Shown: positions 1-64,000 of the stretch, one piece after another
Numbering within the stretch: position 1 is the first letter of the stretch
Layout: each line of letters opens with the position of its first letter
NCBI RefSeq assembly: GCF_002007105.1
Contig: NZ_MVBC01000010.1
Span: 62,001-126,000 of the forward strand
Origin: Hymenobacter sp. CRA2
GTDB lineage: Bacteria > Bacteroidota > Bacteroidia > Cytophagales > Hymenobacteraceae
DNA length: 64,000 nt
Direction: 5' to 3'
Notes under the pieces: generated by a model
The model's database searches: none
Told to the model about the DNA's origin: nothing
Seen by the model: the letters and a program-made list of their open reading frames with translations, nothing else
Program-made: the position numbers and the translations under genes

Positions 1-279
1 CGCGACTTGTTCCGCGAGCTGCTACAGGGCTCCGGCTTCGAGCTGCTGCCTTCCGAGGGCTCTTACTTTCAGCTGGCCCGCTACCAGCAGCTGGCCCCTG
101 GCCTCGACGATGTCACCTTTGCCCGCCGCCTCACGGCGGAAGCCGGGGTAGCGGTAGTGCCCGTGTCGGCGTTCTACCACGACGGCACCGACCATGGCCT
201 GGTGCGTTTCTGCTTTGCCAAGCAGGATGACACGCTGCGCGCCGCGGCCGAACGGCTACGCCGCGTACGTTTGGATTAA
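1..279 (+). CDS. Methionine aminotransferase-like (YbdL type), C-terminal part
   Basis: This is the C-terminal end (about 92 codons) of a fold-type I PLP-dependent aminotransferase whose 5' part lies before the window. The reading frame is open from base 1. The EGSYFQL segment, the VAVVPVSAFY strand and the FCFAKQDDTLRAAAERL end closely match the C-terminus of E. coli YbdL, a methionine/glutamine-type aminotransferase. The catalytic lysine would lie upstream and cannot be seen. The next gene on the same strand is a YafV-like omega-amidase, which would hydrolyse the alpha-keto acid amides such transaminases produce. The pairing supports the call. The exact substrate is inferred. Confidence 0.8.
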   Translation, partial: RDLFRELLQGSGFELLPSEGSYFQLARYQQLAPGLDDVTFARRLTAEAGVAVVPVSAFYHDGTDHGLVRFCFAKQDDTLRAAAERLRRVRLD

Positions 280-390
280 ATATCAGGCAGTTGGACGGGG
301 CCTATACAATCATTAGCACTTTACGCATTATATGTTGTGTTTTTGCTACCGATTGATTAATATGCCTTACCATCTGCCCAATAGTCATTT

Positions 391-1200
391 TTGCCTGTGT
401 CCGATCTTACCGTCTCCTTCGTTCAGTCGGCCACCCAGTGGCACGACCCGGCGGCCAACCGCGCCACGCTCACGGCGCACATTGCCGAAATTTCCGTACC
501 GACGGACCTGATTGTGCTGCCCGAGATGTTCAGCACCGGTTTTACTATGGCGGCGGCCGACTGGGCCGAGCCCGTGGAAGGCCCCACCCTGGCCTGGATG
601 CGCGAGCTGGCCGCCGAGCGCGACGCCGTGGTGACCGGCAGCGTCATCACCCACGACGAGGGCCACTACTACAACCGCCTCCTATGGGTGCGCCCCGACG
701 GCACGTACAGCCACTACGACAAGCGCCACCTGTTCCGCATGGCCGGGGAACATGAGGTCTACACCGCCGGGCAGCAGCGCCTCGTGGAAGAGTGGCGTGG
801 CTGGCGCATCTGCCCGCTGGTGTGCTACGACCTGCGCTTTCCCGTGTGGAGCCGCAACGACCAACAGCAGCCCTACGACCTGCTGCTGTACGTGGCCAAC
901 TGGCCCGCCGCCCGCCGTACCGCCTGGATTACGCTGCTGCGGGCCCGCGCTATCGAAAACCTGGCCTACACCATGGGCGTGAACTGCGTGGGCCTCGACC
1001 TCAACGGCCAGCCCTACGACGGCGACTCAGCCCTGCTCGACATGAAGGGCGAGTACCTGGTGGAAGTCGGCAATCAGGAAACGGGCATCACGCGCACGCT
1101 GCGCCGCGCCGACTTGGAGGCCTACCGCTGCCGCTTCCCGGCCCTGCTCGACGCGGATGAGTTCGAGCTGCGCACCAGCGGTGAATTGGTGAAATTGTGA
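391..1200 (+). CDS. yafV: Omega-amidase, nitrilase superfamily (YafV-like)
   Basis: This nitrilase-superfamily amidase is expected to hydrolyse omega-amides of alpha-keto acids (alpha-ketoglutaramate, alpha-ketosuccinamate) in the cytoplasm. The triad is visible: Glu45 in LPEMF, Lys111 in YDKRHLF and Cys145 in LVCYDLRF. Length (about 269 residues), the RMAGEHEVY stretch, the VEEWRGWRI strand and the C-terminal FPALLDADEF segment resemble E. coli YafV along the whole chain. The start is uncertain: TTG at 391 or GTG at 397, with no in-frame ATG near the beginning. It follows the aminotransferase by 111 bp on the same strand, consistent with a transaminase/omega-amidase salvage pair. A terminator follows at 1235. 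Confidence 0.88.
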   Translation: MPVSDLTVSFVQSATQWHDPAANRATLTAHIAEISVPTDLIVLPEMFSTGFTMAAADWAEPVEGPTLAWMRELAAERDAVVTGSVITHDEGHYYNRLLWVRPDGTYSHYDKRHLFRMAGEHEVYTAGQQRLVEEWRGWRICPLVCYDLRFPVWSRNDQQQPYDLLLYVANWPAARRTAWITLLRARAIENLAYTMGVNCVGLDLNGQPYDGDSALLDMKGEYLVEVGNQETGITRTLRRADLEAYRCRFPALLDADEFELRTSGELVKL

Positions 1201-1234
1201 ATTGGATAGTTGTCGTTCTGACAACACCTAATTA

Positions 1235-1273
1235 CCAAAACGGTCCCGACTGCAGCAGTCGGGGCCGTTTTGG
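1235..1273. terminator. Bidirectional hairpin between convergent genes
   Basis: A stem of about 19 bp (CCAAAACGGTCCCGACTGC with its complement, one mismatch) has essentially no loop. It lies between the omega-amidase gene and the convergent FG-GAP gene. The A/T-rich ends suit termination in both directions. Confidence 0.75.
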
Positions 1274-1314
1274 CTCAGGCTCGTGGCACGTTAACTCACT
1301 TGTTCACGATTTCA

Positions 1315-3594
1315 CTACTTGACGGTGAGGCGCTGCACGCCGCGGCGGCCGGTGGCGTCGGTGGCTTCCAGCAGGTACACGCCGGCGGCCAGCCCCTCCA
1401 CGCGCAGTTGGTGGCGGCGCTGCGGGGCGTCGGCTTGCCGCACGGTACGTCCGAGCAGGTCGCGCAGCACCACGCGGGCGGCGTTGGGTGTTTCCACGGT
1501 CACCACGTTATCGGCTGGGTTGGGGTATACCTGCACGGCCAGCGCGTCGGCGGCCTTGCTGCGGGTGCTCAGCACGCGGCCGCGGGTGCCATAGAGCAGC
1601 AGCCCGCCGGTTTCGAGGCCCACCACCAGCTCGGGCGCGCCGTCGGCGGTGAGGTCGGCCAGCGTGATGTGGTTGCGGGCGCGGCTGATGCGGCCCCAGT
1701 CGGAGGCCTCGTACTGGTTGGTGAGCGGGTTCAGCAGCAGGTCGGTGCGGTCGAGGAACACCCCGCTCTGGGCGCGGAAGTTGGCAAACAGGTGCAGCGT
1801 GCCGGTGTGGTCCACCGTCAGCAGGTCGGGGTTGCCGTCGCCGTCCACATCGGCCACGGCCGGCGAAATGCCGAAGGGCAGCGTGTTGGCGGCCGTGCGG
1901 ATGCGGCCAAAGTCGTCGTTGGTGAGCGTAAAGCCATCGTTCAGCGGCTGGCTGGGGTTGCGGCGGTAGTAGAGCAGGTGGCCCGCGGTGGTCTGCGAAT
2001 TGGTACCCACCAGCAGGTCCAGGTACCCGTCGCCGTCCACGTCGGTGAAGTAGGGCGTGTCGCCGGGCACGTTGCCCACGTTGTTGAGGCTGTTCAGCTG
2101 GGCGGTGTTGAACGCCGCCGGCTGGCCGGGGCGGGCCGTGTTCAGGAAGTAGTACACGAAGGTGGCGCCGATGTTGTAGCCGCCGAAGGCCAGGTCCAGG
2201 GCGCCGTCGCGGTTCAGGTCCACCAGCTGCGGGCGCAGGTTGCCCCAGTTGCCCGCCGACAGGTTCAGGTAGTCCTCGGTGACGAGGCTGAACACGGGGC
2301 GGCCGGCCGTGCCCACGTTGCGGTAGTAGGAAAGCGTGGCCCGCAGATTGTTGTAGCTCATCGGCGCGCCGTACTGGTCCTGGGCGTTGCCGATGATCAT
2401 ATCGGGCAGCCCGTCGCCGTCCACGTCGCCGAAGGTGGCGGCGGCGCCCTCGCTCACGTCGATCATCTCGCTCTGCAGGAAGCTGCCGCTGCGGCGCACG
2501 TAGGCCGGCGCGGCGGCCGTGCCGCGGTTCTCAAACCACATGCCGGTGTTGCGCAGGCTCACCAGGTCGCTGTTGTCGACCAGGCCCGGCGCCACCACCA
2601 GGTCCGCTTTGCCATCCTGGGTGGCGTCCACGGCGTAGGGCACCAGGTAGTTGGGCATGCTCACGCTGCCCAGGCCGTTGGGCAGGTTGGTCAGGATGCT
2701 GTTGGCGTCGGTGCTGGCGCTGGCGGCCGTGCCCGTGTTGCGGATGCCCACCAGCTCGGGGCAGCTGTCGCGGCCCAGCAGCAGGTCCTGGTCGCCGTCG
2801 TTGTCGAAATCCTGCAGCAGCAGCCCGAAGCCGCCGGTGTGGTTGGTCTTGTGAGGGTCGGGCGGCGCGGCGGTGCGGCAGGCCAGCCCGGCCGGGGTGT
2901 AATCGGTGCAGGTGGTGCCGCACCACGTCAGGCCCGCCCACCGGTCAGTTACCAGCTCGTACTGCAGGCCGCCGCAAGTGGGGCTGGTGTTGCGCAGGTA
3001 CTGAATCAGCGTACCGCCACCGAAGTCAAAGGCCAGAATATCGAGCTTCCCGTCGCCGTCCACGTCCTGAATGGCCGGAATGTCGTAGCCCCCGAGGTGA
3101 ATGTTGGCGCTTTGGGTGGGCGTGTAGAAGTACTCCAGCCGCGCATTGACGAGCCGGAAGCTGGGCCGGCCGTTCTGCGGCTCGTTGCGAAACACGCGCA
3201 CGTCGCCGGGGCCAGCCTGCGTCCACAGGTCGGGGCGGCCGTCGCAGTCGTAGTCGCGCAGCAGCACCCAGTTGTTGAGGTCGGCTGGAAACAGGCTTTC
3301 GTACTCGGGCGCATACTGCCAGCGGCGTCCGCCGCCCGAGGCGGGCACGCTCAGGTAGGTGAGCACGCGCGCGTTCATGCGCTCAAACACGAATAGGTCG
3401 TTGACGTTGTCCCCGTTCAGGTCGATGCTGGAGTACTGGGGGCTGTTGAGGCCGCCGGTCCACGCCTGCCGCAGTGTATCGGTACTGGTCTTGACCACGG
3501 CCGCCTGCGGGCGGTATTCGAAGCCGAACGGGCTCTGGGCCGCTGCGCCCAAGGGCAGCAGCAGGGCCAGTAACGCGGGTAAACGACGCAGCAT
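1315..3594 (-). CDS. Secreted FG-GAP/VCBS repeat protein with T9SS sorting domain
   Basis: This 759-residue secreted protein has an N-terminal signal peptide (MLRRLPALLALLLPLGAAAQ). At least nine acidic Ca-binding-like repeats follow, such as DLNGDNVND, DVDGDGKLD, DFDNDGDQD, DVDGDGLPD and DVDGDGNPD, typical of FG-GAP/VCBS beta-propeller blades. The last 75 residues (VQVYPNPADNVVTV... to GVQRLTVK) are a type A T9SS C-terminal sorting domain, so the protein should cross the outer membrane by T9SS and be attached or released. The substrate or partner is unknown; such propellers often mediate binding. It is divergent from murF, with a 114-bp spacer, and is probably monocistronic. Confidence 0.85.
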   Translation of the reverse strand: MLRRLPALLALLLPLGAAAQSPFGFEYRPQAAVVKTSTDTLRQAWTGGLNSPQYSSIDLNGDNVNDLFVFERMNARVLTYLSVPASGGGRRWQYAPEYESLFPADLNNWVLLRDYDCDGRPDLWTQAGPGDVRVFRNEPQNGRPSFRLVNARLEYFYTPTQSANIHLGGYDIPAIQDVDGDGKLDILAFDFGGGTLIQYLRNTSPTCGGLQYELVTDRWAGLTWCGTTCTDYTPAGLACRTAAPPDPHKTNHTGGFGLLLQDFDNDGDQDLLLGRDSCPELVGIRNTGTAASASTDANSILTNLPNGLGSVSMPNYLVPYAVDATQDGKADLVVAPGLVDNSDLVSLRNTGMWFENRGTAAAPAYVRRSGSFLQSEMIDVSEGAAATFGDVDGDGLPDMIIGNAQDQYGAPMSYNNLRATLSYYRNVGTAGRPVFSLVTEDYLNLSAGNWGNLRPQLVDLNRDGALDLAFGGYNIGATFVYYFLNTARPGQPAAFNTAQLNSLNNVGNVPGDTPYFTDVDGDGYLDLLVGTNSQTTAGHLLYYRRNPSQPLNDGFTLTNDDFGRIRTAANTLPFGISPAVADVDGDGNPDLLTVDHTGTLHLFANFRAQSGVFLDRTDLLLNPLTNQYEASDWGRISRARNHITLADLTADGAPELVVGLETGGLLLYGTRGRVLSTRSKAADALAVQVYPNPADNVVTVETPNAARVVLRDLLGRTVRQADAPQRRHQLRVEGLAAGVYLLEATDATGRRGVQRLTVK

Positions 3595-3708
3595 AAGGCG
3601 AGGCTTGGCGGGTGAAAAGCAACAAATAGAAATCGGACGCCGACAATCAGCAAAATTTGCGCCGGAGCCAGAAGGTTCCGGCCACCCAAATTACGCCAAC
3701 TCACCGGT

Positions 3709-5013
3709 ATGTCGCCGATTTCCATTCCCGAGCTGTACGCCCGATTCCGCCAGTGCCGCAGCGTGAGCACCGATACGCGCCAGGCGCAGGACCAGACCCT
3801 GTTCGTGGCGCTGAACGGGCCCAGCTTCCGCGGCGCCGACTTTGCCCCGCAGGCCCTGGCCCAAGGCGCGCGCCTGGCCCTCGTCGACGATGCGGCGCTG
3901 GCCGCCACCGACGCGGAGCGCTACGCCTACGTGCCCGACACGCTATTGGCCCTGCAGCAGCTGGCGCATCATCACCGGCGGCAGCTCGGCGCCCTGCCCG
4001 TGCTGGCCGTGACGGGCTCCAACGGCAAAACCACCACCAAGGAGCTGCTGCACGCCGTGCTCAGCCGCCGCTACCGCGTGCAGTACACCCGCGGCAACCT
4101 CAACAACCACATCGGCGTGCCGCTGACGCTGCTCAGCATCGACGCCGCGCAGCACGATCTGGCGGTGGTGGAAATGGGCGCTAATCACCAGGGCGAAATC
4201 GAGAGCTACTGCCAGTACGCCGAGCCCACGCACGGACTCATCACCAACATCGGCAAGGCGCACCTGGAGGGCTTCGGCGGGGCCGAGGGCGTGGCCAAGG
4301 GCAAAACCGAGCTGTTTCGCTACCTGGCCGCTACGGGCGGCACGGCCTTCGTGAACACCCAGGATACGCGCCTGCCCGCGCTGGGCGAGCTGGTGCCCCA
4401 GCGCGTGACCTACCCCAGCCCCGGCGACACCTACCCGGCCGAACTCGTAGCGGCCGCCCCGCGTGTGGAGCTGCGCCTCTTCGACGGCACGCCGGTGCAG
4501 GCCGCCATTACGGGCGCCTACAACTTCCTGAACCTGGCCGCCGCCGCCGCTGTGGGGGCGCATTTCGGCGTTTCCACGGCCGATATTGCCGCTGCCCTGG
4601 CCGGCTATGACCCGCAAAACAACCGCTCGCAGCTGGTGCGCACCGAGCGCAACGAGGTAATTCTGGACGCCTACAACGCCAACCCGTCGTCCATGGCCGC
4701 GGCCATTGCCAGCCTGGCGGCGCGCCCGGCCCCAGTGGCCGGGAAAGTGGCTATCCTGGCCGATATGTTTGAGCTGGGCGACGAAAGCGCCGCCGAGCAC
4801 CACGCCCTCGGCGAGCTGCTGGCGCGGCAGGAGTTCGGCACGGTGCTGCTCATCGGCGAGGAAATGCAGCGGGCGCAGCGCCCCGGCTTCCGCCACTTCG
4901 CTACCAAGGCGCAGGCCGCGCACTGGCTGCGCGAACATCCGCTCGCAGGCCGCCTGATCCTGGTGAAAGGCTCGCGCGGTATGGGCCTGGAAACGCTGAT
5001 GGAACTGTTGTAA
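3709..5013 (+). CDS. murF: UDP-N-acetylmuramoyl-tripeptide--D-alanyl-D-alanine ligase
   Basis: This Mur ligase adds D-Ala-D-Ala to UDP-MurNAc-tripeptide in the cytoplasm, the last cytoplasmic peptide step of peptidoglycan synthesis. The N-terminal substrate domain contains STDTR and the GANFAP-like GADFAP. The ATP-binding P-loop is TGSNGKTTTKELL (about residues 102-114). EMGANHQGEI follows, then the central NIGKAHLEGFGG motif and the C-terminal DAYNANPSSM motif characteristic of MurF. The length of 434 residues is normal. It stands alone, away from the usual division/cell wall cluster. It is divergent from the FG-GAP gene and ends at a long perfect inverted repeat. Confidence 0.95.
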   Translation: MSPISIPELYARFRQCRSVSTDTRQAQDQTLFVALNGPSFRGADFAPQALAQGARLALVDDAALAATDAERYAYVPDTLLALQQLAHHHRRQLGALPVLAVTGSNGKTTTKELLHAVLSRRYRVQYTRGNLNNHIGVPLTLLSIDAAQHDLAVVEMGANHQGEIESYCQYAEPTHGLITNIGKAHLEGFGGAEGVAKGKTELFRYLAATGGTAFVNTQDTRLPALGELVPQRVTYPSPGDTYPAELVAAAPRVELRLFDGTPVQAAITGAYNFLNLAAAAAVGAHFGVSTADIAAALAGYDPQNNRSQLVRTERNEVILDAYNANPSSMAAAIASLAARPAPVAGKVAILADMFELGDESAAEHHALGELLARQEFGTVLLIGEEMQRAQRPGFRHFATKAQAAHWLREHPLAGRLILVKGSRGMGLETLMELL

Positions 5014-5094
5014 GGGTAAGCGTTGAGGCGGGTAGGAGTGTAAGAGTTGTCGGGCTGATGACTCTTACACTCCTACCCGCCTCAACGCTTACCC
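5014..5094. repeat. Perfect 34-bp inverted repeat between convergent murF and rmlC
   Basis: The arms at 5014-5047 and 5061-5094 are exact reverse complements, 34 bp each, with a 13-nt loop. The element begins directly after the murF stop codon and ends two bases before the rmlC stop codon. There is no classical T-tract. It probably works as a bidirectional terminator, but the perfect arms are much longer than termination needs. Confidence 0.9.
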
Positions 5095-5096
5095 TA

Positions 5097-5648
5097 TTAG
5101 AACGGGCTGTCCAGGTCGGCCAGCTTCGGCAGGATTTCGTCTTTGGGCGACACGTTCGGGGCGCCGCCGGTCCAGCCCCAGTCGATGCCGATGGCTGGGT
5201 CGTTCCACAGCAGGCCGCCTTCGGAGGCGGGGTGGTAGTAGTTGGAGCACTTGTAGAGGAACACGGTGTCGTCGTCGAGGGCGAGGAAGCCGTGGGCGAA
5301 GCCGACCGGGATGTAGAGCATGTTGGCCCGCTCGGCGTCGAGCAGGGCGGCGGTGTACTGCCCGTAGGTGGGCGAGTCGCGGCGGATGTCCACGGCCACG
5401 TCGTAGGCGCGGCCCCGGGCCACGCGCACCAGCTTGGCCTGGGCGTAGGGCGGGCGCTGAAAGTGCAAGCCGCGCAGCACGCCAGCCGAGGAAATGGATT
5501 GGTTGTCCTGCACCCACTCCTCCCCGATGCCGGCCTTCTCGGCCAGCGTGCGGGCGCTGTACGACTCGAAGAACACGCCACGGGCGTCGCCGAAAATGCG
5601 CGGCACCAGCTCGATAACCCCGCTGAGCGGGTGTTGGATAACTTCCAT
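5097..5648 (-). CDS. rmlC: dTDP-4-dehydrorhamnose 3,5-epimerase
   Basis: This cupin-fold epimerase converts dTDP-4-keto-6-deoxyglucose to dTDP-4-keto-L-rhamnose during dTDP-rhamnose synthesis. Its 183 residues match the family. The GVLRGLHFQ segment carries the catalytic histidine. The IPVGFAHGF strand, the VFLYKCSNYYHP segment with the catalytic tyrosine and the GLLWNDPAIGIDW motif are all visible. The other rml genes are absent, so this is an isolated copy beside a glycosyltransferase gene, from which it is separated by 73 bp on the same strand. The two probably contribute to surface polysaccharide. The stop codon abuts the long inverted repeat. Confidence 0.93.
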   Translation of the reverse strand: MEVIQHPLSGVIELVPRIFGDARGVFFESYSARTLAEKAGIGEEWVQDNQSISSAGVLRGLHFQRPPYAQAKLVRVARGRAYDVAVDIRRDSPTYGQYTAALLDAERANMLYIPVGFAHGFLALDDDTVFLYKCSNYYHPASEGGLLWNDPAIGIDWGWTGGAPNVSPKDEILPKLADLDSPF

Positions 5649-5721
5649 AAGTCAGGAGAACGGGGAAAGGCGAAGAAGAAGGAGCGGCGGGGGCACGTAC
5701 GCACCGGCCCGGCCGAAGGGT

Positions 5722-6840
5722 TTAGCGGCGGCCGATTTCGGCCACGGTGCGCAGGTATTTGTCGAGCACCAGCCGCTCGTCGAACTTGGTTTCGGCCAGG
5801 CGGCGCGAGGTCTGGCCCATGCGCTGCAGCTCGGCGTCGGGCAGGCCGAGTACCTGCAGCATCTTGGCCGCGAGGTCGTCGGCGGAGCGTACCTGGCACA
5901 GGTAGCCGTTTTGGCCGTCGACCACGGTTTCGCGGCAGCCGGGCACGTCGGTGGTCACCAGGGGCTTGCCCAGGGCGGCGGCTTCGAGCAGGGTTTTGGG
6001 GGTGCCTTCGCGGTAGGAGGGCAGCACCACGCAGTCGGCCTGGCGGATGTGGCTGGGCACGTCGTCGGAGGTGCCGAGGTACTCCACGTTACCGGCCTTC
6101 ATCCACTCCTCAAACACCGCGCGCTTCACGCCCACGCCGCCCGACTCATCGATGCCGCCGAGCAGCTGAATGCGGGTACCGGGCACGGCGGCGCGCACCT
6201 GCCGGGCGGCCTCGAAGTACTCTTCCACGCCCTTTTCGTAGAGCACGCGGGCAATCATGAGGAACACGAACGGCGCGTGGCGCACGGGCGCGGCCGGGTC
6301 GGGGCGGAACTTCTCCACGTCGATGCCCGAGCCGGGCACCAGGTCGGTGATGCTCTCGCGCACGAGGCCGTGCTCCAGGAAAAGCTGCCGGTCGTCGTTG
6401 TTCTGAAAAAATACCCGCTTGGGGAAGCGAAAGGCGAAGCGGTACAGCCCCAGCGCCACCTTGCTCACGAAGTTCTTGACGATGAACACCGTGCCCAGGC
6501 CCGACACGTTGTTGGCGCACGGAATGCCCGCCAGCCGGGCCGCGATGGTGCCGTAGATGTTGGGCTTGATGGTGTAGTGCAGGATGACGTCGGGCCGCTC
6601 GCGGCGGTAGATGTCGTAGAAGCGCTTGGTGAGCAGGGCGTCCTTGACGGGGTTGGTGCCCTTGTTTTCCATCAATACCGGCACGTAGCGGCAGCCCAGC
6701 TCGGTTTCGAGGCGCTGGGAGTAGGCGTCGGGCGGGGCAATGGCCAGCACCTCGTGGCCGGCCTGCTGCAGGGCGCGCACGAGGTTGCGGCGAAAGTTCC
6801 AGATGTTCCAGCTGGTATTGATGACGATGGCAACGCGCAT
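5722..6840 (-). CDS. Family 4 glycosyltransferase (GT-B, PglA-like)
   Basis: This is a GT-B retaining glycosyltransferase of about 372 residues, read from the ATG at 6840 (MRVAIVINTSW). An in-frame upstream extension to 6945 has no plausible start context. The N-terminal domain has the FRRNLVRALQQAGHEV motif and HYTIKPNIYG. The C-terminal domain has RVLYEKGVEEYFEAA and the donor-binding E-x7-E motif in YREGTPKTLLEAAALGKP. The overall pattern resembles PglA-type or capsular transferases that add N-acetylhexosamine to undecaprenyl-linked sugars; the sugar is inferred only weakly. It precedes rmlC on the same strand and may be cotranscribed with it. Confidence 0.85.
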   Translation of the reverse strand: MRVAIVINTSWNIWNFRRNLVRALQQAGHEVLAIAPPDAYSQRLETELGCRYVPVLMENKGTNPVKDALLTKRFYDIYRRERPDVILHYTIKPNIYGTIAARLAGIPCANNVSGLGTVFIVKNFVSKVALGLYRFAFRFPKRVFFQNNDDRQLFLEHGLVRESITDLVPGSGIDVEKFRPDPAAPVRHAPFVFLMIARVLYEKGVEEYFEAARQVRAAVPGTRIQLLGGIDESGGVGVKRAVFEEWMKAGNVEYLGTSDDVPSHIRQADCVVLPSYREGTPKTLLEAAALGKPLVTTDVPGCRETVVDGQNGYLCQVRSADDLAAKMLQVLGLPDAELQRMGQTSRRLAETKFDERLVLDKYLRTVAEIGRR

Positions 6841-6965
6841 AAAAAAGCCGGCGCGGGTAGGGCGCCGGGCGGCAAAGGTAAGGCAGCCGGGCGGCTGACG
6901 CGGCAATGCCGGCCGGAAGCGGCCGCTGGTGCAGCCGCCGCGCAAGTGCTCCGCCAGGAAACGAC

Positions 6966-7045
6966 TGTAGGTTATTCGTGCCGCCGACGAAAATAACCTA
7001 CACGCATTGTAGCTTATTTTCGTCGGCGGCGCGAATAACCTACAC
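6966..7045. repeat. Imperfect 38-bp inverted repeat
   Basis: The arms at 6966-7003 and about 7008-7045 share GTAGGTTATTCG and GCCGCCGACGAAAATAA with two or three mismatches and a very short loop. The element lies downstream of the T9SS gene at 7073 and upstream of the glycosyltransferase, both on the minus strand. It can form a strong hairpin in RNA and may terminate the upstream gene. Confidence 0.8.
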
Positions 7046-7072
7046 CCGCCGCGCGCTTAGGCAGCGGCCGGC

Positions 7073-8902
7073 TTAGTGGTGCCGCACCTGTATCCGGTGC
7101 CGAATGGCCCGCCCGCCGATTCGCAAAAAGTACGTTCCTTCGGGCAGCGCCCGTGTGGATAGCTGATGCTGCCTGGCCGCCACCGTTGCCACCGGCGCGC
7201 CGGAAGCGTTGTAGAGGGTGGCCCCGGCGCTGCTTTTGATGGTCAGCGACTCGTCGGCCGGGTTGGGGTAAGCGGCTTGCTGGGCGGTGCTCGTGCCGCA
7301 GGTGTAGTCAAACTCCTCGCAGAAGAAGGTGCCTACCTGGAACACGTTGACGGCCGTGCCAGCCGGGGTGCAGCTGTTGCGCACTTCCACCATCAGGTCG
7401 AAGGAGCCCTGCGGATCGGTAATGTACACGGGCACCTGATTGCCGGTGGAGCCGAAGCGCAGGCGGCCGCCGTTGCCGCTGATGCTCCATTTGAACGTGG
7501 CGCCCGGGTCGGCGGCGCGGGCCGTGAAATACACGAGGCCGGTGCTGCACAGGTTGAGGTCGTTGTAGCCCAGGCTGTCGGGCTGGGGCGGACCGTAGCT
7601 GGCCTTGAAGGCCGTGATGGCGCTGGCGGCGCAGTTGGCATTGACGGCCTGCACCCGCACCGTGCCGCTGCCCCCGCCCGTGGCCGAGCCCACCGATACG
7701 CTGGCCCCGGTGGCGCTGGTGGCCCCGTTGACGCGCATCGAGCCGGTGGTCGTCCAGGCATAGGAGGTGGCGCCCGGGGCGCTGGCCGTGATGGTGGCGG
7801 GCTGGCAGAGCACCTGCACGGCCCCCGGCTGCGGCTGCGGCAGCCCGCTGAGCGTGGGCTGGGCTACCTGCGCCACCACCGATACCGTAACGGGCGTCGC
7901 CATTGTCGGTGCCGGTGCGCAGGCCCCGTTGCGGCAGTAAGTGCCCTGCAGACCGGCTGTACCCGTGCCGCTGCCGCCCGAGGCCACGAGCACGGGCGCG
8001 GCCGTGTTGCCGCCGCTCACCAGCTGCAGTACCCCGCCGGCGCTCCAGCTGTAGTTTGTGAAGCTGCCGCCGGTCGGCAGCGGATCATAAGCCGGGCGGA
8101 AGTGGTAGTCGGTCTGGTCGCCGCAGCTGAGCGTCAGGTTGCCCCCGTTGGGGGTGCGGTCGGTGACGATGCGCAAGGTGGGCACCGGGCGCGTGACGGT
8201 AGCCGATGCCGCCAGGCTCTGGCTAGATACCGTACTGGTCGGGCCATTGAAACCGCAGGAGGTATCGGCCGCACGCACCGTAACGGTGCCGCCGGTGCCA
8301 GGTGTAGGCGTGACTGCGATGCTGTTGCCGCTGTAGTTGTTGATGAGCACGGCCGTTGTTCCATCCGAAGGCTGGCCGTTGGGAAACTGCCAGAACTGCG
8401 GGATGGTCCAGTAGTAGCCAGAGGCCAGTACTGTCGGGCTGTTCGCCGGCCCGGGCACGCTCACCTGCGGCACACTCAGGGTGACGGAACCCGTTGCGTT
8501 GTTGCCGAAGCCCACGTCGCCGCTGACCGTGACCGGGCCGATGGCCGTCTGGCTCAGCGAGCGGACGAAGACGCTTTTGGGACCATACAGCTGACTAGAA
8601 GTTGAATTGACGCACCCTGTAGCTTGTACCTGCAAGCTGGTCGGGTTGCCAGGTCCCGTGGGTACATCATTCCACACCACGCTGACCAAGGCTGTGCCGA
8701 CGCCGTTCACGATCTGCCCACCATTAATGGTCCAAGTGTAGCTGCACCCGCCCGACGAGGCGGCTGTGGTCACGCTGTACAGGTACGTTCTACCCGGGCA
8801 CACAGGCTGCCCGTTCGTAGGGTCGTTGATGCCTTGGCCAGCGGCGCCTTGCGCCAACAGCCCGAGCAACAGCAACAAATAGAGGTGTTGAAGTCGTCGC
8901 AT
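7073..8902 (-). CDS. Secreted PKD/Ig-like adhesin-type protein with T9SS sorting domain
   Basis: About 609 residues are read from ATG 8902 (MRRLQHLYLLLLLGLLAQG), which gives a clean signal peptide; the longer in-frame start at 8962 would bury it. The mature region begins with a NGQPVCPGRTYLYSV module followed by serial Ig/PKD-like modules (for example the YAWTTTGSMRVNG and FKWSISGNGG strands). It ends with a T9SS type A sorting domain (AAYPNPADESLTI... to RHRIQVRHH). It is probably surface exposed. It is the only intact member of a local family: two upstream truncated genes share its first domain (CPGRxYxYxV and GPVTVSGDVGFG-type motifs). It follows the first outer-membrane paralogue by 103 bp and may be cotranscribed with it. 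Confidence 0.8.
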   Translation of the reverse strand: MRRLQHLYLLLLLGLLAQGAAGQGINDPTNGQPVCPGRTYLYSVTTAASSGGCSYTWTINGGQIVNGVGTALVSVVWNDVPTGPGNPTSLQVQATGCVNSTSSQLYGPKSVFVRSLSQTAIGPVTVSGDVGFGNNATGSVTLSVPQVSVPGPANSPTVLASGYYWTIPQFWQFPNGQPSDGTTAVLINNYSGNSIAVTPTPGTGGTVTVRAADTSCGFNGPTSTVSSQSLAASATVTRPVPTLRIVTDRTPNGGNLTLSCGDQTDYHFRPAYDPLPTGGSFTNYSWSAGGVLQLVSGGNTAAPVLVASGGSGTGTAGLQGTYCRNGACAPAPTMATPVTVSVVAQVAQPTLSGLPQPQPGAVQVLCQPATITASAPGATSYAWTTTGSMRVNGATSATGASVSVGSATGGGSGTVRVQAVNANCAASAITAFKASYGPPQPDSLGYNDLNLCSTGLVYFTARAADPGATFKWSISGNGGRLRFGSTGNQVPVYITDPQGSFDLMVEVRNSCTPAGTAVNVFQVGTFFCEEFDYTCGTSTAQQAAYPNPADESLTIKSSAGATLYNASGAPVATVAARQHQLSTRALPEGTYFLRIGGRAIRHRIQVRHH

Positions 8903-9005
8903 AAGCGTAAAAGAGGGTTGGAATGGAAAAAGGATATCGAGCTTGGCCTGTAACAGGGTCACGCAAGAAGCATCTACCCAAAAGAGAAGCGGCTCGTCAG
9001 CTACC

Positions 9006-9707
9006 TTAGAAGCGGAAGCTCAACCCTACCAACTGCACCGGGCGCAGCACGAAACCGAGACGCTTGCTAGTGTAAAAGGAAGATGCCCGAACAAGTGAGC
9101 CTGCAGTGTTTTGTCGGACTATATCAATGGTGTAATCATCACGGCGGCGCACATAGCTAAGCGGAGCGGCGGCTTCAGCGAATAAGGATATGGCAGAACC
9201 CAGGTGCAAGCGCAGGCCTACAAAAGGCCGCGCCTGCGCTTGCCAGTATTCACCTACATAGCGGAGGTCTGTTGCGTAGGTGCCCACGCCGTTGGTGTTG
9301 GGCGTCTCGCGCAGCACGCGGGAGGTGGTGCGGCCCAGGCCGGCGCCGAGCTCGGCGCCGTAGCAGAGCTGCCAGCGGCGGGCCAGCGGGCGCTGCCACT
9401 CGTAGCCGGCCAGGGCGGTGAGCTCCCAGGCGCGGCGGCCCGAGCCGGCCAGCTGCCCGGCGTAGTCGCTCGTGTCCTGGCGGGCGTACTGGCCCACCAC
9501 CCGCAGGCGCAGGGCCTTGGTGGGGCCGAGCGGGCGGCGGTAGAGCAGGCCCACGGGCAGGGCGCGGTTGCCGGTGAAGAAGTGGTCGAGCTGCGGCGAG
9601 GCCGTCAGGCCCAGCTCGTAGCGGCGGGCGGTGGTGTCCGGGGCCTGGGCCTGGGCCAGCAGCGGGGCGGCCGCCAGCAGGCCGCCGAGTAAGAAGAAAC
9701 GCGTCAT
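9006..9707 (-). CDS. Putative outer-membrane beta-barrel protein, paralogue 1
   Basis: This 233-residue protein is read from ATG 9707 (MTRFFLLGGLLAAAPLLAQAQ, a signal peptide). I recognise no named family. Alternating amphipathic strands (TALAGYEWQRPLA, PFVGLRLHLGSAISLFAEAAA) and the C-terminal phenylalanine in VGLSFRF suggest a small outer-membrane barrel inserted by Bam. The first 75 residues are nearly identical to two paralogues at 10464-11195 and 11937-12644, while the rest diverges sharply. This constant-5'/variable-3' pattern suggests gene conversion or cassette exchange. It probably belongs to one transcript with the downstream T9SS gene. Confidence 0.7.
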   Translation of the reverse strand: MTRFFLLGGLLAAAPLLAQAQAPDTTARRYELGLTASPQLDHFFTGNRALPVGLLYRRPLGPTKALRLRVVGQYARQDTSDYAGQLAGSGRRAWELTALAGYEWQRPLARRWQLCYGAELGAGLGRTTSRVLRETPNTNGVGTYATDLRYVGEYWQAQARPFVGLRLHLGSAISLFAEAAAPLSYVRRRDDYTIDIVRQNTAGSLVRASSFYTSKRLGFVLRPVQLVGLSFRF

Positions 9708-10077
9708 AGCGGAAAGAATAAGCGGGGTGCGGCGGCCAACGGCCCGCCGGCGGATCAGCCCACAAAGAGCGGCCGCGGGCCCGCCGCGGGCCAGGCAGCA
9801 ACGGCCCCGGCTGTGACGGCCCACAGGACCACCGGCACGCCTGCCCCCCCGCACAACAAATACTTGATTAGCAGCACCAAAATCCAGAACCACCCGGGAT
9901 ACAGGCGTGGCCAAACCCCGGCGCCTGTGACGAGCGGGCGTTGCCGTCGGCCGGCACCACCTCCACGGGCGGGATGCTCAGGGTCAGAACGCCGGTGCTG
10001 CCGAAGCCCAAGTCCCCGCTGGTTGTGATGGGGCCGATGGGCTTGTTGGTGATGCTGCGGATGTAGACCTTGAGTTG
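9493..10077. repeat. 585-bp direct repeat, copy 1
   Basis: This segment is nearly identical to 10981-11565 (offset 1488 bp), with only scattered substitutions seen by eye, mostly at the low-coordinate edge. It spans the 5' part of outer-membrane paralogue 1, the spacer before it and the 3' end of the truncated adhesin-like pseudogene. It is the footprint of a recent tandem duplication or gene conversion. Confidence 0.9.
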
Positions 10078-10425
10078 CTGAGAAGTAGAATTAGCCTATG
10101 CGGGGTTACAGTTGCTGGCCGCTACCTGCAGCGTGGCTTCGTGGTTGCCGAACCACGTTACGTCCGGCCACACGACCCGCATAACTGAAAAGGATGATCC
10201 ATTGGGGTCTTGCAAGCTGACGCCGGTACTAGGTTGCCAGGTATAGGTACTGCACGACGAACCGCTGGCCGGCACGGCGGTATACGTATATGGCCGCCCG
10301 GGACACACCGGCAATGTGCCGTAAGGATTGCTGATGGTGACACTGGGGTTTTGCGCTTTCACAGCGTGAGTCACTGCCAGCAGCGGGGCGGCTAGCAAGT
10401 GGACGAACAATAAAGCGTATTTCAT
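9868..10425 (-). pseudogene. Truncated adhesin-like gene, copy 1, with in-frame stop
   Basis: The frame starts at ATG 10425 with a signal peptide (MKYALLFVHLLAAPLLAV) and encodes the same VTISNPYGTLPVCPGRPYTYT module as the copy at 11356-11904. It hits a TAG codon at 10098-10096, after SNCNPA. In the same frame beyond the stop, the sequence continues as STSQQLKVYIRSITNKPIG, matching the other copy up to its own stop at the position equivalent to 9868. It is therefore a truncated copy that also carries a nonsense mutation. The intact relative at 7073-8902 continues with several more domains and a T9SS tail that are missing here. The 109-residue N-terminal product may still be made. Confidence 0.8.
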
Positions 10426-10463
10426 TAAATGGCGAAAAAATGGTTAAACGGGTAAATGCAAAA

Positions 10464-11195
10464 TCAAAATCTTACAGCAACACCAACAAACTGCACCGGG
10501 CGCCACTGCAAGGCCAAGTTCCGGCCTCGGAAATCAGCGAAGCCGCCGGCCGGCGACGTGTAGTCCGGCATGTTGTTGTACCACTGAGTTCCTTTGACGC
10601 GCAGCTTGTAGGTGTGCCATTCGTACGCGGCGGAAGCAGCGGACTCGATGAACACGCCCAAGCGGGGCGCTAGCTGCCAGTGCAGCCCGACAAAGCCGCG
10701 CAACTGCGCTTGGATGCGCCGGGTGGTATAGGTACCGTCCTGAAAAAGGTACCCCGTCTGGTTGTATGAATAGTACACCGAGCGCATCTTTTCCACTCGC
10801 CAGTCAACCCCAGCTTCCACACCGTAGTAGCCGCGCAGACGCTTGGCCAACGGGCGCTGCCATTCATAACCAGCAAACGCCCCCATGCCCCAACGTTGCG
10901 CGTTCGAGCCCTTGTCAAGGCCGATGAAGTTGCCCGGTCGCTGCTGCGGGTAGTCTACTGTATCGCGGCGGCTGTAGCGGCCCACCAGGCGCAGGCGCAG
11001 GGCCTTGGCGGGGCCGAGCGGGCGGCGGTAGAGCAGGCCCACGGGCAGGGCGCGGTTGCCGGTGAAGAAGTGGTCGAGCTGCGGCGAGGCCGTCAGGCCC
11101 AGCTCGTAGCGGCGGGCGGTGGTGTCCGGGGCCTGGGCCTGGGCCAGCAGCGGGGCGGCGGCCAGCAGGCCGCCGAGTAAGAAGAAACGCGTCAT
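10464..11195 (-). CDS. Putative outer-membrane beta-barrel protein, paralogue 2
   Basis: This 243-residue protein is read from ATG 11195 with the same signal peptide and first 75 residues as paralogue 1 (LGLTASPQLDHFFTGNRALP). After the LRLRLVGRYSRRDT segment the sequence diverges from its siblings, keeping only short anchors such as AGYEWQRPLA and a final VQFVGVAVRF. The aromatic C-terminus fits an outer-membrane barrel. The function is unknown. It lies between the two truncated adhesin-like genes on the same strand. The near-identical 5' end belongs to the second copy of the 585-bp repeat, so this gene and paralogue 1 exchanged or duplicated that part recently. Confidence 0.7.
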   Translation of the reverse strand: MTRFFLLGGLLAAAPLLAQAQAPDTTARRYELGLTASPQLDHFFTGNRALPVGLLYRRPLGPAKALRLRLVGRYSRRDTVDYPQQRPGNFIGLDKGSNAQRWGMGAFAGYEWQRPLAKRLRGYYGVEAGVDWRVEKMRSVYYSYNQTGYLFQDGTYTTRRIQAQLRGFVGLHWQLAPRLGVFIESAASAAYEWHTYKLRVKGTQWYNNMPDYTSPAGGFADFRGRNLALQWRPVQFVGVAVRF

Positions 11196-11565
11196 AGCGG
11201 AAAGAATAAGCGGGGTGCGGCGGCCAACGGCCCGCCGGCGGATCAGCCCACAAAGAGCGGCCGCGGGCCCGCCGCGGGCCAGGCAGCAACGGCCCCGGCT
11301 GTGACGGCCCACAGGACCACCGGCACGCCTGCCCCCCCGCACAACAAATACTTGATTAGCAGCACCAAAATCCAGAACCACCCGGGATACAGGCGTGGCC
11401 AAACCCCGGCGCCTGTGACGAGCGGGCGTTGCCGTCGGCCGGCACCACCTCCACGGGCGGGATGCTCAGGGTCAGAACGCCGGTGCTGCCGAAGCCCAAG
11501 TCCCCGCTGGTTGTGATGGGGCCGATGGGCTTGTTGGTGATGCTGCGGATGTAGACCTTGAGTTG
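10981..11565. repeat. 585-bp direct repeat, copy 2
   Basis: This is the partner of 9493-10077. The part covering the signal-peptide region of the barrel gene also recurs in a third, more diverged copy at about 12440-12644. Confidence 0.9.
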
Positions 11566-11904
11566 TTCCGATACTGTGTTGCCGGCGCTGTTGCTGCAAT
11601 TGCTGGCCGCTACCTGCAGCGTGGCTTCGTGGTTGCCGAACCACGTCACGTCCGGCCACGCAACGCTCATGATGGCAGCGGTCGTGCCGTTCGGGTTCTG
11701 CAGGCTGACGCCCGAGCTGGGCTGCCAGGTGTAGGCGCAGCTCGACGAGCCGCTGGCCGGCACGGCGGTATACGTATAGGGCCGCCCGGGGCACACCGGC
11801 AATGTGCCGTAAGGATTGCTGATGGTTACTCTTTGCGCCGCCGCAGGCGAACTGCCCGCCGCCCAAGCGGCGAGCAGCATCAACGCGTGAACAATGCGTT
11901 TCAT
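11356..11904 (-). CDS. Truncated adhesin-like protein, copy 2
   Basis: This 182-residue protein has a signal peptide (MKRIVHALMLLAAWAAGSSPAAAQ), then one module with PVCPGRPYTYTAVPASG, YTWQPSSG, WPDVTWFGNHEATLQV and KPIGPITTSGDLGFG. These align with the first domain of the 609-residue T9SS protein at 7073-8902 (VCPGRTYLYSV, GPVTVSGDVGFG). After NARSS the match stops and a short unrelated tail ending GFWCC follows, so the rest of the domains and the T9SS tail are lost. It is probably a decayed remnant or a donor cassette. Without a sorting tail it should stay periplasmic if expressed. It lies between barrel paralogues 3 and 2. Confidence 0.65.
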   Translation of the reverse strand: MKRIVHALMLLAAWAAGSSPAAAQRVTISNPYGTLPVCPGRPYTYTAVPASGSSSCAYTWQPSSGVSLQNPNGTTAAIMSVAWPDVTWFGNHEATLQVAASNCSNSAGNTVSEQLKVYIRSITNKPIGPITTSGDLGFGSTGVLTLSIPPVEVVPADGNARSSQAPGFGHACIPGGSGFWCC

Positions 11905-11936
11905 GTGGTATATGGGATGAGGTAAAGAAAAGCCCT

Positions 11937-12644
11937 TTAGAAGCGCACGTCCGCGCCAAACAACTGCACCAGCCGCCAGTTGAGCGTGAGTGTTTTGCTC
12001 TCGTAATGCGCAGAGGCCCCCAAACTAGACTGATAGCCCGGCATTGCCACGTACTCCTGATAACCCTTTACTCTAACATCATCCTCGCGGCGTTGGTAGC
12101 CGGCGGCCACCGCTGTTTCGGCGAACACGCCCAGACGCGGGGTGGCTTGCCAGCGCAAGCCGGCAAAGCCGTCGGCCTGCAGCTGCCAGCGCTTGATGCG
12201 GGTGATGTCGTCGTAGTAGTAGGGCCCGGTGGGGTTGACCCAGCGGCGCACCTCGCGCACCTTGTCCAGGCTGTAGCCCAGGCCCAGCTCCGCCCCATAA
12301 TAAGCGCGCAGGCGCCCGGCCAGCGGCCGCTGCCACTCGAGCCCCGCGTAGGCGGCCACGCCCCAGCGGCGCGTGCCCGTGCCGGGCTGGTAGCCCAGAA
12401 ACTCCGCCAGCGTGTCGCGGCGGCTGTACTGGCCGACTGCCCGCAGGCGCAGGGCCTTGGCGGCGCTGAGCGGGCGGCGGTAGAGCAGGCCCACGGGCAG
12501 GGCGCGGTTGCGGGCGAAGAAGTGGTCGAGCTGCGGCGAGGCCGTCAGGCCCAGCTCGTAGCGGCGGGCGGTGGTGTCCGGGGCCTGGGCCTGGGCCAGC
12601 AGCGGGGCGGCGGCCAGCAGGCCGCCGAGCAGGAAGAAGCGCAT
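11937..12644 (-). CDS. Putative outer-membrane beta-barrel protein, paralogue 3
   Basis: This protein of about 235 residues is read from ATG 12644 (MRFFLLGGLLAAAPLLAQAQ); a TTG two codons upstream is an alternative. The N-terminal 75 residues match paralogues 1 and 2 almost exactly (HFFARNRALPVGLLYRRPL). The remainder diverges, with shared anchors GLEWQRPLAGRLRAYYGAELG and a C-terminal LVQLFGADVRF. This is the most upstream gene of the minus-strand cluster and is divergent from the glycoside hydrolase operon. It is probably a small outer-membrane barrel of unknown role. Confidence 0.7.
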   Translation of the reverse strand: MRFFLLGGLLAAAPLLAQAQAPDTTARRYELGLTASPQLDHFFARNRALPVGLLYRRPLSAAKALRLRAVGQYSRRDTLAEFLGYQPGTGTRRWGVAAYAGLEWQRPLAGRLRAYYGAELGLGYSLDKVREVRRWVNPTGPYYYDDITRIKRWQLQADGFAGLRWQATPRLGVFAETAVAAGYQRREDDVRVKGYQEYVAMPGYQSSLGASAHYESKTLTLNWRLVQLFGADVRF

Positions 12645-12910
12645 AAACAACTAAAGAGGCAGGTAATAATGCCGGCAAGCTACCGCCGGCGGGCCAAACG
12701 GGCCGCAAGGTGCGGCCCGGGCGCCGCCCATACCAGGAAGAAAGCGCGGGTTTTGCGACGCTCATTTGCGCCGCTGGCAGGCGTCGCCGCCTTTTCTTCG
12801 CGCATTAGCACTTATTCATCAACCCGTTATACCCCGTCAGCCTTATACCATTGCTTCACCAAAGCAGCCCGCTTGTGACGCGGCGCGCCTCCCTGCTTGG
12901 CCGGGGCACG

Positions 12911-12918
12911 TAAGTTTG
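12911..12918 (+). promoter_or_regulatory. Bacteroidota -7 promoter element for the GH operon
   Basis: TAAGTTTG matches the Bacteroidota TAnnTTTG consensus and lies 26 bp before the ATG at 12944, a normal leader length. No good -33 TTG is seen at the usual spacing, so the call rests on the -7 box. Confidence 0.45.
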
Positions 12919-12943
12919 CGGTGTGAATTACTTTCTTCCGCGT

Positions 12944-15571
12944 ATGCTCCAGCTTCGTGGGCTGCTGCCGCTGCTCTGCTGCCTCGGCCTTGCTACTGCC
13001 GCTCCGGCCCAATCCCGCTCCGCCGCCAGCGCGGGCGTTTTCGTCGATCAACAAGGCGTGCTGCGCTGGCAGGACTCCAGGCGCGAGGTAGCCCTGTTCG
13101 GGGTGAACTACACCACGCCCTTTGCCCACGCCTACCGCGCCCATCAGCGGGTGGGCGCCAACCCCGAGCAGGCCATCCGGCAGGACGTGTACCACCTGGC
13201 CCGCCTGGGCGTGGACGCCTTCCGGGTGCACGTGTGGGACGTGGAAATCACCGATACCACGGGCAATCTGCAGCAAAACGAGCACCTGCGCCTGCTCGAT
13301 TTTCTGCTGGCCGAGCTCAAGCAGCGCGGCATCAAGATCATCCTTACGCCCATTGCCTACTGGAACAACGGCTACCCCGAGCCCGACACTGGCACGGGCT
13401 TTTCCAGCATCTACTCCAAGGCCGAGGCCTACGTGAACCCGCGCGCCATCCGGGCCCAGGAAACGTACCTGACGCAGTTTCTGAACCACCAGAACCCCTA
13501 CACCAAGCTCGCCCTGCGCGACGACCCGGACATCATTGCCTTCGAGGTGTGCAACGAGCCGCGCTACCACGAGCCCAAAGCCCAGGTGACGGACTTTGCC
13601 AACCGCATGGTAAAGGCTATGCGCGCCACCGGCCTGCAGAAGCCTATTTTCTACAACATCGCCGAAAACTACCCGGTGCACGAGGCCATTCTCGACGCCA
13701 ACGTGGACGGGCTGACCTTTCAGTGGTACCCGCAGGGGCTGGTGAGCGGGCACGAGTTGCGTGGCAACCTGCTGCCCTACGTAGATCAGTACCCGATTCC
13801 GTACCGCCAGGACCCGCGCTTCCAACGCCGGGCCAAGATGGTGTACGAGTTTGAGTCGGCCGACGTGCTGCAGCCCATCATGTACCCGATGATGGCGCGC
13901 AGCTTCCGCGAGGCCGGGTTTCAGTGGGCTACGCAGTTTGCCTACGACCCGCTAGCCATTGCGCCTTATAACACCGAGTACCAGACGCATTACCTGAACC
14001 TGGCCTACACGCCGAGCAAGGCAATGAGCATGCTCATTGCCGGCAAGGTATTCCGCACGGTGCAGCGCGGCCAGCAGTTCCGCCGCTACCCCGCCGATTC
14101 GGTGTTCGGGGCCTTCCGCGTGAGCTACCGCGAGCAGCTGAGCGAGATGAACACCGACGAGGAGTTCTACTACACCAACTCGACCCGCACCCAGCCGAAG
14201 CGACTGGCCAGGCTGCAGCATCTGGCCGGCGTGGGCTCGTCGCCGGTGGTGACGTACGGCGGTACCGGCGCCTACTTCCTCGACCGGCTGGCCCCGGGCG
14301 TGTGGCGCCTGGAGGTGATGCCCGACGCGGTGCCGTTGCGGGACCCGTTCGAAACGGCCTCGTTGCGCAAGGCTGTGACCAGCATCCGCTGGAACGAGCA
14401 GCCCCTGCGTGTGCAGCTGCCCGACCTGGGTTCGGCTTTCACGCTGCGCGGCCTCAACCAGGGCAACCGCGTCCAGCAGCAGGCGCAGGGCGGCGCCCTG
14501 ACGGTGCATCCGGGCACGTACCTGCTTACCACCCGCGAGCAAGACGCCGCGAAGTGGGTAACGCAGGATCGTAAGCTGGGCGTGCTTGGGCTGAGCGAGT
14601 TCGTGGCCCCGCTACCCACCCCCGACCAGCCGACCACGCAGCCCGTGCCGACGGTGCGGTCGACGCCGCCGGCGCAGGCCACGGCGGGCCAGCCCCTGCA
14701 GCTGCGCGTGCAGGTAGCAGGGGCCGAGCTGCAAGACAGCCTGCTGCTAGTGGCGCAGCACTTCTACGGCCGCACCCGCCGCCTGCCGATGACGCGCCTG
14801 GGCCTCAGCACCGCCGAAGCCACAGTGCCCGCCGAACTACTGTATCCCGGCCTGCTGCGCTATTGGGTGGTGCTGAAACCCCAGAAAAAGTCCGCCGGTC
14901 AGCCCATCCGCACCTTCCCCGCTGGCCAGCTGGGCCAGCCATCCGACTGGGACTTTTTCTCCCAGGAGCACTGGGAAGTGCCCATTGTGGCGGCTGGCAG
15001 CCCGCTGCCGCTGTTCCGCGCCGCCCACGACCAGCGCCGGGTGGAAGTGCGCGGCACCGAAAACGCCTTTTCCGGCTGGGCCGACTACGTAACCACGCCC
15101 GCCGGCGAGCTGGCCCTGCGCCTGGTGGTGCCCGTGCCCTCGGCCCAGGCCGCTGCCAGCTCCGAAGCAGCTGCCCCGGCCGTGAGTTTGCGCGCTTACT
15201 TTGCCGATCAGCTGCTGGGCCGTAGCGCCGAGCTGGCCGGCGCCAAAGAGCTGCTGGTGCGCGTGCGCAGCAACCAGCCCGCCGCCAGGGCCAAGGTGCT
15301 GCTCGTCACCCGGGATGCCGCGGCGTATTCGGCCGCGCTGCCACTTACGGCGGACTGGCAAACGGTGCGCATCCCGCTCAGCGCGCTGCAGCCCGACGCT
15401 ATGCTCATCACGCCGCGCCCCTACCCGGGCTTTCTGCCTCTGCACTTCAAGCCGGCCAATCAGCCCGCCCAGCTGCGCCTGGCCGACGCCGAAGTGCTGC
15501 AAATCGTAGTAGACGGCCCGGCCACCGGCTCCCCGATTCAAGTAGATCTGGAGTCGGTTTCGCTCCAATAA
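12944..15571 (+). CDS. Secreted glycoside hydrolase, GH5-like (cellulase-superfamily TIM barrel)
   Basis: About 875 residues are read from ATG 12944 (MLQLRGLLPLLCCLGLATA signal peptide). A GTG seven codons upstream overlaps the inferred transcription start and is less likely. Residues about 35-390 form a clan-A type TIM barrel: FGVNYTTPFAH, GVDAFRVHVWDVE, then FEVCNEPRYH with the probable acid/base Glu205, and MVYEFESAD with the probable nucleophile Glu302. The C-terminal half has beta-sandwich-like regions and no T9SS tail, so it is probably periplasmic. The substrate is unknown. It lies six bases upstream of a GH2 enzyme, so the two are almost certainly cotranscribed and act on one glycan. 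Confidence 0.8.
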   Translation: MLQLRGLLPLLCCLGLATAAPAQSRSAASAGVFVDQQGVLRWQDSRREVALFGVNYTTPFAHAYRAHQRVGANPEQAIRQDVYHLARLGVDAFRVHVWDVEITDTTGNLQQNEHLRLLDFLLAELKQRGIKIILTPIAYWNNGYPEPDTGTGFSSIYSKAEAYVNPRAIRAQETYLTQFLNHQNPYTKLALRDDPDIIAFEVCNEPRYHEPKAQVTDFANRMVKAMRATGLQKPIFYNIAENYPVHEAILDANVDGLTFQWYPQGLVSGHELRGNLLPYVDQYPIPYRQDPRFQRRAKMVYEFESADVLQPIMYPMMARSFREAGFQWATQFAYDPLAIAPYNTEYQTHYLNLAYTPSKAMSMLIAGKVFRTVQRGQQFRRYPADSVFGAFRVSYREQLSEMNTDEEFYYTNSTRTQPKRLARLQHLAGVGSSPVVTYGGTGAYFLDRLAPGVWRLEVMPDAVPLRDPFETASLRKAVTSIRWNEQPLRVQLPDLGSAFTLRGLNQGNRVQQQAQGGALTVHPGTYLLTTREQDAAKWVTQDRKLGVLGLSEFVAPLPTPDQPTTQPVPTVRSTPPAQATAGQPLQLRVQVAGAELQDSLLLVAQHFYGRTRRLPMTRLGLSTAEATVPAELLYPGLLRYWVVLKPQKKSAGQPIRTFPAGQLGQPSDWDFFSQEHWEVPIVAAGSPLPLFRAAHDQRRVEVRGTENAFSGWADYVTTPAGELALRLVVPVPSAQAAASSEAAAPAVSLRAYFADQLLGRSAELAGAKELLVRVRSNQPAARAKVLLVTRDAAAYSAALPLTADWQTVRIPLSALQPDAMLITPRPYPGFLPLHFKPANQPAQLRLADAEVLQIVVDGPATGSPIQVDLESVSLQ

Positions 15572-15577
15572 GTACCC

Positions 15578-18007
15578 ATGCCCCGAATCCTCACTTCCCG
15601 CATAGCTGCGGCGGTTCCGCTAACCGCTCTGCTGCTGGCCGCCGGCCTCACGCAGTGCACCAGCAGCCATGTGCCCGCCTCCTCGACTGCCGAAACCTTC
15701 CGCCCCCTGGGCGCGCTGGACTTCAACCCCGACTGGCAGTTTAGCCAGAGCCGCGACACGGCCGTAACGGCCGCGCTCTTCGACCGGGCCGCCACTACGC
15801 TGCCCTGGGCCGCGGCCACGCTGCCGCACACGGCGCAGCTGGAGCCGGTAAATACCGCGCAACGTCAGTGGCAGGGCATCAGCTTCTACCGCAAGTTTTT
15901 CCGGGTACCGGCCGGCGCCGCGGGCAAGCGCGTGGCCGTGCACTTCGGCGCGGCTATGCACACGGCTGATGTGTACCTGAACGGCCGGCGCCTGCAGCGC
16001 CACTACGGCGGCTATTTGCCCTTCGAGGTCGACCTGACCGACCAACTCAAGCCCGACCAGGACAACTGCCTGCTGGTGCGCCTCAGCAACGAAGACGACC
16101 CGACGGTACCGCCCGGCAAGCCGCTCAAGGACCTCGACTTCAACTTCTACAGCGGCCTGTACCGCGGCGCCGAGCTGCGCCTGCAGGCCCCGCTGCACAT
16201 CACCGATGCCGTGCAGGCCGGCCGCGTGGCCGGGGGCGGCGTGTTTGTGAACTACACCAACGTCTCGGCCGAATCGGCGACGCTGCGGCTGCAGACGGAG
16301 GTGCAAAACCACCACCCCAGCGCCCAAAGCCTGCAGGTGCACGCCACCCTGCGCGACGAGCGGGGCCGCGTGGTAGCCCAGCAAACCGAGGAGCTGCGCG
16401 ACGTGCCAGCCAATTCGTTTGGCCGCGTGGTGCACCTGATGAACATCAGCCGGCCGCAGCTCTGGTCGCCGGAGCAGCCCTACCTGTACCGCCTCGCCGT
16501 GGAAGTGCGCCAGGGCCGGCAGGTGCTCGACCGGCAGGAGCTGAGCACCGGCGTGCGCAGCATCCGCTTCGCGCCCGAGGGCTTTTACCTGAACGGGCAG
16601 ACGCTGCGGCTGCGCGGCACCAACCGCCACCAGGAGTACCCCTACCTGGGCTACGCCGTGTCGGACAACGCGCAGTACCGCGACGCGTGGAAAATCCGCG
16701 AGGCCGGCTTCAACTTCGTGCGCTGCTCGCACTATCCGCCCTCCCCGGCTTTCCTGCAGGCCTGCGACGAGCTGGGCATTCTGGTGATGAACTCCATTCC
16801 GGGCTGGCAGTTTTTCGGCGACGCCACCTTTCAGCAGCGCAGCCTGCAGAACGTGCGCGACATGGTGCGCCGCGACCGGAACCACCCCAGCATCATCCTC
16901 TGGGAGGCGGCCCTGAACGAGACGGGCATGAGCAAGCCGTACATGGACGAGGCGCACCGCATTGTGCACCAGGAGCTGCCTTTCAAGGAAGGTGTGTACA
17001 CCTGCGGCTGGCTTGATTACGCTTACGACGTGTTCATCCCGGCCCGGCAGCACGCCAAGGCGCCCGATTACTGGAACAAGTACGCCCAGCCCAAGCCCAT
17101 CCTCCTCTGCGAGTACGGCGACTGGGAATACTACGCCCAGAACGCGGGCTTCAACCAGAAAGCCTACGAAGGCCTGAAGGAATCGGAGCGCACCTCGCGG
17201 CAGCTGCGCGGGCAGGGCGAGCGGGCCCTGGCCCAGCAGGCCCTGAACTTCCAGGAAGCCCACAACGACAACTTCCGCGGCCCGGCCGTGGGCGACGCCA
17301 ACTGGCTGCTGTTCGACTACAAGCGCGGCTACGCGCCCGACATCGAGTCGTCGGGCGTGGGTGATATTTTCCGCCTGCCCAAGTTCGCTTACTACTTCTA
17401 CCAGAGCCAGTACGGCCCCGTGGCCGACCGCCACGGCTTCGGCTGGCCCATGGTGTACATTGCCAACTACTGGACGCCGACCTCGGCCAAGGAAGTAGTG
17501 GTGTACAGCAACGCCGACGAAGTGGAGCTGCTGCTCAACGGCCAGATAGTAGCCCGCCAGAAGCCCGACCGCAACGCCTTCTCCGACCGGCTGGCGCACC
17601 CGCCGTTCACCTTCGCGCTACCTGCCTTCGCGCCCGGCACGCTGCAGGCCGTGGCCTACCTCGGCGGCAAGCGCGTGGCCACGGCCGAGCGCCGCACGCC
17701 CGGCGCCCCCGCCCGCCTGCTGCTGCGCTACGACCGCAGCAACCGCGACCTGAGCAGCGGCCAGCAGGATGCCGTGTTCGTCTACGCCTCGGTGGTCGAT
17801 GCCACCGGCGAAGTAGTGCCCACGGCTACCACCCGGGTGCGCTTCGCGGCGCAGGGCCCGGCCGAGCTGGTGGGCGACGCCGCCCCGGCGGCCGAAGCGG
17901 GCATTGCCGCGGCCGTGCTGCGCGCCGGGCAGCAGGCGGGCACGGTGCGCCTCACCGCCACAGCCGACGGCCTGTCGGCTGCCTCGCTCGACATTCCGGT
18001 GCGCTAA
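15578..18007 (+). CDS. Lipoprotein glycoside hydrolase family 2 (beta-galactosidase-like)
   Basis: This GH2 enzyme of 809 residues carries a lipoprotein signal: the LLLAAGLTQC lipobox places the acylated cysteine near residue 25. Domain order is a sugar-binding jelly roll (ISFYRKFFRVPA, VYLNGRRLQRHYGGY), an Ig-like middle domain and a TIM barrel starting at GFYLNGQTLRLRGTNRHQEYP. The proposed acid/base is Glu448 in LNETG and the nucleophile Glu512 in LLCEYGDW. C-terminal Ig-like domains follow (DEVELLLNGQ, then a big-domain-like end). The six-base gap after the GH5-like gene indicates one operon. The sugar could be a beta-galactoside, glucuronide or mannoside; the sequence does not decide. 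Confidence 0.88.
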   Translation: MPRILTSRIAAAVPLTALLLAAGLTQCTSSHVPASSTAETFRPLGALDFNPDWQFSQSRDTAVTAALFDRAATTLPWAAATLPHTAQLEPVNTAQRQWQGISFYRKFFRVPAGAAGKRVAVHFGAAMHTADVYLNGRRLQRHYGGYLPFEVDLTDQLKPDQDNCLLVRLSNEDDPTVPPGKPLKDLDFNFYSGLYRGAELRLQAPLHITDAVQAGRVAGGGVFVNYTNVSAESATLRLQTEVQNHHPSAQSLQVHATLRDERGRVVAQQTEELRDVPANSFGRVVHLMNISRPQLWSPEQPYLYRLAVEVRQGRQVLDRQELSTGVRSIRFAPEGFYLNGQTLRLRGTNRHQEYPYLGYAVSDNAQYRDAWKIREAGFNFVRCSHYPPSPAFLQACDELGILVMNSIPGWQFFGDATFQQRSLQNVRDMVRRDRNHPSIILWEAALNETGMSKPYMDEAHRIVHQELPFKEGVYTCGWLDYAYDVFIPARQHAKAPDYWNKYAQPKPILLCEYGDWEYYAQNAGFNQKAYEGLKESERTSRQLRGQGERALAQQALNFQEAHNDNFRGPAVGDANWLLFDYKRGYAPDIESSGVGDIFRLPKFAYYFYQSQYGPVADRHGFGWPMVYIANYWTPTSAKEVVVYSNADEVELLLNGQIVARQKPDRNAFSDRLAHPPFTFALPAFAPGTLQAVAYLGGKRVATAERRTPGAPARLLLRYDRSNRDLSSGQQDAVFVYASVVDATGEVVPTATTRVRFAAQGPAELVGDAAPAAEAGIAAAVLRAGQQAGTVRLTATADGLSAASLDIPVR

Positions 18008-18015
18008 CCGCCTGC

Positions 18016-18053
18016 GGGGTGGAGCTACAAACCACATCACATAGCTCCACCCC
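18016..18053. terminator. Hairpin after the GH operon
   Basis: A perfect 12-bp inverted repeat (GGGGTGGAGCTA and its complement) with a 14-nt loop lies nine bases after the GH2 stop. There is no T-tract. A second short hairpin (GCCCGCGC/GCGCGGGC) lies at 18151-18170, before the next gene. Confidence 0.55.
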
Positions 18054-18219
18054 AGCCTGAGCGGCCATCCGGCGCATTGGGTCGTACCTTGCGGCTGCCT
18101 ATCACAGTGGTTTCAGGTTCCGTGTACACCATAAAAGTCCGTGCCACGACGCCCGCGCTCCGGCGCGGGCCTACAAATCGGGCCCACGGACGCCGAAACT
18201 GCTCTAGCTTTCTGTTGCC

Positions 18220-19092
18220 ATGATTGAAACTCCGCGCCTGCAGCTGATTCCCTGCACTCCAGCCCACTTCGAGGCGGCGCTGGCGGGCCGGCACGTGCTG
18301 GCTGCCGTGCTGGGCGTGGCCGCGGCGCCGGGTTGGGCCGGCTCGCCCGAAGCCGAAGCCGTGCTGGCGCCCGGCTACCAGCACCTGCGCCGCCAGCCCA
18401 CGCTCCAGGGCTGGTGGATCTACCTGCTGGTGCACCGCAGTGAGCAGCAGCTCATCGGCCTGGCCGGCTTCAAAGGCCGCCCCGACGAGCAGGGCAGCGT
18501 GGAAATCGGCTACAGCCTGATGGAAGCCTACCGCGGCCAGGGCCTGGCTACCGAAGCCACGCAGGCCCTGGTGGACTTTGCCTTCGGCCACGCGCAGGTG
18601 CAGCGCGTCACGGCCCTGACGCTGCCCACGCACAGCGCCTCCTGCCGCGTGCTGGAGAAGTGCGGGCTGCAGTTCGTGGGCCCCTCCCTCGACCCCAACG
18701 GGGGCGAGGTGTGGGAGTGGGCCCGCCAGCGCCCCGCCGGTGCTTCGGCCGCGGGCCCGCTGCTGACGGCCGCGGCTGCCCTGCTGGTGTTTCTCAGCGC
18801 CTGCGGCGAGAGCAAAGCCCCCGCTACTGACGCTCCGGCGCCTCCGGCCGCCGTAGCCACGGCTGCTATTGACCCGGGCAAGGCGCTGTTTGAGCAGAAC
18901 TGCGTACTGTGCCACGGCCCCGATGGCAAGCGCGGCCTCAACGGTGCCCACGACCTGACCAAGAGCAACCTGAACCAGATGGGACGCGTGTACATGGTCA
19001 CCAACGGCCTGGGCAAGATGCCCGGCTTCAAGGGCCAGCTCACGCCCGAGCAAATCGAGCAGGTGGCCGCTTACAGCCTCACACTGAAGTAG
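18220..19092 (+). CDS. Acetyltransferase (GNAT) fused to lipoprotein-type cytochrome c
   Basis: This single 290-codon frame holds two unrelated parts. Residues 1-172 are a RimJ/RimL-type GNAT domain: TPRLQLIPCTPAHFE, GSVEIGYSL and the acetyl-CoA loop YRGQGLATEA at 104-113, ending GEVWEWARQR. Residues 178-195 are a hydrophobic stretch with a lipobox (LLVFLSAC, Cys195), exactly like a lipoprotein signal peptide. Residues 212-290 are a class I cytochrome c with the haem motif C228-V-L-C231-H232 and a likely Met267 ligand in GKMPGF. No in-frame ATG or usable start exists between the parts. It is either a true membrane-spanning fusion (GNAT inside, haem outside) or the product of a deletion or assembly error joining two genes. 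Confidence 0.8.
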   Translation: MIETPRLQLIPCTPAHFEAALAGRHVLAAVLGVAAAPGWAGSPEAEAVLAPGYQHLRRQPTLQGWWIYLLVHRSEQQLIGLAGFKGRPDEQGSVEIGYSLMEAYRGQGLATEATQALVDFAFGHAQVQRVTALTLPTHSASCRVLEKCGLQFVGPSLDPNGGEVWEWARQRPAGASAAGPLLTAAAALLVFLSACGESKAPATDAPAPPAAVATAAIDPGKALFEQNCVLCHGPDGKRGLNGAHDLTKSNLNQMGRVYMVTNGLGKMPGFKGQLTPEQIEQVAAYSLTLK

Positions 19093-19143
19093 TGTAATCG
19101 GCACGCTATCCGGCAGCCTACCTTTGCCGTATGCTACTTGGAG

Positions 19144-19167
19144 GAAGCCTGCCGCCCGGCGGGCTTC
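19144..19167. terminator. Hairpin upstream of hflX
   Basis: GAAGCC...GGCTTC with an inner GCCG/CGGC stem is followed by TTTGCTT. It may terminate the cytochrome transcript. A TACCTTTG box at 19119-19126 resembles the Bacteroidota -7 element, so the hairpin would otherwise lie in the hflX leader. Confidence 0.45.
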
Positions 19168-19266
19168 TTTGCTTGCCCGAGCGCACCGGTCCAACAGGCC
19201 AGCGCTTACCTTCCCTGGCTCGTCAGCTCCCTGACGGCCGACTACCTTCTACCTAGCTCCCACTCC

Positions 19267-20631
19267 ATGGCTAACCGCCCCACCTCCAAACGCCGCCACA
19301 GCGCCACCCGGCACCCCGGCGCTACCGATACGGTAAAAGGCCGCGCCGGCCGCATTCTGGCCAAAGGCAACAAGGACGCCACCTACGAAACCTCTCTGGA
19401 GTCCGAAACCGCCGTGCTGGTGGCCGTGCCCGACAAGCGCCAGGACGACGCCCTCACCACCGAATACCTCGACGAGCTGGCCTTCCTGACCGAAACGGCC
19501 GGCACGGTGCCCACCAAGCGCTTTATCCAGAAGCTCGAAAAGCCCGACATCCGTACCTTCGTCGGCTCGGGCAAGCTGGAGGAAATCCGCGCCTACGTGC
19601 ACCACCACAACACCACCATGGTGGTGTTCGACGACGACCTTTCGCCCTCGCAGCTGCGCAACCTGGAAAAGGAGCTGAAGGTCAAAATCCTCGACCGTAC
19701 ACTGCTTATCCTCGACATCTTCGCCTCCCGGGCCAAGACGGCTACGGCCCGCACCCAGGTGGAGCTGGCTCAGTACCAGTACCTGCTGCCCCGCCTCACC
19801 GGCCTCTGGACTCACTTGGAGCGCCAGCGCGGCGGCGTGGGCATGCGCGGTCCGGGTGAACGGGAAATCGAGACGGACCGCCGCGTGGTGCGCGACCGGA
19901 TCAGCCTGCTGAAGGACCAGCTCAAGGATTTCGACAAGCAAAGCCAGACCCAGCGCAAAGCCCGCGCAGGCATTGCGCGGGTGGCCCTGGTGGGCTACAC
20001 CAACGTGGGCAAGAGCACGCTGATGAATCTGCTCAGCCGCGCCGACGTGTTTGCCGAAAACAAGCTTTTCGCCACCCTCGACTCGACGGTGCGCAAGGTG
20101 GTGCTCGAAAACATTCCCTTCCTGCTCTCCGACACCGTCGGCTTTATCCGCAAGCTGCCCACGCGCCTGATCGAAAGCTTTAAGTCGACGCTGGACGAAA
20201 TCCGGGAGGCCGACCTGCTGCTGCACGTGGTGGACATTTCGCACCCCATGTTCGAGGAGCAGATTCAGGTCGTCAACGACACGCTCAAGGACATCGGCGC
20301 GGCTGAAAAGCCCACCATTCTGGTGTTCAACAAAATCGACCAATACCAGACCGACGTGGACCCGGCGGCCCACCTGCACGACGTGGAGCCCGACCACGAC
20401 GAAGACCTGCACCACGCCGACGACGTGCAGCAACGCCCCACGCTGGAGCAGCTGCAGAGCTCTTACATGGCCCGCCTGCACGACCCGGTCATTTTTATTT
20501 CGGCCCAGGAGCGGCAGAACGTGGATGAGCTGCGCGCCATGCTTGTGCGGCGGCTGCGCACCATCTACGAGCATCAGTACCCCGGCCAGCCGCCCTACGC
20601 CGACCCGGCCGCCGCTGCCGACGAGCAATAG
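19267..20631 (+). CDS. hflX: Ribosome-associated GTPase HflX
   Basis: This HflX-type GTPase splits or rescues stalled ribosomes. Read from ATG 19267 it has 454 residues; an in-frame extension to 19138 is non-conserved. The N-terminal HflX domain includes DIRTFVGSGKLEEI, FDDDLSPSQLRNLE and QVELAQYQYLLPRL, then GVGMRGPGEREIETDRR. The G domain has G1 GYTNVGKST, G3 DTVGF and G4 NKID. After NKID there is an insertion of about 37 residues (359-395) rich in Asp and His (DVEPDHDEDLHHADD), longer than in E. coli HflX. It is followed by a strong terminator and is probably monocistronic. Confidence 0.93.
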   Translation: MANRPTSKRRHSATRHPGATDTVKGRAGRILAKGNKDATYETSLESETAVLVAVPDKRQDDALTTEYLDELAFLTETAGTVPTKRFIQKLEKPDIRTFVGSGKLEEIRAYVHHHNTTMVVFDDDLSPSQLRNLEKELKVKILDRTLLILDIFASRAKTATARTQVELAQYQYLLPRLTGLWTHLERQRGGVGMRGPGEREIETDRRVVRDRISLLKDQLKDFDKQSQTQRKARAGIARVALVGYTNVGKSTLMNLLSRADVFAENKLFATLDSTVRKVVLENIPFLLSDTVGFIRKLPTRLIESFKSTLDEIREADLLLHVVDISHPMFEEQIQVVNDTLKDIGAAEKPTILVFNKIDQYQTDVDPAAHLHDVEPDHDEDLHHADDVQQRPTLEQLQSSYMARLHDPVIFISAQERQNVDELRAMLVRRLRTIYEHQYPGQPPYADPAAAADEQ

Positions 20632-20656
20632 GGGCTGCTACGCTCACTCTGGTTTT

Positions 20657-20708
20657 GCCCGGATAGTCCAGTTTCTGCGGAAGCTCGACTATCCGGGCTT
20701 CTTTTTGT
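20657..20708 (+). terminator. Rho-independent terminator of hflX
   Basis: The 12-bp arms GCCCGGATAGTC and GACTATCCGGGC with an 18-nt loop are followed by TTCTTTTTG, 26 bases after the hflX stop. Confidence 0.85.
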
Positions 20709-20840
20709 CTATTCTACAAAACGCGTAACCAGAATATGCAGCAATTTTAATTTATATCAGTATCTCTACTGATTTTTTGATAATATCGTAACATTTACTT
20801 TACTTATGCGTCTCAACCTGACCCAACCAAACCCTTCTTT

Positions 20841-22115
20841 ATGAAAAAAACATTCTACGCTCTCGCACTCGCTAGCCTGGGTTTTGCATCCGTTTTCTCG
20901 GCTTCGGCCCAGTCCAACGTTGCTAACGCGCAAGGTATGCTGCAGAAGCAGGGCCGCCAGTGCGCCGCCATGGAAGTGCTGGCCGCCCAGATGGCCGCCG
21001 ACCCGGCCATGGGCCAGCGCATGGCCGCCATCGAAGCCCAGACGCAGGCCTTTGCGGCTAGCCCCACCGCCAACCGTGGCAACGCGGTAGTGACCATCCC
21101 GGTGGTGGTGCACGTGCTCTACAACACGACTGCCCAGAACGTCCCGACCCAGCAGATCATCGACCAGATTGCGGTGCTGAACAAGGACTACAGCAAGACC
21201 AATTCCGACATTACCAAAGTGCCGTCGGCCTTCTCGGGCCTGGCGTCGGGCACCAACGTGCAGTTCGTGCTGGCCCAGCGCGACCCGAACGGCAACCCCA
21301 CCACGGGCATCATCCGCAAGCAGACCAAGGTGTCGTCGTGGAGCACGAACGACGCGGTGAAGAACTCCAAGCGCGGCGGCGACGACGCCTGGCCCGCTGG
21401 CAAATACCTGAACCTGTGGGTGTGCAACCTGGGCCAGGGCCTGCTGGGCTATGCGCAGTTCCCCGGCGGATCGGCCACCACCGACGGCGTGGTAGTGCTG
21501 TACTCTTCGCTGCCCGGCGGCTCGGCGGCGCCCTATAACATGGGCCGCACCGCCACTCACGAAGTAGGTCACTGGCTGAACCTGCGCCACATCTGGGGCG
21601 ACGCCAGCTGCGGCAACGACCTGGTGAGCGACACGCCCACGCAGCAGACCTCGAACTACGGCTGCCCCAGCTTCCCGCACGTAACCTGCTCGAACGGCGC
21701 CAACGGCGACATGTTCATGAACTACATGGACTACACCGACGACGCCTGCATGTACATGTTCTCGGCCGGCCAGGCTTCGCGCATGAACGCCCTGTTTGCG
21801 GCCGGCGGCGCCCGCGCTTCGCTGACCACCTCCAACGGCGGCACCGCCCCGCGCACTACGGCTACGCTGGGCACGCAGTACTCGCTGTACCCCAACCCGG
21901 CTTCGACTACGCTGAACCTGACCGACGCTACCTCGGCTGCCCGTAACGCCAACGTAAGCGTGAAGGTGTACGACATCCACGGCTTGGTGATGAAGGGCGC
22001 CAGCTACAACCCCGCCACGGGCCAGCTGAACGTACAAAGCCTCGACAAAGGCCTGTATCGCGTGGCTATCAACGATGGCAGCCAAGTAGTACAGAAGAGC
22101 TTTGTGAAAGAGTAA
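20841..22115 (+). CDS. Secreted M43 zinc metalloprotease with T9SS tail (copy 1)
   Basis: This 424-residue pappalysin-like (M43) metalloprotease has a signal peptide (MKKTFYALALASLGFASVFSASAQ). The zinc motif is HEVGHWLNLRH starting at His240, extended by IWGD. The downstream NYMDYTDDACMYMF segment supplies the Met-turn region. A short pro-region lies before VVTIPVVVHVLYN. The last 75 residues are a T9SS sorting domain (YSLYPNPASTTLNL to QVVQKSFVKE). The enzyme is probably an extracellular endopeptidase. It is a close tandem duplicate of the gene at 22473, which carries one more domain. It has its own upstream AT-rich region and a terminator at 22139. Confidence 0.9.
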   Translation: MKKTFYALALASLGFASVFSASAQSNVANAQGMLQKQGRQCAAMEVLAAQMAADPAMGQRMAAIEAQTQAFAASPTANRGNAVVTIPVVVHVLYNTTAQNVPTQQIIDQIAVLNKDYSKTNSDITKVPSAFSGLASGTNVQFVLAQRDPNGNPTTGIIRKQTKVSSWSTNDAVKNSKRGGDDAWPAGKYLNLWVCNLGQGLLGYAQFPGGSATTDGVVVLYSSLPGGSAAPYNMGRTATHEVGHWLNLRHIWGDASCGNDLVSDTPTQQTSNYGCPSFPHVTCSNGANGDMFMNYMDYTDDACMYMFSAGQASRMNALFAAGGARASLTTSNGGTAPRTTATLGTQYSLYPNPASTTLNLTDATSAARNANVSVKVYDIHGLVMKGASYNPATGQLNVQSLDKGLYRVAINDGSQVVQKSFVKE

Positions 22116-22138
22116 GCTCCGCTTCTCCGCTTTGTACC

Positions 22139-22171
22139 AAAAAGCCCATCCAATTGTGGATGGGCTTTTTT
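22139..22171 (+). terminator. Rho-independent terminator after M43 copy 1
   Basis: AAAAAGCCCATCC and GGATGGGCTTTTTT pair around a short AATTGT loop, and the T-tract follows the stem directly. Confidence 0.9.
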
Positions 22172-22472
22172 ATTACTTGATCTACCTACGGCTGCAGAAT
22201 TTTATCGAAATCAAATTATAGATAATAACATACTTCACTTATAAGTATGATTCAATTCCAAAATTGAAATAAGCATAAAAGTCAAAAATCGCGCAAAAGT
22301 ACATTTATATTCCAGCAATATCAGAATATTAAGAGTGCATCTAAATTATTTATGTGTTTTTCGCAAAAACACCTGCCAAACGCTTGTTAGGATGATGATA
22401 ATGTTAAATATTGGCCTCACTAATTCCATTTTCTTCACCCATCCCCTTTTTTCCACCACCAAAACCCTTCGT
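22172..22472. promoter_or_regulatory. AT-rich spacer upstream of M43 copy 2
   Basis: About 300 bases without a gene and markedly AT-richer than the flanking coding DNA. It contains a perfect ACTTATAAGT palindrome (22237-22246) followed by a TTCAATT/AATTGAA inverted repeat (22251-22268). These could be regulator sites. No exact TAnnTTTG element was found by eye. Confidence 0.4.
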
Positions 22473-24194
22473 ATGAAACAAACTCTCTACGCTGCTTTAG
22501 CATGCCTGGGCTTGCTGACTTCGGCAGGTGCTGCGCAGGCTCAGCGCAAATGCGCTACCATGGAAAGCCTGGCGGCCCAGCTAGCCGCCGATCCGTCGCT
22601 GGCCCAGCGCCGCGCCGCCATCGAAGCTCAGGCCCGTGCTTTCGAAGCCAACCCCACTCAGGGCACTGCCCAGCGCGGCAACGCGGTGGTGACCATCCCG
22701 GTGGTGGTGCACGTGCTCTACAACACGGCCGCCCAGAACATTTCGGACGCCCAGATTCAGTCGCAGCTTGACGTGCTGAACCAGGACTACAGCAAAACCA
22801 ACGCCGACTACACCAAGACGCCGTCGGCCTTTGCCGGGCTGGTGGCCAACGTAGGCGTGCAGTTCGTGCTGGCCAAGCAAACCCCGACCGGCGCCGCCAC
22901 GACGGGCATCGAGCGGAAGCAAACCACGAAGACCTCGTGGGGCACCGATGACTCGATGAAAAAAGCCAGCACCGGTGGTCTGGATGCCTGGAACTCGAGC
23001 AAGTACCTGAACCTGTGGGTGTGCAACCTCTCGGGCGGCGTGCTGGGCTACGCGCAGTTCCCCGGCGGCGCGGCCGCTACCGACGGCGTGGTAATCCTGA
23101 CGACGGCCTTCGGCAAAGGCGGCTCGGCCGTGGCACCCTTCAACCTGGGCCGTACCGCGACGCACGAAGTAGGTCACTGGCTGAACCTGAACCACATCTG
23201 GGGTGACGATGGCACTTCCTGCTCGGGCACCGACAACGTAGCCGACACGCCCAACCAGGCCGACGAAAACTACGGCACGCCCGCGTACCCGAACCCCTCC
23301 TGCTCGAACACCAGCGACATGTTCATGAACTACATGGACTACGTGGACGACGCAGCCATGTACATGTTCTCCACCGGCCAGTCCTCGCGCATGAACGCGC
23401 TGTTTGCCACGGGCGGTGCCCGCGCCGGGCTGCTCACCTCGGTAGGCGGCACGGCTCCCGGCGGCGGCACCACTCCCACGCCCACTACGCCGACCTACTG
23501 CGCTTCCAAAGGCAGCAGCGTGAGCTACGAGTGGGTTGACCTGGTGCAGTTGGGCTCCATCAACCGCACCTCGGCCGCCAACGCCGGCTACTACGACGGC
23601 ACGGCCCTGGGCACCACGGTAGCGGCCGGCTCGGCCCAGACCATCTACTACTCGGCCGGTTACGCTTCGTCGGCTTACACCGAGTACTGGAAGATCTACA
23701 TCGACTACAACCAGGACGGTGACTTCGCCGACGCGGGCGAGCTGGTAGCCAGCCGCTCGAGCAGCGCCAGCACCACGCTGAGCAGCGCCTTCACGGTACC
23801 CACCACGGCCAAAAGCGGCAAAACCCGCCTGCGCGTGGTGATGAGCGACAACTCGGCCACCACCAGCTGCGGCTCCTACAGCTACGGCGAGACGGAGGAT
23901 TACTCCATCACCATCTCGGGCGGTCTGCGCACGGCCGAATCGGCGAAGGCCGAGGTAGCCGACTACAAGCTGTTCCCGAACCCGACCAGCGGCGCACTGA
24001 ACCTGGTGCTGCCCGCAGGCCACAAAGCCGCCGACGTGCAGGTGCAAGTATTCGACGTGCGCGGCGCCAGCATGAAGCAAGTGCGCTACGACGGCTCGGG
24101 CATGCTGGAAGTGCAACAGCTGCCGGCCGGCGTGTACACCCTGCGCCTGCAAGACGGCAACACGGTGGTGCACCAGCGCTTCGTGAAGCAATAA
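22473..24194 (+). CDS. Secreted M43 zinc metalloprotease with GEVED domain and T9SS tail (copy 2)
   Basis: The protein has 573 residues read from ATG 22473 (MKQTLYAALACLGLLTSAG signal peptide); the longer frame from 22335 is AT-rich non-coding. The protease part is very similar to copy 1, with HEVGHWLNLNH from His231 and the MNYMDYVDDAAMYMF region. A Gly/Thr/Pro linker then leads into a GEVED-type domain (about residues 343-481) recognised by WKIYIDYNQDGDFADAGE and YGETEDYSITI, and a T9SS sorting tail (YKLFPNPTSGALNL to TVVHQRFVKQ). GEVED domains occur in secreted bacterial enzymes and may bind surfaces or calcium. The pair arose by tandem duplication followed by domain gain or loss. Confidence 0.9.
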   Translation: MKQTLYAALACLGLLTSAGAAQAQRKCATMESLAAQLAADPSLAQRRAAIEAQARAFEANPTQGTAQRGNAVVTIPVVVHVLYNTAAQNISDAQIQSQLDVLNQDYSKTNADYTKTPSAFAGLVANVGVQFVLAKQTPTGAATTGIERKQTTKTSWGTDDSMKKASTGGLDAWNSSKYLNLWVCNLSGGVLGYAQFPGGAAATDGVVILTTAFGKGGSAVAPFNLGRTATHEVGHWLNLNHIWGDDGTSCSGTDNVADTPNQADENYGTPAYPNPSCSNTSDMFMNYMDYVDDAAMYMFSTGQSSRMNALFATGGARAGLLTSVGGTAPGGGTTPTPTTPTYCASKGSSVSYEWVDLVQLGSINRTSAANAGYYDGTALGTTVAAGSAQTIYYSAGYASSAYTEYWKIYIDYNQDGDFADAGELVASRSSSASTTLSSAFTVPTTAKSGKTRLRVVMSDNSATTSCGSYSYGETEDYSITISGGLRTAESAKAEVADYKLFPNPTSGALNLVLPAGHKAADVQVQVFDVRGASMKQVRYDGSGMLEVQQLPAGVYTLRLQDGNTVVHQRFVKQ

Positions 24195-24244
24195 GCCACC
24201 ACCCGGGCGTCGTTGCAGCCGCCCGGCTCACTCACCAACCGAAG

Positions 24245-24279
24245 AGCCCGTTCCGCCTCGCCGCGGGGCGGGCTTTTTT
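24245..24279 (+). terminator. Rho-independent terminator after M43 copy 2
   Basis: GCCCG-TT-CCGC pairs with GCGG-GG-CGGGC and is followed by TTTTTT, about 50 bases after the stop. Confidence 0.8.
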
Positions 24280-24359
24280 CTGGTAGATACAGCCCGTCAG
24301 CGAATAACTATTTTCGGCGGGGCTCAGTAAAGAAGCCCACTACTCCCCTCCCCGCATCC

Positions 24360-24857
24360 ATGAAAACCCTGTACCTGATGCGCCACGCCAAGTCGAGCTG
24401 GAACTTCGACGGGCTCAGCGACAAAGAACGGCCCCTCAACAACCGCGGCCGCACCGATGCGCCCCACATGGGGCAGGCCCTGGTGAAGCGCAATGTCCAG
24501 CTGAATCTGCTGGTGAGCAGCCCGGCCGTGCGGGCCCTGAGCACCGCCGCGCTGGTAGCCAAGGAGCTGGAATACCCCGCCGACCGCATCCACGTCATCG
24601 ACGGCATTTACGAGGCCGACCTGGACCGCCTGCTCGACATTATCCGCGACCTGCCGGACGAAGCCGATTCGGTGCTGCTGGTCGGGCACAACCCCACCAT
24701 CACCGACACGGTCAATGCGCTGTCGCCTTCGCCGGTAAACGAAATGACTACCGCGGCGATGGTGTGCCTGCGCTTCTCGACGGATAGCTGGCTGGATGCG
24801 CACCGCACCAACGCCGAGCTGTACTTCGTGGATTCGCCGAAGAACTACGAGGAATAA
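24360..24857 (+). CDS. sixA: SixA-like phosphohistidine phosphatase
   Basis: This histidine phosphatase superfamily protein of 165 residues is read from ATG 24360 (MKTLYLMRHAKSSW). The RHG-type motif here is RHA, with catalytic His9 and Arg8, as in SixA. The SSPAVRALSTA strand and VLLVGHNPTITD with the second catalytic histidine are present. SixA proteins remove phosphate from phosphohistidines of phosphorelay or PTS proteins. The gene is 114 bp upstream of ppk1 on the same strand, an arrangement that suggests a role in phosphate metabolism (inference). A 16-bp inverted repeat lies in the spacer. Confidence 0.85.
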   Translation: MKTLYLMRHAKSSWNFDGLSDKERPLNNRGRTDAPHMGQALVKRNVQLNLLVSSPAVRALSTAALVAKELEYPADRIHVIDGIYEADLDRLLDIIRDLPDEADSVLLVGHNPTITDTVNALSPSPVNEMTTAAMVCLRFSTDSWLDAHRTNAELYFVDSPKNYEE

Positions 24858-24954
24858 GTGGTGAAATGGTGAGGTGGTGAACTGGTAAGTGTCGTGCTGC
24901 TTGCGCTAGCTGCGCGGTGTTGACCTACCGAACATCAACTCACCATTTCACCAC
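24858..24954. repeat. Inverted repeat between sixA and ppk1
   Basis: GTGGTGAAATGGTGAG at 24858-24873 has its exact complement at 24939-24954, with a 65-base spacer. Each arm continues in degenerate GTGGTGAA or TTTCACCA iterations. It starts right after the sixA stop codon. Confidence 0.75.
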
Positions 24955-24971
24955 TCACCATTTCAGCACCT

Positions 24972-27065
24972 ATGCCGCACGACACCCAACCCACGCCCCT
25001 CTCAGCGGAGCCCACGCTGCTCAACCGCGAGCAAAGCTGGCTGAACTTCAACGCCCGGGTGCTGCAGGAAGCCCAGAACCCCGAGGTGCCTCTGCTGGAG
25101 CGGCTGAAGTTTCTGGCCATTTTCTCCTCCAACCTCGACGAATATTTCAAGGTGCGCGTGGCTACCCTGCGCCGGCTGCAGAACCTGAAGAAGAAAACCC
25201 GCGCCAAGCTGGGCGAAGACCCCGGCGAGCTGCTGCAGCAGGTGCTGACGGAGGTGGGGCGGCAGCAGGAAGTTTTCGGCGAGACGTTTCGTGACCAGAT
25301 ATTGCCGGAGCTGCACCGCCACCACATTCACCTGGTGACGGAACAGGACCTCACGGCCGAGCAGCACCAGTGGGTGCAGCAGTACTTCCGCGAGCGGGTG
25401 CAGGATCTGCTTTCCCCCGTCGTGCTCGACGACAACCTGCACCACCTGTTCCTGAAGGACCAGACCACCTATCTGACCTTTTACCTCACCGGCCACGCCA
25501 AAGGCAAAAAGGCCGAGAACGAGGAGCGGGTGCTGGTGATGGAGCTGCCCACCAAGCGCCACGGCGGCCGCTTCGTGCAGCTGCCCGACGCGGGCCCCGA
25601 GCACTACGTGATGTTTCTGGACGACGTAGTGCGCTGCTGTGCCCACGAGCTGTTTCCGAAGTACGAGGCGGTGGAGGTGCACAGCATCAAGATGTCGCGC
25701 GACGCGGAGCTGGACATTCAGGAGGAAGTATCGGGCAACCTGCTGGCCAAAATCAAGAGCAGCCTGCAGAAGCGCGAAACCGGCTACCCCGCCCGCCTGC
25801 TCTACGACCCGGCCATGCCCAAACCGGTGCTGCGGGCCATCATGCAGAAAACGGGCATCGGCAAGGAGGAACTGGTGGAGGGCAGCCGCTACCACAACTT
25901 CCGCGACTTTTTCGGCTTTCCGGGCTTCGGGCTGACCACGCTGCAGTACCCGCCGCAGGTGGCCCTGCCCCACCCCACGCTGCCGCGCGGCAAGGAAGAC
26001 AGCCTGCTGGCCGCCATCGGGCAGCGCGACCATCTGATTCACTACCCCTATCAGTCGTTCGATTACGTGACGCGGCTGATCAAGGAAGCCGCCAAGGACC
26101 CCGCCGTGACCGATGTGGGCATTACGCTCTACCGCGTGGCCGACAAGAGCAAGGTGGCCAAAGCCCTGCTCAAAGCCGCCAAGCACGGCAAGCAGGTAAC
26201 GGTGGTGGTCGAGTTGAAAGCCCGCTTCGACGAGGAATCCAACATCCGCTGGGCTGAGAAGCTGGAGCAGGCCGGCGCCACGGTCATTTACGGCGTGCCG
26301 GAGCTGAAGGTGCACGCCAAGCTGCTGCTCATCCGGCGGCAGGAAGGCGACGCTGCCCGTCATTATGCCTACCTGAGCACCGGCAACTTCAACGAAGCCA
26401 CCGCGCACGTGTACGCCGACCACGGCCTGTTTACGGCCGATGAGCGGCTGACCGCGGAAGTGGCCCGCGTCTTCGACTTCTTCCGCACCCGCGAAACGCC
26501 GGCACCGTTTGGGCACCTGCTCGTGGCCCCGTTTGAACTGCGCCAGCGCCTAAACCACCTCATCGACGTGGAAATCGAGCACGCACGGGCCGGCGAGGAA
26601 GCCTACATCATCCTGAAGCTAAACGCGCTGCAGGACGAAGGCATGATTCGCAAGCTCTACGAAGCCAGCCAGGCCGGCGTGCGCGTGGAACTGCTGATCC
26701 GGGGCATTTCGTGCCTGTTGCCGGGTGTGGCGGGCCAGAGCGAGAACATTCAGCAGCGCGGCATCGTGGACCGCTACCTGGAGCACGCCCGCGTGTACGT
26801 GTTTGCCAACGGCGGGCAGGAGCGCGTGTACATGGCCTCGGCCGACTGGATGACGCGCAACCTCGACCGCCGCGTGGAAGTAGCCTTTCCCATCTACGAC
26901 GCCGAAGTACGCCGCGAGGTGCGCTACCTAGTGGATTTGCAGCGCCAGGACAACCAAAAGTCACGCGACTGGCAAAACGAGTACCTGCGCGAAGGCGCGG
27001 AGGAAAAGCCGGTACGCGCCCAGGCGGAGACGTACGAGTACCTGCGCAAAAGGCGGAAGAAGTAG
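24972..27065 (+). CDS. ppk1: Polyphosphate kinase 1
   Basis: PPK1 (697 residues) reversibly polymerises the gamma-phosphate of ATP into polyphosphate. All four domains are present. The N-terminal helical part has REQSWLNFNARVLQEA and FLAIFSSNLDEYFKVRV. The head domain has VLVMELP. The C1 domain has HYPYQSFDYVTRLIKEAA and VHAKLLLIRR, whose His448 should be the autophosphorylated residue. The C2 domain has LEHARVYVFANGG and ASADWMTRNLDRRVEVAFP. It follows a sixA-like gene on the same strand and ends at a strong bidirectional terminator. Confidence 0.95.
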   Translation: MPHDTQPTPLSAEPTLLNREQSWLNFNARVLQEAQNPEVPLLERLKFLAIFSSNLDEYFKVRVATLRRLQNLKKKTRAKLGEDPGELLQQVLTEVGRQQEVFGETFRDQILPELHRHHIHLVTEQDLTAEQHQWVQQYFRERVQDLLSPVVLDDNLHHLFLKDQTTYLTFYLTGHAKGKKAENEERVLVMELPTKRHGGRFVQLPDAGPEHYVMFLDDVVRCCAHELFPKYEAVEVHSIKMSRDAELDIQEEVSGNLLAKIKSSLQKRETGYPARLLYDPAMPKPVLRAIMQKTGIGKEELVEGSRYHNFRDFFGFPGFGLTTLQYPPQVALPHPTLPRGKEDSLLAAIGQRDHLIHYPYQSFDYVTRLIKEAAKDPAVTDVGITLYRVADKSKVAKALLKAAKHGKQVTVVVELKARFDEESNIRWAEKLEQAGATVIYGVPELKVHAKLLLIRRQEGDAARHYAYLSTGNFNEATAHVYADHGLFTADERLTAEVARVFDFFRTRETPAPFGHLLVAPFELRQRLNHLIDVEIEHARAGEEAYIILKLNALQDEGMIRKLYEASQAGVRVELLIRGISCLLPGVAGQSENIQQRGIVDRYLEHARVYVFANGGQERVYMASADWMTRNLDRRVEVAFPIYDAEVRREVRYLVDLQRQDNQKSRDWQNEYLREGAEEKPVRAQAETYEYLRKRRKK

Positions 27066-27098
27066 CCGGTAGCACTGCCAAGCGCAAACCGTCAGAAC

Positions 27099-27152
27099 AA
27101 AAACAGCCGTGCCCGAAACCAAGTGTCCCTGGTTTCGGGCACGGCTGTTTTT
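27099..27152. terminator. Long bidirectional terminator
   Basis: AAAAACAGCCGTGCCCGAAACCA and its exact complement form a 23-bp stem with an 8-nt loop and A/T tracts on both sides. It lies between convergent ppk1 and the gene ending at 27233. Confidence 0.93.
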
Positions 27153-27232
27153 GGCTTCTACTAGTGGTACCGTCGTGCTTCTAGAGGAAGGCTTGCTTCG
27201 CTCCGCTCGCCATGACGGCGGCTTGAGCCGTC

Positions 27233-28375
27233 TTACTGCCCGGCCGTTTTCTTCAGGAACTTGCGCGGGGGCACTAGGAATACCTCCACGCTGGCGTAGG
27301 GCGCGCCGCCCACGGTGTTGTCGATGATGCGCGGGCGGGGGCTGCCGCGGAACAGGCTAAACCCTTGGTTGCCTTTTTCATCCAGGGCGTTGAAGGAAGC
27401 GTTGTAGCGGTAGCCGGCTTCCACCCCGAACCAGATGAAGTCGTAGATTTCACGCTCCAACCGCAAGCGGGGCTTCAGCTCGGTCTGGCGCAGAATGAGG
27501 GTTTCCAGCTGGTTGTCCAGCGGCTTGCGCAGCTTGATGTTGTAGTTGTAGCCGTCGACGGTGTAGCCGGCAAAGAGCAGCGTGCTGGGCGACACGTTGT
27601 AGCGCACCGTCACGCGGGCCGGAAACAACGACTCCACGCCCCAATGCTTGTTCCAGGTGCGGTTGTAGAGGATAACCGGGTAGATGCTCTGCCGCCCGAA
27701 GGTGTAGCCCAGCTGCCCACCGATACCCCAAGCGAAGCTGGGTGAGCGTTTCCAGCCGTAGATGAACTCAGCCGACATCTTCAGGTAGTCCTTGGGTGCC
27801 GACAGCTCGCCGGAGGTGTAGTCGCCGTTCAGCTCACCCTTCACGCGGGCAATGTACCAGTGCACGTTGTCGATGGGCCGGATGGCGGCTATCTGCGCCC
27901 CGATGACCTTGAGGCCCTTGTCTTCGAGGTTGCGGTAGAAGTTCGACGCGTCCGGGTTCTTGAACTGGAACTCCTCCCGGTCGTAGTTCAAGCCCAGAAT
28001 CAGCTTCAGGTGCGGGTGGTTGATCAGCGGCGCGTAGGCCTTGATAAACGCCCGGGCGTTTTTGGTCACGGTGGTTTTGGCCCGTCCCTCCGGCTCCCGG
28101 TCGCGCAGCTTGGTATCGATGCTGAAGTTGCCGAGCCGCTCGTAGTGAAAAACCACGCCCTTGCTGGGCCCGCCGCCGATAACGGAGGGCACGGCGAATT
28201 CCTGGCTTTGGCCCACCTGATCGGCAGCCACCGTGTCGGTGGGCAGCGGGGCGGGCGGCGGGTAGATGGGCGTGCGCGGGGGCTGGTCCTGGGCCCGGAC
28301 CGCAAGGGCGCTCAGGCTGCATACGCCAGCCAGGAGCAGGCCACGAAAACGCGAGAAAGTAAGGTTTGTCGGCAT
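27233..28375 (-). CDS. Putative outer-membrane beta-barrel protein (DUF6268-like)
   Basis: About 380 residues are read from ATG 28375 (MPTNLTFSRFRGLLLAGVCSL, signal peptide ending near AVRAQ). The body shows alternating amphipathic strands (LKLILGLNYDREEFQF, FAWGIGGQLGYTFGRQ, RVTVRYNVSPSTLLFAGYTVDGYNYNI, FIWFGVEAGYRYNASF), the pattern of an outer-membrane barrel. It resembles the DUF6268 group from memory, which is a weak assignment. The C-terminus (ASVEVFLVPPRKFLKKTAGQ) lacks a terminal aromatic residue. The function is unknown. It is 208 bp downstream of the large phosphoesterase/BamA gene on the same strand but separated by a terminator, so it is probably independently transcribed. Confidence 0.6.
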   Translation of the reverse strand: MPTNLTFSRFRGLLLAGVCSLSALAVRAQDQPPRTPIYPPPAPLPTDTVAADQVGQSQEFAVPSVIGGGPSKGVVFHYERLGNFSIDTKLRDREPEGRAKTTVTKNARAFIKAYAPLINHPHLKLILGLNYDREEFQFKNPDASNFYRNLEDKGLKVIGAQIAAIRPIDNVHWYIARVKGELNGDYTSGELSAPKDYLKMSAEFIYGWKRSPSFAWGIGGQLGYTFGRQSIYPVILYNRTWNKHWGVESLFPARVTVRYNVSPSTLLFAGYTVDGYNYNIKLRKPLDNQLETLILRQTELKPRLRLEREIYDFIWFGVEAGYRYNASFNALDEKGNQGFSLFRGSPRPRIIDNTVGGAPYASVEVFLVPPRKFLKKTAGQ

Positions 28376-28493
28376 GGCCGAAGTCGTTCGGTGAGAGAGT
28401 GGCGGCAAGGCTAGATGTTGGGCTAAACGTGAACGAAGCAAAAAGGCTACGCCCCAAATCAGTGCGGGGGATTTTTGTCGACCTGCCGGCGCG

Positions 28494-28529
28494 AAAAAGG
28501 CCCCGGCAGGTATCCGCCGGGGCCTTTTT
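28494..28529. terminator. Terminator after the phosphoesterase/BamA gene
   Basis: AAAAAGGCCCCGGC and GCCGGGGCCTTTTT form a 14-bp perfect stem with an 8-nt loop, 55 bases beyond the minus-strand stop at 28584. Confidence 0.92.
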
Positions 28530-28583
28530 GCAGGGCTGATAACGGTACTGACCACGGCTATTTTTACCGCAGCCGGCAGCCCG

Positions 28584-31500
28584 TTAGAAGAGGAAGTCGA
28601 AGCCGATGTTGACCAGGCTTTCCTCGCCCACGGAGTACGTGGCGTTGATGACGGCCTGCTTCAGCACGTCGATCCAGATGCCGCCGCCCACGCCGGTATG
28701 GAAGGCGTCGATGCCGGTTTCCACGTCGTAAGGGCTGTACACGCGGCCAGCGTCGGCCAAGCCCATGATGCCGAACTTGCCCGGCAGCAGGTAGGCGTTG
28801 AAGGTGAAGAGCTGCACGCGCACTTCGGCGTTGGCGTAGGTCATGCCGCGGCCGGCAAAGCGCGTGCGGCGGTAGCCGCGCAGGTTGGTGGTGCCGCCCA
28901 GCGTGTTGGCCTGGTAGAAGCGGTAGTCGCCGAAGTTGCGCGCCGCCCCGATGCGTCCGGCCCAGGTGAGCTGGAAGGGGAAGTTCGGCGACACGTAGAA
29001 GCGCACTTCCGAGGCCAGGCGGCCGTACTTGAGCTTCTCGCCGTTGATCTGCGCGTTGTACTCGGCCGAGTTGTACCAGCGCAGGCCGATGCGCGGGTTT
29101 TTGGGCGAAGAGCTGGCGTCGAGGTTCAGGTAGGCCCGGCCGCCCACGTAGCGGTTCGTGCCGAAGTCGGACTCCCGGATGCCCGTAGCCGCGCCGGTGT
29201 AGCCGTTGTCGAGCCCGCGCTGGATTTCACGCCCGATCTGCGCCCGGTCGATGCGCCACTGGTCGTACTGCGGGCCGAAGCCGAACTTCAGGAAGCTGAA
29301 CACATCGGTTTCCAGCGTGGGCGAGAAGTTGAAGCGCGAGAAGCGGATGCGGTAGGTGTCGTTGATGGCGCGGTTGCCGAGCGGATTGCCGCTGCCTTCG
29401 TTCTGGGCCACGTTGCGGGTGTCGTTGCCCTCCCCGAAGTAGTTGTAGAGCAGCTGCGGGCCGTAGAGCTGCGAGTTGACGCGCAGGTCGTACTTGCCCA
29501 GCACGTCGGTAAATACGCCGGTGTAGCGCACGTTGTAAGCGTCGCGGCTCGGCGCGTAATTGGCCACCAGCGTCTGCTCGGTGGCGAATGGCTCGCGGCG
29601 GAAGCTGTAGGTGCGCAGCGTGCCGCCGCCCCCGATGAACACGCCGTCGTCGACGTTGTAGCCGAAGTACACGGCCGGCCCGAAGTAGGGCAGCTTGTAG
29701 TCCTTCTTGTCGGTGCGCGAGGGGTAGTCATACTGGCTTACCTCGGTGCCGGGCGCCAGGCGCAGGCGCGTTTCCTTGCCCGGCACGATGACGTTGCCCG
29801 TATCGGCGTCGTACACCTGCACCGAGTGCGGCCGCAGGAAGGAGCCGCCCTTGGTTGACACGTCCACGATACTATCGCGGTCGGTGCCGCCGATGATGCG
29901 CACGCGGATGCTGCTGGGCTGGTCGCCGCTCACGCGGTACGAATCGGTGCCGGCGAAGCCGTAGAGGCGAATTTCCTTGGTGGTCTTGCCGTCGTAGGTC
30001 TGCTCCCACAGCGTCTTGGTGGTCTTGCCCTCCTTGTTCACCTTCTTCACCAGCACGCGGGTTTTATCATCCGCGAGGCGCTCCACGAAGAAGCGTTCCT
30101 GCTTCTCGCTGCCCTTCACTTCCACTTTCTCGCTGAGCAACTCGGCGTAGTCGGCGGCCAGCTTGGGCAGCAGGTCGCGGCGGCTCTTGAGCTTGGCCGA
30201 AATTTCCGGTCCGTGCAGTTGGTAGATGTCAGCGGGCCAGCGTGAGCGAAGCGCCGAGTCGATGACGGCGTCGGTCAGGCGGGCCTTCATGTCCTCGGCG
30301 GTTTTCACCCAGTCGGCTTTCGATACCTCGCCCAGAAACACCCGGTCGTTGGCCAGCGCCGTCAGGTTCAGGCCTTTCCAGTCGGCGTAGTCCTCGCCGA
30401 AGTTCTGGAAGTTGCGCACGGCCCACTTGCGGCGGGCCAGCCAGGGGAAAAACCCGTCGCCCTTGAAAAAGGCAATGTCGCGGTCTTCGGGCACGGCCGT
30501 AAAGGTCCGGTCGCCTTCCTCGTCCTTGCTCTCGGCCCAGCGCCACTGGTCCTCGTGCCGGTCCCAGTCGCCGATCCACATGTCGAACAAACGGGAGCGG
30601 GCAAAGGCCTTGGGCCGGATGTGGTTGTCGTTGTCCTGGCGCAGGCGCTCCAGCACCTTGTCGGTGCCCACCAGGTTGGTGGCGTAGCCCAAGGAGGCCA
30701 CGTTGCTCTGGTCGTCCTTGGCGTCTTCTTCCAGGGCGGCGGGCGTGTTCTGGAAGCGCGCCAGGTACTGGCCCAGCAGCGGATCCTGCGGCACGTAGCG
30801 CAGTTCGGGGTTGGTGTGCAGGATGCCGGCGGCCTGGGCCAGCGGCGGAATTACGATGGAGCCGAAGGGGTGCTGGGCCGAAATCTGGTCCTGCAGAATG
30901 TCCTTGGCCGCCGACTCGCGCAGGGCCTCGGGCAGCACGGCCGCCGGGTCCTTGTCGAGCCCGCGGATGGTGTAGTTGCGGCCTTCTTCGTTGCGCACCT
31001 TCAGCGAAGCCGTCTGCTTGCCCCCGCCGATGCGGTAAGGCTCCAGCCCGCCCTTCTCGGTGGCCAGGTCCAGCACCTTGAACTTGACGGGCGTGGCCCA
31101 TTCCTGTCGGTAGTGCTTGCCGAAAAAGGCGTTGTGCAGGCCACTGCGCTGGTTGTAGCGCGGGTTTACGGCCACGGTCACGGTGGAGTCGGCGTAGTTC
31201 GGGCGGCCCTTAACGTCCACGTTGAAGGGGTCCGGGGCCATGGCTGCGTCGCCGGCCTGGGCCTGCTTGGCGTACATAGCCTGCCGGAACACCAGGTGGC
31301 CCGACTCGCCCTTGTCGTTCGGAATCCAGTACTCCAGCCATACCTGGCCGTTTTCGTAGTAGTTCACGCGGGCCCAGCCCTTCTCTTTGTCGGAGAACAG
31401 GGCTTCGCCGTCGCGGCCGGTGCGCACGTGCTGGGTTTTGCAGCCCGAGCCGGAGACAATCTGGTGCAGGTCGCCGACTTTGAAGTACTGCAGGTTGTGC

Positions 31501-32507
31501 TCGTGGCCGGAGGCGTACACCGTGTTCGGGTACTTGGCAAAAATATCCATCAGCCCCTTCTTGTACTGCTGGTACAGCGGGTGCGGAATGTCCTGCGACA
31601 CCCCGCCGTACTTGCGCGCAAAGGGGTATACCGAGCCGATAATCGGGAATGGGATGAAGGCGTACTTGTAGACGATGCTCAGCGGAAACAGGTGGTCGGC
31701 CAGGGTAAAGTAGCCGCCGTGAATGCCGTCGGAGAAAATGGGGTGGTGCGCCACCACCACCACGTTCTTGTTGCGGTGCTTGGCCATCAAGTCCTCCAGC
31801 TGGGTGAAGAAGTCGGCCTCGTTGGCCACGCCGCAGCCGCTGTTGGCGCCGTAGGGGCGCTCCGAGCTCTGCAAAAACCACTGCGAGTTGACGGCAATGA
31901 TGGCCAGGTTGTCCTGCACCAGGATTTCGTAGGGACCGGGGCAGCCGTTGGCCGGGATGTAGAAAGGCCCGGTGCGCGTGAAGGCGGCCGAGTCTTTGTT
32001 CATGTAGTCCTCGATAAAGGTCTGGGCCCGAATCACCTGGTCGAGCCCGCCCTTCAGGCCCTGCTTCCAGTCGTGGTTGCCGGGAATCATGTACTTCTCG
32101 CCCTTGTAGTTGCGCAGCACATTGATTTGCTCGATCAGGCGCTGCTCCGACACCTTGCGGTCCAGGGCGCCCTGCGGCGGCAGGCCGTACTCGTAGATGT
32201 TGTCGCCGAGGTAAATGGTGGTGCTCCGCTCGCCTTCCTTCATGATCTGCTTGCGCAGGAAGTTCAACGACGGTTCGCCGCCTGCTTCGGGCAGGGCAGG
32301 CTTGCCCACGTCGCCGATCAGGAAGACGGTGTAGCGCAGGGTGGAGCTATCGGGCGGGGTGAGTTTTTCCCAGTCCTTGCCGATGCCGCGGTAATTGGGG
32401 CGTTCGGGGTGCGCGGTCTGGGTTTTGGTGCCTTGGGCGAGGGCCGAAAACCACGGTCCCAGGCTGCCGACCAGCATCAGGAAGCTAGTCAGGAGAAGTC
32501 GGCTCAT
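28584..32507 (-). CDS. Metallophosphoesterase / kinase-like / BamA-type outer-membrane protein
   Basis: This 1307-residue protein is read from ATG 32507 (MSRLLLTSFLMLVGSLGPWFSALAQ signal peptide). Residues about 58-400 form a calcineurin-like phosphoesterase: FLIGDVG, YLGDNIYEYG, GNHDWKQG (about 142), AHHPIFSDG and GHEHNLQ (334-338). Residues about 485-720 look like a CotH/HipA/Fam20-type kinase: a Gly-rich RIGGGKQTASLKV and YTIRGLDK (N-lobe-like), GDWDRHEDQW with Asp649 as candidate catalytic base, and PEDRDIAFF with Asp677 as candidate metal ligand. The C-terminal 400 residues are a BamA/TamA-like barrel (GGTTNLRGYRRTRFAGRG) ending in GFDFLF. The phosphoesterase and barrel calls are firm. 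The kinase-like call is my inference. The enzymatic parts should face the periplasm. Confidence 0.85.
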   Translation of the reverse strand: MSRLLLTSFLMLVGSLGPWFSALAQGTKTQTAHPERPNYRGIGKDWEKLTPPDSSTLRYTVFLIGDVGKPALPEAGGEPSLNFLRKQIMKEGERSTTIYLGDNIYEYGLPPQGALDRKVSEQRLIEQINVLRNYKGEKYMIPGNHDWKQGLKGGLDQVIRAQTFIEDYMNKDSAAFTRTGPFYIPANGCPGPYEILVQDNLAIIAVNSQWFLQSSERPYGANSGCGVANEADFFTQLEDLMAKHRNKNVVVVAHHPIFSDGIHGGYFTLADHLFPLSIVYKYAFIPFPIIGSVYPFARKYGGVSQDIPHPLYQQYKKGLMDIFAKYPNTVYASGHEHNLQYFKVGDLHQIVSGSGCKTQHVRTGRDGEALFSDKEKGWARVNYYENGQVWLEYWIPNDKGESGHLVFRQAMYAKQAQAGDAAMAPDPFNVDVKGRPNYADSTVTVAVNPRYNQRSGLHNAFFGKHYRQEWATPVKFKVLDLATEKGGLEPYRIGGGKQTASLKVRNEEGRNYTIRGLDKDPAAVLPEALRESAAKDILQDQISAQHPFGSIVIPPLAQAAGILHTNPELRYVPQDPLLGQYLARFQNTPAALEEDAKDDQSNVASLGYATNLVGTDKVLERLRQDNDNHIRPKAFARSRLFDMWIGDWDRHEDQWRWAESKDEEGDRTFTAVPEDRDIAFFKGDGFFPWLARRKWAVRNFQNFGEDYADWKGLNLTALANDRVFLGEVSKADWVKTAEDMKARLTDAVIDSALRSRWPADIYQLHGPEISAKLKSRRDLLPKLAADYAELLSEKVEVKGSEKQERFFVERLADDKTRVLVKKVNKEGKTTKTLWEQTYDGKTTKEIRLYGFAGTDSYRVSGDQPSSIRVRIIGGTDRDSIVDVSTKGGSFLRPHSVQVYDADTGNVIVPGKETRLRLAPGTEVSQYDYPSRTDKKDYKLPYFGPAVYFGYNVDDGVFIGGGGTLRTYSFRREPFATEQTLVANYAPSRDAYNVRYTGVFTDVLGKYDLRVNSQLYGPQLLYNYFGEGNDTRNVAQNEGSGNPLGNRAINDTYRIRFSRFNFSPTLETDVFSFLKFGFGPQYDQWRIDRAQIGREIQRGLDNGYTGAATGIRESDFGTNRYVGGRAYLNLDASSSPKNPRIGLRWYNSAEYNAQINGEKLKYGRLASEVRFYVSPNFPFQLTWAGRIGAARNFGDYRFYQANTLGGTTNLRGYRRTRFAGRGMTYANAEVRVQLFTFNAYLLPGKFGIMGLADAGRVYSPYDVETGIDAFHTGVGGGIWIDVLKQAVINATYSVGEESLVNIGFDFLF

Positions 32508-32734
32508 AAGCGGAGAGAGGAGAGAGAAGGTGCGGGAAAGGAGCGGCTGCACGGTCCGGGCCGCCAGGGGCGGCGGGCTCGTCACAAGCCCGATACGCAG
32601 CGGGCGGCTCTGGCGTTGGGCGCCGATACGCACGCGGTGGCGGCGGGGTTGGGTACCCCGGCGGAACCTGCGCGCCCGAGTTGCGTTGATATTCCGTTGG
32701 CGCGGCCGGCCGCCGCCCGCCTTTGCTCCCCTAC

Positions 32735-33958
32735 ATGGAACCGACCTCTCTCCTCAAACCGGCCAAGGCCGAAATCGTCAAGCAGGCCAAAGCGTACGTC
32801 GAGCAGCTCTTCGACCAGCGCCTGCCGCGCCAGCTGGTGTACCACACCTTCAAGCATACCAATACGGTAGCCAAAGAAGCCGCTGCCCTCGGCCAGGCCG
32901 CCCGCCTCTCTCCTGCCGACCAAGAAGCCCTGGTGCTGGCCGCCTGGTTTCACGACACCGGCTACCTCGACCGCTACGACGGGCACGAGTACCGCAGCAT
33001 GGAGCTGGCCGAAGAGTGGCTCACGCAAAAAGGGTACCCCGCCGAGCGCATTGCCCTTATTAAGGACATCATCCGGGCCACGCACCGCGACGAACCGCGC
33101 GACACCGAGCTGCAAAAGCTGCTGGTGGATGCCGACCTGAGCAACCTCGGCCGCGAGGACTGCCTGGCCGACGCCGAGCTGCTGCGCACGGAGTGGGAAG
33201 CCACGCACGGCAAGGTGTATTCCAACATCGAATGGGCCGAGTTTCAGCTGGATTTTCTGCTGCAGCACAAGTATCTCTCCGACGCGGGCCAGGAACGGTA
33301 CGGAGCCCGGCTCAAGGAAAATATCCAGGAGCAGCGCAAGTCACTGAAGAAGCAGGAGAAGAAGGCCAAGAAAAAGGAGGAGGAAGCCGAGGGCTTCGCC
33401 GAGGGCAAGCGCGGGGTCGAAACCATGTTTCGGGCCACCTACAGCCAGCACCAGCGCCTCTCGCAGATGGCCGACCAGAAGGCCAACATGATGATCAGCC
33501 TGAACACGGTGCTGCTGTCGGTCATCATCACCTACCTCGGCGCCAAGACGTCCACCATCGGGCCGGCTTTCACCAAAAACCCCGTGCTGGCCGTGCCCAT
33601 GGGCCTGCTGGTGGCCACAGCACTGGCTTCGGTGGTGACGGCCATCCTCTCGGCCCAGCCCGACGTGACCAGCTTCAAATGGCTGCGCCGCTCCCCGCAG
33701 ATTGCCACCAACCGCCGCGTCAACCTGCTGTTCTTCGGCAACTTCACCAAGCTCAGCCTCGACAACTTTCAGGAAGGCATGCACGAGCTGATGCGCGACC
33801 GGGAATTGCTCTACAACAACATGATAACCGACATTTACTACCTCGGCGAAGTGTTGGCCCGCAAGTACCGCCTGCTGCGCATCAGCTACACCATCTTCAT
33901 GGTCGGCCTGATCCTGACCGCTCTGGCCTTCGCCATCGTGATGCTGTACAAGGCATAA
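32735..33958 (+). CDS. HD-domain PycTM-type (Pycsar effector family, DUF5706) membrane protein
   Basis: The protein has 407 residues read from ATG 32735. Residues 15-190 are an HD phosphohydrolase: YHTFKH (His37), WFHDTGY (His73-Asp74), DGHEYRS (His84), RATHRDEP and a VDADLSNL aspartate, so the metal ligands look intact. A charged coiled coil (KKQEKKAKKKEEEAE) follows. The C-terminal 170 residues match the DUF5706 Pycsar effector family: ADQKANMMISLNTVLLSVII opens helix 1 (about 252-270), with helix 2 at 283-307 and helix 3 at 382-405. In Pycsar defence, PycTM is opened by cCMP/cUMP and damages the membrane. Here an HD domain may hydrolyse a nucleotide signal. It is convergent, seven bases apart, with a cyclase-like gene. 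Confidence 0.85.
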   Translation: MEPTSLLKPAKAEIVKQAKAYVEQLFDQRLPRQLVYHTFKHTNTVAKEAAALGQAARLSPADQEALVLAAWFHDTGYLDRYDGHEYRSMELAEEWLTQKGYPAERIALIKDIIRATHRDEPRDTELQKLLVDADLSNLGREDCLADAELLRTEWEATHGKVYSNIEWAEFQLDFLLQHKYLSDAGQERYGARLKENIQEQRKSLKKQEKKAKKKEEEAEGFAEGKRGVETMFRATYSQHQRLSQMADQKANMMISLNTVLLSVIITYLGAKTSTIGPAFTKNPVLAVPMGLLVATALASVVTAILSAQPDVTSFKWLRRSPQIATNRRVNLLFFGNFTKLSLDNFQEGMHELMRDRELLYNNMITDIYYLGEVLARKYRLLRISYTIFMVGLILTALAFAIVMLYKA

Positions 33959-33965
33959 GGGTGAA

Positions 33966-35129
33966 CTAGTTCACTACCTCAAACAGCCCCGCCAGCTGCC
34001 GCACCGACTGGCCCAGCCAGCGGTGCAGGCGGTGGAGCTGGCCTTTGCGCACCAAGCGCCGGGCGCTGGCAATGTGGCCGTAGCGAAACTCCATCGTCAC
34101 CAAGCAGTGGCCTGCATCGATGGCCTCAAGGCGGAAAAACAGCAGGGCATTGGGAAACAGGCGCCAGTGCGCCACCTTCTCCACGTACTCCATGTGGTCG
34201 TCGTCGGTGCTTAGGTGCTGCACCACCTGCAGGTCGATCTGGCCGGTGTACAGGTCCAGCTTGTAGTTGGCGCCGGGGCGGCGGGCTTTGCTCGCGTCGT
34301 AGTGCACGGCGCTGGTGCCCGCCAGCCAGCGGGGGCGCTGGCGCATATTGCTCACCACGCGCTGCACCTGCTGCACGGGCGCGGCTACCACGCGTTGCAC
34401 CTTCACGCGGCAGGCCACGGGCAGCTTGCCATCGACCTCGTCGGCCTGCACCAGCAGCCGCAGCGGGGTGAGGTAGGCATAGAAGTAACGGATTTCGCCC
34501 AAATACTCGTAGGCGGTGGCGCTGCGCTGCAGGCGCGTCCAGGCAAAGCAGCGCTCCACTTCGGCGGGGTCCTGGGTGCGGAAGTAGTCCTCGGTAAGTA
34601 GCACGTACTCCGAGCCGGCCACGTTGTTTTTGAGCAGGCGGTGCGCCACTATCACGTCGCGGCCCAGCAGCTTCTTAAACTCCCGGATGTCGGCCACGCT
34701 CACCCGGCCGTAGTGCCCGATGATTTTAATCGTCAGCCCGGCCTCCTGCAGCGCCGCCGACAGCTCCGAATCGGTGTCGCGGGCCACCACGCGCAGGTAG
34801 TTCTGAAAGTCCAGGAAGATGCGCCGGCACTGCTGCACCAGCTCGGCCACCGGCGGCGGTGGCCCGAGGCGGTAAAACAGAATGGCGTCGCCCTGAATTT
34901 CGGCCACCTGCAGGTCGGAGCAGTTGGCTTCAATCAGGATTTCCAACAAATCGGCCACCAGATGCGGCGCCTGCGGGTGATTGGCCTCTTCGATAAAGCG
35001 CGTAAAGCCGCTGATGTCTGGAATCAGCAGCAAGGCGGGCTGGGTATCGTCGGCCGCCCCGCCCGGCCGGCCCGGCTGGCGCCGGCCGGCGGAGCGGCGG
35101 GCCGCGCGCAATTCATCGAGTAGGCCCAT
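33966..35129 (-). CDS. Class III cyclase-like DUF2652 protein with C-terminal SRPBCC-like domain
   Basis: This 387-residue protein lacks a signal peptide. Residues 32-200 match the class III nucleotide cyclase homology fold as found in DUF2652: LLIPDISGFTRF with metal-ligand position Asp38, and EIQGDAILFY with Asp81. Glu77 sits where adenylate cyclases have Lys and guanylate cyclases have Glu. The C-terminal half (about 235-380) reads like an SRPBCC/START-type ligand-binding domain (ACRVKVQRVVAAPVQQVQRVV, HWRLFPNALLFFRLEAI). Cyclase activity of DUF2652 is not established to my knowledge. Its convergent neighbour is an HD-PycTM protein, which makes a nucleotide-signal link attractive but unproved. 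Confidence 0.75.
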   Translation of the reverse strand: MGLLDELRAARRSAGRRQPGRPGGAADDTQPALLLIPDISGFTRFIEEANHPQAPHLVADLLEILIEANCSDLQVAEIQGDAILFYRLGPPPPVAELVQQCRRIFLDFQNYLRVVARDTDSELSAALQEAGLTIKIIGHYGRVSVADIREFKKLLGRDVIVAHRLLKNNVAGSEYVLLTEDYFRTQDPAEVERCFAWTRLQRSATAYEYLGEIRYFYAYLTPLRLLVQADEVDGKLPVACRVKVQRVVAAPVQQVQRVVSNMRQRPRWLAGTSAVHYDASKARRPGANYKLDLYTGQIDLQVVQHLSTDDDHMEYVEKVAHWRLFPNALLFFRLEAIDAGHCLVTMEFRYGHIASARRLVRKGQLHRLHRWLGQSVRQLAGLFEVVN

Positions 35130-35242
35130 AGCGGAGCAGAGGCAGCCGTGGGAAAACCGGCCCCGCCGCCTATACGGCCCCGCCGCCCGGCCGGATACCT
35201 ACCAAGCTGTTACCTTTTGCTGACCCGACGAAGCCATGGGCA

Positions 35243-35274
35243 TTTGGGCGCGGCGGCGTTTCGGTGTATTTTTG
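35243..35274 (+). promoter_or_regulatory. Promoter of tRNA-Arg
   Basis: TTTG at 35243-35246 (-33) and TATTTTTG at 35267-35274 (-7, TAnnTTTG) are separated by 20 bases, matching the Bacteroidota housekeeping promoter. The tRNA begins 17 bases after the -7 box. Confidence 0.65.
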
Positions 35275-35290
35275 TTGGTACCGCTGAGCC

Positions 35291-35365
35291 GGCTGCGTAG
35301 TTCAACGGATAGAATAGGCGTTTCCTAAACGCTTGATATGGGTTCGATTCCCGTCGCGGCTACCA
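35291..35365 (+). tRNA. tRNA-Arg(CCU)
   Basis: A 75-nt cloverleaf can be drawn. The acceptor stem GGCTGCG pairs with CGCGGCT (two G-U pairs). The D-arm is around TTCAACGGATAGAA. The anticodon loop TTCCTAA carries anticodon CCT at 35324-35326, and the T-loop is TTCGATT. The 3' CCA is encoded at 35363-35365. It reads the AGG arginine codon. Confidence 0.95.
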
Positions 35366-35406
35366 TAAACCGCGTTTCCGTTTTGGAGACGCGGTTTTTA
35401 TTTTTC
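35366..35406 (+). terminator. Terminator of tRNA-Arg
   Basis: AAACCGCGTTTCC and GGAGACGCGGTTTTT form a stem with one mismatch and a short loop, followed by TATTTTT, immediately after the tRNA. Confidence 0.85.
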
Positions 35407-35744
35407 AGGGGCGATTTAAGAGACCAGCCAAAGACATTAATGGCCCGACTGTTACTTGCGGTTAACTAATGGCAGTAATTAACTCAAAGGGGAGTGCCCA
35501 ACTTGACAAGTAACCGCGAGATTAAAGCAATTGCCTCCAGTACCCAACCGTTAGTGCTATGAGCTTCTGAACCTCAACACCAAATCAACAGTCAGCACTT
35601 TTTACAGACTCAACCCAGACAATTCTTTATTCAAACCCTTATATTAAACCAGTTAAGTAGTTGTTGAGCAGTTGATTCAACGCCATACAGCGCAGATAGC
35701 TCCTGCCGTAAGTCACAAACCCCTTCAGCAAGCAAGCTAAGCTT
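35407..35744. other. AT-rich spacer without a gene
   Basis: This 338-bp stretch between the tRNA terminator and the cupin gene has no convincing reading frame and is AT-richer than the surroundings. I looked for an attachment-site-like repeat of the tRNA 3' end and saw none. Confidence 0.5.
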
Positions 35745-36305
35745 ATGAAGCGTAGACAATTTGTGCATAAGGCCCTAAGCGTTTCACTGGGTACATTGGC
35801 TTATCTACCGGGTGAAGCCAGGCAAGCGCGCGGACCAGGCTTCAAGGTACCTGCGGGTGAGGGGCGCTACCGGGGGCACATCCACGTTGGCGGCTTCAAC
35901 TCCAACATCATTGACGTGAAGATTTCGGGCAAAGACACCAGTGGTGGTTTCGCCGTTTTCGAGCAGCTCAACCGCACGCCGGGGAAAGGCACTCCGATGC
36001 ATGTGCACCCTAGCCAGGACGAGGTGTTTTATATCTTGGAGGGGGAGTTTTATTTTCAGGTAGGCTCCGATAAATACGCTCTGAAAACGGGCGACACCAT
36101 CTTTCTGCCGCGCAACGTCCCGCACTCGTGGATTCAGCTTAGCTCCGCAGGCCGCACGATGATGACATTTCAACCTGCGGGTCAGATGGAGGAGATGTTT
36201 GTGGCCTTTTCCAACCTGAAAACGCCACCCACTCCTGAAGAAGCCGCCCAGCTGTTTGCCGGTCACGGTGTCCGGATTGTGGGGCCGCCGGTCACGAGAG
36301 ACTAA
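35745..36305 (+). CDS. Exported cupin-domain protein
   Basis: This single-domain cupin has 186 residues. The N-terminus MKRRQFVHKALSVSLGTLAYL has the RRxF-type twin-arginine pattern, suggesting Tat export in folded, metal-loaded form. The cupin motif 1 is PMHVHPSQDEVFYILEGEFYFQVG (metal ligands His-His-Glu). Motif 2 is FLPRNVPHSWIQL. The substrate cannot be told; similar proteins are annotated as quercetin dioxygenase-like cupins. It stands alone between the tRNA and the efflux operon and has lower GC than its neighbours, so it may be a later arrival. Confidence 0.8.
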   Translation: MKRRQFVHKALSVSLGTLAYLPGEARQARGPGFKVPAGEGRYRGHIHVGGFNSNIIDVKISGKDTSGGFAVFEQLNRTPGKGTPMHVHPSQDEVFYILEGEFYFQVGSDKYALKTGDTIFLPRNVPHSWIQLSSAGRTMMTFQPAGQMEEMFVAFSNLKTPPTPEEAAQLFAGHGVRIVGPPVTRD

Positions 36306-36495
36306 GCCAAGCACTACATAGCCCAGCCAGCATAGGACGCATTGAGGGCGAGAGGACGACGTTCCGCATTGGGCGCCGCCGGCTCCTCTCCTGCCCGAGT
36401 CAAGGAACACCATTACGTGACGCCAGCAGAACGCTTTCCGGTTGTGCCCCCTTGTTGGTGTATCTCGGGTCGTACTACTGCCGCTAGAGCTACAG

Positions 36496-36532
36496 AAAAA
36501 GGGCTTTCCTGCGACAGGAAAGCCCTTTTTTC
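36496..36532. terminator. Bidirectional terminator
   Basis: AAAAAGGGCTTTCCTG and CAGGAAAGCCCTTTTTT form a 16-bp stem with a 3-nt loop between the convergent cupin gene and efflux operon. Confidence 0.93.
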
Positions 36533-36593
36533 GTTTTCAAAAGCAGCGTACACGCCTCTTTTCCGGCTGCGCATTTTGCGCCGCACAGCGGGC

Positions 36594-38030
36594 TTACTGC
36601 CAGCCGCCGCCCAGCGCCCGGTACACGTTCACCGTGGCATTGAGCTGCTGCATCTTGGTTTCGATCAGGTCGAACTTCGATTCCAGGGCGTCGCGCTGGG
36701 TGAAGAGCACTTCGGTGTAGTCGGCGCGGGCGTAGTTGAACAGATTGGTGGAAATGCTGACGGACTGATTAAGCGCTTCCACTTCCCGCGCCTTGGCGTC
36801 GTAGCTGTTTTGCAGGTTGCTGATGTTGGCCAGCTGGTTGGCTACTTCCACGTAGGCGTTCAGGATGGTCCGCTCGTAGTCGAACACGGCCTGCGTCTGC
36901 CGGGCGTTGGCGGAGTAGTACAGGGCCTTGATGCCGTTTTTGTTGATGAGCGGCGCCACCAGGTTGCCCGCCAGCGAAAACAGCATGGACTGGGGCGCGT
37001 TGACCAGCAGATCGGGCCGGAAGGCCTGGAAGCCGACGCCCGCATCAATGCTCAGGCGCGGGTAGAAGTTGGCGCGGGCTACGGTCACGTCCAGCTTGGC
37101 GGCGGCCAGGTTCTGCTCGGCCTGCCGGATGTCGGGGCGGTTCTGCAGCAGCTGCGCGGGCACGCCGGTCTGCACCGCTTTCGGCACCAGATTGTTGAAG
37201 GCCTGGTCGTCGCGCACCACTGGCTGCGGGTAGCGGCCCACCAGGAAGTTGATGCGGTTTTCCGTCTCCGTGATGCGCTGCTGAATCTGGTAGCGCCGCG
37301 CGGTGGTGTTTTGCACCTGCGCCTCAAAGCGCTTCACGGCCAGCTCCGTCACCCGGGCCGCATCCTTCTGCAGGCGCACGGCGCGCAGCGCGTTCGTCTG
37401 AATGTCGATGTTCTGCCGCACGATGGCCAGCTGATTGTCGAGGGCCAGCAACTCGTAGTACGAGTTGGCTATTTCGGCAATCAGGTTGGTGGTGGTGAAA
37501 TTCCGGCCTTCCACCGACGCCAGGTAGCGCTTCACGGCGGCCTGGCGGGCGTTGCGCAGCTTGTGCCAGATGTCCACTTCCCAGCTGGCAAAGGCGCCCA
37601 CCTGAAAGTTGGTCAGCGGGTCGGGCGTGCGCCGCTCGCGAATGTCGACGGCCTCTTCCGTGGCGCCCTGCAGCGTGTAGCGGCCCACGCGGTCGGCGGC
37701 GGCCTGCACGCCCAGGCCCACCGAAGGCAGGTACTCACCTTTGCGGGCGCGGATTTCCTGCTGGGCTATTTCGATTTCCTGCCGCGTGATGTTCAGCTCC
37801 TGGTTGCGCACCAGGGCCGTATCGATCAGGGCCACCAGGTTGGGGTCGGTGAAAAACTCTTTCCACCGCACCCGTCCCAGGTTGTTCGTCGAATCCTGCG
37901 CGCTGCCGGTGTAGGCCACCGGCACCGTGCGATTCTCTTGTTTCTGAACCAGCTGCGGGGTTTTGCAGGCGGCCACCGCTACCGAGAGCGTGGCGGCGCC
38001 CAGCACCTGGTACAGGCGTGTCTTAAGCAT
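36594..38030 (-). CDS. RND efflux outer-membrane lipoprotein (TolC/OprM family)
   Basis: This outer-membrane channel of a tripartite pump has about 478 residues. I chose ATG 38030 (MLKTRLYQVLGAATLSVAVAAC) because it places the lipobox VAAC correctly; an upstream ATG at 38054 adds a Lys-rich extension. Typical OMF helices are visible (LVALIDTALVRNQELNITRQEIEIAQQ; ANFYPRLSIDAGVGFQ; FNYARADYTEVLFTQRDALESKF), and the order fits NodT/OprM-type factors. The start codon overlaps the stop of the RND pump gene by eight bases, so the two are translationally coupled. Confidence 0.92.
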   Translation of the reverse strand: MLKTRLYQVLGAATLSVAVAACKTPQLVQKQENRTVPVAYTGSAQDSTNNLGRVRWKEFFTDPNLVALIDTALVRNQELNITRQEIEIAQQEIRARKGEYLPSVGLGVQAAADRVGRYTLQGATEEAVDIRERRTPDPLTNFQVGAFASWEVDIWHKLRNARQAAVKRYLASVEGRNFTTTNLIAEIANSYYELLALDNQLAIVRQNIDIQTNALRAVRLQKDAARVTELAVKRFEAQVQNTTARRYQIQQRITETENRINFLVGRYPQPVVRDDQAFNNLVPKAVQTGVPAQLLQNRPDIRQAEQNLAAAKLDVTVARANFYPRLSIDAGVGFQAFRPDLLVNAPQSMLFSLAGNLVAPLINKNGIKALYYSANARQTQAVFDYERTILNAYVEVANQLANISNLQNSYDAKAREVEALNQSVSISTNLFNYARADYTEVLFTQRDALESKFDLIETKMQQLNATVNVYRALGGGWQ

Positions 38031-41000
38031 AAGGCTGAGCTTCTTCTTCTTCAACTAAAACGTGGGGCTCGAACTCGGTCAGCGGGTGCTCGTTCTCGTC
38101 CCCGATGAGCTTGCGGCCGTCGGCCAGGGTGCCGAAGATGTAGTACAGGCCCGGCACGATGATGACGCCGAAAATGGTACCGAACAGCATCCCGCCCAGC
38201 GCCGACGTACCGATGGTGCGGTTGCCGATGGCACCGGCGCCGTGGGCAATAACCAGCGGAATCAGACCGGCAATGAAGGCAAACGAGGTCATCAGGATCG
38301 GACGGAAACGCACCCGGGCGCCTTCGATGGCCGCCTCGCGGACCGACATACCTTCCTCGCGCTTCTGCACCGCGAATTCCACGATCAGCACCGCGTTCTT
38401 ACCCAGCAGGCCCACCAGCATGATCAGGCCCACCTGGGCGTAGATGTTGTTGGCCAGGCCCATGCCCTTGATGAGCAGGAACGAGCCGAAAATACCGGCC
38501 GGCAGTGAGAAGATTACCGCCAGCGGCAGCAGGAAGCTTTCGTACTGCGCGGCCAGCACCAGGTACACGAAGCCGAGTACGATCATGAAAATCACGATGG
38601 CCTCGTTGCCGCGCGACACCTCGTCCTTCGAGAGGCCGCCCCAGTCGATGTCGTAGCCGCGGGGCAGGTTTTTGGCCGCCACTTCCTGCACGGCCTTGAT
38701 GGCCTCACCCGAACTGAAGCCCTGGGCCGCGTCGCCGCGGATGGAGGCCGTGGGGTACATGTTGTAGCGGTTGATTTCGTTGGCGCCCTGGCTCTTCACC
38801 ACTTTCATGAAGGCCGAGAACGGCACCATTTCGCCCTTGTCGTTTTTCACCCACATGTTCAGGATGTCGCTGGGCAGGCGGCGGTACTCCGGCGAGGCCT
38901 GCACGAACACCTTGAAGAAGCGCTGGAACTTGATGAAGCCCAGCTCGTAGGTCGAGCCCACCATGATGCTCAGCGTGTTCATGGCGTTGCCGATGCTCAC
39001 GCCCTTCTGCATGGCCAGCTGGTTGTCGATCTGCAGCTCGTACTGCGGATAGTTGGCCGAGAAGAAGGTAAACAGCCCGGCCAGCTCCTTGCGCTTCTTC
39101 AGCTCGCGCATGAAGTCCTCGTTCACTTTTTCCAGCGCCTTGTAGTCGCCGGTGGCGGTTTTGTCGAGCAGCTGCAGCTGGAAACCACCCGCCGCGCCGT
39201 AGCCCGGTACTGCCGGCGGCTCGAAGAATTCGATGGTCGCGCCGGGAATTTCCTTGGCCTTTTCTTCCAGGCCCATCACGATGTCGTGGATGGACTCCTT
39301 CCGTTCGTCCCAGGGCTTGAGGTCGATGAGCAGGGTACCGGCGTTGGAGCCGCGGCCCTCGGTGAGGACCTCGTAGCCAGCCAGCGAGGAAATACTTTCG
39401 ATGCCGGGTACTTCCTTGGCCAGCTGCGAGAGGCGCTGCGACAGTTCGTTGGTGCGTTCCAGCGTGGAGCCGGGCGGCGTCTGGATGATGGCGTAGAGCA
39501 TGCCCTGGTCTTCGGCCGGGATGAAGCCGGCCGGCAGCGTGCTCGAGATACCGAAAATGCCGAAGCCGAAGATCAGCAGGATGCCGAAGGTGACCACGCG
39601 GCGGTCGACAATCTTCTCCAGAATGTTGGTGTAACGCCCCGTCAGGCGCTCGAAGCCGCGGTTAAACCAGTCGATGAAGCGGTTGATAGGCGACTTTTTC
39701 TTCGGATGGCTGGGGTCGTGCTTCTTCAGAATCATGGCGCAGAGCACCGGCGTCAGCGTCAGGGCCACGATACCCGAAATGACGATGCTGGAGGCCATCG
39801 TGATGGAGAACTGCCGGTAGAAAATGCCCACCGGGCCGCTCATGAAGGCTACGGGCACGAACACGGCCGTCATCAGCAGGGTAATGGCAATTACAGCGCC
39901 GCTGATTTCGCCGATTACCTCGCGCACGGCCCCGTATGGAGAGAGGTGCTTTTCCGCCATCTTGGCGTGCACGGCTTCCACCACCACGATGGCGTCGTCC
40001 ACCACGATACCGATGGCCAGTACCAGTGCGAACAGTGTAATCATGTTGATGGTCATCCCGAAGGCCTGCATGGCAATGAAGGCCCCCACCAGTGACACCG
40101 GCACGGCAATAATCGGGATGAGCGTGCTGCGCCAGTCGCCGAGGAACAGGAACACCACCAACGCTACCAGGATAAAGGCGTCGCGCAGGGTGTGAATCAC
40201 GTTTTCGGTGGAGGCGTCGAGGAAGTTCGAGACGTCGTAGCTGATTTTGTAGTCCATGCCGGGGGGCATGGTCTTCTTCAGCTCATCCAGCTTGTCCTTC
40301 ACGCGGGCAATGACCTCCTTGGCGTTCGAGCCGTAGGTCTGCTTGAGCATGATGGCCGCCGAGGGGTAGCCGTCGAGGTTGGAGTAGATGTCGTAGAACT
40401 CCGAACCCAGCTCCACGTTGGCCACGTCCTTGAGGCGCAGCGTTTCGCCGTTGGCATTGGCCTTGATGATGACGTTCTGGTACTGCTGCACGTCGCTGAA
40501 GCGGCCCTGGTAGGTCAGCACGTATTCCAGCGCCGAAGCCTCCTTGCCGTCGGCGCGGCCGATACGGCCCGGCGAACCGATAACGCTCTGATCATTAAGC
40601 GCCTCCATCACGTCGTCCACCGACAGGTTGTAGGCGCGCATGCGGTCGGGCTTCAGCCAGATGCGCATGGCGTACTGGCGCGACCCGAGGATGCTGGCGC
40701 GGCCGATGCCGTCGATACGCTGGATTTCGGGCAGCATGTTCACCCCCGCGTAGTTGAACAAGTACCGCATGTCGGTATTCTTGTCCTTGCTGTAGAGGTT
40801 CACGTACATGAGCATGTTCGGCACCACGCGGTTCACAATCACGCCCTCGCGCTGCACCAGCACCGGCAAGCGGTTCAGGATCTGCGCAATGCGGGTGTTT
40901 ACGTTTACTACCGCCTGCTCGGGGTCGGTGCCCAGGTTGAACACCACCTGAATGTTGGCCTCCCCGGCCGACACGGCGTCGGAGGTCATGTACTTCATGC

Positions 41001-41220
41001 CCGGCACGCCGTTGATGGCCTGCTCCAGCGGAATGAGCACCGATTCGGTCAGCACCTTGGCGCTGGCGCCCGGGTACGCCGTGCTCACCATCACCATGGG
41101 CGGCGAAATCTCCGGGAACTGGGAGTTGGGCAGGGTATTGATGGCCAGGATGCCCAGGAACATGATTACCACCGATATAACGATGGCAAACACTGGCCGG
41201 CGAAGGAATCTGCTGAACAT
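38023..41220 (-). CDS. RND multidrug efflux transporter, HAE1 (AcrB-like) inner-membrane pump
   Basis: This 1065-residue proton-driven pump covers the full AcrB architecture. The N-terminus is MFSRFLRRPVFAIVISVVIM with INTLPNSQFPEISPP. Two large periplasmic loops and twelve membrane helices follow. Helix 4 carries the proton-relay aspartate pair in GIVVDDAIVVVE. The VKDKLDELKKTMPPGMDY loop and the second-half AVLIVEFAVQKREEGM motif fit HAE1 pumps for hydrophobic drugs rather than metal (HME) pumps. The operon order on the minus strand is adaptor, pump, channel. An interspersed inverted repeat lies between adaptor and pump. Confidence 0.95.
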   Translation of the reverse strand: MFSRFLRRPVFAIVISVVIMFLGILAINTLPNSQFPEISPPMVMVSTAYPGASAKVLTESVLIPLEQAINGVPGMKYMTSDAVSAGEANIQVVFNLGTDPEQAVVNVNTRIAQILNRLPVLVQREGVIVNRVVPNMLMYVNLYSKDKNTDMRYLFNYAGVNMLPEIQRIDGIGRASILGSRQYAMRIWLKPDRMRAYNLSVDDVMEALNDQSVIGSPGRIGRADGKEASALEYVLTYQGRFSDVQQYQNVIIKANANGETLRLKDVANVELGSEFYDIYSNLDGYPSAAIMLKQTYGSNAKEVIARVKDKLDELKKTMPPGMDYKISYDVSNFLDASTENVIHTLRDAFILVALVVFLFLGDWRSTLIPIIAVPVSLVGAFIAMQAFGMTINMITLFALVLAIGIVVDDAIVVVEAVHAKMAEKHLSPYGAVREVIGEISGAVIAITLLMTAVFVPVAFMSGPVGIFYRQFSITMASSIVISGIVALTLTPVLCAMILKKHDPSHPKKKSPINRFIDWFNRGFERLTGRYTNILEKIVDRRVVTFGILLIFGFGIFGISSTLPAGFIPAEDQGMLYAIIQTPPGSTLERTNELSQRLSQLAKEVPGIESISSLAGYEVLTEGRGSNAGTLLIDLKPWDERKESIHDIVMGLEEKAKEIPGATIEFFEPPAVPGYGAAGGFQLQLLDKTATGDYKALEKVNEDFMRELKKRKELAGLFTFFSANYPQYELQIDNQLAMQKGVSIGNAMNTLSIMVGSTYELGFIKFQRFFKVFVQASPEYRRLPSDILNMWVKNDKGEMVPFSAFMKVVKSQGANEINRYNMYPTASIRGDAAQGFSSGEAIKAVQEVAAKNLPRGYDIDWGGLSKDEVSRGNEAIVIFMIVLGFVYLVLAAQYESFLLPLAVIFSLPAGIFGSFLLIKGMGLANNIYAQVGLIMLVGLLGKNAVLIVEFAVQKREEGMSVREAAIEGARVRFRPILMTSFAFIAGLIPLVIAHGAGAIGNRTIGTSALGGMLFGTIFGVIIVPGLYYIFGTLADGRKLIGDENEHPLTEFEPHVLVEEEEAQPYA

Positions 41221-41247
41221 TATAATGCTCTGTTCGTGGCTATTGGG

Positions 41248-41340
41248 ACGTCATGCTGCGCTTGCCGAAGCATCTCGCCGGATAGTCTTTTTTCTATCTG
41301 ACGAAGCGGTAGAGATGCTTCGCGGGGCTCAGCATGACGT
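41248..41340. repeat. Interspersed inverted-repeat element, copy A
   Basis: The 29-bp arms 41248-41276 and 41312-41340 (ACGTCATGCTG...GAAGCATCTC and its near complement) are followed by TTCTTTTTT. It lies inside the efflux operon between the adaptor and pump genes. It shares the GTCATG/GTCCTG-C/TCGAGC-GA(A/C)-CATCTC framework with copies at 51.1 and 60.6 kb. Confidence 0.8.
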
Positions 41341-41361
41341 TCTTTTTTGAAGCACTCGGCC

Positions 41362-42450
41362 CTATTCCGAGTATGCCTGCAGGTGCGGGATAACCTGCTT
41401 CGGGTCTTCGTACTTGAAGTCGATTTTGTCCCCGTCTTTCACTTTGCGGATGCCTTCCAGCATGATCTTGTCGCTGGCTTTCAGGCCGCCCGAGACGATG
41501 TAGAGCTCCGGCATTTCGGCGGCCACGGTCACCTCGCGCTGGTGCACCTTTTTCTTGTCGTCCACCACGTAGACGAACTTCTTCTCCAGCACCTCGAAGG
41601 TGGCTTTCTGCGGAATGATGATGGCGTTCCTGAGCGGCACGGTCATCAGCACCGAGCCGGTTTCGCCGTTGCGCAGCAAGCCTTTGGGGTTGGGGAAAGT
41701 GGCCCGGAAGGCGATGTTGCCGGTTTCGTTGTTGAAGTCGGCCTCGATGGTCTGCACCACGCCTGGGTAAGGAAACACCTCGTTGTTGGCCATGCGCAGC
41801 TGCACCTGCATGGGGCTGCTGCTCTGGGTCTGGCCTTTATAAGCCAGGTACTCGGCCTCGGGCACGTTGTAGTACACCCACATCTTGCTGTTGTCCGACA
41901 GCGTGGTGAGCAGGTCGCCTTCGTCCAGGAGGCTACCCAGCCGGGCCTGGAAATGGTCCATGATGCCGCTGAACGGCGCTCGGATGGTGGTGAAGCCCAG
42001 ATGCGTCTGGGCCAGGGCTACTTCGGCCTTGGCCTTTTCCAGCTTGGCCTGCGACAGCGCCAGCTCGTTGGGCGACACCACGTTGCCGTCGGCCAGCTTC
42101 TTGGTGTTCTTGTACTCGATGTCCACGAACTTGGCCTCGGCCTCGGCTTTCTTCAGCTCGGCTTGGTAGAGCAGTGGCATGATCTGGAACATAATCTGTC
42201 CCTCGTGCACCTGCTGCCCCTCGTCGACGAAAATCTTCTGCAGGTAGCCTTTCTCCAGCGCCCGCACCTCGATGTGCTGGATGGAGTGAATCTGGGACAC
42301 GTACTCTTTGGTGATGGTCGTGTCCTTCTGCAGCGGACTGGTAACCAGGAATTTTACTTTTTCTTCCTTTACCTCTTCGTGTTTCGTGCAGCTGGAGGAG
42401 CAGTACAAGAAACCCAAGCTCATACCCATGAGCAGGACTGTTCTTTTCAT
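41362..42450 (-). CDS. RND efflux periplasmic adaptor (membrane fusion protein)
   Basis: This 362-residue lipoprotein adaptor links the RND pump to the outer-membrane channel. The N-terminus MKRTVLLMGMSLGFLYCSSSC contains a lipobox-like end. The barrel-sandwich half motifs are EVRALEKGYLQKIFVDEGQQVHEG and TTIRAPFSGIMDHFQARLGSLLDEGD. They flank an alpha-hairpin (AELKKAEAEAKFVDIEYKNTKKLADG). A beta-barrel segment and the membrane-proximal end (GLKASDKIMLEGIRKVKDGD) follow. It is the first gene of the minus-strand efflux operon. No regulator gene is adjacent. Confidence 0.93.
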   Translation of the reverse strand: MKRTVLLMGMSLGFLYCSSSCTKHEEVKEEKVKFLVTSPLQKDTTITKEYVSQIHSIQHIEVRALEKGYLQKIFVDEGQQVHEGQIMFQIMPLLYQAELKKAEAEAKFVDIEYKNTKKLADGNVVSPNELALSQAKLEKAKAEVALAQTHLGFTTIRAPFSGIMDHFQARLGSLLDEGDLLTTLSDNSKMWVYYNVPEAEYLAYKGQTQSSSPMQVQLRMANNEVFPYPGVVQTIEADFNNETGNIAFRATFPNPKGLLRNGETGSVLMTVPLRNAIIIPQKATFEVLEKKFVYVVDDKKKVHQREVTVAAEMPELYIVSGGLKASDKIMLEGIRKVKDGDKIDFKYEDPKQVIPHLQAYSE

Positions 42451-43161
42451 GAGAACCTTGACAGGCGTTTAGTAATCCGAGAAAATGGGGCTGGACAGGG
42501 GGCGCGGCGTGCCAGCAGCCAGAGCGGGCGCGGCAGCGGCCGCCAATGGGTCAACCTGGCTAAGTCGGGGTTGGCTTGCCGGTAGGCCACCGGACAATTG
42601 TTTCCACCCCTGAGACTTCATCGAATGGGCAGAAAGGCCTGATCCGTGCTTATACATGCTTCGCAGTCGACTGGACCGGTGCTGCAAGGCGCTTGCTGCC
42701 AGCAGAATACCGGCATCAGCGCCACGCAATGCGGGCAGCCCCAAGGGGGGTAATGCCGACGCCGCACCGTTGGTATCGTGTGTTGAGTGCTGCAAAGCAA
42801 CCACCGCCCACATGAAGAGGCTATGAAAGAGCGGCCTACCTCTATTTACCTATATGTGCGCTGTACGGCCCAGCGAAACTCACCCCGCCGCCAGCTTCGG
42901 CGCCGCACACCAGCAAGTATTCCACTAGCATTAGGGCGCGGGCCACTGCAATACACTGGCGGGGTCTTACATTCCCTTTCCCAACAGCGCACTGGCGACG
43001 GAGCGCGGCGGCCTGGTCGGAAACCCATACCCGCCCGGGCCAGGCGCCGACCGGCTTCCTCGCTGATACGCAGTACTCAACCGCTCTTCTGCCCACCGGC
43101 ACGCCCCTGCGTTATAGGCCGCCCCAGCATGTAACCATTCCCCTCCTAACTATTTCCCATC
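42451..43161. other. 711-bp region without a convincing gene
   Basis: This lies between divergent genes (efflux adaptor and the small protein at 43162). Open frames here overlap on both strands, have no recognisable domain and show no clear start context. The regions next to the two genes should hold their promoters, but I could not place them. Confidence 0.5.
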
Positions 43162-43428
43162 ATGCCCTACAACACCAATCCCCTACGCGCCCTCACGCCG
43201 CAGGAGCGCCAGTCGCCGCTATCGAAGCTGCTGCTGCAAGGCCGCTTGCAGGACTTTCACCGCTCGTTCGTGCAGAGCCGGGGCCCCGAGCCGCTGCTCA
43301 CCCTTTACGGCCAGGCCCTGGCGGCCTGGATCGAGCACCCCGCCACTGACGTCGACCACGTAGAGCGTCTGTTCGACCACATCGCCCTGCACGCTCCGGA
43401 GGCCGACGCGGAGGACTGGGAGGCATAG
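43162..43428 (+). CDS. Small protein of unknown function
   Basis: This 88-residue protein is not recognised. It starts at ATG 43162 (MPYNTNPLRALTPQERQSPL) and is predicted mostly helical (LSKLLLQGRLQDFHRSFVQ; HVERLFDHIALHAPEA) with an acidic end (EADAEDWEA). There is no signal peptide or membrane segment, so it is probably cytoplasmic. Codon use looks like real coding DNA of this genome, and a perfect terminator follows at 43504, which supports it being a real monocistronic gene. Confidence 0.6.
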   Translation: MPYNTNPLRALTPQERQSPLSKLLLQGRLQDFHRSFVQSRGPEPLLTLYGQALAAWIEHPATDVDHVERLFDHIALHAPEADAEDWEA

Positions 43429-43503
43429 CAGGAGCGTCCTGCCTGCCAGCTTAGGAGTTGCGCCGGGCATTTGGCCACTGCTTAACCCACACCTATACCC
43501 AAC

Positions 43504-43538
43504 AAAAAACCGCCCCTGGAGCCAGGGGCGGTTTTTTG
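43504..43538 (+). terminator. Rho-independent terminator
   Basis: AAAAAACCGCCCCTGG and its complement form a 16-bp stem with a tiny loop and end in TTTTTTG. Confidence 0.93.
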
Positions 43539-43622
43539 TTTTTCAGACCATCAAACGATGGGTAGCCTTCGGGCTACGAACGGATGCGCTGCTGCAACAA
43601 CGCGCCGTATGGGGTTGCCAGC

Positions 43623-44120
43623 TTAGGAAGCCTGCATGAGGGCGCAGGGGCCCTCAGCCGCTTTCAGGGCGCCGCGGCGCTGCGTGGAAGCGCTGATTTG
43701 CCTCAGGGCTTTCTGCACGGTGATGGTGCAGATGCGCTCGGCGTAGCCCAACTCCACTACGCGCTGCGCCAACAGCGGCAGCGTCCAGCGGCGGTGGTTG
43801 GCCGGGGCCGGGCCGCGCATCAGGCGGCGCAGCAGCCCTTCCAGCTTCGGAGTGAGCTTGGTGGGGGCCCCGCAACGCGGCACGGCGTGCAGGTAATCGT
43901 TGAAGCCCTGCTGGCTAAAGGCCCGGCGCATGCTGTACACGCGGTCGATGCTCAGGCCGAGCAGCTCACCCGATTCCTGCGCCGGCACGTCGGCCAGCCA
44001 GTGCTGCAACACCTGGGCGCGGTTGCGCTGTTGGCGGGAAATCGTTTCGGAGCTGATAAAATCGGCCAGATAGGCCTGCTGCTTCCGGGTTAACTGCAAA
44101 GAATGACGCTGACGACCCAT
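43623..44120 (-). CDS. IS630-type transposase N-terminal fragment (HTH only)
   Basis: This 165-residue protein has two helix-turn-helix-like parts. Residues 8-75 (LTRKQQAYLADFI to SMRRAFSQQG) match the N-terminal HTH of IS630-type transposases. Residues 85-150 (APTKLTPKLEGLLRRLM; WTLPLLAQRVVELGYAERI) match the following winged-helix region. The catalytic DDE domain that should follow is missing; the frame ends with an unrelated tail (AEGPCALMQAS). I saw no DDE-encoding frame next to it and no terminal inverted repeats. It is probably an insertion-sequence remnant, or a domesticated DNA-binding protein. Confidence 0.6.
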   Translation of the reverse strand: MGRQRHSLQLTRKQQAYLADFISSETISRQQRNRAQVLQHWLADVPAQESGELLGLSIDRVYSMRRAFSQQGFNDYLHAVPRCGAPTKLTPKLEGLLRRLMRGPAPANHRRWTLPLLAQRVVELGYAERICTITVQKALRQISASTQRRGALKAAEGPCALMQAS

Positions 44121-44285
44121 CGGGAGTAAAATGAATCTGGGGGACCATGAAAAGCACGATGCGGCCAGCGTGGGGCGGGCATCTGCAACTTCCTTGGGGA
44201 GGGAAGCCGCAGCAGCTCATCCGCAGCCGAAAACTCCGGCATCGAGGGTTTGATGGCCCGAATCTAGATAGCACTTCAGAATTAC

Positions 44286-44297
44286 GCAAACGTTTGC
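44286..44297. promoter_or_regulatory. LacI-family operator-like palindrome 1
   Basis: GCAAACGTTTGC is a perfect 12-bp palindrome with the central CG typical of LacI-family operators. It is about 390 bp before the regulator start codon and 250 bp before the second site, a spacing that could allow looping. Confidence 0.6.
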
Positions 44298-44532
44298 ACA
44301 AAATTGCTGGCAGAAATTCATTCCCGCTCGTCCAAGAAGAGGAACCATCTTCAGCTTTACTGTGGAGGTCTGCTTGTGGACTATCAGGGCAATAGTGGCG
44401 TTTACAGACTAATTACGATGGTGCTTCTGTCTACTTAAAAGCCTGACGCCAACCGGCAAGCATTTCTTCAACCCGGATTTTTTGACGGCCCGACTCGGCC
44501 GCTTTGCTTAATTGCGGTCCGGAACCTTCAAC

Positions 44533-44562
44533 TTTGTGCAAACGGTTGCATAGCTACCTTCA
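44533..44562 (+). promoter_or_regulatory. Probable promoter of the LacI-type gene with embedded operator
   Basis: TTTG at 44533-44536 and TACCTTCA at 44555-44562 approximate the Bacteroidota -33 and -7 elements with an 18-base spacer. The palindrome TGCAAACGGTTGCA (44537-44550) fills the spacer, so a bound regulator would block the polymerase. This suggests autorepression. The -7 box deviates at two positions (TTCA instead of TTTG). Confidence 0.5.
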
Positions 44563-44683
44563 GCCGTCAAGCACCTTTTGCCCATTGCCGTAAGGTTTTT
44601 TTGGCCGCGCGGAGCCGGTGCTGCGGCGCCCGTTAGTGGCCGAATTCTCCGAACTTGCCTCCGTTTCCTTTTCCGTCTTTCCT

Positions 44684-45709
44684 GTGTCAACGCATCGCGC
44701 TTCTATCTCGGACCTGGCAGCTCAGCTCAACTTGTCCGTTTCGACTATTTCGCGGGCGCTGAACGACCACCCCAGCATCAGCGACGCTACCAAGCGGCGG
44801 GTGTGGGACATGGCCCAGCAGCTGAACTACCAGCCCAACCAGCTGGCCGCCGCCCTGCGCAAGGGCCGCAGCAATACGCTCGGCGTCATCGTGCCGCACA
44901 TCGACGGGCACTTCTTCGCCCTGGTCCTCAAGGGCATCGAGAACGGCGCCAACCAGGCAGGCTTCAACGTGATGATCTGCCAGTCGAACGAAAACGTGGT
45001 GCACGAGAAGAAAAACCTCGATACCCTGCTCAACGCGCAGGTGGAGGGCATTCTGGTGTCGTTGTCGCTGACGACTAAGGACGTCAAGCACTTTGAGGAC
45101 GTGCGCCGCCGCGACTTACCGCTGGTGTTCTTCGACCGCATCATGGAGTCGCCGGACGTCTCGGCTGTGGTGCTGGATGACTACCAAGGTGCCTACCAAG
45201 CCATGCAGCACCTCATCGAGCAGGGTTGCCGCCGCATTGCCCACATCGGCGGGCCACAGCACCTGAACATCTGCAAAAACCGCTACCGCGCCTACCTCGA
45301 CGCCTTGCGCGACCATAACCTGGAGCAGGACGCTTCCATGGTATACTTCTGCGACCTGACCCTGCCCGAGGGCAAGGTGGCCATGGAAAACCTGCTGAAC
45401 CAGCACCCTGACCTCGACGGCGTGTTTTCGGCCAACGACTTAGCCCTGGCCGGCGGCATGCAGGTGCTGCGGGCCCGCGGCCGCCGCATTCCGCAGGACG
45501 TGGCCCTGGCCGGCTTCAGCAACGAGCTGTTTGCTTCTCTTACCGAGCCCATGCTCACCACCGTGGACCAGCGCTGCGAGGAAATGGGCCGCACGGCCGT
45601 GAAGCTGCTGCTGGACATGGTGGCCGAGCAGCCGCGCAAGCTGCCGCCGCGCCAGATTGTGCTGCAGCCCGAGTTGCTGGTGCGCGAGTCGTCGCAGCGC
45701 CACGAATAA
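44684..45709 (+). CDS. LacI/GalR-family transcriptional regulator
   Basis: This regulator has about 341 residues read from GTG 44684 (STHRASISDLAAQLNLSVSTISRALNDHPSIS), which gives the standard LacI length; an upstream GTG at 44618 adds an unconserved extension. The N-terminal HTH and hinge helix (NQLAAALRKGRSNTLGVIVP) are followed by a periplasmic-binding-protein-like effector domain (DLPLVFFDRIMESPDVSAVVLDDYQGAYQAMQHL; DGVFSANDLALAGGMQVL). Family members respond to sugars. No catabolic gene is adjacent, so the ligand is unknown. Operator-like palindromes upstream, one inside the likely promoter, point to autoregulation and possibly control of distant genes such as the GH operon. Confidence 0.9.
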   Translation: MSTHRASISDLAAQLNLSVSTISRALNDHPSISDATKRRVWDMAQQLNYQPNQLAAALRKGRSNTLGVIVPHIDGHFFALVLKGIENGANQAGFNVMICQSNENVVHEKKNLDTLLNAQVEGILVSLSLTTKDVKHFEDVRRRDLPLVFFDRIMESPDVSAVVLDDYQGAYQAMQHLIEQGCRRIAHIGGPQHLNICKNRYRAYLDALRDHNLEQDASMVYFCDLTLPEGKVAMENLLNQHPDLDGVFSANDLALAGGMQVLRARGRRIPQDVALAGFSNELFASLTEPMLTTVDQRCEEMGRTAVKLLLDMVAEQPRKLPPRQIVLQPELLVRESSQRHE

Positions 45710-45733
45710 GCCCTGAGGAACTCACCTAAAAGC

Positions 45734-45766
45734 GCCCGCCTTCGCCTGCCGAGGGCGGGCTTTTTT
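45734..45766 (+). terminator. Rho-independent terminator of the LacI-type gene
   Basis: GCCCGCC and GGCGGGC form a stem, extended by partial inner pairing, and are followed by TTTTTT 25 bases after the stop. Confidence 0.85.
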
Positions 45767-45875
45767 GCGCGGGCGCCGGCGCCTGTTAGCTTCGCAGCAG
45801 CCGCATCTTGCAGCCCGGTTCGCCGGTCCAGCGTCTGTTGACCTTATTACTTACTCCTCCCCTTCTCTTCTCCGT

Positions 45876-47933
45876 ATGAACCACACCCCTGCCATCGGCC
45901 GCTGGCTGCTGGCGGCGCCCCTGCTGGGCGCCATGCTGCTGACGGGCTGCCAGTCCGGCGGCTCTTCCCAGGCCCGGCCCGACGTGCTGCAGGCCAGCCT
46001 CGACACCACCGCCCATCCCGGCGACGACTTCTTTCAGTACGCCAACGGCACCTGGCTGAAGCAGCACCCTATTCCGGCCTCCGAAAGCAACTGGAGCATC
46101 GGCAAGGAGGTGCAGAACGAGGTGTACGCCCGCCTGCGCGCCCTGAGCGAGGAGGCCGCCAAAGCCAATGCCGCCGCGGGCAGCACGCAGCAGAAAATCG
46201 GGGATTTCTGGGCGACGGGCATGGATTCGGTGGCGGCCGATAAGCAGGGCGCCGCGCCGCTGAAGGCCGAGCTGGACCGCATTGCCGCCATCCGCTCCGG
46301 CGCCGACGTGCCGGCCGTGGTGGCCCGCCTGCAGCCCATCGGCGTGAATGCGCTCATCGGGCCCTACGTGATGCAGGACGCGAAGAACAGCGAGAAAATG
46401 GCGCTGTACCTGTACCAGGCCGGCCTGGGCCTGCCCAACCGCGACTACTACTTCAACAAGGACACGCGCACGCGCAACATCCGCCAGCAATACGGGCGGC
46501 ACGTGCAGCGCATGTTCGAGCTGCTGGGCCAGGACTCGGTGACGGCCAAGCAGAACAGCGCCCGTGTGGTGGCGCTGGAAACCAAGCTGGCGGCCTCCTC
46601 GCGCAAGCTGGAGGACCTGCGCGACCCGTACGCCAACTACAACAAGATGGCCGTGGCCGACCTGCAGAAGCTCACGCCCGGCCTCGATTGGCGCCCGTGG
46701 CTGCAGCAGATGGAGCTTAGCAAGGTTGATACCGTCATTGTGGGCCAGCCGGAGTTTTACCGCACGGTGGGCCAGCTGCTGAAGTCGGCGCCGAAGGAGG
46801 ATTGGCAGGCCTACCTGCAGTGGCAGCTGGCGCACGCCTACGCGCCCAACCTCAGCCGCGCCTTCGACCAGGAAAACTTCCGCTTCTACGGCACCGTGCT
46901 GCAGGGCAGCAAGGAGCAGCGCCCGCGCTGGAAGCGCGTGCTCGACGCCGAAGAATCCGCCATGGGCGAGGCGCTGGGGCAGCTGTTTGTGAAGGAATAC
47001 TTCACACCGGCCACCAAGGAGCGCTACGAAAAGCTCACGCAGAACGTCATGGCGGCCTTCCGCGAGCATATTCAGCAGCTCGACTGGATGAGCCCGGCCA
47101 CCAAGGAAAAGGCCCTGGTGAAGCTCGGCAAAATCACGCCGAAGGTGGGCTACCCCGACAAGTGGAAGGACTACTCGGCCCTGCCGATTGGGCGCGAGTC
47201 GTACGCCCAGAACGTGATGAACGCTAACCGGTGGGGCTACCGCTACAACATCGGTAAGCTGGGCAAGCCCGTGGACCGCACCGAATGGGACATGACGCCG
47301 CAGACCTACAACGCGTACTATAACCCCTCCAACAACGAGATTGTGCTGCCGGCGGCCATCTTCGCCATTCCGGGGCTGAAGGATGAAGAGGCCGACGACG
47401 CCATCATCTACGGCTACGCCGGGGCCAGCACCATCGGCCACGAACTCACGCACGGCTTCGACGACGAGGGCAGCCAGTTCGACGAGAAGGGCAACCTGCG
47501 CAACTGGTGGACCAAGCAGGACCGCGCCGAATTCCAGAAGCGCGTGAACCAGATTGTGCGCCAGTTCAACGGCTACACCGTGCTCGATTCCTTGCACATC
47601 AACGGCAAGGCCACGGCCGGCGAAAACATTGCCGACCTGGGCGGCATCGTCATTGCCTACGATGCCTTCAAGAAAACCGAGCAGTTCAAGAAGGGTGAGA
47701 AAATCGGCGGCCTCACGCCCCAGCAGCGCTACTTCCTGGGCTACGCCCTGGGCTGGCAGGGCCACCAGCGCGACGAGCAACTGGCCCAGCGCATCATGAC
47801 CGACGTACACTCGCCGGCGCAATACCGCGTGAATGGCCCCATGGCCGACGTGCCGGCCTTCTACGAAGCCTTCAAGGTACAGCCCGGCCAGAAGCTCTAT
47901 CGCGCCGACACGGCCCAGGTGCGCATCTGGTAA
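45876..47933 (+). CDS. M13 family (neprilysin-like/PepO) metallopeptidase lipoprotein
   Basis: This zinc endopeptidase of 685 residues is read from ATG 45876. The signal peptide ends in the lipobox LLTGC, so it should be lipid anchored, facing the periplasm or the outside. The N-terminal M13 domain includes DTTAHPGDDFFQYANGTWLK. The catalytic domain has NPSNNEIVLPAAIF, the zinc motif HELTHGFDDEG from His522 and the third ligand in GENIADLGG, then FFLGYA-like YFLGYALGWQ. The usual C-terminal YRVNGPMADVPAFYEAFKV ends near the terminal tryptophan (VRIW). All key residues are present. It is monocistronic, with terminators on both sides. Confidence 0.95.
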   Translation: MNHTPAIGRWLLAAPLLGAMLLTGCQSGGSSQARPDVLQASLDTTAHPGDDFFQYANGTWLKQHPIPASESNWSIGKEVQNEVYARLRALSEEAAKANAAAGSTQQKIGDFWATGMDSVAADKQGAAPLKAELDRIAAIRSGADVPAVVARLQPIGVNALIGPYVMQDAKNSEKMALYLYQAGLGLPNRDYYFNKDTRTRNIRQQYGRHVQRMFELLGQDSVTAKQNSARVVALETKLAASSRKLEDLRDPYANYNKMAVADLQKLTPGLDWRPWLQQMELSKVDTVIVGQPEFYRTVGQLLKSAPKEDWQAYLQWQLAHAYAPNLSRAFDQENFRFYGTVLQGSKEQRPRWKRVLDAEESAMGEALGQLFVKEYFTPATKERYEKLTQNVMAAFREHIQQLDWMSPATKEKALVKLGKITPKVGYPDKWKDYSALPIGRESYAQNVMNANRWGYRYNIGKLGKPVDRTEWDMTPQTYNAYYNPSNNEIVLPAAIFAIPGLKDEEADDAIIYGYAGASTIGHELTHGFDDEGSQFDEKGNLRNWWTKQDRAEFQKRVNQIVRQFNGYTVLDSLHINGKATAGENIADLGGIVIAYDAFKKTEQFKKGEKIGGLTPQQRYFLGYALGWQGHQRDEQLAQRIMTDVHSPAQYRVNGPMADVPAFYEAFKVQPGQKLYRADTAQVRIW

Positions 47934-47955
47934 CCAGCTGACATATAATGCTTCG

Positions 47956-47988
47956 AAAAGCCGGTTGACCTGCGTCAACCGGCTTTTC
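47956..47988 (+). terminator. Rho-independent terminator of the M13 gene
   Basis: AAAAGCCGGTTGAC and GTCAACCGGCTTTT form a 14-bp perfect stem with a 4-nt loop, 22 bases after the stop. Confidence 0.93.
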
Positions 47989-48047
47989 TATTTTGGTCCC
48001 CGCTGCGGCCTGTATAACCCCGCCGCGCCTTCTGCGTCTTACCCGGT

Positions 48048-48755
48048 ATGAGCTCAGTCGCCGTCAGCATCATCATTCCCGCTTACAACGAGGCGGCGGG
48101 CATCGGGGCGCTGGTGCGCTACCTGCGGGCCGCTACGGCCGATGAGGCCGCCGAAATCATCGTGGCCGATGGGCAGAGCACCGACGGCACGGCCGAAGCC
48201 GCCGAAGCCGCCGGCGCGCGGGTGCTGCAGTGCCCGCAGCGCGGCCGGGCCGCGCAGATGAACCACGGCGCGGCCCAGGCCCACGGCGCCGTGCTCTACT
48301 TTCTGCACGCCGATACGTACCCGCCGGCGGGCTTCCTAGCCGACATTCGCCGGGCCGTGGCCGCGGGCTATGGTAGCGGCTGCTTCCGCCTGCAGTTTGA
48401 CTGCCGGCACTGGTTTCTGCGCCTGAGCGCCTGGTTTACCCGCTTCGAAGCCGAAATGGTGCGCTTCGGCGACCAGAGCCTGTTTGTGCGGCGCGCGGTG
48501 TTCGAGCAGGCCGGTGGGTTTCGCACCGATATGGTGGTGCTGGAGGACCAGGAAATCACGCGGCGGCTGCGGCGCTGCGGGCGGTTTGCGGTGCTGCCGC
48601 GGGCCGTGATTACCTCGGCCCGCAAGTACCTCGACAACGGCGTGTACCGGCTGCAGTCGGTGTTTTTGCTGATCTGCGTGCTGTACCGGCTAGGGGTGCC
48701 GCAGCCACGGCTGCGGCAGGTGTACCGCGCCCTGATCCAGCAGGATAAAATCTGA
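48048..48755 (+). CDS. TIGR04283-type family 2 glycosyltransferase
   Basis: This GT-A fold family 2 transferase has 235 residues. The N-terminal VSIIIPAYNEAAGIGALV, the IIVADGQSTDGT strand and the HADT version of the DxD motif (LYFLHADTYPP) are followed by RFGDQSLFVRR and VLEDQEITRRLRRCG. The short length and the CPQRGRAAQMNHGA segment fit the TIGR04283 group, often named rSAM/selenodomain-associated transferase 2 and linked to arsenosugar synthesis in some bacteria. No radical-SAM or TIGR04282 partner is seen nearby, so the pathway remains open. Confidence 0.85.
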   Translation: MSSVAVSIIIPAYNEAAGIGALVRYLRAATADEAAEIIVADGQSTDGTAEAAEAAGARVLQCPQRGRAAQMNHGAAQAHGAVLYFLHADTYPPAGFLADIRRAVAAGYGSGCFRLQFDCRHWFLRLSAWFTRFEAEMVRFGDQSLFVRRAVFEQAGGFRTDMVVLEDQEITRRLRRCGRFAVLPRAVITSARKYLDNGVYRLQSVFLLICVLYRLGVPQPRLRQVYRALIQQDKI

Positions 48756-48945
48756 CCGTGCCCGGCGGCATCGGTCAAGCAATGAACAACAGCCCCGGCA
48801 ACCGGGCATTAAGCGGCAATAGCCGCTGGACCGGTACTACACCATTTGGGCCTTAGTCTGCAGTGCGGAGCGGCTATAGGCTTAGTAGAGGCAACGTCGT
48901 TTCGGCGGCGCAGGCGTTTTTCAATCAGCATGCCCTTACCGACCG

Positions 48946-49632
48946 CTACAGAATGCCCGCCACGGCGCTTACCGTCAGGGCCACTACGGCGGTGTTGAAG
49001 CCGAAGGAAATGAGGCCGTGCAGCAGCGCCACCCGTCGCAGGGCCCGGCCGCTGATGCTGATATCCGCCGTCTGGGCCGTCATGCCGATGACGAAGGAGA
49101 AATAGGCAAAGTCGAGGTAATCCGGGGCAGATCCGGCCCCGGGAAAGTCCAGGCCGCGGGCGTCGCCGTGGGGGCCGGGGGCGTAGTACAGATGAGCGTA
49201 GCGCAGCGTAAACACCGTGTGCATCAGCAGCCAGGCACTCATCACAGCCGTAATGGACAGGGCCGCGTAAGGCGCCAGCGTGGGCCGGGCCAGAGCCCGC
49301 ACTTCGTCGAGCAGCGCCACCACGGCCAGCAGGCTAGCCAGGGCCGCCCCCACGACAAACACGAACGACCAGGTGCGCCCGGGGTCTTCGCTGGAAGCCA
49401 CCGCCCGGATGTGGGCGGCCTCGGCCGTGACGATGGCCACCCACATCAGCCCGAGCGAGGTGAGGGCAAATACATCCCAGGCCGCTACCGCCCGGGTTAC
49501 GCCCGGCAAGTGGCCCGGCAGCCCGACGAAGGCTGCGGCGGCCAGCGCCCCGGCCAGCAGCAGGCGCACCAGGGCCGGAAGCTGCCCCAGGCGGTGTAAT
49601 CCCCGAAACCACAACGAAGGCATGGCAGCCAT
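48946..49632 (-). CDS. DUF1345 family integral membrane protein
   Basis: This 228-residue inner-membrane protein has about six hydrophobic segments (LPALVRLLLAGALAAAAFVG; WDVFALTSLGLMWVAIV; FVFVVGAALASLLAVVALL; LSITAVMSAWLLMHTVFTLRYAHLYY; YFSFVIGMTAQTADISI; GLISFGFNTAVVALTVSAVAG). The HTVFTLRYAHLYY, DYLDFAYFSFVIGMTAQTADI and FGFNTAVVAL motifs are diagnostic of DUF1345. The start is ATG 49632 or 49623. The function is unknown in the family. It lies 80 bases downstream of the histidine kinase gene and could be the last gene of that minus-strand set. Confidence 0.85.
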   Translation of the reverse strand: MAAMPSLWFRGLHRLGQLPALVRLLLAGALAAAAFVGLPGHLPGVTRAVAAWDVFALTSLGLMWVAIVTAEAAHIRAVASSEDPGRTWSFVFVVGAALASLLAVVALLDEVRALARPTLAPYAALSITAVMSAWLLMHTVFTLRYAHLYYAPGPHGDARGLDFPGAGSAPDYLDFAYFSFVIGMTAQTADISISGRALRRVALLHGLISFGFNTAVVALTVSAVAGIL

Positions 49633-49712
49633 AGGACGAAAGCCGCGGACCAGGCACTGCGGCGGGCCGAAGCTACCGGATAATGCCCGAAGCCTCGCCG
49701 GCACCGGGCACG

Positions 49713-51059
49713 CTACACCACCGGGCCGACGGCGGCCAGGCGCGGGGCATCGGCCGCGACTAGCTCGATGCGGAAGGCCGTGCGCCCGGTGCCGGCGTCG
49801 GTAGCTAGGCTGAAGGCAAAGTGGTGCTGCAGCAGAATGTCGCGGATCATGGTCAGGCCGATGCCCTGCCCGTCGCGCTTGGTGCTGAAGAAGGGCGTGA
49901 ACAGGTGCGGCTGCACCTCGGGCGCAATGCCCGGGCCGTCGTTTTCGATGATTACCGTAGGCGGACTAGCGGTGGTGCGCACCCACAGGTTGCCATCCTG
50001 TTCGATGGCTTCGAGGGCGTTTTTGCAGATGTTGAGCAGGGCCTGCTCCATTTGCTGCGCGTCGAGGGCCACAAACAGCGGCCCGGGGGCCAGCTCCCAG
50101 TGCCACTTGATGCCGCGCTTTTCACTCTGTACCTGCAGCAGGCGGCAGATGGCCCGGAGCTGCTCGTGCACATCAGTAGGGCGCGGCTGCGGCGGGGGCA
50201 GGCGCACCAGGTTAGCAAAGCCGGCAATAAAGTTGGCCAGGTGCGTGTTGCGCTGCACCGACACGTCGAGGGCCTCGGTGAAGTCGGCGCGGTCGTCGGC
50301 AGTGAGCTGGCCAGCGTAGTAGCGAAACGACTGCAGGATGGAGTTGACGGCGCCGATGGAGTTGTTGATTTCGTGCGACATCATCCGGATCAGCTTCTCG
50401 TACGCCTGCTTTTCCTGCCGGATCAGCTCCTGCGTCAGCTCCTCCAGCACGATGAAGTGACGGGTAAAGCCGCGGTCCAGGAAGTGCGAAGTGCTGGCCC
50501 GGTACGTCTGCAGGCCCGAGAGCTGCACCACCTGCGGCTCGCCGGGCACGAGGTGGCTCAGCACGCGGCCCCACTCGCCGGGCAGCGCCGCCGGCAGCAG
50601 GCCCTGCAGCGCGGCTGCGGGCTGGCCCAGGCAGTGCTCGGCCGCCGGATTCACGCCCTGAATGCTGCCATTAAAATCGAGCAGCAGAATGCCGGCCGGC
50701 GACGCATCGATGAGCCGCTCCAGCAAAAAGCTTTTCTCGTGCTGGGTGATGCGCTCTTGCCGCAGCTCGTCAATCATGGTGTTGTAGGTGTCGATGAGCT
50801 GGTCCATTTCCGTCTGACCCACCGGCAGGAATTTCATGGTGAAGTCCCGGTCGCGGATGGCCTCGGTGCCGGCGGCAATCAGGTTTAGCGGGCGCACGAA
50901 GCCCCGGTACAGCTGCACGCTGAGCACGGCCGTAGCCAACAGCAGGACCTCGGTGGCCAGAAACAGCCATAGGTTGGTTTGGCGGAACTGAAATGCCAGC
51001 CCGGCAATGGCCACGTGGACCAGGACCACGAAGAGAATGTACTTGGTGCGAAGGGTCAT
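49713..51059 (-). CDS. Sensor histidine kinase (NtrB/AtoS-like)
   Basis: This 448-residue kinase has two N-terminal membrane helices with almost no periplasmic loop (YILFVVLVHVAIAGLAF; LWLFLATEVLLLATAVLSV). They are followed by a HAMP segment (RGFVRPLNLIAAGTEAIRDRDF), a PAS-like domain (LIDASPAGILLLDFNGSIQGVN), the dimerisation helix MMSHEINNSIGAV with phospho-accepting His229, and an ATPase domain (NICKNALEAI; ENDGPGIA; PFFSTKRDGQGIGL). It is the partner of the sigma-54 response regulator 147 bp upstream, with an inverted-repeat element between them. The signal may be membrane derived, since no sensor domain is exposed. Confidence 0.92.
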   Translation of the reverse strand: MTLRTKYILFVVLVHVAIAGLAFQFRQTNLWLFLATEVLLLATAVLSVQLYRGFVRPLNLIAAGTEAIRDRDFTMKFLPVGQTEMDQLIDTYNTMIDELRQERITQHEKSFLLERLIDASPAGILLLDFNGSIQGVNPAAEHCLGQPAAALQGLLPAALPGEWGRVLSHLVPGEPQVVQLSGLQTYRASTSHFLDRGFTRHFIVLEELTQELIRQEKQAYEKLIRMMSHEINNSIGAVNSILQSFRYYAGQLTADDRADFTEALDVSVQRNTHLANFIAGFANLVRLPPPQPRPTDVHEQLRAICRLLQVQSEKRGIKWHWELAPGPLFVALDAQQMEQALLNICKNALEAIEQDGNLWVRTTASPPTVIIENDGPGIAPEVQPHLFTPFFSTKRDGQGIGLTMIRDILLQHHFAFSLATDAGTGRTAFRIELVAADAPRLAAVGPVV

Positions 51060-51076
51060 GCAGCGCGTTCAATAAA

Positions 51077-51187
51077 GAACGTCCTGTCGAGCGAAGCCGG
51101 GACATCTCGCCTGCTGACTCCTGAAAGTAACCTCAACGAGCAGATTACTATCCGGCGAGATGTCTCGACAAGCTCGACAGGACGTTC
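51077..51187. repeat. Interspersed inverted-repeat element, copy B
   Basis: The arms 51077-51110 and 51155-51187 (GAACGTCCTGTCGAGC...GACATCTCGC and near complement) enclose a 44-base middle. The element is followed by TTTTTACTTT and occupies most of the 147-bp gap between the response regulator and the kinase. Confidence 0.85.
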
Positions 51188-51206
51188 TTTTTACTTTCCA
51201 CAAACG

Positions 51207-52595
51207 TTACTGCGCGGCGTCGAACGGGATATTGAACTTCTCCAGACGGCGGTACAGGGCCCCACGACTCAGGCCCAGGGCCTTGGCCACGCGCGAGAGG
51301 TTGCCGGCGTAAAAGTCCACCGTCTTGCGAATCATCTGCGCCTCCAGCTCGTCCAGGGTCATCATGCCCACCTCGGGCAGGGCGCCGGGCTCGGCCTTGG
51401 CGGGCAGGCGCTGGGTCTGGGCCTGAAAATCCTCGGGCCCCAGCTCATCCTTGCCGCTCACCAGCACAGCCCGCTCCACCAGGTTTTTCAGCTCGCGGAT
51501 GTTGCCGGGCAAGGCCTGTTCGCGCAGCCAGTGCAGGGCGCGGGTGTTCACCTTCAGGGCCGGGCGCAGGTAGCTGGTGCGCAGGTTCTGCACGAAGTGC
51601 TGCGCCAGCAGCGGAATGTCGTCGGGCCGCTCGCGCAGGGCGGGCAGGCGCACGGTAATGAGGTTGATGCGGTAAAACAGGTCTTCGCGGAAGCGGCCTT
51701 CGCGCACTTCCTGGGCCAGGTCGCGGTTGGTGGCGCAGATGACGCGGATGTCGAGCGAGCGGCTGCGCGAGTCGCCGAGCACCTCGTAGGTGCGGTCCTG
51801 CAGCACGCGCAGCAGCTTCACCTGGCTGCCCATGTCCAGCTCCCCGATTTCATCGAGGAAGATAGTGCCGCCGTTGGCCAGCTCGAAGCGGCCCTGCCGG
51901 TCGGCCTTGGCATCGGTGAAGGCGCCGCGGCGGTGCCCGAACATCTCGCTTTCAAACAGGGAGGCCGAGATACCGCCCAGGTTCACTTTCACGAAGGGCT
52001 TATTACGGCGCTGCGAGTTCAGGTGAATGGCCTCGGCAATGAGCTCCTTGCCCGTGCCTGATTCACCCTCGATGAGCACCGAGGCGTCGGTGGCGGCTAC
52101 CTGGCCCACGCTGCGCAGCACCTGCAGCAACTGCGCGTCCTGCCCCACGATGTTCCTGAAGTTGTACTGCCGGTCCAGCTGCCGCCGCGTCGGGCTGACT
52201 TCGTCTTCGGCGTGGGTCGTGTGAGCTTCGGCCAGGCTGATGACGGTGCGGATGGTTTGCAACAGCGAGTCGTTGTTCCAGGGCTTGGTCACGAACTCGG
52301 CGGCGCCGGCCTTCATGCCCTCCACGGCCAGGCTGATGGAGCCCCAGCCGGTAATGAGGATGACCGGCACGCGCGGGGCCACTTCCTTCACCTGCCCGAG
52401 CAGGCGCAGGCCGTCCTGCCCGGTGGTAGCCAGCGAGTAGTTCATATCCATGAGCACCAGCGCCGGGGGCGTGTCGCGCACCACGCGCAGGGCGTCTTCG
52501 GGCGTGCCTACGGCCTTGGTGGCGTAGCCGGCCTGCTTCAGCAGCAGGCTCAGCGAGGTGCGCACCGCAATGTCGTCGTCGACGATGAGTATCAT
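51207..52595 (-). CDS. Sigma-54-dependent response regulator (NtrC family)
   Basis: This regulator has 462 residues in three domains. The receiver (1-120) has acidic DDD at 6-8 and phospho-acceptor Asp50. The AAA+ sigma-54 activator domain (about 145-380) has Walker A GESGTGKE, the sigma-54 contact loop as GAFTDA (usual GAFTGA, a tolerated variant) and Walker B TIFLDEIGEL. The C-terminal Fis-type HTH is VAKALGLSRGALYRRLEKF. With the adjacent kinase it forms a two-component system. It lies 235 bp downstream of the ABC permease genes on the same strand and probably controls that transporter, as is common for such Bacteroidota clusters (inference). Confidence 0.94.
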   Translation of the reverse strand: MILIVDDDIAVRTSLSLLLKQAGYATKAVGTPEDALRVVRDTPPALVLMDMNYSLATTGQDGLRLLGQVKEVAPRVPVILITGWGSISLAVEGMKAGAAEFVTKPWNNDSLLQTIRTVISLAEAHTTHAEDEVSPTRRQLDRQYNFRNIVGQDAQLLQVLRSVGQVAATDASVLIEGESGTGKELIAEAIHLNSQRRNKPFVKVNLGGISASLFESEMFGHRRGAFTDAKADRQGRFELANGGTIFLDEIGELDMGSQVKLLRVLQDRTYEVLGDSRSRSLDIRVICATNRDLAQEVREGRFREDLFYRINLITVRLPALRERPDDIPLLAQHFVQNLRTSYLRPALKVNTRALHWLREQALPGNIRELKNLVERAVLVSGKDELGPEDFQAQTQRLPAKAEPGALPEVGMMTLDELEAQMIRKTVDFYAGNLSRVAKALGLSRGALYRRLEKFNIPFDAAQ

Positions 52596-52830
52596 GGAAA
52601 GGGAAGGCTGATGAGAGAGAAGCGAAGGACGGAATTTCCGCAGGCAAAGAGAAGCCCGACGGGCGCAGGGCCAGGCGCAATGGAGCGGCCACCAGCCGCC
52701 GCAACAGCGCAGGATCAGGGTCCTCGGGCGGGTATTTCATTACTTCGGCCAGTCTCACCAAGCCCGTAATTTTCCCAGTGCCCGAGGGCTCCGCGCCTGC
52801 GCTGTTGCGGCTAGCTGCAAAGTCGGCGGC

Positions 52831-54033
52831 TTATTCTTCGCGCAAGGCCACGGCCGGATGAATGCGGGCGGCCAGGCGGCTGGGCTGCCAGGCGCACACG
52901 GCGGCCAGCACGAAGATGATAACCGATGCCAGCAGCATGGACAGCAGGTAAGCCTGCGCGGCCACGTCGAAGGCGCCCAGCAGCGGAAACTGCACCGCAA
53001 TGAGCAGGCCCAGCGTCACGCCCATGGTGGTGAGCACCAGCATTTCGCCCAGGAACTGCCAGCCGATGCCCGCGCCCGTGGCGCCCATGGCCCGGCGCAG
53101 CCCGATTTCGGCCCGGCGCTGGCTGATGTTGTACCACAGCACGCCGAACAAGCCCAGCGCTACGTTCACAATCAGGAACAGGCCCACCACTGATAAGGCC
53201 GCCAGCGGGGCCACCGTCACTTTCATCTTGTCGATGCGGTCGGCCTCCAGCGTGTACACCTCGGTGCTCCACTTGCGCGTGACGCCGGCCACCGTGCGCA
53301 CTATTTTCTGCTGCAGCTCCGGGCCCTGGCCCGGGGCCACGCGTACCAGCACGGCGGCGCCTTCCCACTGGGTGGTATCGTGGGGCTCAAGGCGCATCCA
53401 CATGCTGGGGCTGTAGTCGCTGAACTCGCTGTGCATGCGCGCACTCTCCACCACGCCTACCACCTGGTACTCTTCCTTGTCGTCCTCCCTGCCTGGGTGG
53501 GGCTTAGGGCGGAGGATTTTGCCGAGCACGGGCGCATTGGCCCCGAACACTTTTTCGCGCATGTTCTGCGAAATCACCGTGGGGCGGCGGGTGGAGGCGT
53601 CGTCGGAGCTGCGGAACCAGCGGCCCTCGCGCAGCTGCAGGCCCATGGTGGCCAGGTAGTGGTCATCGGCGTCGTAGCGGTCTACGCCGTCGAGGTAGAT
53701 GTTATTCGCGCCGTACTCGCCGTTCATGCTGATAAAGCGGAAGGGCGTGTTGGGGCTGGTGAGGGTGAGCTCCTGCACGCCGGGCAGGGCACGCACCTGC
53801 CGCAGCACGTCGTCGAGCACGGGGCGGGGCATCTTCTCGCCCTGCCCGGCGGCAATGTTGAGGCGCCACACCTGGTCGTGGCGGAAGCCCTGCGGCAGCA
53901 GGTAGTTGCGGCCGACGGTAACGAGGATGACCCCGACGCCGAACAGCACGATAAACGAGAGAAGGACTTCCCCGATGAGCAGCACGTTGGTGCGCTTGCG
54001 GTTCCAGATCAGGCGAAACAAATGGCGAAGCAT
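52831..54033 (-). CDS. ABC transporter permease, MacB/FtsX type (second)
   Basis: This 400-residue type VII ABC permease has one N-terminal membrane helix (TNVLLIGEVLLSFIVLFGVGVILV), a periplasmic MacB-PCD-like domain (about 50-270) and three C-terminal helices of the FtsX domain (VAPLAALSVVGLFLIVNVALGLFG; RRAMGATGAGIGWQFLGEMLVLTTMGVTLG; LLSMLLASVIIFVLAAVCAWQPSRLAARIHPAVALR). The ISQRRAEIGLRRAMGAT motif is typical. It pairs with the permease upstream and the shared ATPase at 55657. Such systems are mechanotransmitters that export peptides, lipids or envelope components rather than importers. Confidence 0.92.
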   Translation of the reverse strand: MLRHLFRLIWNRKRTNVLLIGEVLLSFIVLFGVGVILVTVGRNYLLPQGFRHDQVWRLNIAAGQGEKMPRPVLDDVLRQVRALPGVQELTLTSPNTPFRFISMNGEYGANNIYLDGVDRYDADDHYLATMGLQLREGRWFRSSDDASTRRPTVISQNMREKVFGANAPVLGKILRPKPHPGREDDKEEYQVVGVVESARMHSEFSDYSPSMWMRLEPHDTTQWEGAAVLVRVAPGQGPELQQKIVRTVAGVTRKWSTEVYTLEADRIDKMKVTVAPLAALSVVGLFLIVNVALGLFGVLWYNISQRRAEIGLRRAMGATGAGIGWQFLGEMLVLTTMGVTLGLLIAVQFPLLGAFDVAAQAYLLSMLLASVIIFVLAAVCAWQPSRLAARIHPAVALREE

Positions 54034-54134
54034 GGCGCGGATTCAGTTGTCAGTTGCTGGGTATTAATTGTCGGCGGGAAGAGGCGAGCAGGCAGGTTGT
54101 GCGCCTGTTTCATTCCTCATTCTCCATTGGCTTC

Positions 54135-55394
54135 CTAGCGCGGCCCGCCGCCGCTGGTGCGCAGGGCTTCGTTGGGGTTCAGGCGGGCCATTTTCCAGGC
54201 CGGGTACACCCCGCTCATCAGCCCAAATACCAGCGTGAGCATCAGCCCCATCAGGAAGGCATTCCAGCTCAGGCCGAAGTGCGAGTAGGCAATGAACTGG
54301 GACTCGTTGATGGCGTAGAGTACCAGCGCGGCCAAAGTCAGGCCCAGCGCGCCGCCCAGCACCGTCAGCACCAGGTTCTCCACCAGGAACTGCCCCACCA
54401 GCACCTGCCGCGAAGCTCCGAAGGCCTTGCGCACCCCGATTTCGCTGCTGCGCTCCATAATGCGCGTCACGTTCAGGTTGATCAGGTTCAGGGCCGGCAG
54501 CAGCATAAAGAGCAGGGCCAGCACGGCGCAGACGGTCAGAAACAGGCCCATGCCGTCCTTTTCGCTTTCCTGGTTGTTGGTCAGCTGCCGCACCACGCTG
54601 GCCAGGGGCGGATCGGCGTGGGCCGTCATGCTCGTGAAGCGCTTGGGGTCGGGCAAAGGAATGCGCTTCATCACCTGATTGAACTCCTCGCGCACGGCAT
54701 CCACGGCCCCGGTAGACGGGGCCAGCATGATGGCGAAGTACTGGCCTTCAAAGCGCTTGTCGCGGAAGTCGGCGGCGTTCAGGGTGTAGGGCACCCACAC
54801 GTCGGCGCTGCTGTAGAGGCGGATGGCGGGCACATCGGGCACCACGCCGCTGATGCGGTACTGGTACGGACCGATTTCGAGCGAGCGGCCGACAACCCCC
54901 TGGTCCGTGCCGAAGAAAGCGCGGGCCGTGTGCCGGGTGATGACGCACACACGAGCCAGCTGCTTGATTTCGGCCGCCGAGAAGGGCCGTCCGTCGATGA
55001 ACTCGAAGTCCATCAGCCGCCAGAAGTTGGCGTCGGTGTGGCGCATGCTCAGCGTCAGGCTCTGGTTGCCGGCGAAGGTGGTGGCGTTGGTGCCCAGGCT
55101 GGTGAAGCCCACCAGCTCCGGCGTCTTCATGGGGCGGATGTAGGTGTCGATGAAGTGGGCGCTGACGGGCGTGCTCATCCGGCCGCCGTCCTTGAAGCTC
55201 TGGCTCAGCAGGTTCACGAACAGCATGCGGTCGAGGCGCTTTTCGGGCGCGTGCGCCCCGCGGAAGTGGTCGACGGCGGCCACCAGCACCAGCAGCACCA
55301 TCAGGGTGAAGGAAATGCCGAAGAGGCTGATGAAGGTGAAGAACTTGCGGCGCAAGAGCACCTTCCAGGCAAGTTTCAGATAGCTAAGCAGCAT
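54135..55394 (-). CDS. ABC transporter permease, MacB/FtsX type (first)
   Basis: This 419-residue MacB/FtsX-type permease has the same layout as its neighbour: helix 1 (FFTFISLFGISFTLMVLLVLVAA), a MacB periplasmic domain (about 45-280) and a C-terminal FtsX domain (GLFLTVCAVLALLFMLLPALNLINLNVTRIMERSSEIGVRKAFGAS; LVENLVLTVLGGALGLTLAALVLYA; AFLMGLMLTLVFGLMSGVYPAWKMARLNPNEALR). It is 101 bases upstream of the second permease. Its start overlaps a short signal-peptide-bearing frame at 55384-55587. The two permeases probably heterodimerise. Confidence 0.92.
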   Translation of the reverse strand: MLLSYLKLAWKVLLRRKFFTFISLFGISFTLMVLLVLVAAVDHFRGAHAPEKRLDRMLFVNLLSQSFKDGGRMSTPVSAHFIDTYIRPMKTPELVGFTSLGTNATTFAGNQSLTLSMRHTDANFWRLMDFEFIDGRPFSAAEIKQLARVCVITRHTARAFFGTDQGVVGRSLEIGPYQYRISGVVPDVPAIRLYSSADVWVPYTLNAADFRDKRFEGQYFAIMLAPSTGAVDAVREEFNQVMKRIPLPDPKRFTSMTAHADPPLASVVRQLTNNQESEKDGMGLFLTVCAVLALLFMLLPALNLINLNVTRIMERSSEIGVRKAFGASRQVLVGQFLVENLVLTVLGGALGLTLAALVLYAINESQFIAYSHFGLSWNAFLMGLMLTLVFGLMSGVYPAWKMARLNPNEALRTSGGGPR

Positions 55395-55587
55395 AGACGT
55401 GAGGAGCAGAAGACGAGGGAGAAGAAGGCAGCAGCAGCAAAGCAGGGTGCAACGTTGGCGGCGGGGCCGGGGCGGCAGGAGCAGCCGCGGGCCGGCGTGG
55501 GGCCGTCAGGTCGTGGAGCGCGGCGCCGCTGAGCAGCAGTAGCGCGGCAGTCAGCAGCCAGGCGGCGGTTTGCAAGGCGCGCTTCAT
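55384..55587 (-). CDS. Possible small membrane/secreted protein
   Basis: A 67-codon frame starts at ATG 55587 with a good signal-anchor (MKRALQTAAWLLTAALLLLSG), followed by an Ala/Pro-rich low-complexity tail. It lies between the ABC ATPase and the first permease and overlaps the permease start by 11 bases, as in translational coupling. No family is recognised. It may be a small accessory subunit or a chance frame in GC-rich DNA. Confidence 0.4.
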   Translation of the reverse strand: MKRALQTAAWLLTAALLLLSGAALHDLTAPRRPAAAPAAPAPPPTLHPALLLLPSSPSSSAPHVYAA

Positions 55588-55656
55588 GGGGATTAATGAG
55601 GAATGACGAAGGAATGCTGAAGGGCAACTGGAGTTTTTCGTCCTTCTTCACTTGCG

Positions 55657-56388
<732 letters not shown>

Positions 56389-56806
56389 AGGGCTGCGAGG
56401 GTTGGGCTGATGGCGTTACTGGCGGTTGGAGATAGAAGGGCTACTGCATTGTCCACTTTCGGTGCGACGCAGAGCGGCTCTGGAGGTAAGTAGCCAAGGC
56501 ACGTGCCAATTAAATAACCCACTGTAAATCATACTATTAAGCACAATATCAGTGGATTACCCAGCAGAAATGTTGTCCACATCCGGACACCGTGTTCGGA
56601 AATGACGAGCCCTTGTCGAAAAACCGAACACCAATACCCACCATACTTATTAGCAGATGCCAAGACACTATCCGCAGCTCTTATTTAGACTTATTATAGT
56701 CTATTATATAATTTATCAACTAAAAACTAGCTTTTACTTTGAATAACGCGGCTCGCTGTGCTTCCTTTGAGCACTCTTTGGAATGATTCCAAATAAAAGC
56801 CGCTCC
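56389..56806. promoter_or_regulatory. Divergent regulatory spacer between the ABC operon and the TonB receptor
   Basis: This AT-rich 418-bp spacer should carry both promoters. On the minus strand, TTGGCACGTGCCTTGG (56494-56509) resembles a sigma-54 -24/-12 site (TGGCAC-N5-TTGC) with one mismatch in the -12 GC, about 110 bases before the ABC ATPase. On the plus side, CCGGACACCGTGTTCGG (56583-56599) is a 17-bp near-palindrome, and a CCGAACAC half-site repeats at 56624-56631. Confidence 0.45.
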
Positions 56807-59227
56807 ATGAAGCACCTACCCTACCTGGGCTTGACAATCGGCCTTTCTGCCTTTTGTGCACCTGTTTTTGCCCAGCAAGCCGCTGCCATTCGCGGCACCG
56901 TCACCACGCAGGACGGCTCGCCCGCCGAGTCCGTCACCGTGGGCCTGAAAGGCCGCCCCCAGGGCGCCATCACCAACAGCAAAGGCCAGTTTGTGATTGA
57001 GCGCGTCCGCGACGGGCAGTACACCGTGGTGGTATCGGCCGTGGGCCTGCAAACGACGGAGAAGCAGGTGACAGTGAGCGGCGGGCAGGCCGAGCCGCTG
57101 GACTTCGTGCTGGCCGAAAGCGCCCAGCAGCTGCGGGAAGTGGTGGTGAGCGGGGCGCGCATCAACAAGTTTGCCCGCAAGCAGTCGGAGTACGTGAGCA
57201 AAATGCCGCTCAACAACCTCGAAAACCCGCAGGTGTACGCCACCGTGGGCAAGGAGCTGCTGACGGAACAGCTGGTTTTCTCGGTGGACGACGCCGTGCG
57301 CAACGCGCCGGGCCTGCAGAAAATGTGGGACGCCACCGGCCGCGCCGGCGACGGCGGCGCCTACTACAACACCCGCGGCTTCATCGTGCAGAGCCAGCTG
57401 CGCAACGGCCTGGCCGGCAACGTGACCAGCAGCATCGACGCGGTGAACCTGGAGAAGCTGGAGGTCATCAAGGGCCCGTCGGCCACGCTGTTCGGCTCGG
57501 CCCTGACCTCGTACGGCGGCTTGGTCAACCGCGTCACCAAGAAAGCCTACGAAACCTTCGGCGGGGAAGTGAGCTACGCCACGGGCTCCTTCGCCTTCAA
57601 CCGCCTGAGCCTGGACGTGAACACGCCGCTGGGCGCCAGCAAGAAGGTGCTGTTCCGCCTGAACGCGGCCGGCAACTACGAAGACAGCTGGCAGAACCGC
57701 GGCTACCAGGGCTTCCGCAAGAGCGTGGCCATTGCGCCCACGCTCACCTACCGCCCCACCGACCGCCTCACCATCAACCTCGACGCGGAGCTGCTGCGCG
57801 GCCGGGGCGTGACCGGCCAGATTCTGTTCCCGTACGGCCCGCTGGGCGTGAAAAGCGCCGACCAGCTGCCCGTGGACTACCGCCAGTCGTACTGGGGCGA
57901 GGGCCTGATTCAGGATTCGCGCAGCTCGAACTACTTCGGGCAGGTGAACTACCAGATTGCGCCGGGCTTCACCTCCTCCACCAACGTCACGCACAGCCGC
58001 AGCTACTCCGACGGCTTCGGGCCCTATATCTACCTCTCGGCCAACTCGGTGATGCAGGTGGACCAGGCCACCAAAAACAGCCGCAGTAGCCTGACGGAGG
58101 TGCAGCAGCTCTTCAACGGGGACTTCCTGATCGGTAAGCTGCGCAACCGCGTGGTGCTGGGCCTGGATTTCCTGCGCGTCGACAACAACCAGTATTTCTT
58201 CGGGCCTTACTCCGGTCCCACGCTGGCCTTCGGCCTCGACAAGGACGCCTACCGCGGCTACACCGGTGCCTTCCAGCAAGGGCTGTACGACGCGGGCCGG
58301 ATCGACTTTACCTACCCCGTCACCACCAAGTTCAACAACTACAGCGCCTTCGCCTCCGACGTGCTGAACCTGACGAAGAAGCTGAGCGTGATGGCCGCCC
58401 TGCGCGTGGACCGCTACGACAACCGGGGCGGCAACGGGGGCTTCTCGGAAGTGCAGCCGTTCGCGCAAACGGCCTTGTCGCCCAAGTTCGGCGTGGTGTT
58501 TCAGCCGGTGCTGAATAAGGTGTCGGTGTTTGCCAACTACCAGAACAGCTTCCGCAACCCCGGCGCCTACCGGGCCTACAACCCGGCCGTACAGCCCGAC
58601 AGCATTGAGCAGCGCATTGCCAAGCTGGAGCAGGCCAACCAGTGGGAAGCCGGCGTGAAGCTGGACCTGCTCGAGGGCAAGCTGACGACTTCGGTGAGCT
58701 ACTACGACATCCGCGTGACCAACCTGCTGCGCGCCGATCCGCGCCCGGAAGCGGTAATTAAGCAGGGCCAGACCCAGGACGGCACCCAACTGGCCAAGGG
58801 CGTGGAGCTGAACGTGGTGGCCAACCCGGTGCCCGGCCTGAACGTGGTGGCCGGCTTCGCCTACAACGACTCCAAGCTGACCAAGGCCGATGAATCGGTG
58901 AACGGGCTGCGGCCTGCCACGGCGGCCTCGCCCTACCTGGCCAACCTCTGGCTGAGCTACCGCCTGATGGACGGCCGGGCGAAAGGCCTGGGCGCCGGCT
59001 TCGGCGGCAACTACGCCAGCGACAACAAAATCATCAACACTAGCGCCTCGGAGTTTGTGCTGCCCAGCTACACGGTGCTCAACGCCACACTGTTCTACGA
59101 CCAGCCTAAGTACCGCATCGGCCTGAAGGTGGACAACCTCACCGATCAGCACTACTGGGTGGGCTACTCCTCCATCAGCCCGCAAAAGGTGCGCAGCTTC
59201 ACCGGCAGCGTCGCCTACAAGTTCTAA
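56807..59227 (+). CDS. TonB-dependent siderophore-type receptor
   Basis: This outer-membrane receptor has 806 residues read from ATG 56807 (MKHLPYLGLTIGLSAFCAPVFA signal peptide); the ATG at 56783 would add eight residues. It begins with a carboxypeptidase-regulatory-like domain (IRGTVTTQDGSPAESVTVGLKG). A plug domain follows (NAPGLQKMWDATGRAGDGGAYY; LEVIKGPSATLFGS), then a 22-strand barrel ending VRSFTGSVAYKF with the terminal Phe. The barrel features VFQPVLNKVSVFANYQNSFRNPG and KGVELNVVANPVPGLNVVAGFAYNDSKL fit ferric-siderophore receptors (FhuE/FpvA-like). The PepSY gene downstream on the same strand supports iron uptake. Confidence 0.92.
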   Translation: MKHLPYLGLTIGLSAFCAPVFAQQAAAIRGTVTTQDGSPAESVTVGLKGRPQGAITNSKGQFVIERVRDGQYTVVVSAVGLQTTEKQVTVSGGQAEPLDFVLAESAQQLREVVVSGARINKFARKQSEYVSKMPLNNLENPQVYATVGKELLTEQLVFSVDDAVRNAPGLQKMWDATGRAGDGGAYYNTRGFIVQSQLRNGLAGNVTSSIDAVNLEKLEVIKGPSATLFGSALTSYGGLVNRVTKKAYETFGGEVSYATGSFAFNRLSLDVNTPLGASKKVLFRLNAAGNYEDSWQNRGYQGFRKSVAIAPTLTYRPTDRLTINLDAELLRGRGVTGQILFPYGPLGVKSADQLPVDYRQSYWGEGLIQDSRSSNYFGQVNYQIAPGFTSSTNVTHSRSYSDGFGPYIYLSANSVMQVDQATKNSRSSLTEVQQLFNGDFLIGKLRNRVVLGLDFLRVDNNQYFFGPYSGPTLAFGLDKDAYRGYTGAFQQGLYDAGRIDFTYPVTTKFNNYSAFASDVLNLTKKLSVMAALRVDRYDNRGGNGGFSEVQPFAQTALSPKFGVVFQPVLNKVSVFANYQNSFRNPGAYRAYNPAVQPDSIEQRIAKLEQANQWEAGVKLDLLEGKLTTSVSYYDIRVTNLLRADPRPEAVIKQGQTQDGTQLAKGVELNVVANPVPGLNVVAGFAYNDSKLTKADESVNGLRPATAASPYLANLWLSYRLMDGRAKGLGAGFGGNYASDNKIINTSASEFVLPSYTVLNATLFYDQPKYRIGLKVDNLTDQHYWVGYSSISPQKVRSFTGSVAYKF

Positions 59228-59343
59228 AACTGCGGCGGCGCGCCAGCCCCCATCCGTATCAGCCGTGTGGTGAGTGACGGCTGATAATGGGTGGGAAGCC
59301 GGCGCGCCGCTGGGCAGTTGTTTCGCCTTAGCATCCGCGGCCT

Positions 59344-60486
59344 ATGATGACGCCTTTCAAGAAAGCCATCGGCAAAATCCACCTCTGGCTCGGCCTCGCG
59401 TCCGGGCTGGTGGTGTTTATCGTGAGCCTGACCGGGGCTATCTTCGCCTTCCAGGACGACATCCGCGACCTGACCGAGCCCTGGCGCAAAGTCACGCCGC
59501 AGGCCACCGCGCCGGTGCTGCCCTCGCAACTACAGGCCGCGGCGCTGGCCGGGCATCCCGGCGTGGCCGCCCAGGACTGCTGGACCACCTACTTCGGCCC
59601 CGAGCGCGCCGCTACGGTGTACTTCGTCGATAAGACCGGCGCGCCGCTGATGGTGTCGCTGAACCCGTACACGGCCGAGGTGCTGCGCGTGCAGGATTTG
59701 CGCCGGCACTTCTTCACCATCGTCCAGGAAATTCACATGCACCTGCTGCTGCCCGAGGCGGTAGCCAAGTGGGTGGTAGGCATCAGCATCAGCATTTTCG
59801 TGGTGATGCTGCTCACGGGCCTGGTGCTGTGGTGGCCCAAGCGCAAGCAGGAGCGCCGGCAGCGCTTTACCATCAAGTGGGGCGGACGCTGGCGCCGCGT
59901 CAACTACGACCTGCACAACGTGCTCGGCTTCTACGCGGCCAGCATCGGGCTGCTGCTGGCGCTGACGGGCCTGTTCATGATTTTCCCCTGGATGCTCGAC
60001 TCGACCATGTTCGTCATCAACGGCGGCCCCGTGGACTCGAGCCAGAAGATGACGGCCCAGGTGGATACGCTGCGGCCGGTAACCGCCGCCACCCATCCCC
60101 TGCCCGATGTGGTGTACCGCGCCGTGCGCCAACAGTCGCCCCACGCCGAGATGGTGCTGATGGGCCCGACCGGCACCGGCAAGGCCCCGGTGTATTGCTG
60201 GGCCTACGGCAAAACGCTGCACTACTACCACCGCGACGAGTACGCCTTCCACCCCGCCTCGGGTGAGCTGCTGCAACTGCTGCCGCACGCCGCCAAAAGT
60301 CCCGCCACGCGCTTTTCCGACATGAACTACGACCTGCACGTGGGTCAGCTCTTCGGCTTCGGCGGCAAAATCGTCGCCTTCCTGGCCAGCCTGGTTTCGG
60401 CCAGCCTGCCGGTGACGGGCACCATCATCTGGTGGGGGCGGCGCCACAAGCAGAAGAAGCCCCGCGCCCGGCTAGTGACAGCCTGA
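59344..60486 (+). CDS. PepSY-associated membrane protein (putative siderophore reductase)
   Basis: This 380-residue inner-membrane protein has four helices: IHLWLGLASGLVVFIVSLTGAIFAF, VVGISISIFVVMLLTGLVLWW, LHNVLGFYAASIGLLLALTGLFMIF and GGKIVAFLASLVSASLPVTGTIIWWGR. Periplasmic PepSY-like regions lie between them. Conserved histidines in the helices (KIHLWLG, EIHMHLLL, DLHNVLG, DLHVGQLFG) match the PepSY_TM family, members of which can bind haem and reduce ferric siderophores in the periplasm. It lies 116 bases after the siderophore receptor on the same strand, so the two likely form an iron-acquisition operon. Confidence 0.88.
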   Translation: MMTPFKKAIGKIHLWLGLASGLVVFIVSLTGAIFAFQDDIRDLTEPWRKVTPQATAPVLPSQLQAAALAGHPGVAAQDCWTTYFGPERAATVYFVDKTGAPLMVSLNPYTAEVLRVQDLRRHFFTIVQEIHMHLLLPEAVAKWVVGISISIFVVMLLTGLVLWWPKRKQERRQRFTIKWGGRWRRVNYDLHNVLGFYAASIGLLLALTGLFMIFPWMLDSTMFVINGGPVDSSQKMTAQVDTLRPVTAATHPLPDVVYRAVRQQSPHAEMVLMGPTGTGKAPVYCWAYGKTLHYYHRDEYAFHPASGELLQLLPHAAKSPATRFSDMNYDLHVGQLFGFGGKIVAFLASLVSASLPVTGTIIWWGRRHKQKKPRARLVTA

Positions 60487-60587
60487 ATAGGCCGACCGGC
60501 AGGCTCCAACATGATGAGTTGCTACCGCGCCGCGCTGTTTTGGGCTTGCTCATCTGGTTCAGAAGCTGTTCCTGGAGCGCCTAGCAC

Positions 60588-60690
60588 GTCATGTCGAGCT
60601 TGTCGAGACATCTCGCTGGATAGTACCCCTAATCGTTGAGTTTACTACCTGCCATCAGCACGCGAGATGTCTCGACAAGCTCGACATGAC
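60588..60690. repeat. Interspersed inverted-repeat element, copy C
   Basis: The arms 60588-60616 and 60662-60690 are perfect 29-bp complements (GTCATGTCGAGCTTGTCGAG ... CATCTCGC). A further outer pair, AGAAGCTGTT (60561-60570) and AACAGCTTCT (60699-60708), extends the element to about 148 bp, giving a MITE-like structure. Confidence 0.9.
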
Positions 60691-60711
60691 TGTTCGTAAA
60701 CAGCTTCTCAA

Positions 60712-60749
60712 TATAAAAAGGCCGAACGCGTGCGTTCGGCCTTTTTATA
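60712..60749. terminator. Bidirectional terminator
   Basis: TATAAAAAGGCCGAACGC and its exact complement form a palindrome of about 38 bp with almost no loop. It lies between the PepSY gene and the convergent coiled-coil gene. Confidence 0.93.
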
Positions 60750-60771
60750 TTTCTACACTCAGGTTGTTTGC

Positions 60772-61191
60772 TTACGCGGGCAAAGCCGCCTTACGTGCCG
60801 CTACTTGCGCCTGAGCATCGGTGAGCACCGTTACCTGGGCTGCGTTCTGCTCCGCATCCACACTGGCCAGGAAGGCCGCCGAGCCACTCCGAGCCTGCCC
60901 GCGCTCGGCCAGGTTGTCTTTGCGGTCATTGGCTTTGCGGAGCTTGCTTTCCATCTGCTTGCGCAGGGAAGCGGGTAAATCGGCCTGGGCCAGGGTAGCC
61001 GTGTAGCTGGCTATTTCGGCATTGACGCCGGCCAGGCGCCCGGCCACGTCGGCGGCGCTGCGGTCGGCCTGCCGGCCCTGAAAATCGAGGTTACTGTCGC
61101 GCTGCTGATAGGAGTCCAGCTCGGCGGCGAGGCTGTCCAGTGCCTCGTCGCATTCGGCGCGGGTAGTGAGCAAGGCAAGATCAAGTGACAT
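60772..61191 (-). CDS. Coiled-coil protein of unknown function
   Basis: This protein has 139 residues. No family is recognised. It is almost entirely helical and charged (ECDEALDSLAAELDSYQQRD; DVAGRLAGVNAEIASYTATLAQA; LRKQMESKLRKANDRKDNLAE), consistent with a coiled coil. There is no signal peptide or membrane helix. It is the last of three minus-strand genes (TIR, XRE, this one), 98 bases after the XRE gene, and may be part of the same locus. Codon use and a well-placed start (MSLDLALLTTRAECDE) support a real gene. Confidence 0.65.
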   Translation of the reverse strand: MSLDLALLTTRAECDEALDSLAAELDSYQQRDSNLDFQGRQADRSAADVAGRLAGVNAEIASYTATLAQADLPASLRKQMESKLRKANDRKDNLAERGQARSGSAAFLASVDAEQNAAQVTVLTDAQAQVAARKAALPA

Positions 61192-61289
61192 AAGCGAAAT
61201 GGGTAAATGGTTAGAAAATGATGGGTTAAAAATAGAGGTTTGGCTTATACCAGTAGTATACCCAGGTAATATTTTACAACAATCATTTT

Positions 61290-61847
61290 TTAGCGGTCAG
61301 CCGGAGCATTCAGCAGGGCGGTCAGCGCGGCCCCTTCGGCTTCCAGCGCCTCGGCCCGTACCCGTAGCAAGTGGTAACGCGCACTGGCCTCGGCATCCAG
61401 GGCCGCGGCGGCCGCTTGCCGCCGCCGCAGCAGCCAGTCGTGGGCCGGGCTACCCGGCTCGGCAGCGGCCAACAACGCCGGTAGCGCCTGCTGCCAGCGG
61501 CGAGCTACTTCGGCGGCTTCCAGCAGCGGGCGCAGCTCGCGGCGCAGACGGGCAATGTGGTGCCGGCAGTAATCGAGACGGGCCTCCAAGGGGCCGGAGG
61601 CTGGGCCAACCAGACCGGGCGGCTCCGATTCGGCCGCTTCAGATACTTCGGGCGTTGCGGGCAGCTGCTGAGCCAGTGGCAGCAGGCGCTGCAATACGGT
61701 GCCGCTCACATTGCGGCGGCCAGCTTCCAGGTGGCCCACTAGCCCCGGCGCAATGCCCAGGTAGGCAGCTAGCGCGGCCTGATCGAGACCGAAGTAGTAG
61801 CGCACTTGCGCCAGCAACGAATTGGAAGGTTTGGAACGACGACCCAT
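61290..61847 (-). CDS. XRE-type HTH regulator with C-terminal coiled coil
   Basis: This 185-residue protein has an N-terminal Cro/CI-type HTH (residues about 10-55: LLAQVRYYFGLDQAALAAYLGIAPGLVGHLEAGRRNVSG). The C-terminal helical part (LEARLDYCRHHIARLRRELRPLLEAAE; ASARYHLLRVRAEALEAEGAAL) looks like a dimerising coiled coil. A palindrome lies eight bases upstream of its start, suggesting autoregulation. It sits directly downstream of the TIR gene on the same strand, so it probably controls that locus. Confidence 0.8.
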   Translation of the reverse strand: MGRRSKPSNSLLAQVRYYFGLDQAALAAYLGIAPGLVGHLEAGRRNVSGTVLQRLLPLAQQLPATPEVSEAAESEPPGLVGPASGPLEARLDYCRHHIARLRRELRPLLEAAEVARRWQQALPALLAAAEPGSPAHDWLLRRRQAAAAALDAEASARYHLLRVRAEALEAEGAALTALLNAPADR

Positions 61848-61855
61848 GCAATAAC

Positions 61856-61891
61856 TGTAGGATATTTATTTAAGAATAAAAATATCCTACA
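61856..61891. promoter_or_regulatory. Operator-like inverted repeat at the XRE start
   Basis: TGTAGGATATTT at 61856-61867 and its exact complement at 61880-61891 are separated by 12 AT-rich bases. The site lies between the TIR stop and the XRE start codon, where a bound XRE dimer would repress its own gene. Confidence 0.75.
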
Positions 61892-61951
61892 CATTTTTAC
61901 AATGGACAAATAGCTTTGACTGTCGGCAGTCATCTATCGAGCATGGCTTTA

Positions 61952-63202
61952 TCAGGCACGCAGGCGCACATCCAAGGCCTCCGCTGGCACGTCCTTGGGC
62001 AGGGCGCACGCGCCCTTGACACTTATAACGGCAGGCTTGCCATGATACTGAGCTTGGCGCTGTCCTTCAAAATCTACCTCAATGCTGTTTCCATCAGTCT
62101 TGATATGTAGCCGATAGATATGATGCACGATATTGCCCATGTGCAGGTACCAAGCGGCTATCAGCGGTGCTACTTGCTTGAAGGCCGCTTTATCCTGGCC
62201 CAGGTAATGATAGAGCCCGACTAACGGCGGTAGGTAGTCGTCCGCCACCCGTTGTTGCAGCATGTAAGGCAAGCTGGCATCAGTGGGTGGCCGCTGGTTG
62301 AGCAGCAACAGGTCTGCTTGGAATTGAGCGCGTTTCTCAGGCGTTTGGCCGTTAAAAATGTAGTCCATGCCTTCCGGCCGTTCCCGCACCTCGGCTACCA
62401 ACTGCCAGGTTTCGGCCTCTGCTCCCTGGGTTTGGGCACTGAGGTTACGCAAACGGCATGGGTAGAGCTGTTCGTTGAACACGACGCTTGCCAGATTAAT
62501 ACGCTGGTGCAGGCTCGCCAAAAACGCCCGTTGTGCTGGCTGGGTAGGCTGCAAGGTCAAATGCACTTCCGTACCACCATCTACCCGGCTGCTTAGCACT
62601 TCCACCGTTTCCCAAGAGCCATCATTTTTAACGAGCAAGGCTAGCGGAGCCGCCAACGCGGGCTTTGGCTGGCGGCGCGGTGCGGCAGCCTCGGCTACGG
62701 CAGCAGGTGCCGGCGGGCTTTTGTGCGCCGGGGCCAGGGCTACGGCCGCCGGGGCGGCGGCAAACAGCTCATCCACCCGGTCGGCAAGGCGCACCAGCAC
62801 CCGGTTTACCTCCCCGTCCGACAGCGTATCAAGGGCCGTATCGGGTGTGTTGATAGCCTGGAACTCGCTCAGAACGCTGCGCCGGAAAAAGCACGTGCTC
62901 ACAATGACGGATAGGATGGTTACACCCTCCCGCTGAGCTGCTTCCAGGAGCGGCGGCAACTCGTTGTTGTGAATGAAATCCGAGGCCAGAAAATCGGGGC
63001 TGACCAACAAAATAGCCACTTTGGCTTTGCTTAATGCCTTATCAATCTCTTCCCGCCACCGCTGGCCGCCGCGCAGGTGGGTGTCTTCCCATACCACAAT
63101 GCCGCTCCCGCGCACCAACGGCTTTAGATGGACTTTTACACGGGCAAGCCACCGCTGGTCGGCGTGGCTGTAACTTACAAAGGCGTCGGTACGGGTGGAC
63201 AT
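61952..63202 (-). CDS. TIR-domain protein with uncharacterised C-terminal domain
   Basis: This protein has 416 residues. Residues 5-130 are a TIR domain: DAFVSYSHADQRWLARV, the VVWEDTHLRGGQRWREEI box and AKVAILLVSPDFLASDF. Glu81 in HNNELPPLL is at the usual catalytic position, so NAD+ hydrolase activity is plausible. An Ala/Pro-rich linker (about 150-190) joins a C-terminal part of about 220 residues that I do not recognise (SWETVEVLSSRVDGGTEVHL; LHQRINLASVVFNEQLYPCRL; EGMDYIFNGQ). Bacterial TIR proteins with unknown C-terminal sensors are often antiphage effectors. The flanking XRE regulator and divergent winged-helix gene fit a defence locus. Confidence 0.82.
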   Translation of the reverse strand: MSTRTDAFVSYSHADQRWLARVKVHLKPLVRGSGIVVWEDTHLRGGQRWREEIDKALSKAKVAILLVSPDFLASDFIHNNELPPLLEAAQREGVTILSVIVSTCFFRRSVLSEFQAINTPDTALDTLSDGEVNRVLVRLADRVDELFAAAPAAVALAPAHKSPPAPAAVAEAAAPRRQPKPALAAPLALLVKNDGSWETVEVLSSRVDGGTEVHLTLQPTQPAQRAFLASLHQRINLASVVFNEQLYPCRLRNLSAQTQGAEAETWQLVAEVRERPEGMDYIFNGQTPEKRAQFQADLLLLNQRPPTDASLPYMLQQRVADDYLPPLVGLYHYLGQDKAAFKQVAPLIAAWYLHMGNIVHHIYRLHIKTDGNSIEVDFEGQRQAQYHGKPAVISVKGACALPKDVPAEALDVRLRA

Positions 63203-63466
63203 AGGCAGGAGTAAAAGAGAAGCAGAAAGGTAGTTACGGCAGCTGCGTTGCTGGACTTAGCTCGTCTCTAGAAGCCGCCCCTCAAAAGCCCTCTTAGCTT
63301 TCGAAAGTCCTTTAGAAGCTAAATATTGATCAGGCCAACACTTTTAGCATCGAAAATTGTCCAAAAATTTAGACGACACGTTAGCTATTTCCCTGAATGG
63401 GTTAGTGTTTGAGCATCCCACTTCTTTTTAACTCACTACTTCACCAACCCTCTTTATCTGGAACTA
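63203..63466. promoter_or_regulatory. Divergent promoter region of the TIR and winged-helix genes
   Basis: This AT-rich spacer of 264 bp contains TTAGCTT/AAGCTAA arms around a CTTTCGAAAG palindrome (about 63295-63325). No gene is visible. Both genes should start transcription here. Confidence 0.45.
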
Positions 63467-64000
63467 ATGGCAAAGCAGGACACGAAAGCCAGCAAAGAAA
63501 CTTTCGCTTTACCATCATCCCCTTATGATGAACTAAGCCGCATTATCCAGTCGTACGCCCGCAGAGGCGACAACGTGAGCTTGGCGGATGTCGCCCGTTT
63601 AAGTGGCTTAACTGAAGACACCATCAGCAGAAACAATGCTTTTTTAACCACATCGGGATTAATAGCTGGGGGCAATGCCAAAAGCGCTACCGATTTGGGC
63701 AAACGTTTAGGGCGAGCATTAGAGCACGAACAGGCCGACGACGTGCGCAATTGCCTCGCTGAAATGGTGCAGGCCGTTCCGTTTTTGACTGACTTGCTTT
63801 CACCCGCACGGATGAAGAAGGGCAATACGGAAGCTGAACTAGTCGCACATATCTTATATGTGGCAGACATACCCAGGACCAATACAAAGAAAGTAACCGG
63901 TGCACATGCCGTTGTTCGAATCCTCCTGGAAGCGGGCTTACTTACCGATGACAACGGCACTCTTCGCCTTCAAGCAGGAACGCCCCCGCAAGCCGAACCC
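63467..64000 (+). CDS. Winged-helix-like protein of unknown function, cut by window end
   Basis: The frame is open from ATG 63467 to the window end (178 codons, no stop). The first 75 residues read as a winged helix: YDELSRIIQSYARRGDNVSLADVARLSGLTEDTISRNNAFLTTSGLI, then a wing-like GGNAKSATDLGKRLGRAL. A second similar unit follows (ELVAHILYVADIPRTNTKKV; AVVRILLEAGLLTDDNG), so it may carry two DNA-binding-like modules. No family is recognised. It is divergent from the TIR gene and less GC-rich than typical genes here. It may be a further component of the putative defence locus, whose remaining genes would lie beyond the window. Confidence 0.6.
   Translation, partial: MAKQDTKASKETFALPSSPYDELSRIIQSYARRGDNVSLADVARLSGLTEDTISRNNAFLTTSGLIAGGNAKSATDLGKRLGRALEHEQADDVRNCLAEMVQAVPFLTDLLSPARMKKGNTEAELVAHILYVADIPRTNTKKVTGAHAVVRILLEAGLLTDDNGTLRLQAGTPPQAEP

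What the first reader, a model, noticed from the sequence alone, without database searches (positions are those of the whole stretch)
28584..32507. One protein seems to join a phosphoesterase, a kinase-like module and a BamA-type barrel
The metallophosphoesterase motifs (GDVG, GDNIYE, GNHD, GHEH) and the BamA-like barrel end are clear. The 300-residue middle is usually left unnamed, but it carries a Gly-rich GGGKQTASL, a YTIRGLDK strand, GDWDRHEDQW (Asp649) and PEDRDIAFF (Asp677). That spacing and those motifs resemble CotH, HipA and Fam20 atypical kinases. A protein with opposing phosphatase and kinase activities tethered at the outer membrane would be a new type of periplasmic phospho-control.
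Basis: partly seen in the sequence, partly recalled or inferred. Interest (0 to 1): 0.75.

Follow-up and report, generated by a model that had tools for sequence, protein, structure and literature searches.

The report
Outer-membrane barrel with kinase and phosphatase
A widespread but unnamed part of a bacterial outer-membrane protein is predicted to fold like a kinase, so one protein joins a likely phosphate-adding domain, a phosphate-removing domain and a membrane barrel; whether it is active is untested.

Summary
The 1307-aa protein (minus strand, 28584-32507) has the three parts described. The N-terminal part is a purple-acid-phosphatase-like metallophosphoesterase with its metal ligands. 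The C-terminal part is predicted as a BamA-type barrel. The unnamed middle is predicted with high confidence (pLDDT 90, pTM 0.91), and the 13 solved structures it matches at E<=0.001 are kinase-fold entries (PI4KII-alpha, CotH, HipA, HipT and others), at low TM-score. Lys519, Glu593, Asp649 and Asp675 are all kept in 87 of 100 relatives found without using the motif. In 43 of those 100 there is no phosphatase part; 34 of the 43 keep the four residues, so the kinase-like part is a module of its own. The gene is tied to a PycTM membrane gene (within 10 kb in 48 of 61 genomes, about 0.4 expected) and less often to polyphosphate kinase (19 of 61, about 0.6 expected). Kinase activity, substrate, phosphate donor and topology are untested; the lack of known ATP in the periplasm is a real objection. 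The phosphatase-Omp85 fusion was described in 2014 ('Metallo' Omp85); my searches listed no paper naming the middle.

The parts
28584..32507 (-). Whole coding sequence, 1307 aa: signal peptide, phosphatase, kinase-like domain, beta-rich linker, Omp85-type barrel
   Evidence: 100% match at G000:C1 in the window's own genome
32436..32507 (-). Residues 1-24, Sec-type signal peptide ending ...SALA-QG (my reading of the sequence; no signal-peptide program was run)
   Evidence: 105 of 111 relatives with the N-terminal phosphatase-type region have a signal-like or lipoprotein-like start by a simple pattern of mine
31293..32339 (-). Residues 57-405, purple-acid-phosphatase/TRAP-like metallophosphoesterase
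   Evidence: Pfam PF00149 E 5.9e-7 at 60-272; family profile matches tartrate-resistant/purple acid phosphatase at E 2.3e-11; six ligands present
30132..31088 (-). Residues 474-792, kinase-like domain (limits are mine, from the secondary structure)
   Evidence: AlphaFold2 model of 415-940, pLDDT 90.4, pTM 0.91; the 13 Foldseek matches at E<=0.001 are kinase-fold entries
31002..31028 (-). Gly-rich loop GGGKQTASL, residues 494-502
   Evidence: Gly494 and Gly495 in 53 of 56 each
30951..30953 (-). Lys519, candidate nucleotide-binding lysine (assignment is inference)
   Evidence: Lys in 182 of 189; 95 of 100 in the set not found by motif
30729..30731 (-). Glu593, candidate lysine- or metal-binding Glu (assignment is inference)
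   Evidence: Glu in 181 of 189, 94 of 100
30543..30572 (-). Catalytic-loop-like GDWDRHEDQW, residues 646-655, with Asp649 as candidate base
   Evidence: Asp649 in 88 of 100 and Asp647 in 98 of 100
30483..30485 (-). Asp675, candidate metal-binding (DFG-like) Asp in PEDRD
   Evidence: 56 of 56, 97 of 100; spacing like CotH IPYDYD
29754..30128 (-). Residues 794-918, all-beta region between kinase and barrel, function unknown
   Evidence: secondary structure
28587..29687 (-). Residues 941-1307, Omp85/BamA-type barrel, 16 long strands by my count, ends in Phe
   Evidence: AlphaFold2 of 415-1307, pLDDT 90.0; Foldseek BamA E 4.5e-10, TamA 8.8e-9; NCBIfam Omp85_fam E 3.6e-22 but under its cut-off
32735..33958 (+). 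Divergent neighbour: HD domain plus PycTM membrane domain
   Evidence: PF01966 and PF18967; conserved neighbour
24972..27065 (+). Polyphosphate kinase PPK1, 1.5 kb from this gene
   Evidence: four PP_kinase Pfam domains
24369..24857 (+). SixA-like histidine phosphatase
   Evidence: PF00300 E 5.9e-13; the name SixA is recalled

Best explanation
The protein is anchored in the outer membrane by a BamA-type barrel and carries, probably on the periplasmic side, a kinase-like domain of the CotH/PI4KII/HipA sort and a TRAP-like phosphatase. I infer that the kinase-like domain is the more constant element: it would bind a metal-nucleotide (or another phosphate donor) through the Gly-rich loop, Lys519 and Asp675 and transfer phosphate, with Asp649 as base, to an envelope molecule (protein, lipid or glycan). 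In most members the tethered phosphatase would remove the phosphate or clear phosphorylated compounds. Shown by computation: the three domains, the predicted fold, the conserved residues and the gene linkage to PycTM and PPK1. Inferred: catalysis, topology, substrate, donor and the opposing roles.
For: Confident model whose 13 PDB matches at E<=0.001 are kinase-fold entries. Profile comparison to CotH stands above eight unrelated profiles (E 0.004 against 0.058 or more) and aligns the catalytic loop and the IPxDxD motif. Core residues K519/E593/D649/D675 all kept in 87 of 100 relatives not found by motif, and in 34 of the 43 of these that have no phosphatase part. Phosphatase ligands all kept in 97 of 111. 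Barrel by fold and family. Linkage to PycTM in 48 of 61 genomes and to PPK1 in 19 of 61.
Against: TM-scores are low (0.13-0.30 by query length, 0.18-0.36 by target length for the 13) and rmsd large (8.6-18.9 A). Sequence methods give no significant match to any kinase family: hhalign probability 6-8.5% for CotH, 1.7% for HipA, no Pfam kinase hit. The catalytic-loop Asn position is Gln in 174 of 189. Asp649 is replaced in some members (Ser 8, Gly 4, Asn 2, Glu 2 of 189). Of 14 copies with a broken phosphatase site 11 keep the kinase residues, but 9 of these 11 came from a scan that itself asks for the loop motif; without that scan it is 2 of 5, so decay of the two sites may be linked in part. 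ATP is not known to be available in the periplasm (recalled).
Confidence: 0.6

Rival explanations
1. Pseudokinase: the middle has the kinase fold but only binds nucleotide or metal, as a sensor or regulator of the phosphatase or barrel, and does not transfer phosphate.
For: Gln at the catalytic-loop Asn position; Asp649 replaced in 7 of 56 and in a set of standalone copies; the periplasm lacks known ATP (recalled); degenerate forms exist: L022, L023 and L140 have lost Lys519 too.
Against: Lys519, Glu593, Asp649 and Asp675 are kept together in 87 of 100. Where a standalone copy has Ser at 649, an Asp649 copy lies beside it in 7 of 7, as if the altered copy needs an intact partner; that set is confined to Hymenobacter, Pontibacter and the window's family, so it may be one event.
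Confidence: 0.25
2. The middle is a structural adaptor that replaces POTRA domains and helps outer-membrane protein biogenesis; the kinase-like look is a relic.
For: It sits where other Omp85 proteins carry POTRA domains; Omp85 proteins with known roles act in protein assembly or export (PMC4104836, passages).
Against: It also exists as proteins without barrel, 27 of 189, some cut by contig ends; the best-kept residues include those expected of a kinase active site; the recurring neighbours that I identified concern phosphate or PycTM. I did not search the neighbourhoods for bam or tam genes.
Confidence: 0.1
3. The protein is mainly a phosphate-scavenging or polyphosphate-processing enzyme: TRAP-like phosphatase plus a phosphotransferase that moves phosphate between polyphosphate, nucleotides and envelope molecules, rather than a signalling kinase/phosphatase pair.
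For: PPK1 within 10 kb in 19 of 61 genomes; both PPK1 copies of the window's genome lie one gene away from a copy of this gene; an SdiA-regulated/phytase-like gene directly upstream on the same strand in 21 of 67.
Against: The strongest link is to PycTM, not PPK1; no substrate data.
Confidence: 0.25

Closest known systems
'Metallo' subfamily of Omp85 proteins (Heinz and Lithgow 2014, PMC4104836; passages seen)
   Same: PF00149 metallophosphoesterase fused to an Omp85 barrel; this protein belongs here
   Different: That paper calls PF00149 a metalloprotease; words beginning phosph or kinase do not occur in its main text, and the middle is not described in the passages I saw
CotH spore-coat kinases (PF08757; PDB 5jd9)
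   Same: Foldseek E 3.5e-5; WD...IPxDxD motif with like spacing; CotH acts on the spore coat (PMC12189002, passages)
   Different: No Pfam match; no barrel or phosphatase; 8-9% identity in the structural alignment
PI4KII-alpha (PDB 4hnd)
   Same: best structural match, E 1.4e-5
   Different: human lipid kinase; no sequence-level match
HipA/HipT toxin kinases (PF07804)
   Same: Foldseek E 4.7e-5 (3dnu, titled MDT protein, HipA by recall); [N/D]xDxHxx[N/Q] pattern in the loop
   Different: cytoplasmic (recalled), no PF07804 match; hhalign E 0.029, 0.14 with the larger alignment, within the range of the negatives
Fam20 secretory-pathway kinases
   Same: kinases outside the cytoplasm; the Asp649/Ser649 gene pairs recall kinase Fam20C and pseudokinase Fam20A (PMC5413348, start of abstract)
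   Different: no Fam20 entry among the 50 Foldseek rows shown; no Pfam match
Tartrate-resistant purple acid phosphatase (PDB 1war, 2bq8)
   Same: phosphatase part: profile E 2.3e-11 and 3.1e-11
   Different: mammalian enzyme is a single-domain secreted protein (recalled)

Membership tests
Protein-kinase-like fold | Two-lobe kinase fold | tested here: met
   Foldseek: 13 of 13 matches at E<=0.001 are kinase-fold entries; a predicted model at low TM-score, not a solved structure
Protein-kinase-like fold | Gly-rich loop, Lys, catalytic Asp, metal-binding Asp | tested here: met
   conserved candidates at these places; their geometry in the model was not measured, no coordinates were at hand
Protein-kinase-like fold | Asn five residues after the catalytic Asp | tested here: not met
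   Gln in 174 of 189, Asn in 10
Protein-kinase-like fold | Phosphotransfer activity | not testable with these tools
   needs protein
CotH (PF08757) | Match to the Pfam model | tested here: not met
   no hit at E<=1 for the window protein or any of 56 members
CotH (PF08757) | WD ... IPxDxD active-site motif and spacing | tested here: met
   26 in the window protein, 25-27 in 52 of 56 members, 26 in 17 of 18 CotH; hhalign pairs the motifs
HipA (PF07804) | Match to the Pfam model | tested here: not met
Fam20 | Match to a Fam20 Pfam model | tested here: not met
   no Pfam hit; also none in the 50 Foldseek rows shown of 618
Omp85 superfamily, 'Metallo' group | PF00149 domain N-terminal to an Omp85 barrel | tested here: met
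   the NCBIfam Omp85_fam hit is below its curated cut-off
Purple acid phosphatase-like metallophosphoesterases | Metal ligands D, D, N, H, H, H | tested here: met
   window and 97 of 111 relatives; choice of ligands is from recalled knowledge of the fold

The most novel reading that the evidence does not exclude
A trans-envelope phosphate-control system of Bacteroidota: an outer-membrane kinase-phosphatase faces the periplasm, is functionally coupled to an inner-membrane PycTM protein and to polyphosphate metabolism, and phosphorylates envelope molecules without cytoplasmic ATP, perhaps with polyphosphate or exported nucleotides as donor.
Probability: 0.2. Interest if true: 0.92.

Novelty: new variant of a known kind. 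Interest (0 to 1): 0.74.

Why it matters
If active, this would be a widespread outer-membrane-tethered kinase in Gram-negative bacteria, where phosphorylated outer-membrane proteins have been reported (PMC10450907, passages) but where I know of no resident kinase of this fold. It would give one protein two opposite phosphate chemistries, name a domain found in 112 of 296 sampled genomes of the phylum, and tie PycTM, a domain named after anti-phage effectors, and PPK1 to envelope biology. The residues named here make it directly testable.

Tried and rejected
A phmmer search of the PDB with the whole protein found only weak phosphatase matches, and a profile of the middle found only one chance-level chain. 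Pfam, NCBIfam and PADLOC name only the phosphatase and, weakly, the barrel. HipA was considered as the parent family and dropped: with the larger alignment its profile score lies within the range of unrelated proteins, though one search gave E 0.029. As a warning on this method, HipA and CotH do not find each other either (E 0.16). A published Riemerella metallophosphoesterase, cited in PMC10281475 (passages), was followed; the paper is not held, and I set it aside as a different protein on recall only. CotH genes near this domain in two genomes (G212, G253) looked like a link, but CotH presence does not track the domain across 99 genomes (18 of 36 against 21 of 63, p 0.13). The promoter scan gave no sigma-70-like site. 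One search read only one strand and was replaced.

Rows dropped or chosen: the 56-row alignment holds the loci fetched as best-scoring, duplicates removed. CotH alignment 18 of 20 loci (L068 gave no sequence, L078 was out of frame); HipA alignment 18 of 20 (L176, L178 partial). The alignment for the second structure used 60 of 151 eligible relatives plus the window, and left out rows without Lys519; the phosphatase alignment 40 of 108 plus the window. The tree used 187 of 189. The 80 named loci were found with a pattern that fixes parts of the catalytic loop, so counts over 189 and over 111 are biased for that loop; searches give the counts without them.
Full report
What is there. The ORF lies on the minus strand, 32507 to 28584, 1307 aa. 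Its middle is 88% identical over 497 columns to Hymenobacter sp. 15J16-1T3B, and the first eleven named loci are all Hymenobacter, so the window is most likely from a Hymenobacter relative. Pfam finds only PF00149 at 60-272; NCBIfam finds Omp85_fam at 1124-1307, E 3.6e-22, below its curated cut-off.

The phosphatase. A profile of 41 N-terminal parts matches mammalian tartrate-resistant/purple acid phosphatase in the PDB (best E 2.3e-11) and GAP50 (E 1.3e-10). Six likely metal ligands (Asp66, Asp102, Asn144, His254, His335, His337) are all kept in 97 of 111 relatives.

The barrel. A model of residues 415-1307 (61 sequences) has mean pLDDT 90.0, pTM 0.86, with 16 long strands at the C-terminal end by my count from the DSSP string. 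Foldseek puts BamA first (E 4.5e-10), with TamA, SAM and TOC entries among the 50 rows shown. The last residue is Phe in 141 of 162 members with a barrel or phosphatase part, which fits outer-membrane barrels (recalled).

The middle. A model of residues 415-940 with 56 sequences has mean pLDDT 90.4 and pTM 0.91. Against the PDB, 13 chains reach E<=0.001: PI4KII-alpha, CotH (two rows), HipA (five rows, two of them titled MDT protein, HipA by recall), HipT (two), YihE, ADCK3 and Rio2. All are kinase-fold proteins by title or, for YihE, by PMC12189002 (passages). TM-scores are low and rmsd high, so this is a distant match. hhalign against 18 CotH proteins gives E 0.006 and 0.004 with probability only 6-8.5%. 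As calibration, eight unrelated profiles gave E 0.058 or higher and HipA 0.14 with the same query; two accepted kinase families, HipA and CotH, gave 0.16 with each other, so this method is blunt here. The CotH alignment pairs GDWDRH with the GxWDxY stretch and PEDRD with PYDYD. The distance between the two Asp is 26 in the window protein, 25-27 in 52 of 56 members and 26 in 17 of 18 CotH. A CotH profile finds PDB 5jd9 with the corresponding motifs. Hence Asp649 is the likely base and Asp675 the likely metal ligand.

Conservation. In the first 56 sequences: Lys519 54, Glu593 54, Asp647 56, Asp649 49, Asp675 56, Asp677 54. In 189 unique copies: 182, 181, 186, 171, 185, 182. Part of those came from a scan with a loop pattern, so I also counted the 100 copies not from that scan: Lys519, Glu593, Asp649 and Asp675 are all present in 87 of 100. 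The other 13 are barrel proteins that lost the site (L022, L023, L135 second copy, L140, L154), one match without the site (L153), L157 (Glu593 replaced) and six Asp649 replacements (L025, L034, L155, L003, L030, L143).

Modularity. Of 189: 109 phosphatase-kinase-barrel, 2 cut versions of that, 51 kinase-barrel, 27 kinase alone; some short rows are contig-end fragments. On a FastTree of 187 rows the three architectures need 16 changes, so parts were gained or lost repeatedly. Without the pattern-based loci, 43 of 100 copies have no phosphatase part and 34 of these keep the four kinase residues. The reverse test is weaker than it first looks. Of 14 N-terminal domains with damaged ligands, 11 keep the kinase residues, but 9 of the 11 come from the pattern-based scan; in the unbiased set it is 2 of 5, the other three being one Hymenobacteraceae paralogue set (L025, L034, L155) in which both sites are altered. 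I still read the kinase-like part as the more constant element, with moderate confidence.

Paired copies. Standalone copies with Ser at 649 lie beside a standalone copy with Asp at 649 in 7 of 7 cases (own genome L003/L004 and G188 L030/L024 by the coordinates; L143, L203, L229, L242, L245). In L203, L229 and L242 the two open frames follow each other on one strand 7 to 31 bases apart, measured stop to stop, so the true distance to the start codon may be longer. All are in Hymenobacter, Pontibacter or the window's family, so it may be a single event. It recalls kinase Fam20C and pseudokinase Fam20A (PMC5413348, start of abstract) but is no evidence for such a mechanism.

Neighbourhood. In stretches of up to 20 kb around 78 loci, plus the window, a PycTM gene occurs at 48 of 79, PPK1 at 21, an SdiA-regulated/phytase-like gene at 24 and a SixA-like gene at 9. 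Of the 50 PycTM genes, 38 are 389-445 aa long like the HD-PycTM gene of the window and 12 are 191-271 aa, so probably without the HD part (inferred from length). By whole-genome positions in 61 genomes carrying the domain, PycTM lies within 10 kb in 48 (57 have one) and PPK1 in 19 (59 have one), against rough random expectations of 0.43 and 0.56 genomes. These genomes are related, so they are not 61 independent cases. Across 99 genomes of the phylum, PycTM is present in 31 of 36 with the domain and 4 of 63 without it; CotH, as control, in 18 of 36 and 21 of 63. In the window the HD-PycTM gene is divergent from our gene; PPK1 ends 1.5 kb and SixA 3.7 kb from it on the other side, with a DUF6268 gene between. 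The second copy in the same genome (C22) is likewise one gene away from the second PPK1. Three genomes whose only copy has lost kinase residues (G073, G107, G208) are among the 12 without a nearby PycTM gene; the other nine of the 12 include copies with the residues intact.

Literature. Heinz and Lithgow 2014 (passages) describe the PF00149-Omp85 group as 'Metallo'. Searches listed no paper describing a kinase-like domain in an Omp85 protein; several of these lists were cut (for example 12 of 845), and the library lacks most subscription journals and all preprints, so this is weak evidence of novelty.

Verdict. The kinase-like fold is well supported by prediction (I would say 0.93), activity is plausible (about 0.65), and opposing kinase and phosphatase action on one substrate is a fair but untested guess (about 0.3). 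The main objection is the phosphate donor in the periplasm.

Noticed in passing
32735-33958 (+): HD domain fused to PycTM, a membrane domain that Pfam names as Pycsar effector and PADLOC also recognises; here it is a frequent neighbour of the kinase-barrel gene and may have a housekeeping role.
   Followed up: partly
33966-35129 (-): DUF2652 protein next to HD-PycTM, with a cyclase-like N-terminal look (my reading) and a weak, sub-cut-off C-terminal match to Polyketide_cyc2; possibly a partner of PycTM.
   Followed up: no
L141 (own genome C2:48605-51865): Two standalone kinase-like genes in divergent orientation, one with Asp649 and one with Ser649; the same kind of pair recurs in related genera.
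   Followed up: partly
L155 (own genome C22:490934-492373): Second full-length copy in which phosphatase ligands and Asp649 are altered, again one gene away from a PPK1 gene: a possible catalytically dead paralogue.
   Followed up: partly
29754-30128 (residues 794-918): All-beta region with LYGxxGxDxF and GGxGxD-like motifs in the family that resemble calcium-binding repeats by eye; not tested.
   Followed up: no
27102-27149: Nearly perfect inverted repeat of about 20 pairs flanked by T runs between PPK1 and the DUF6268 gene, a likely two-way terminator.
   Followed up: no
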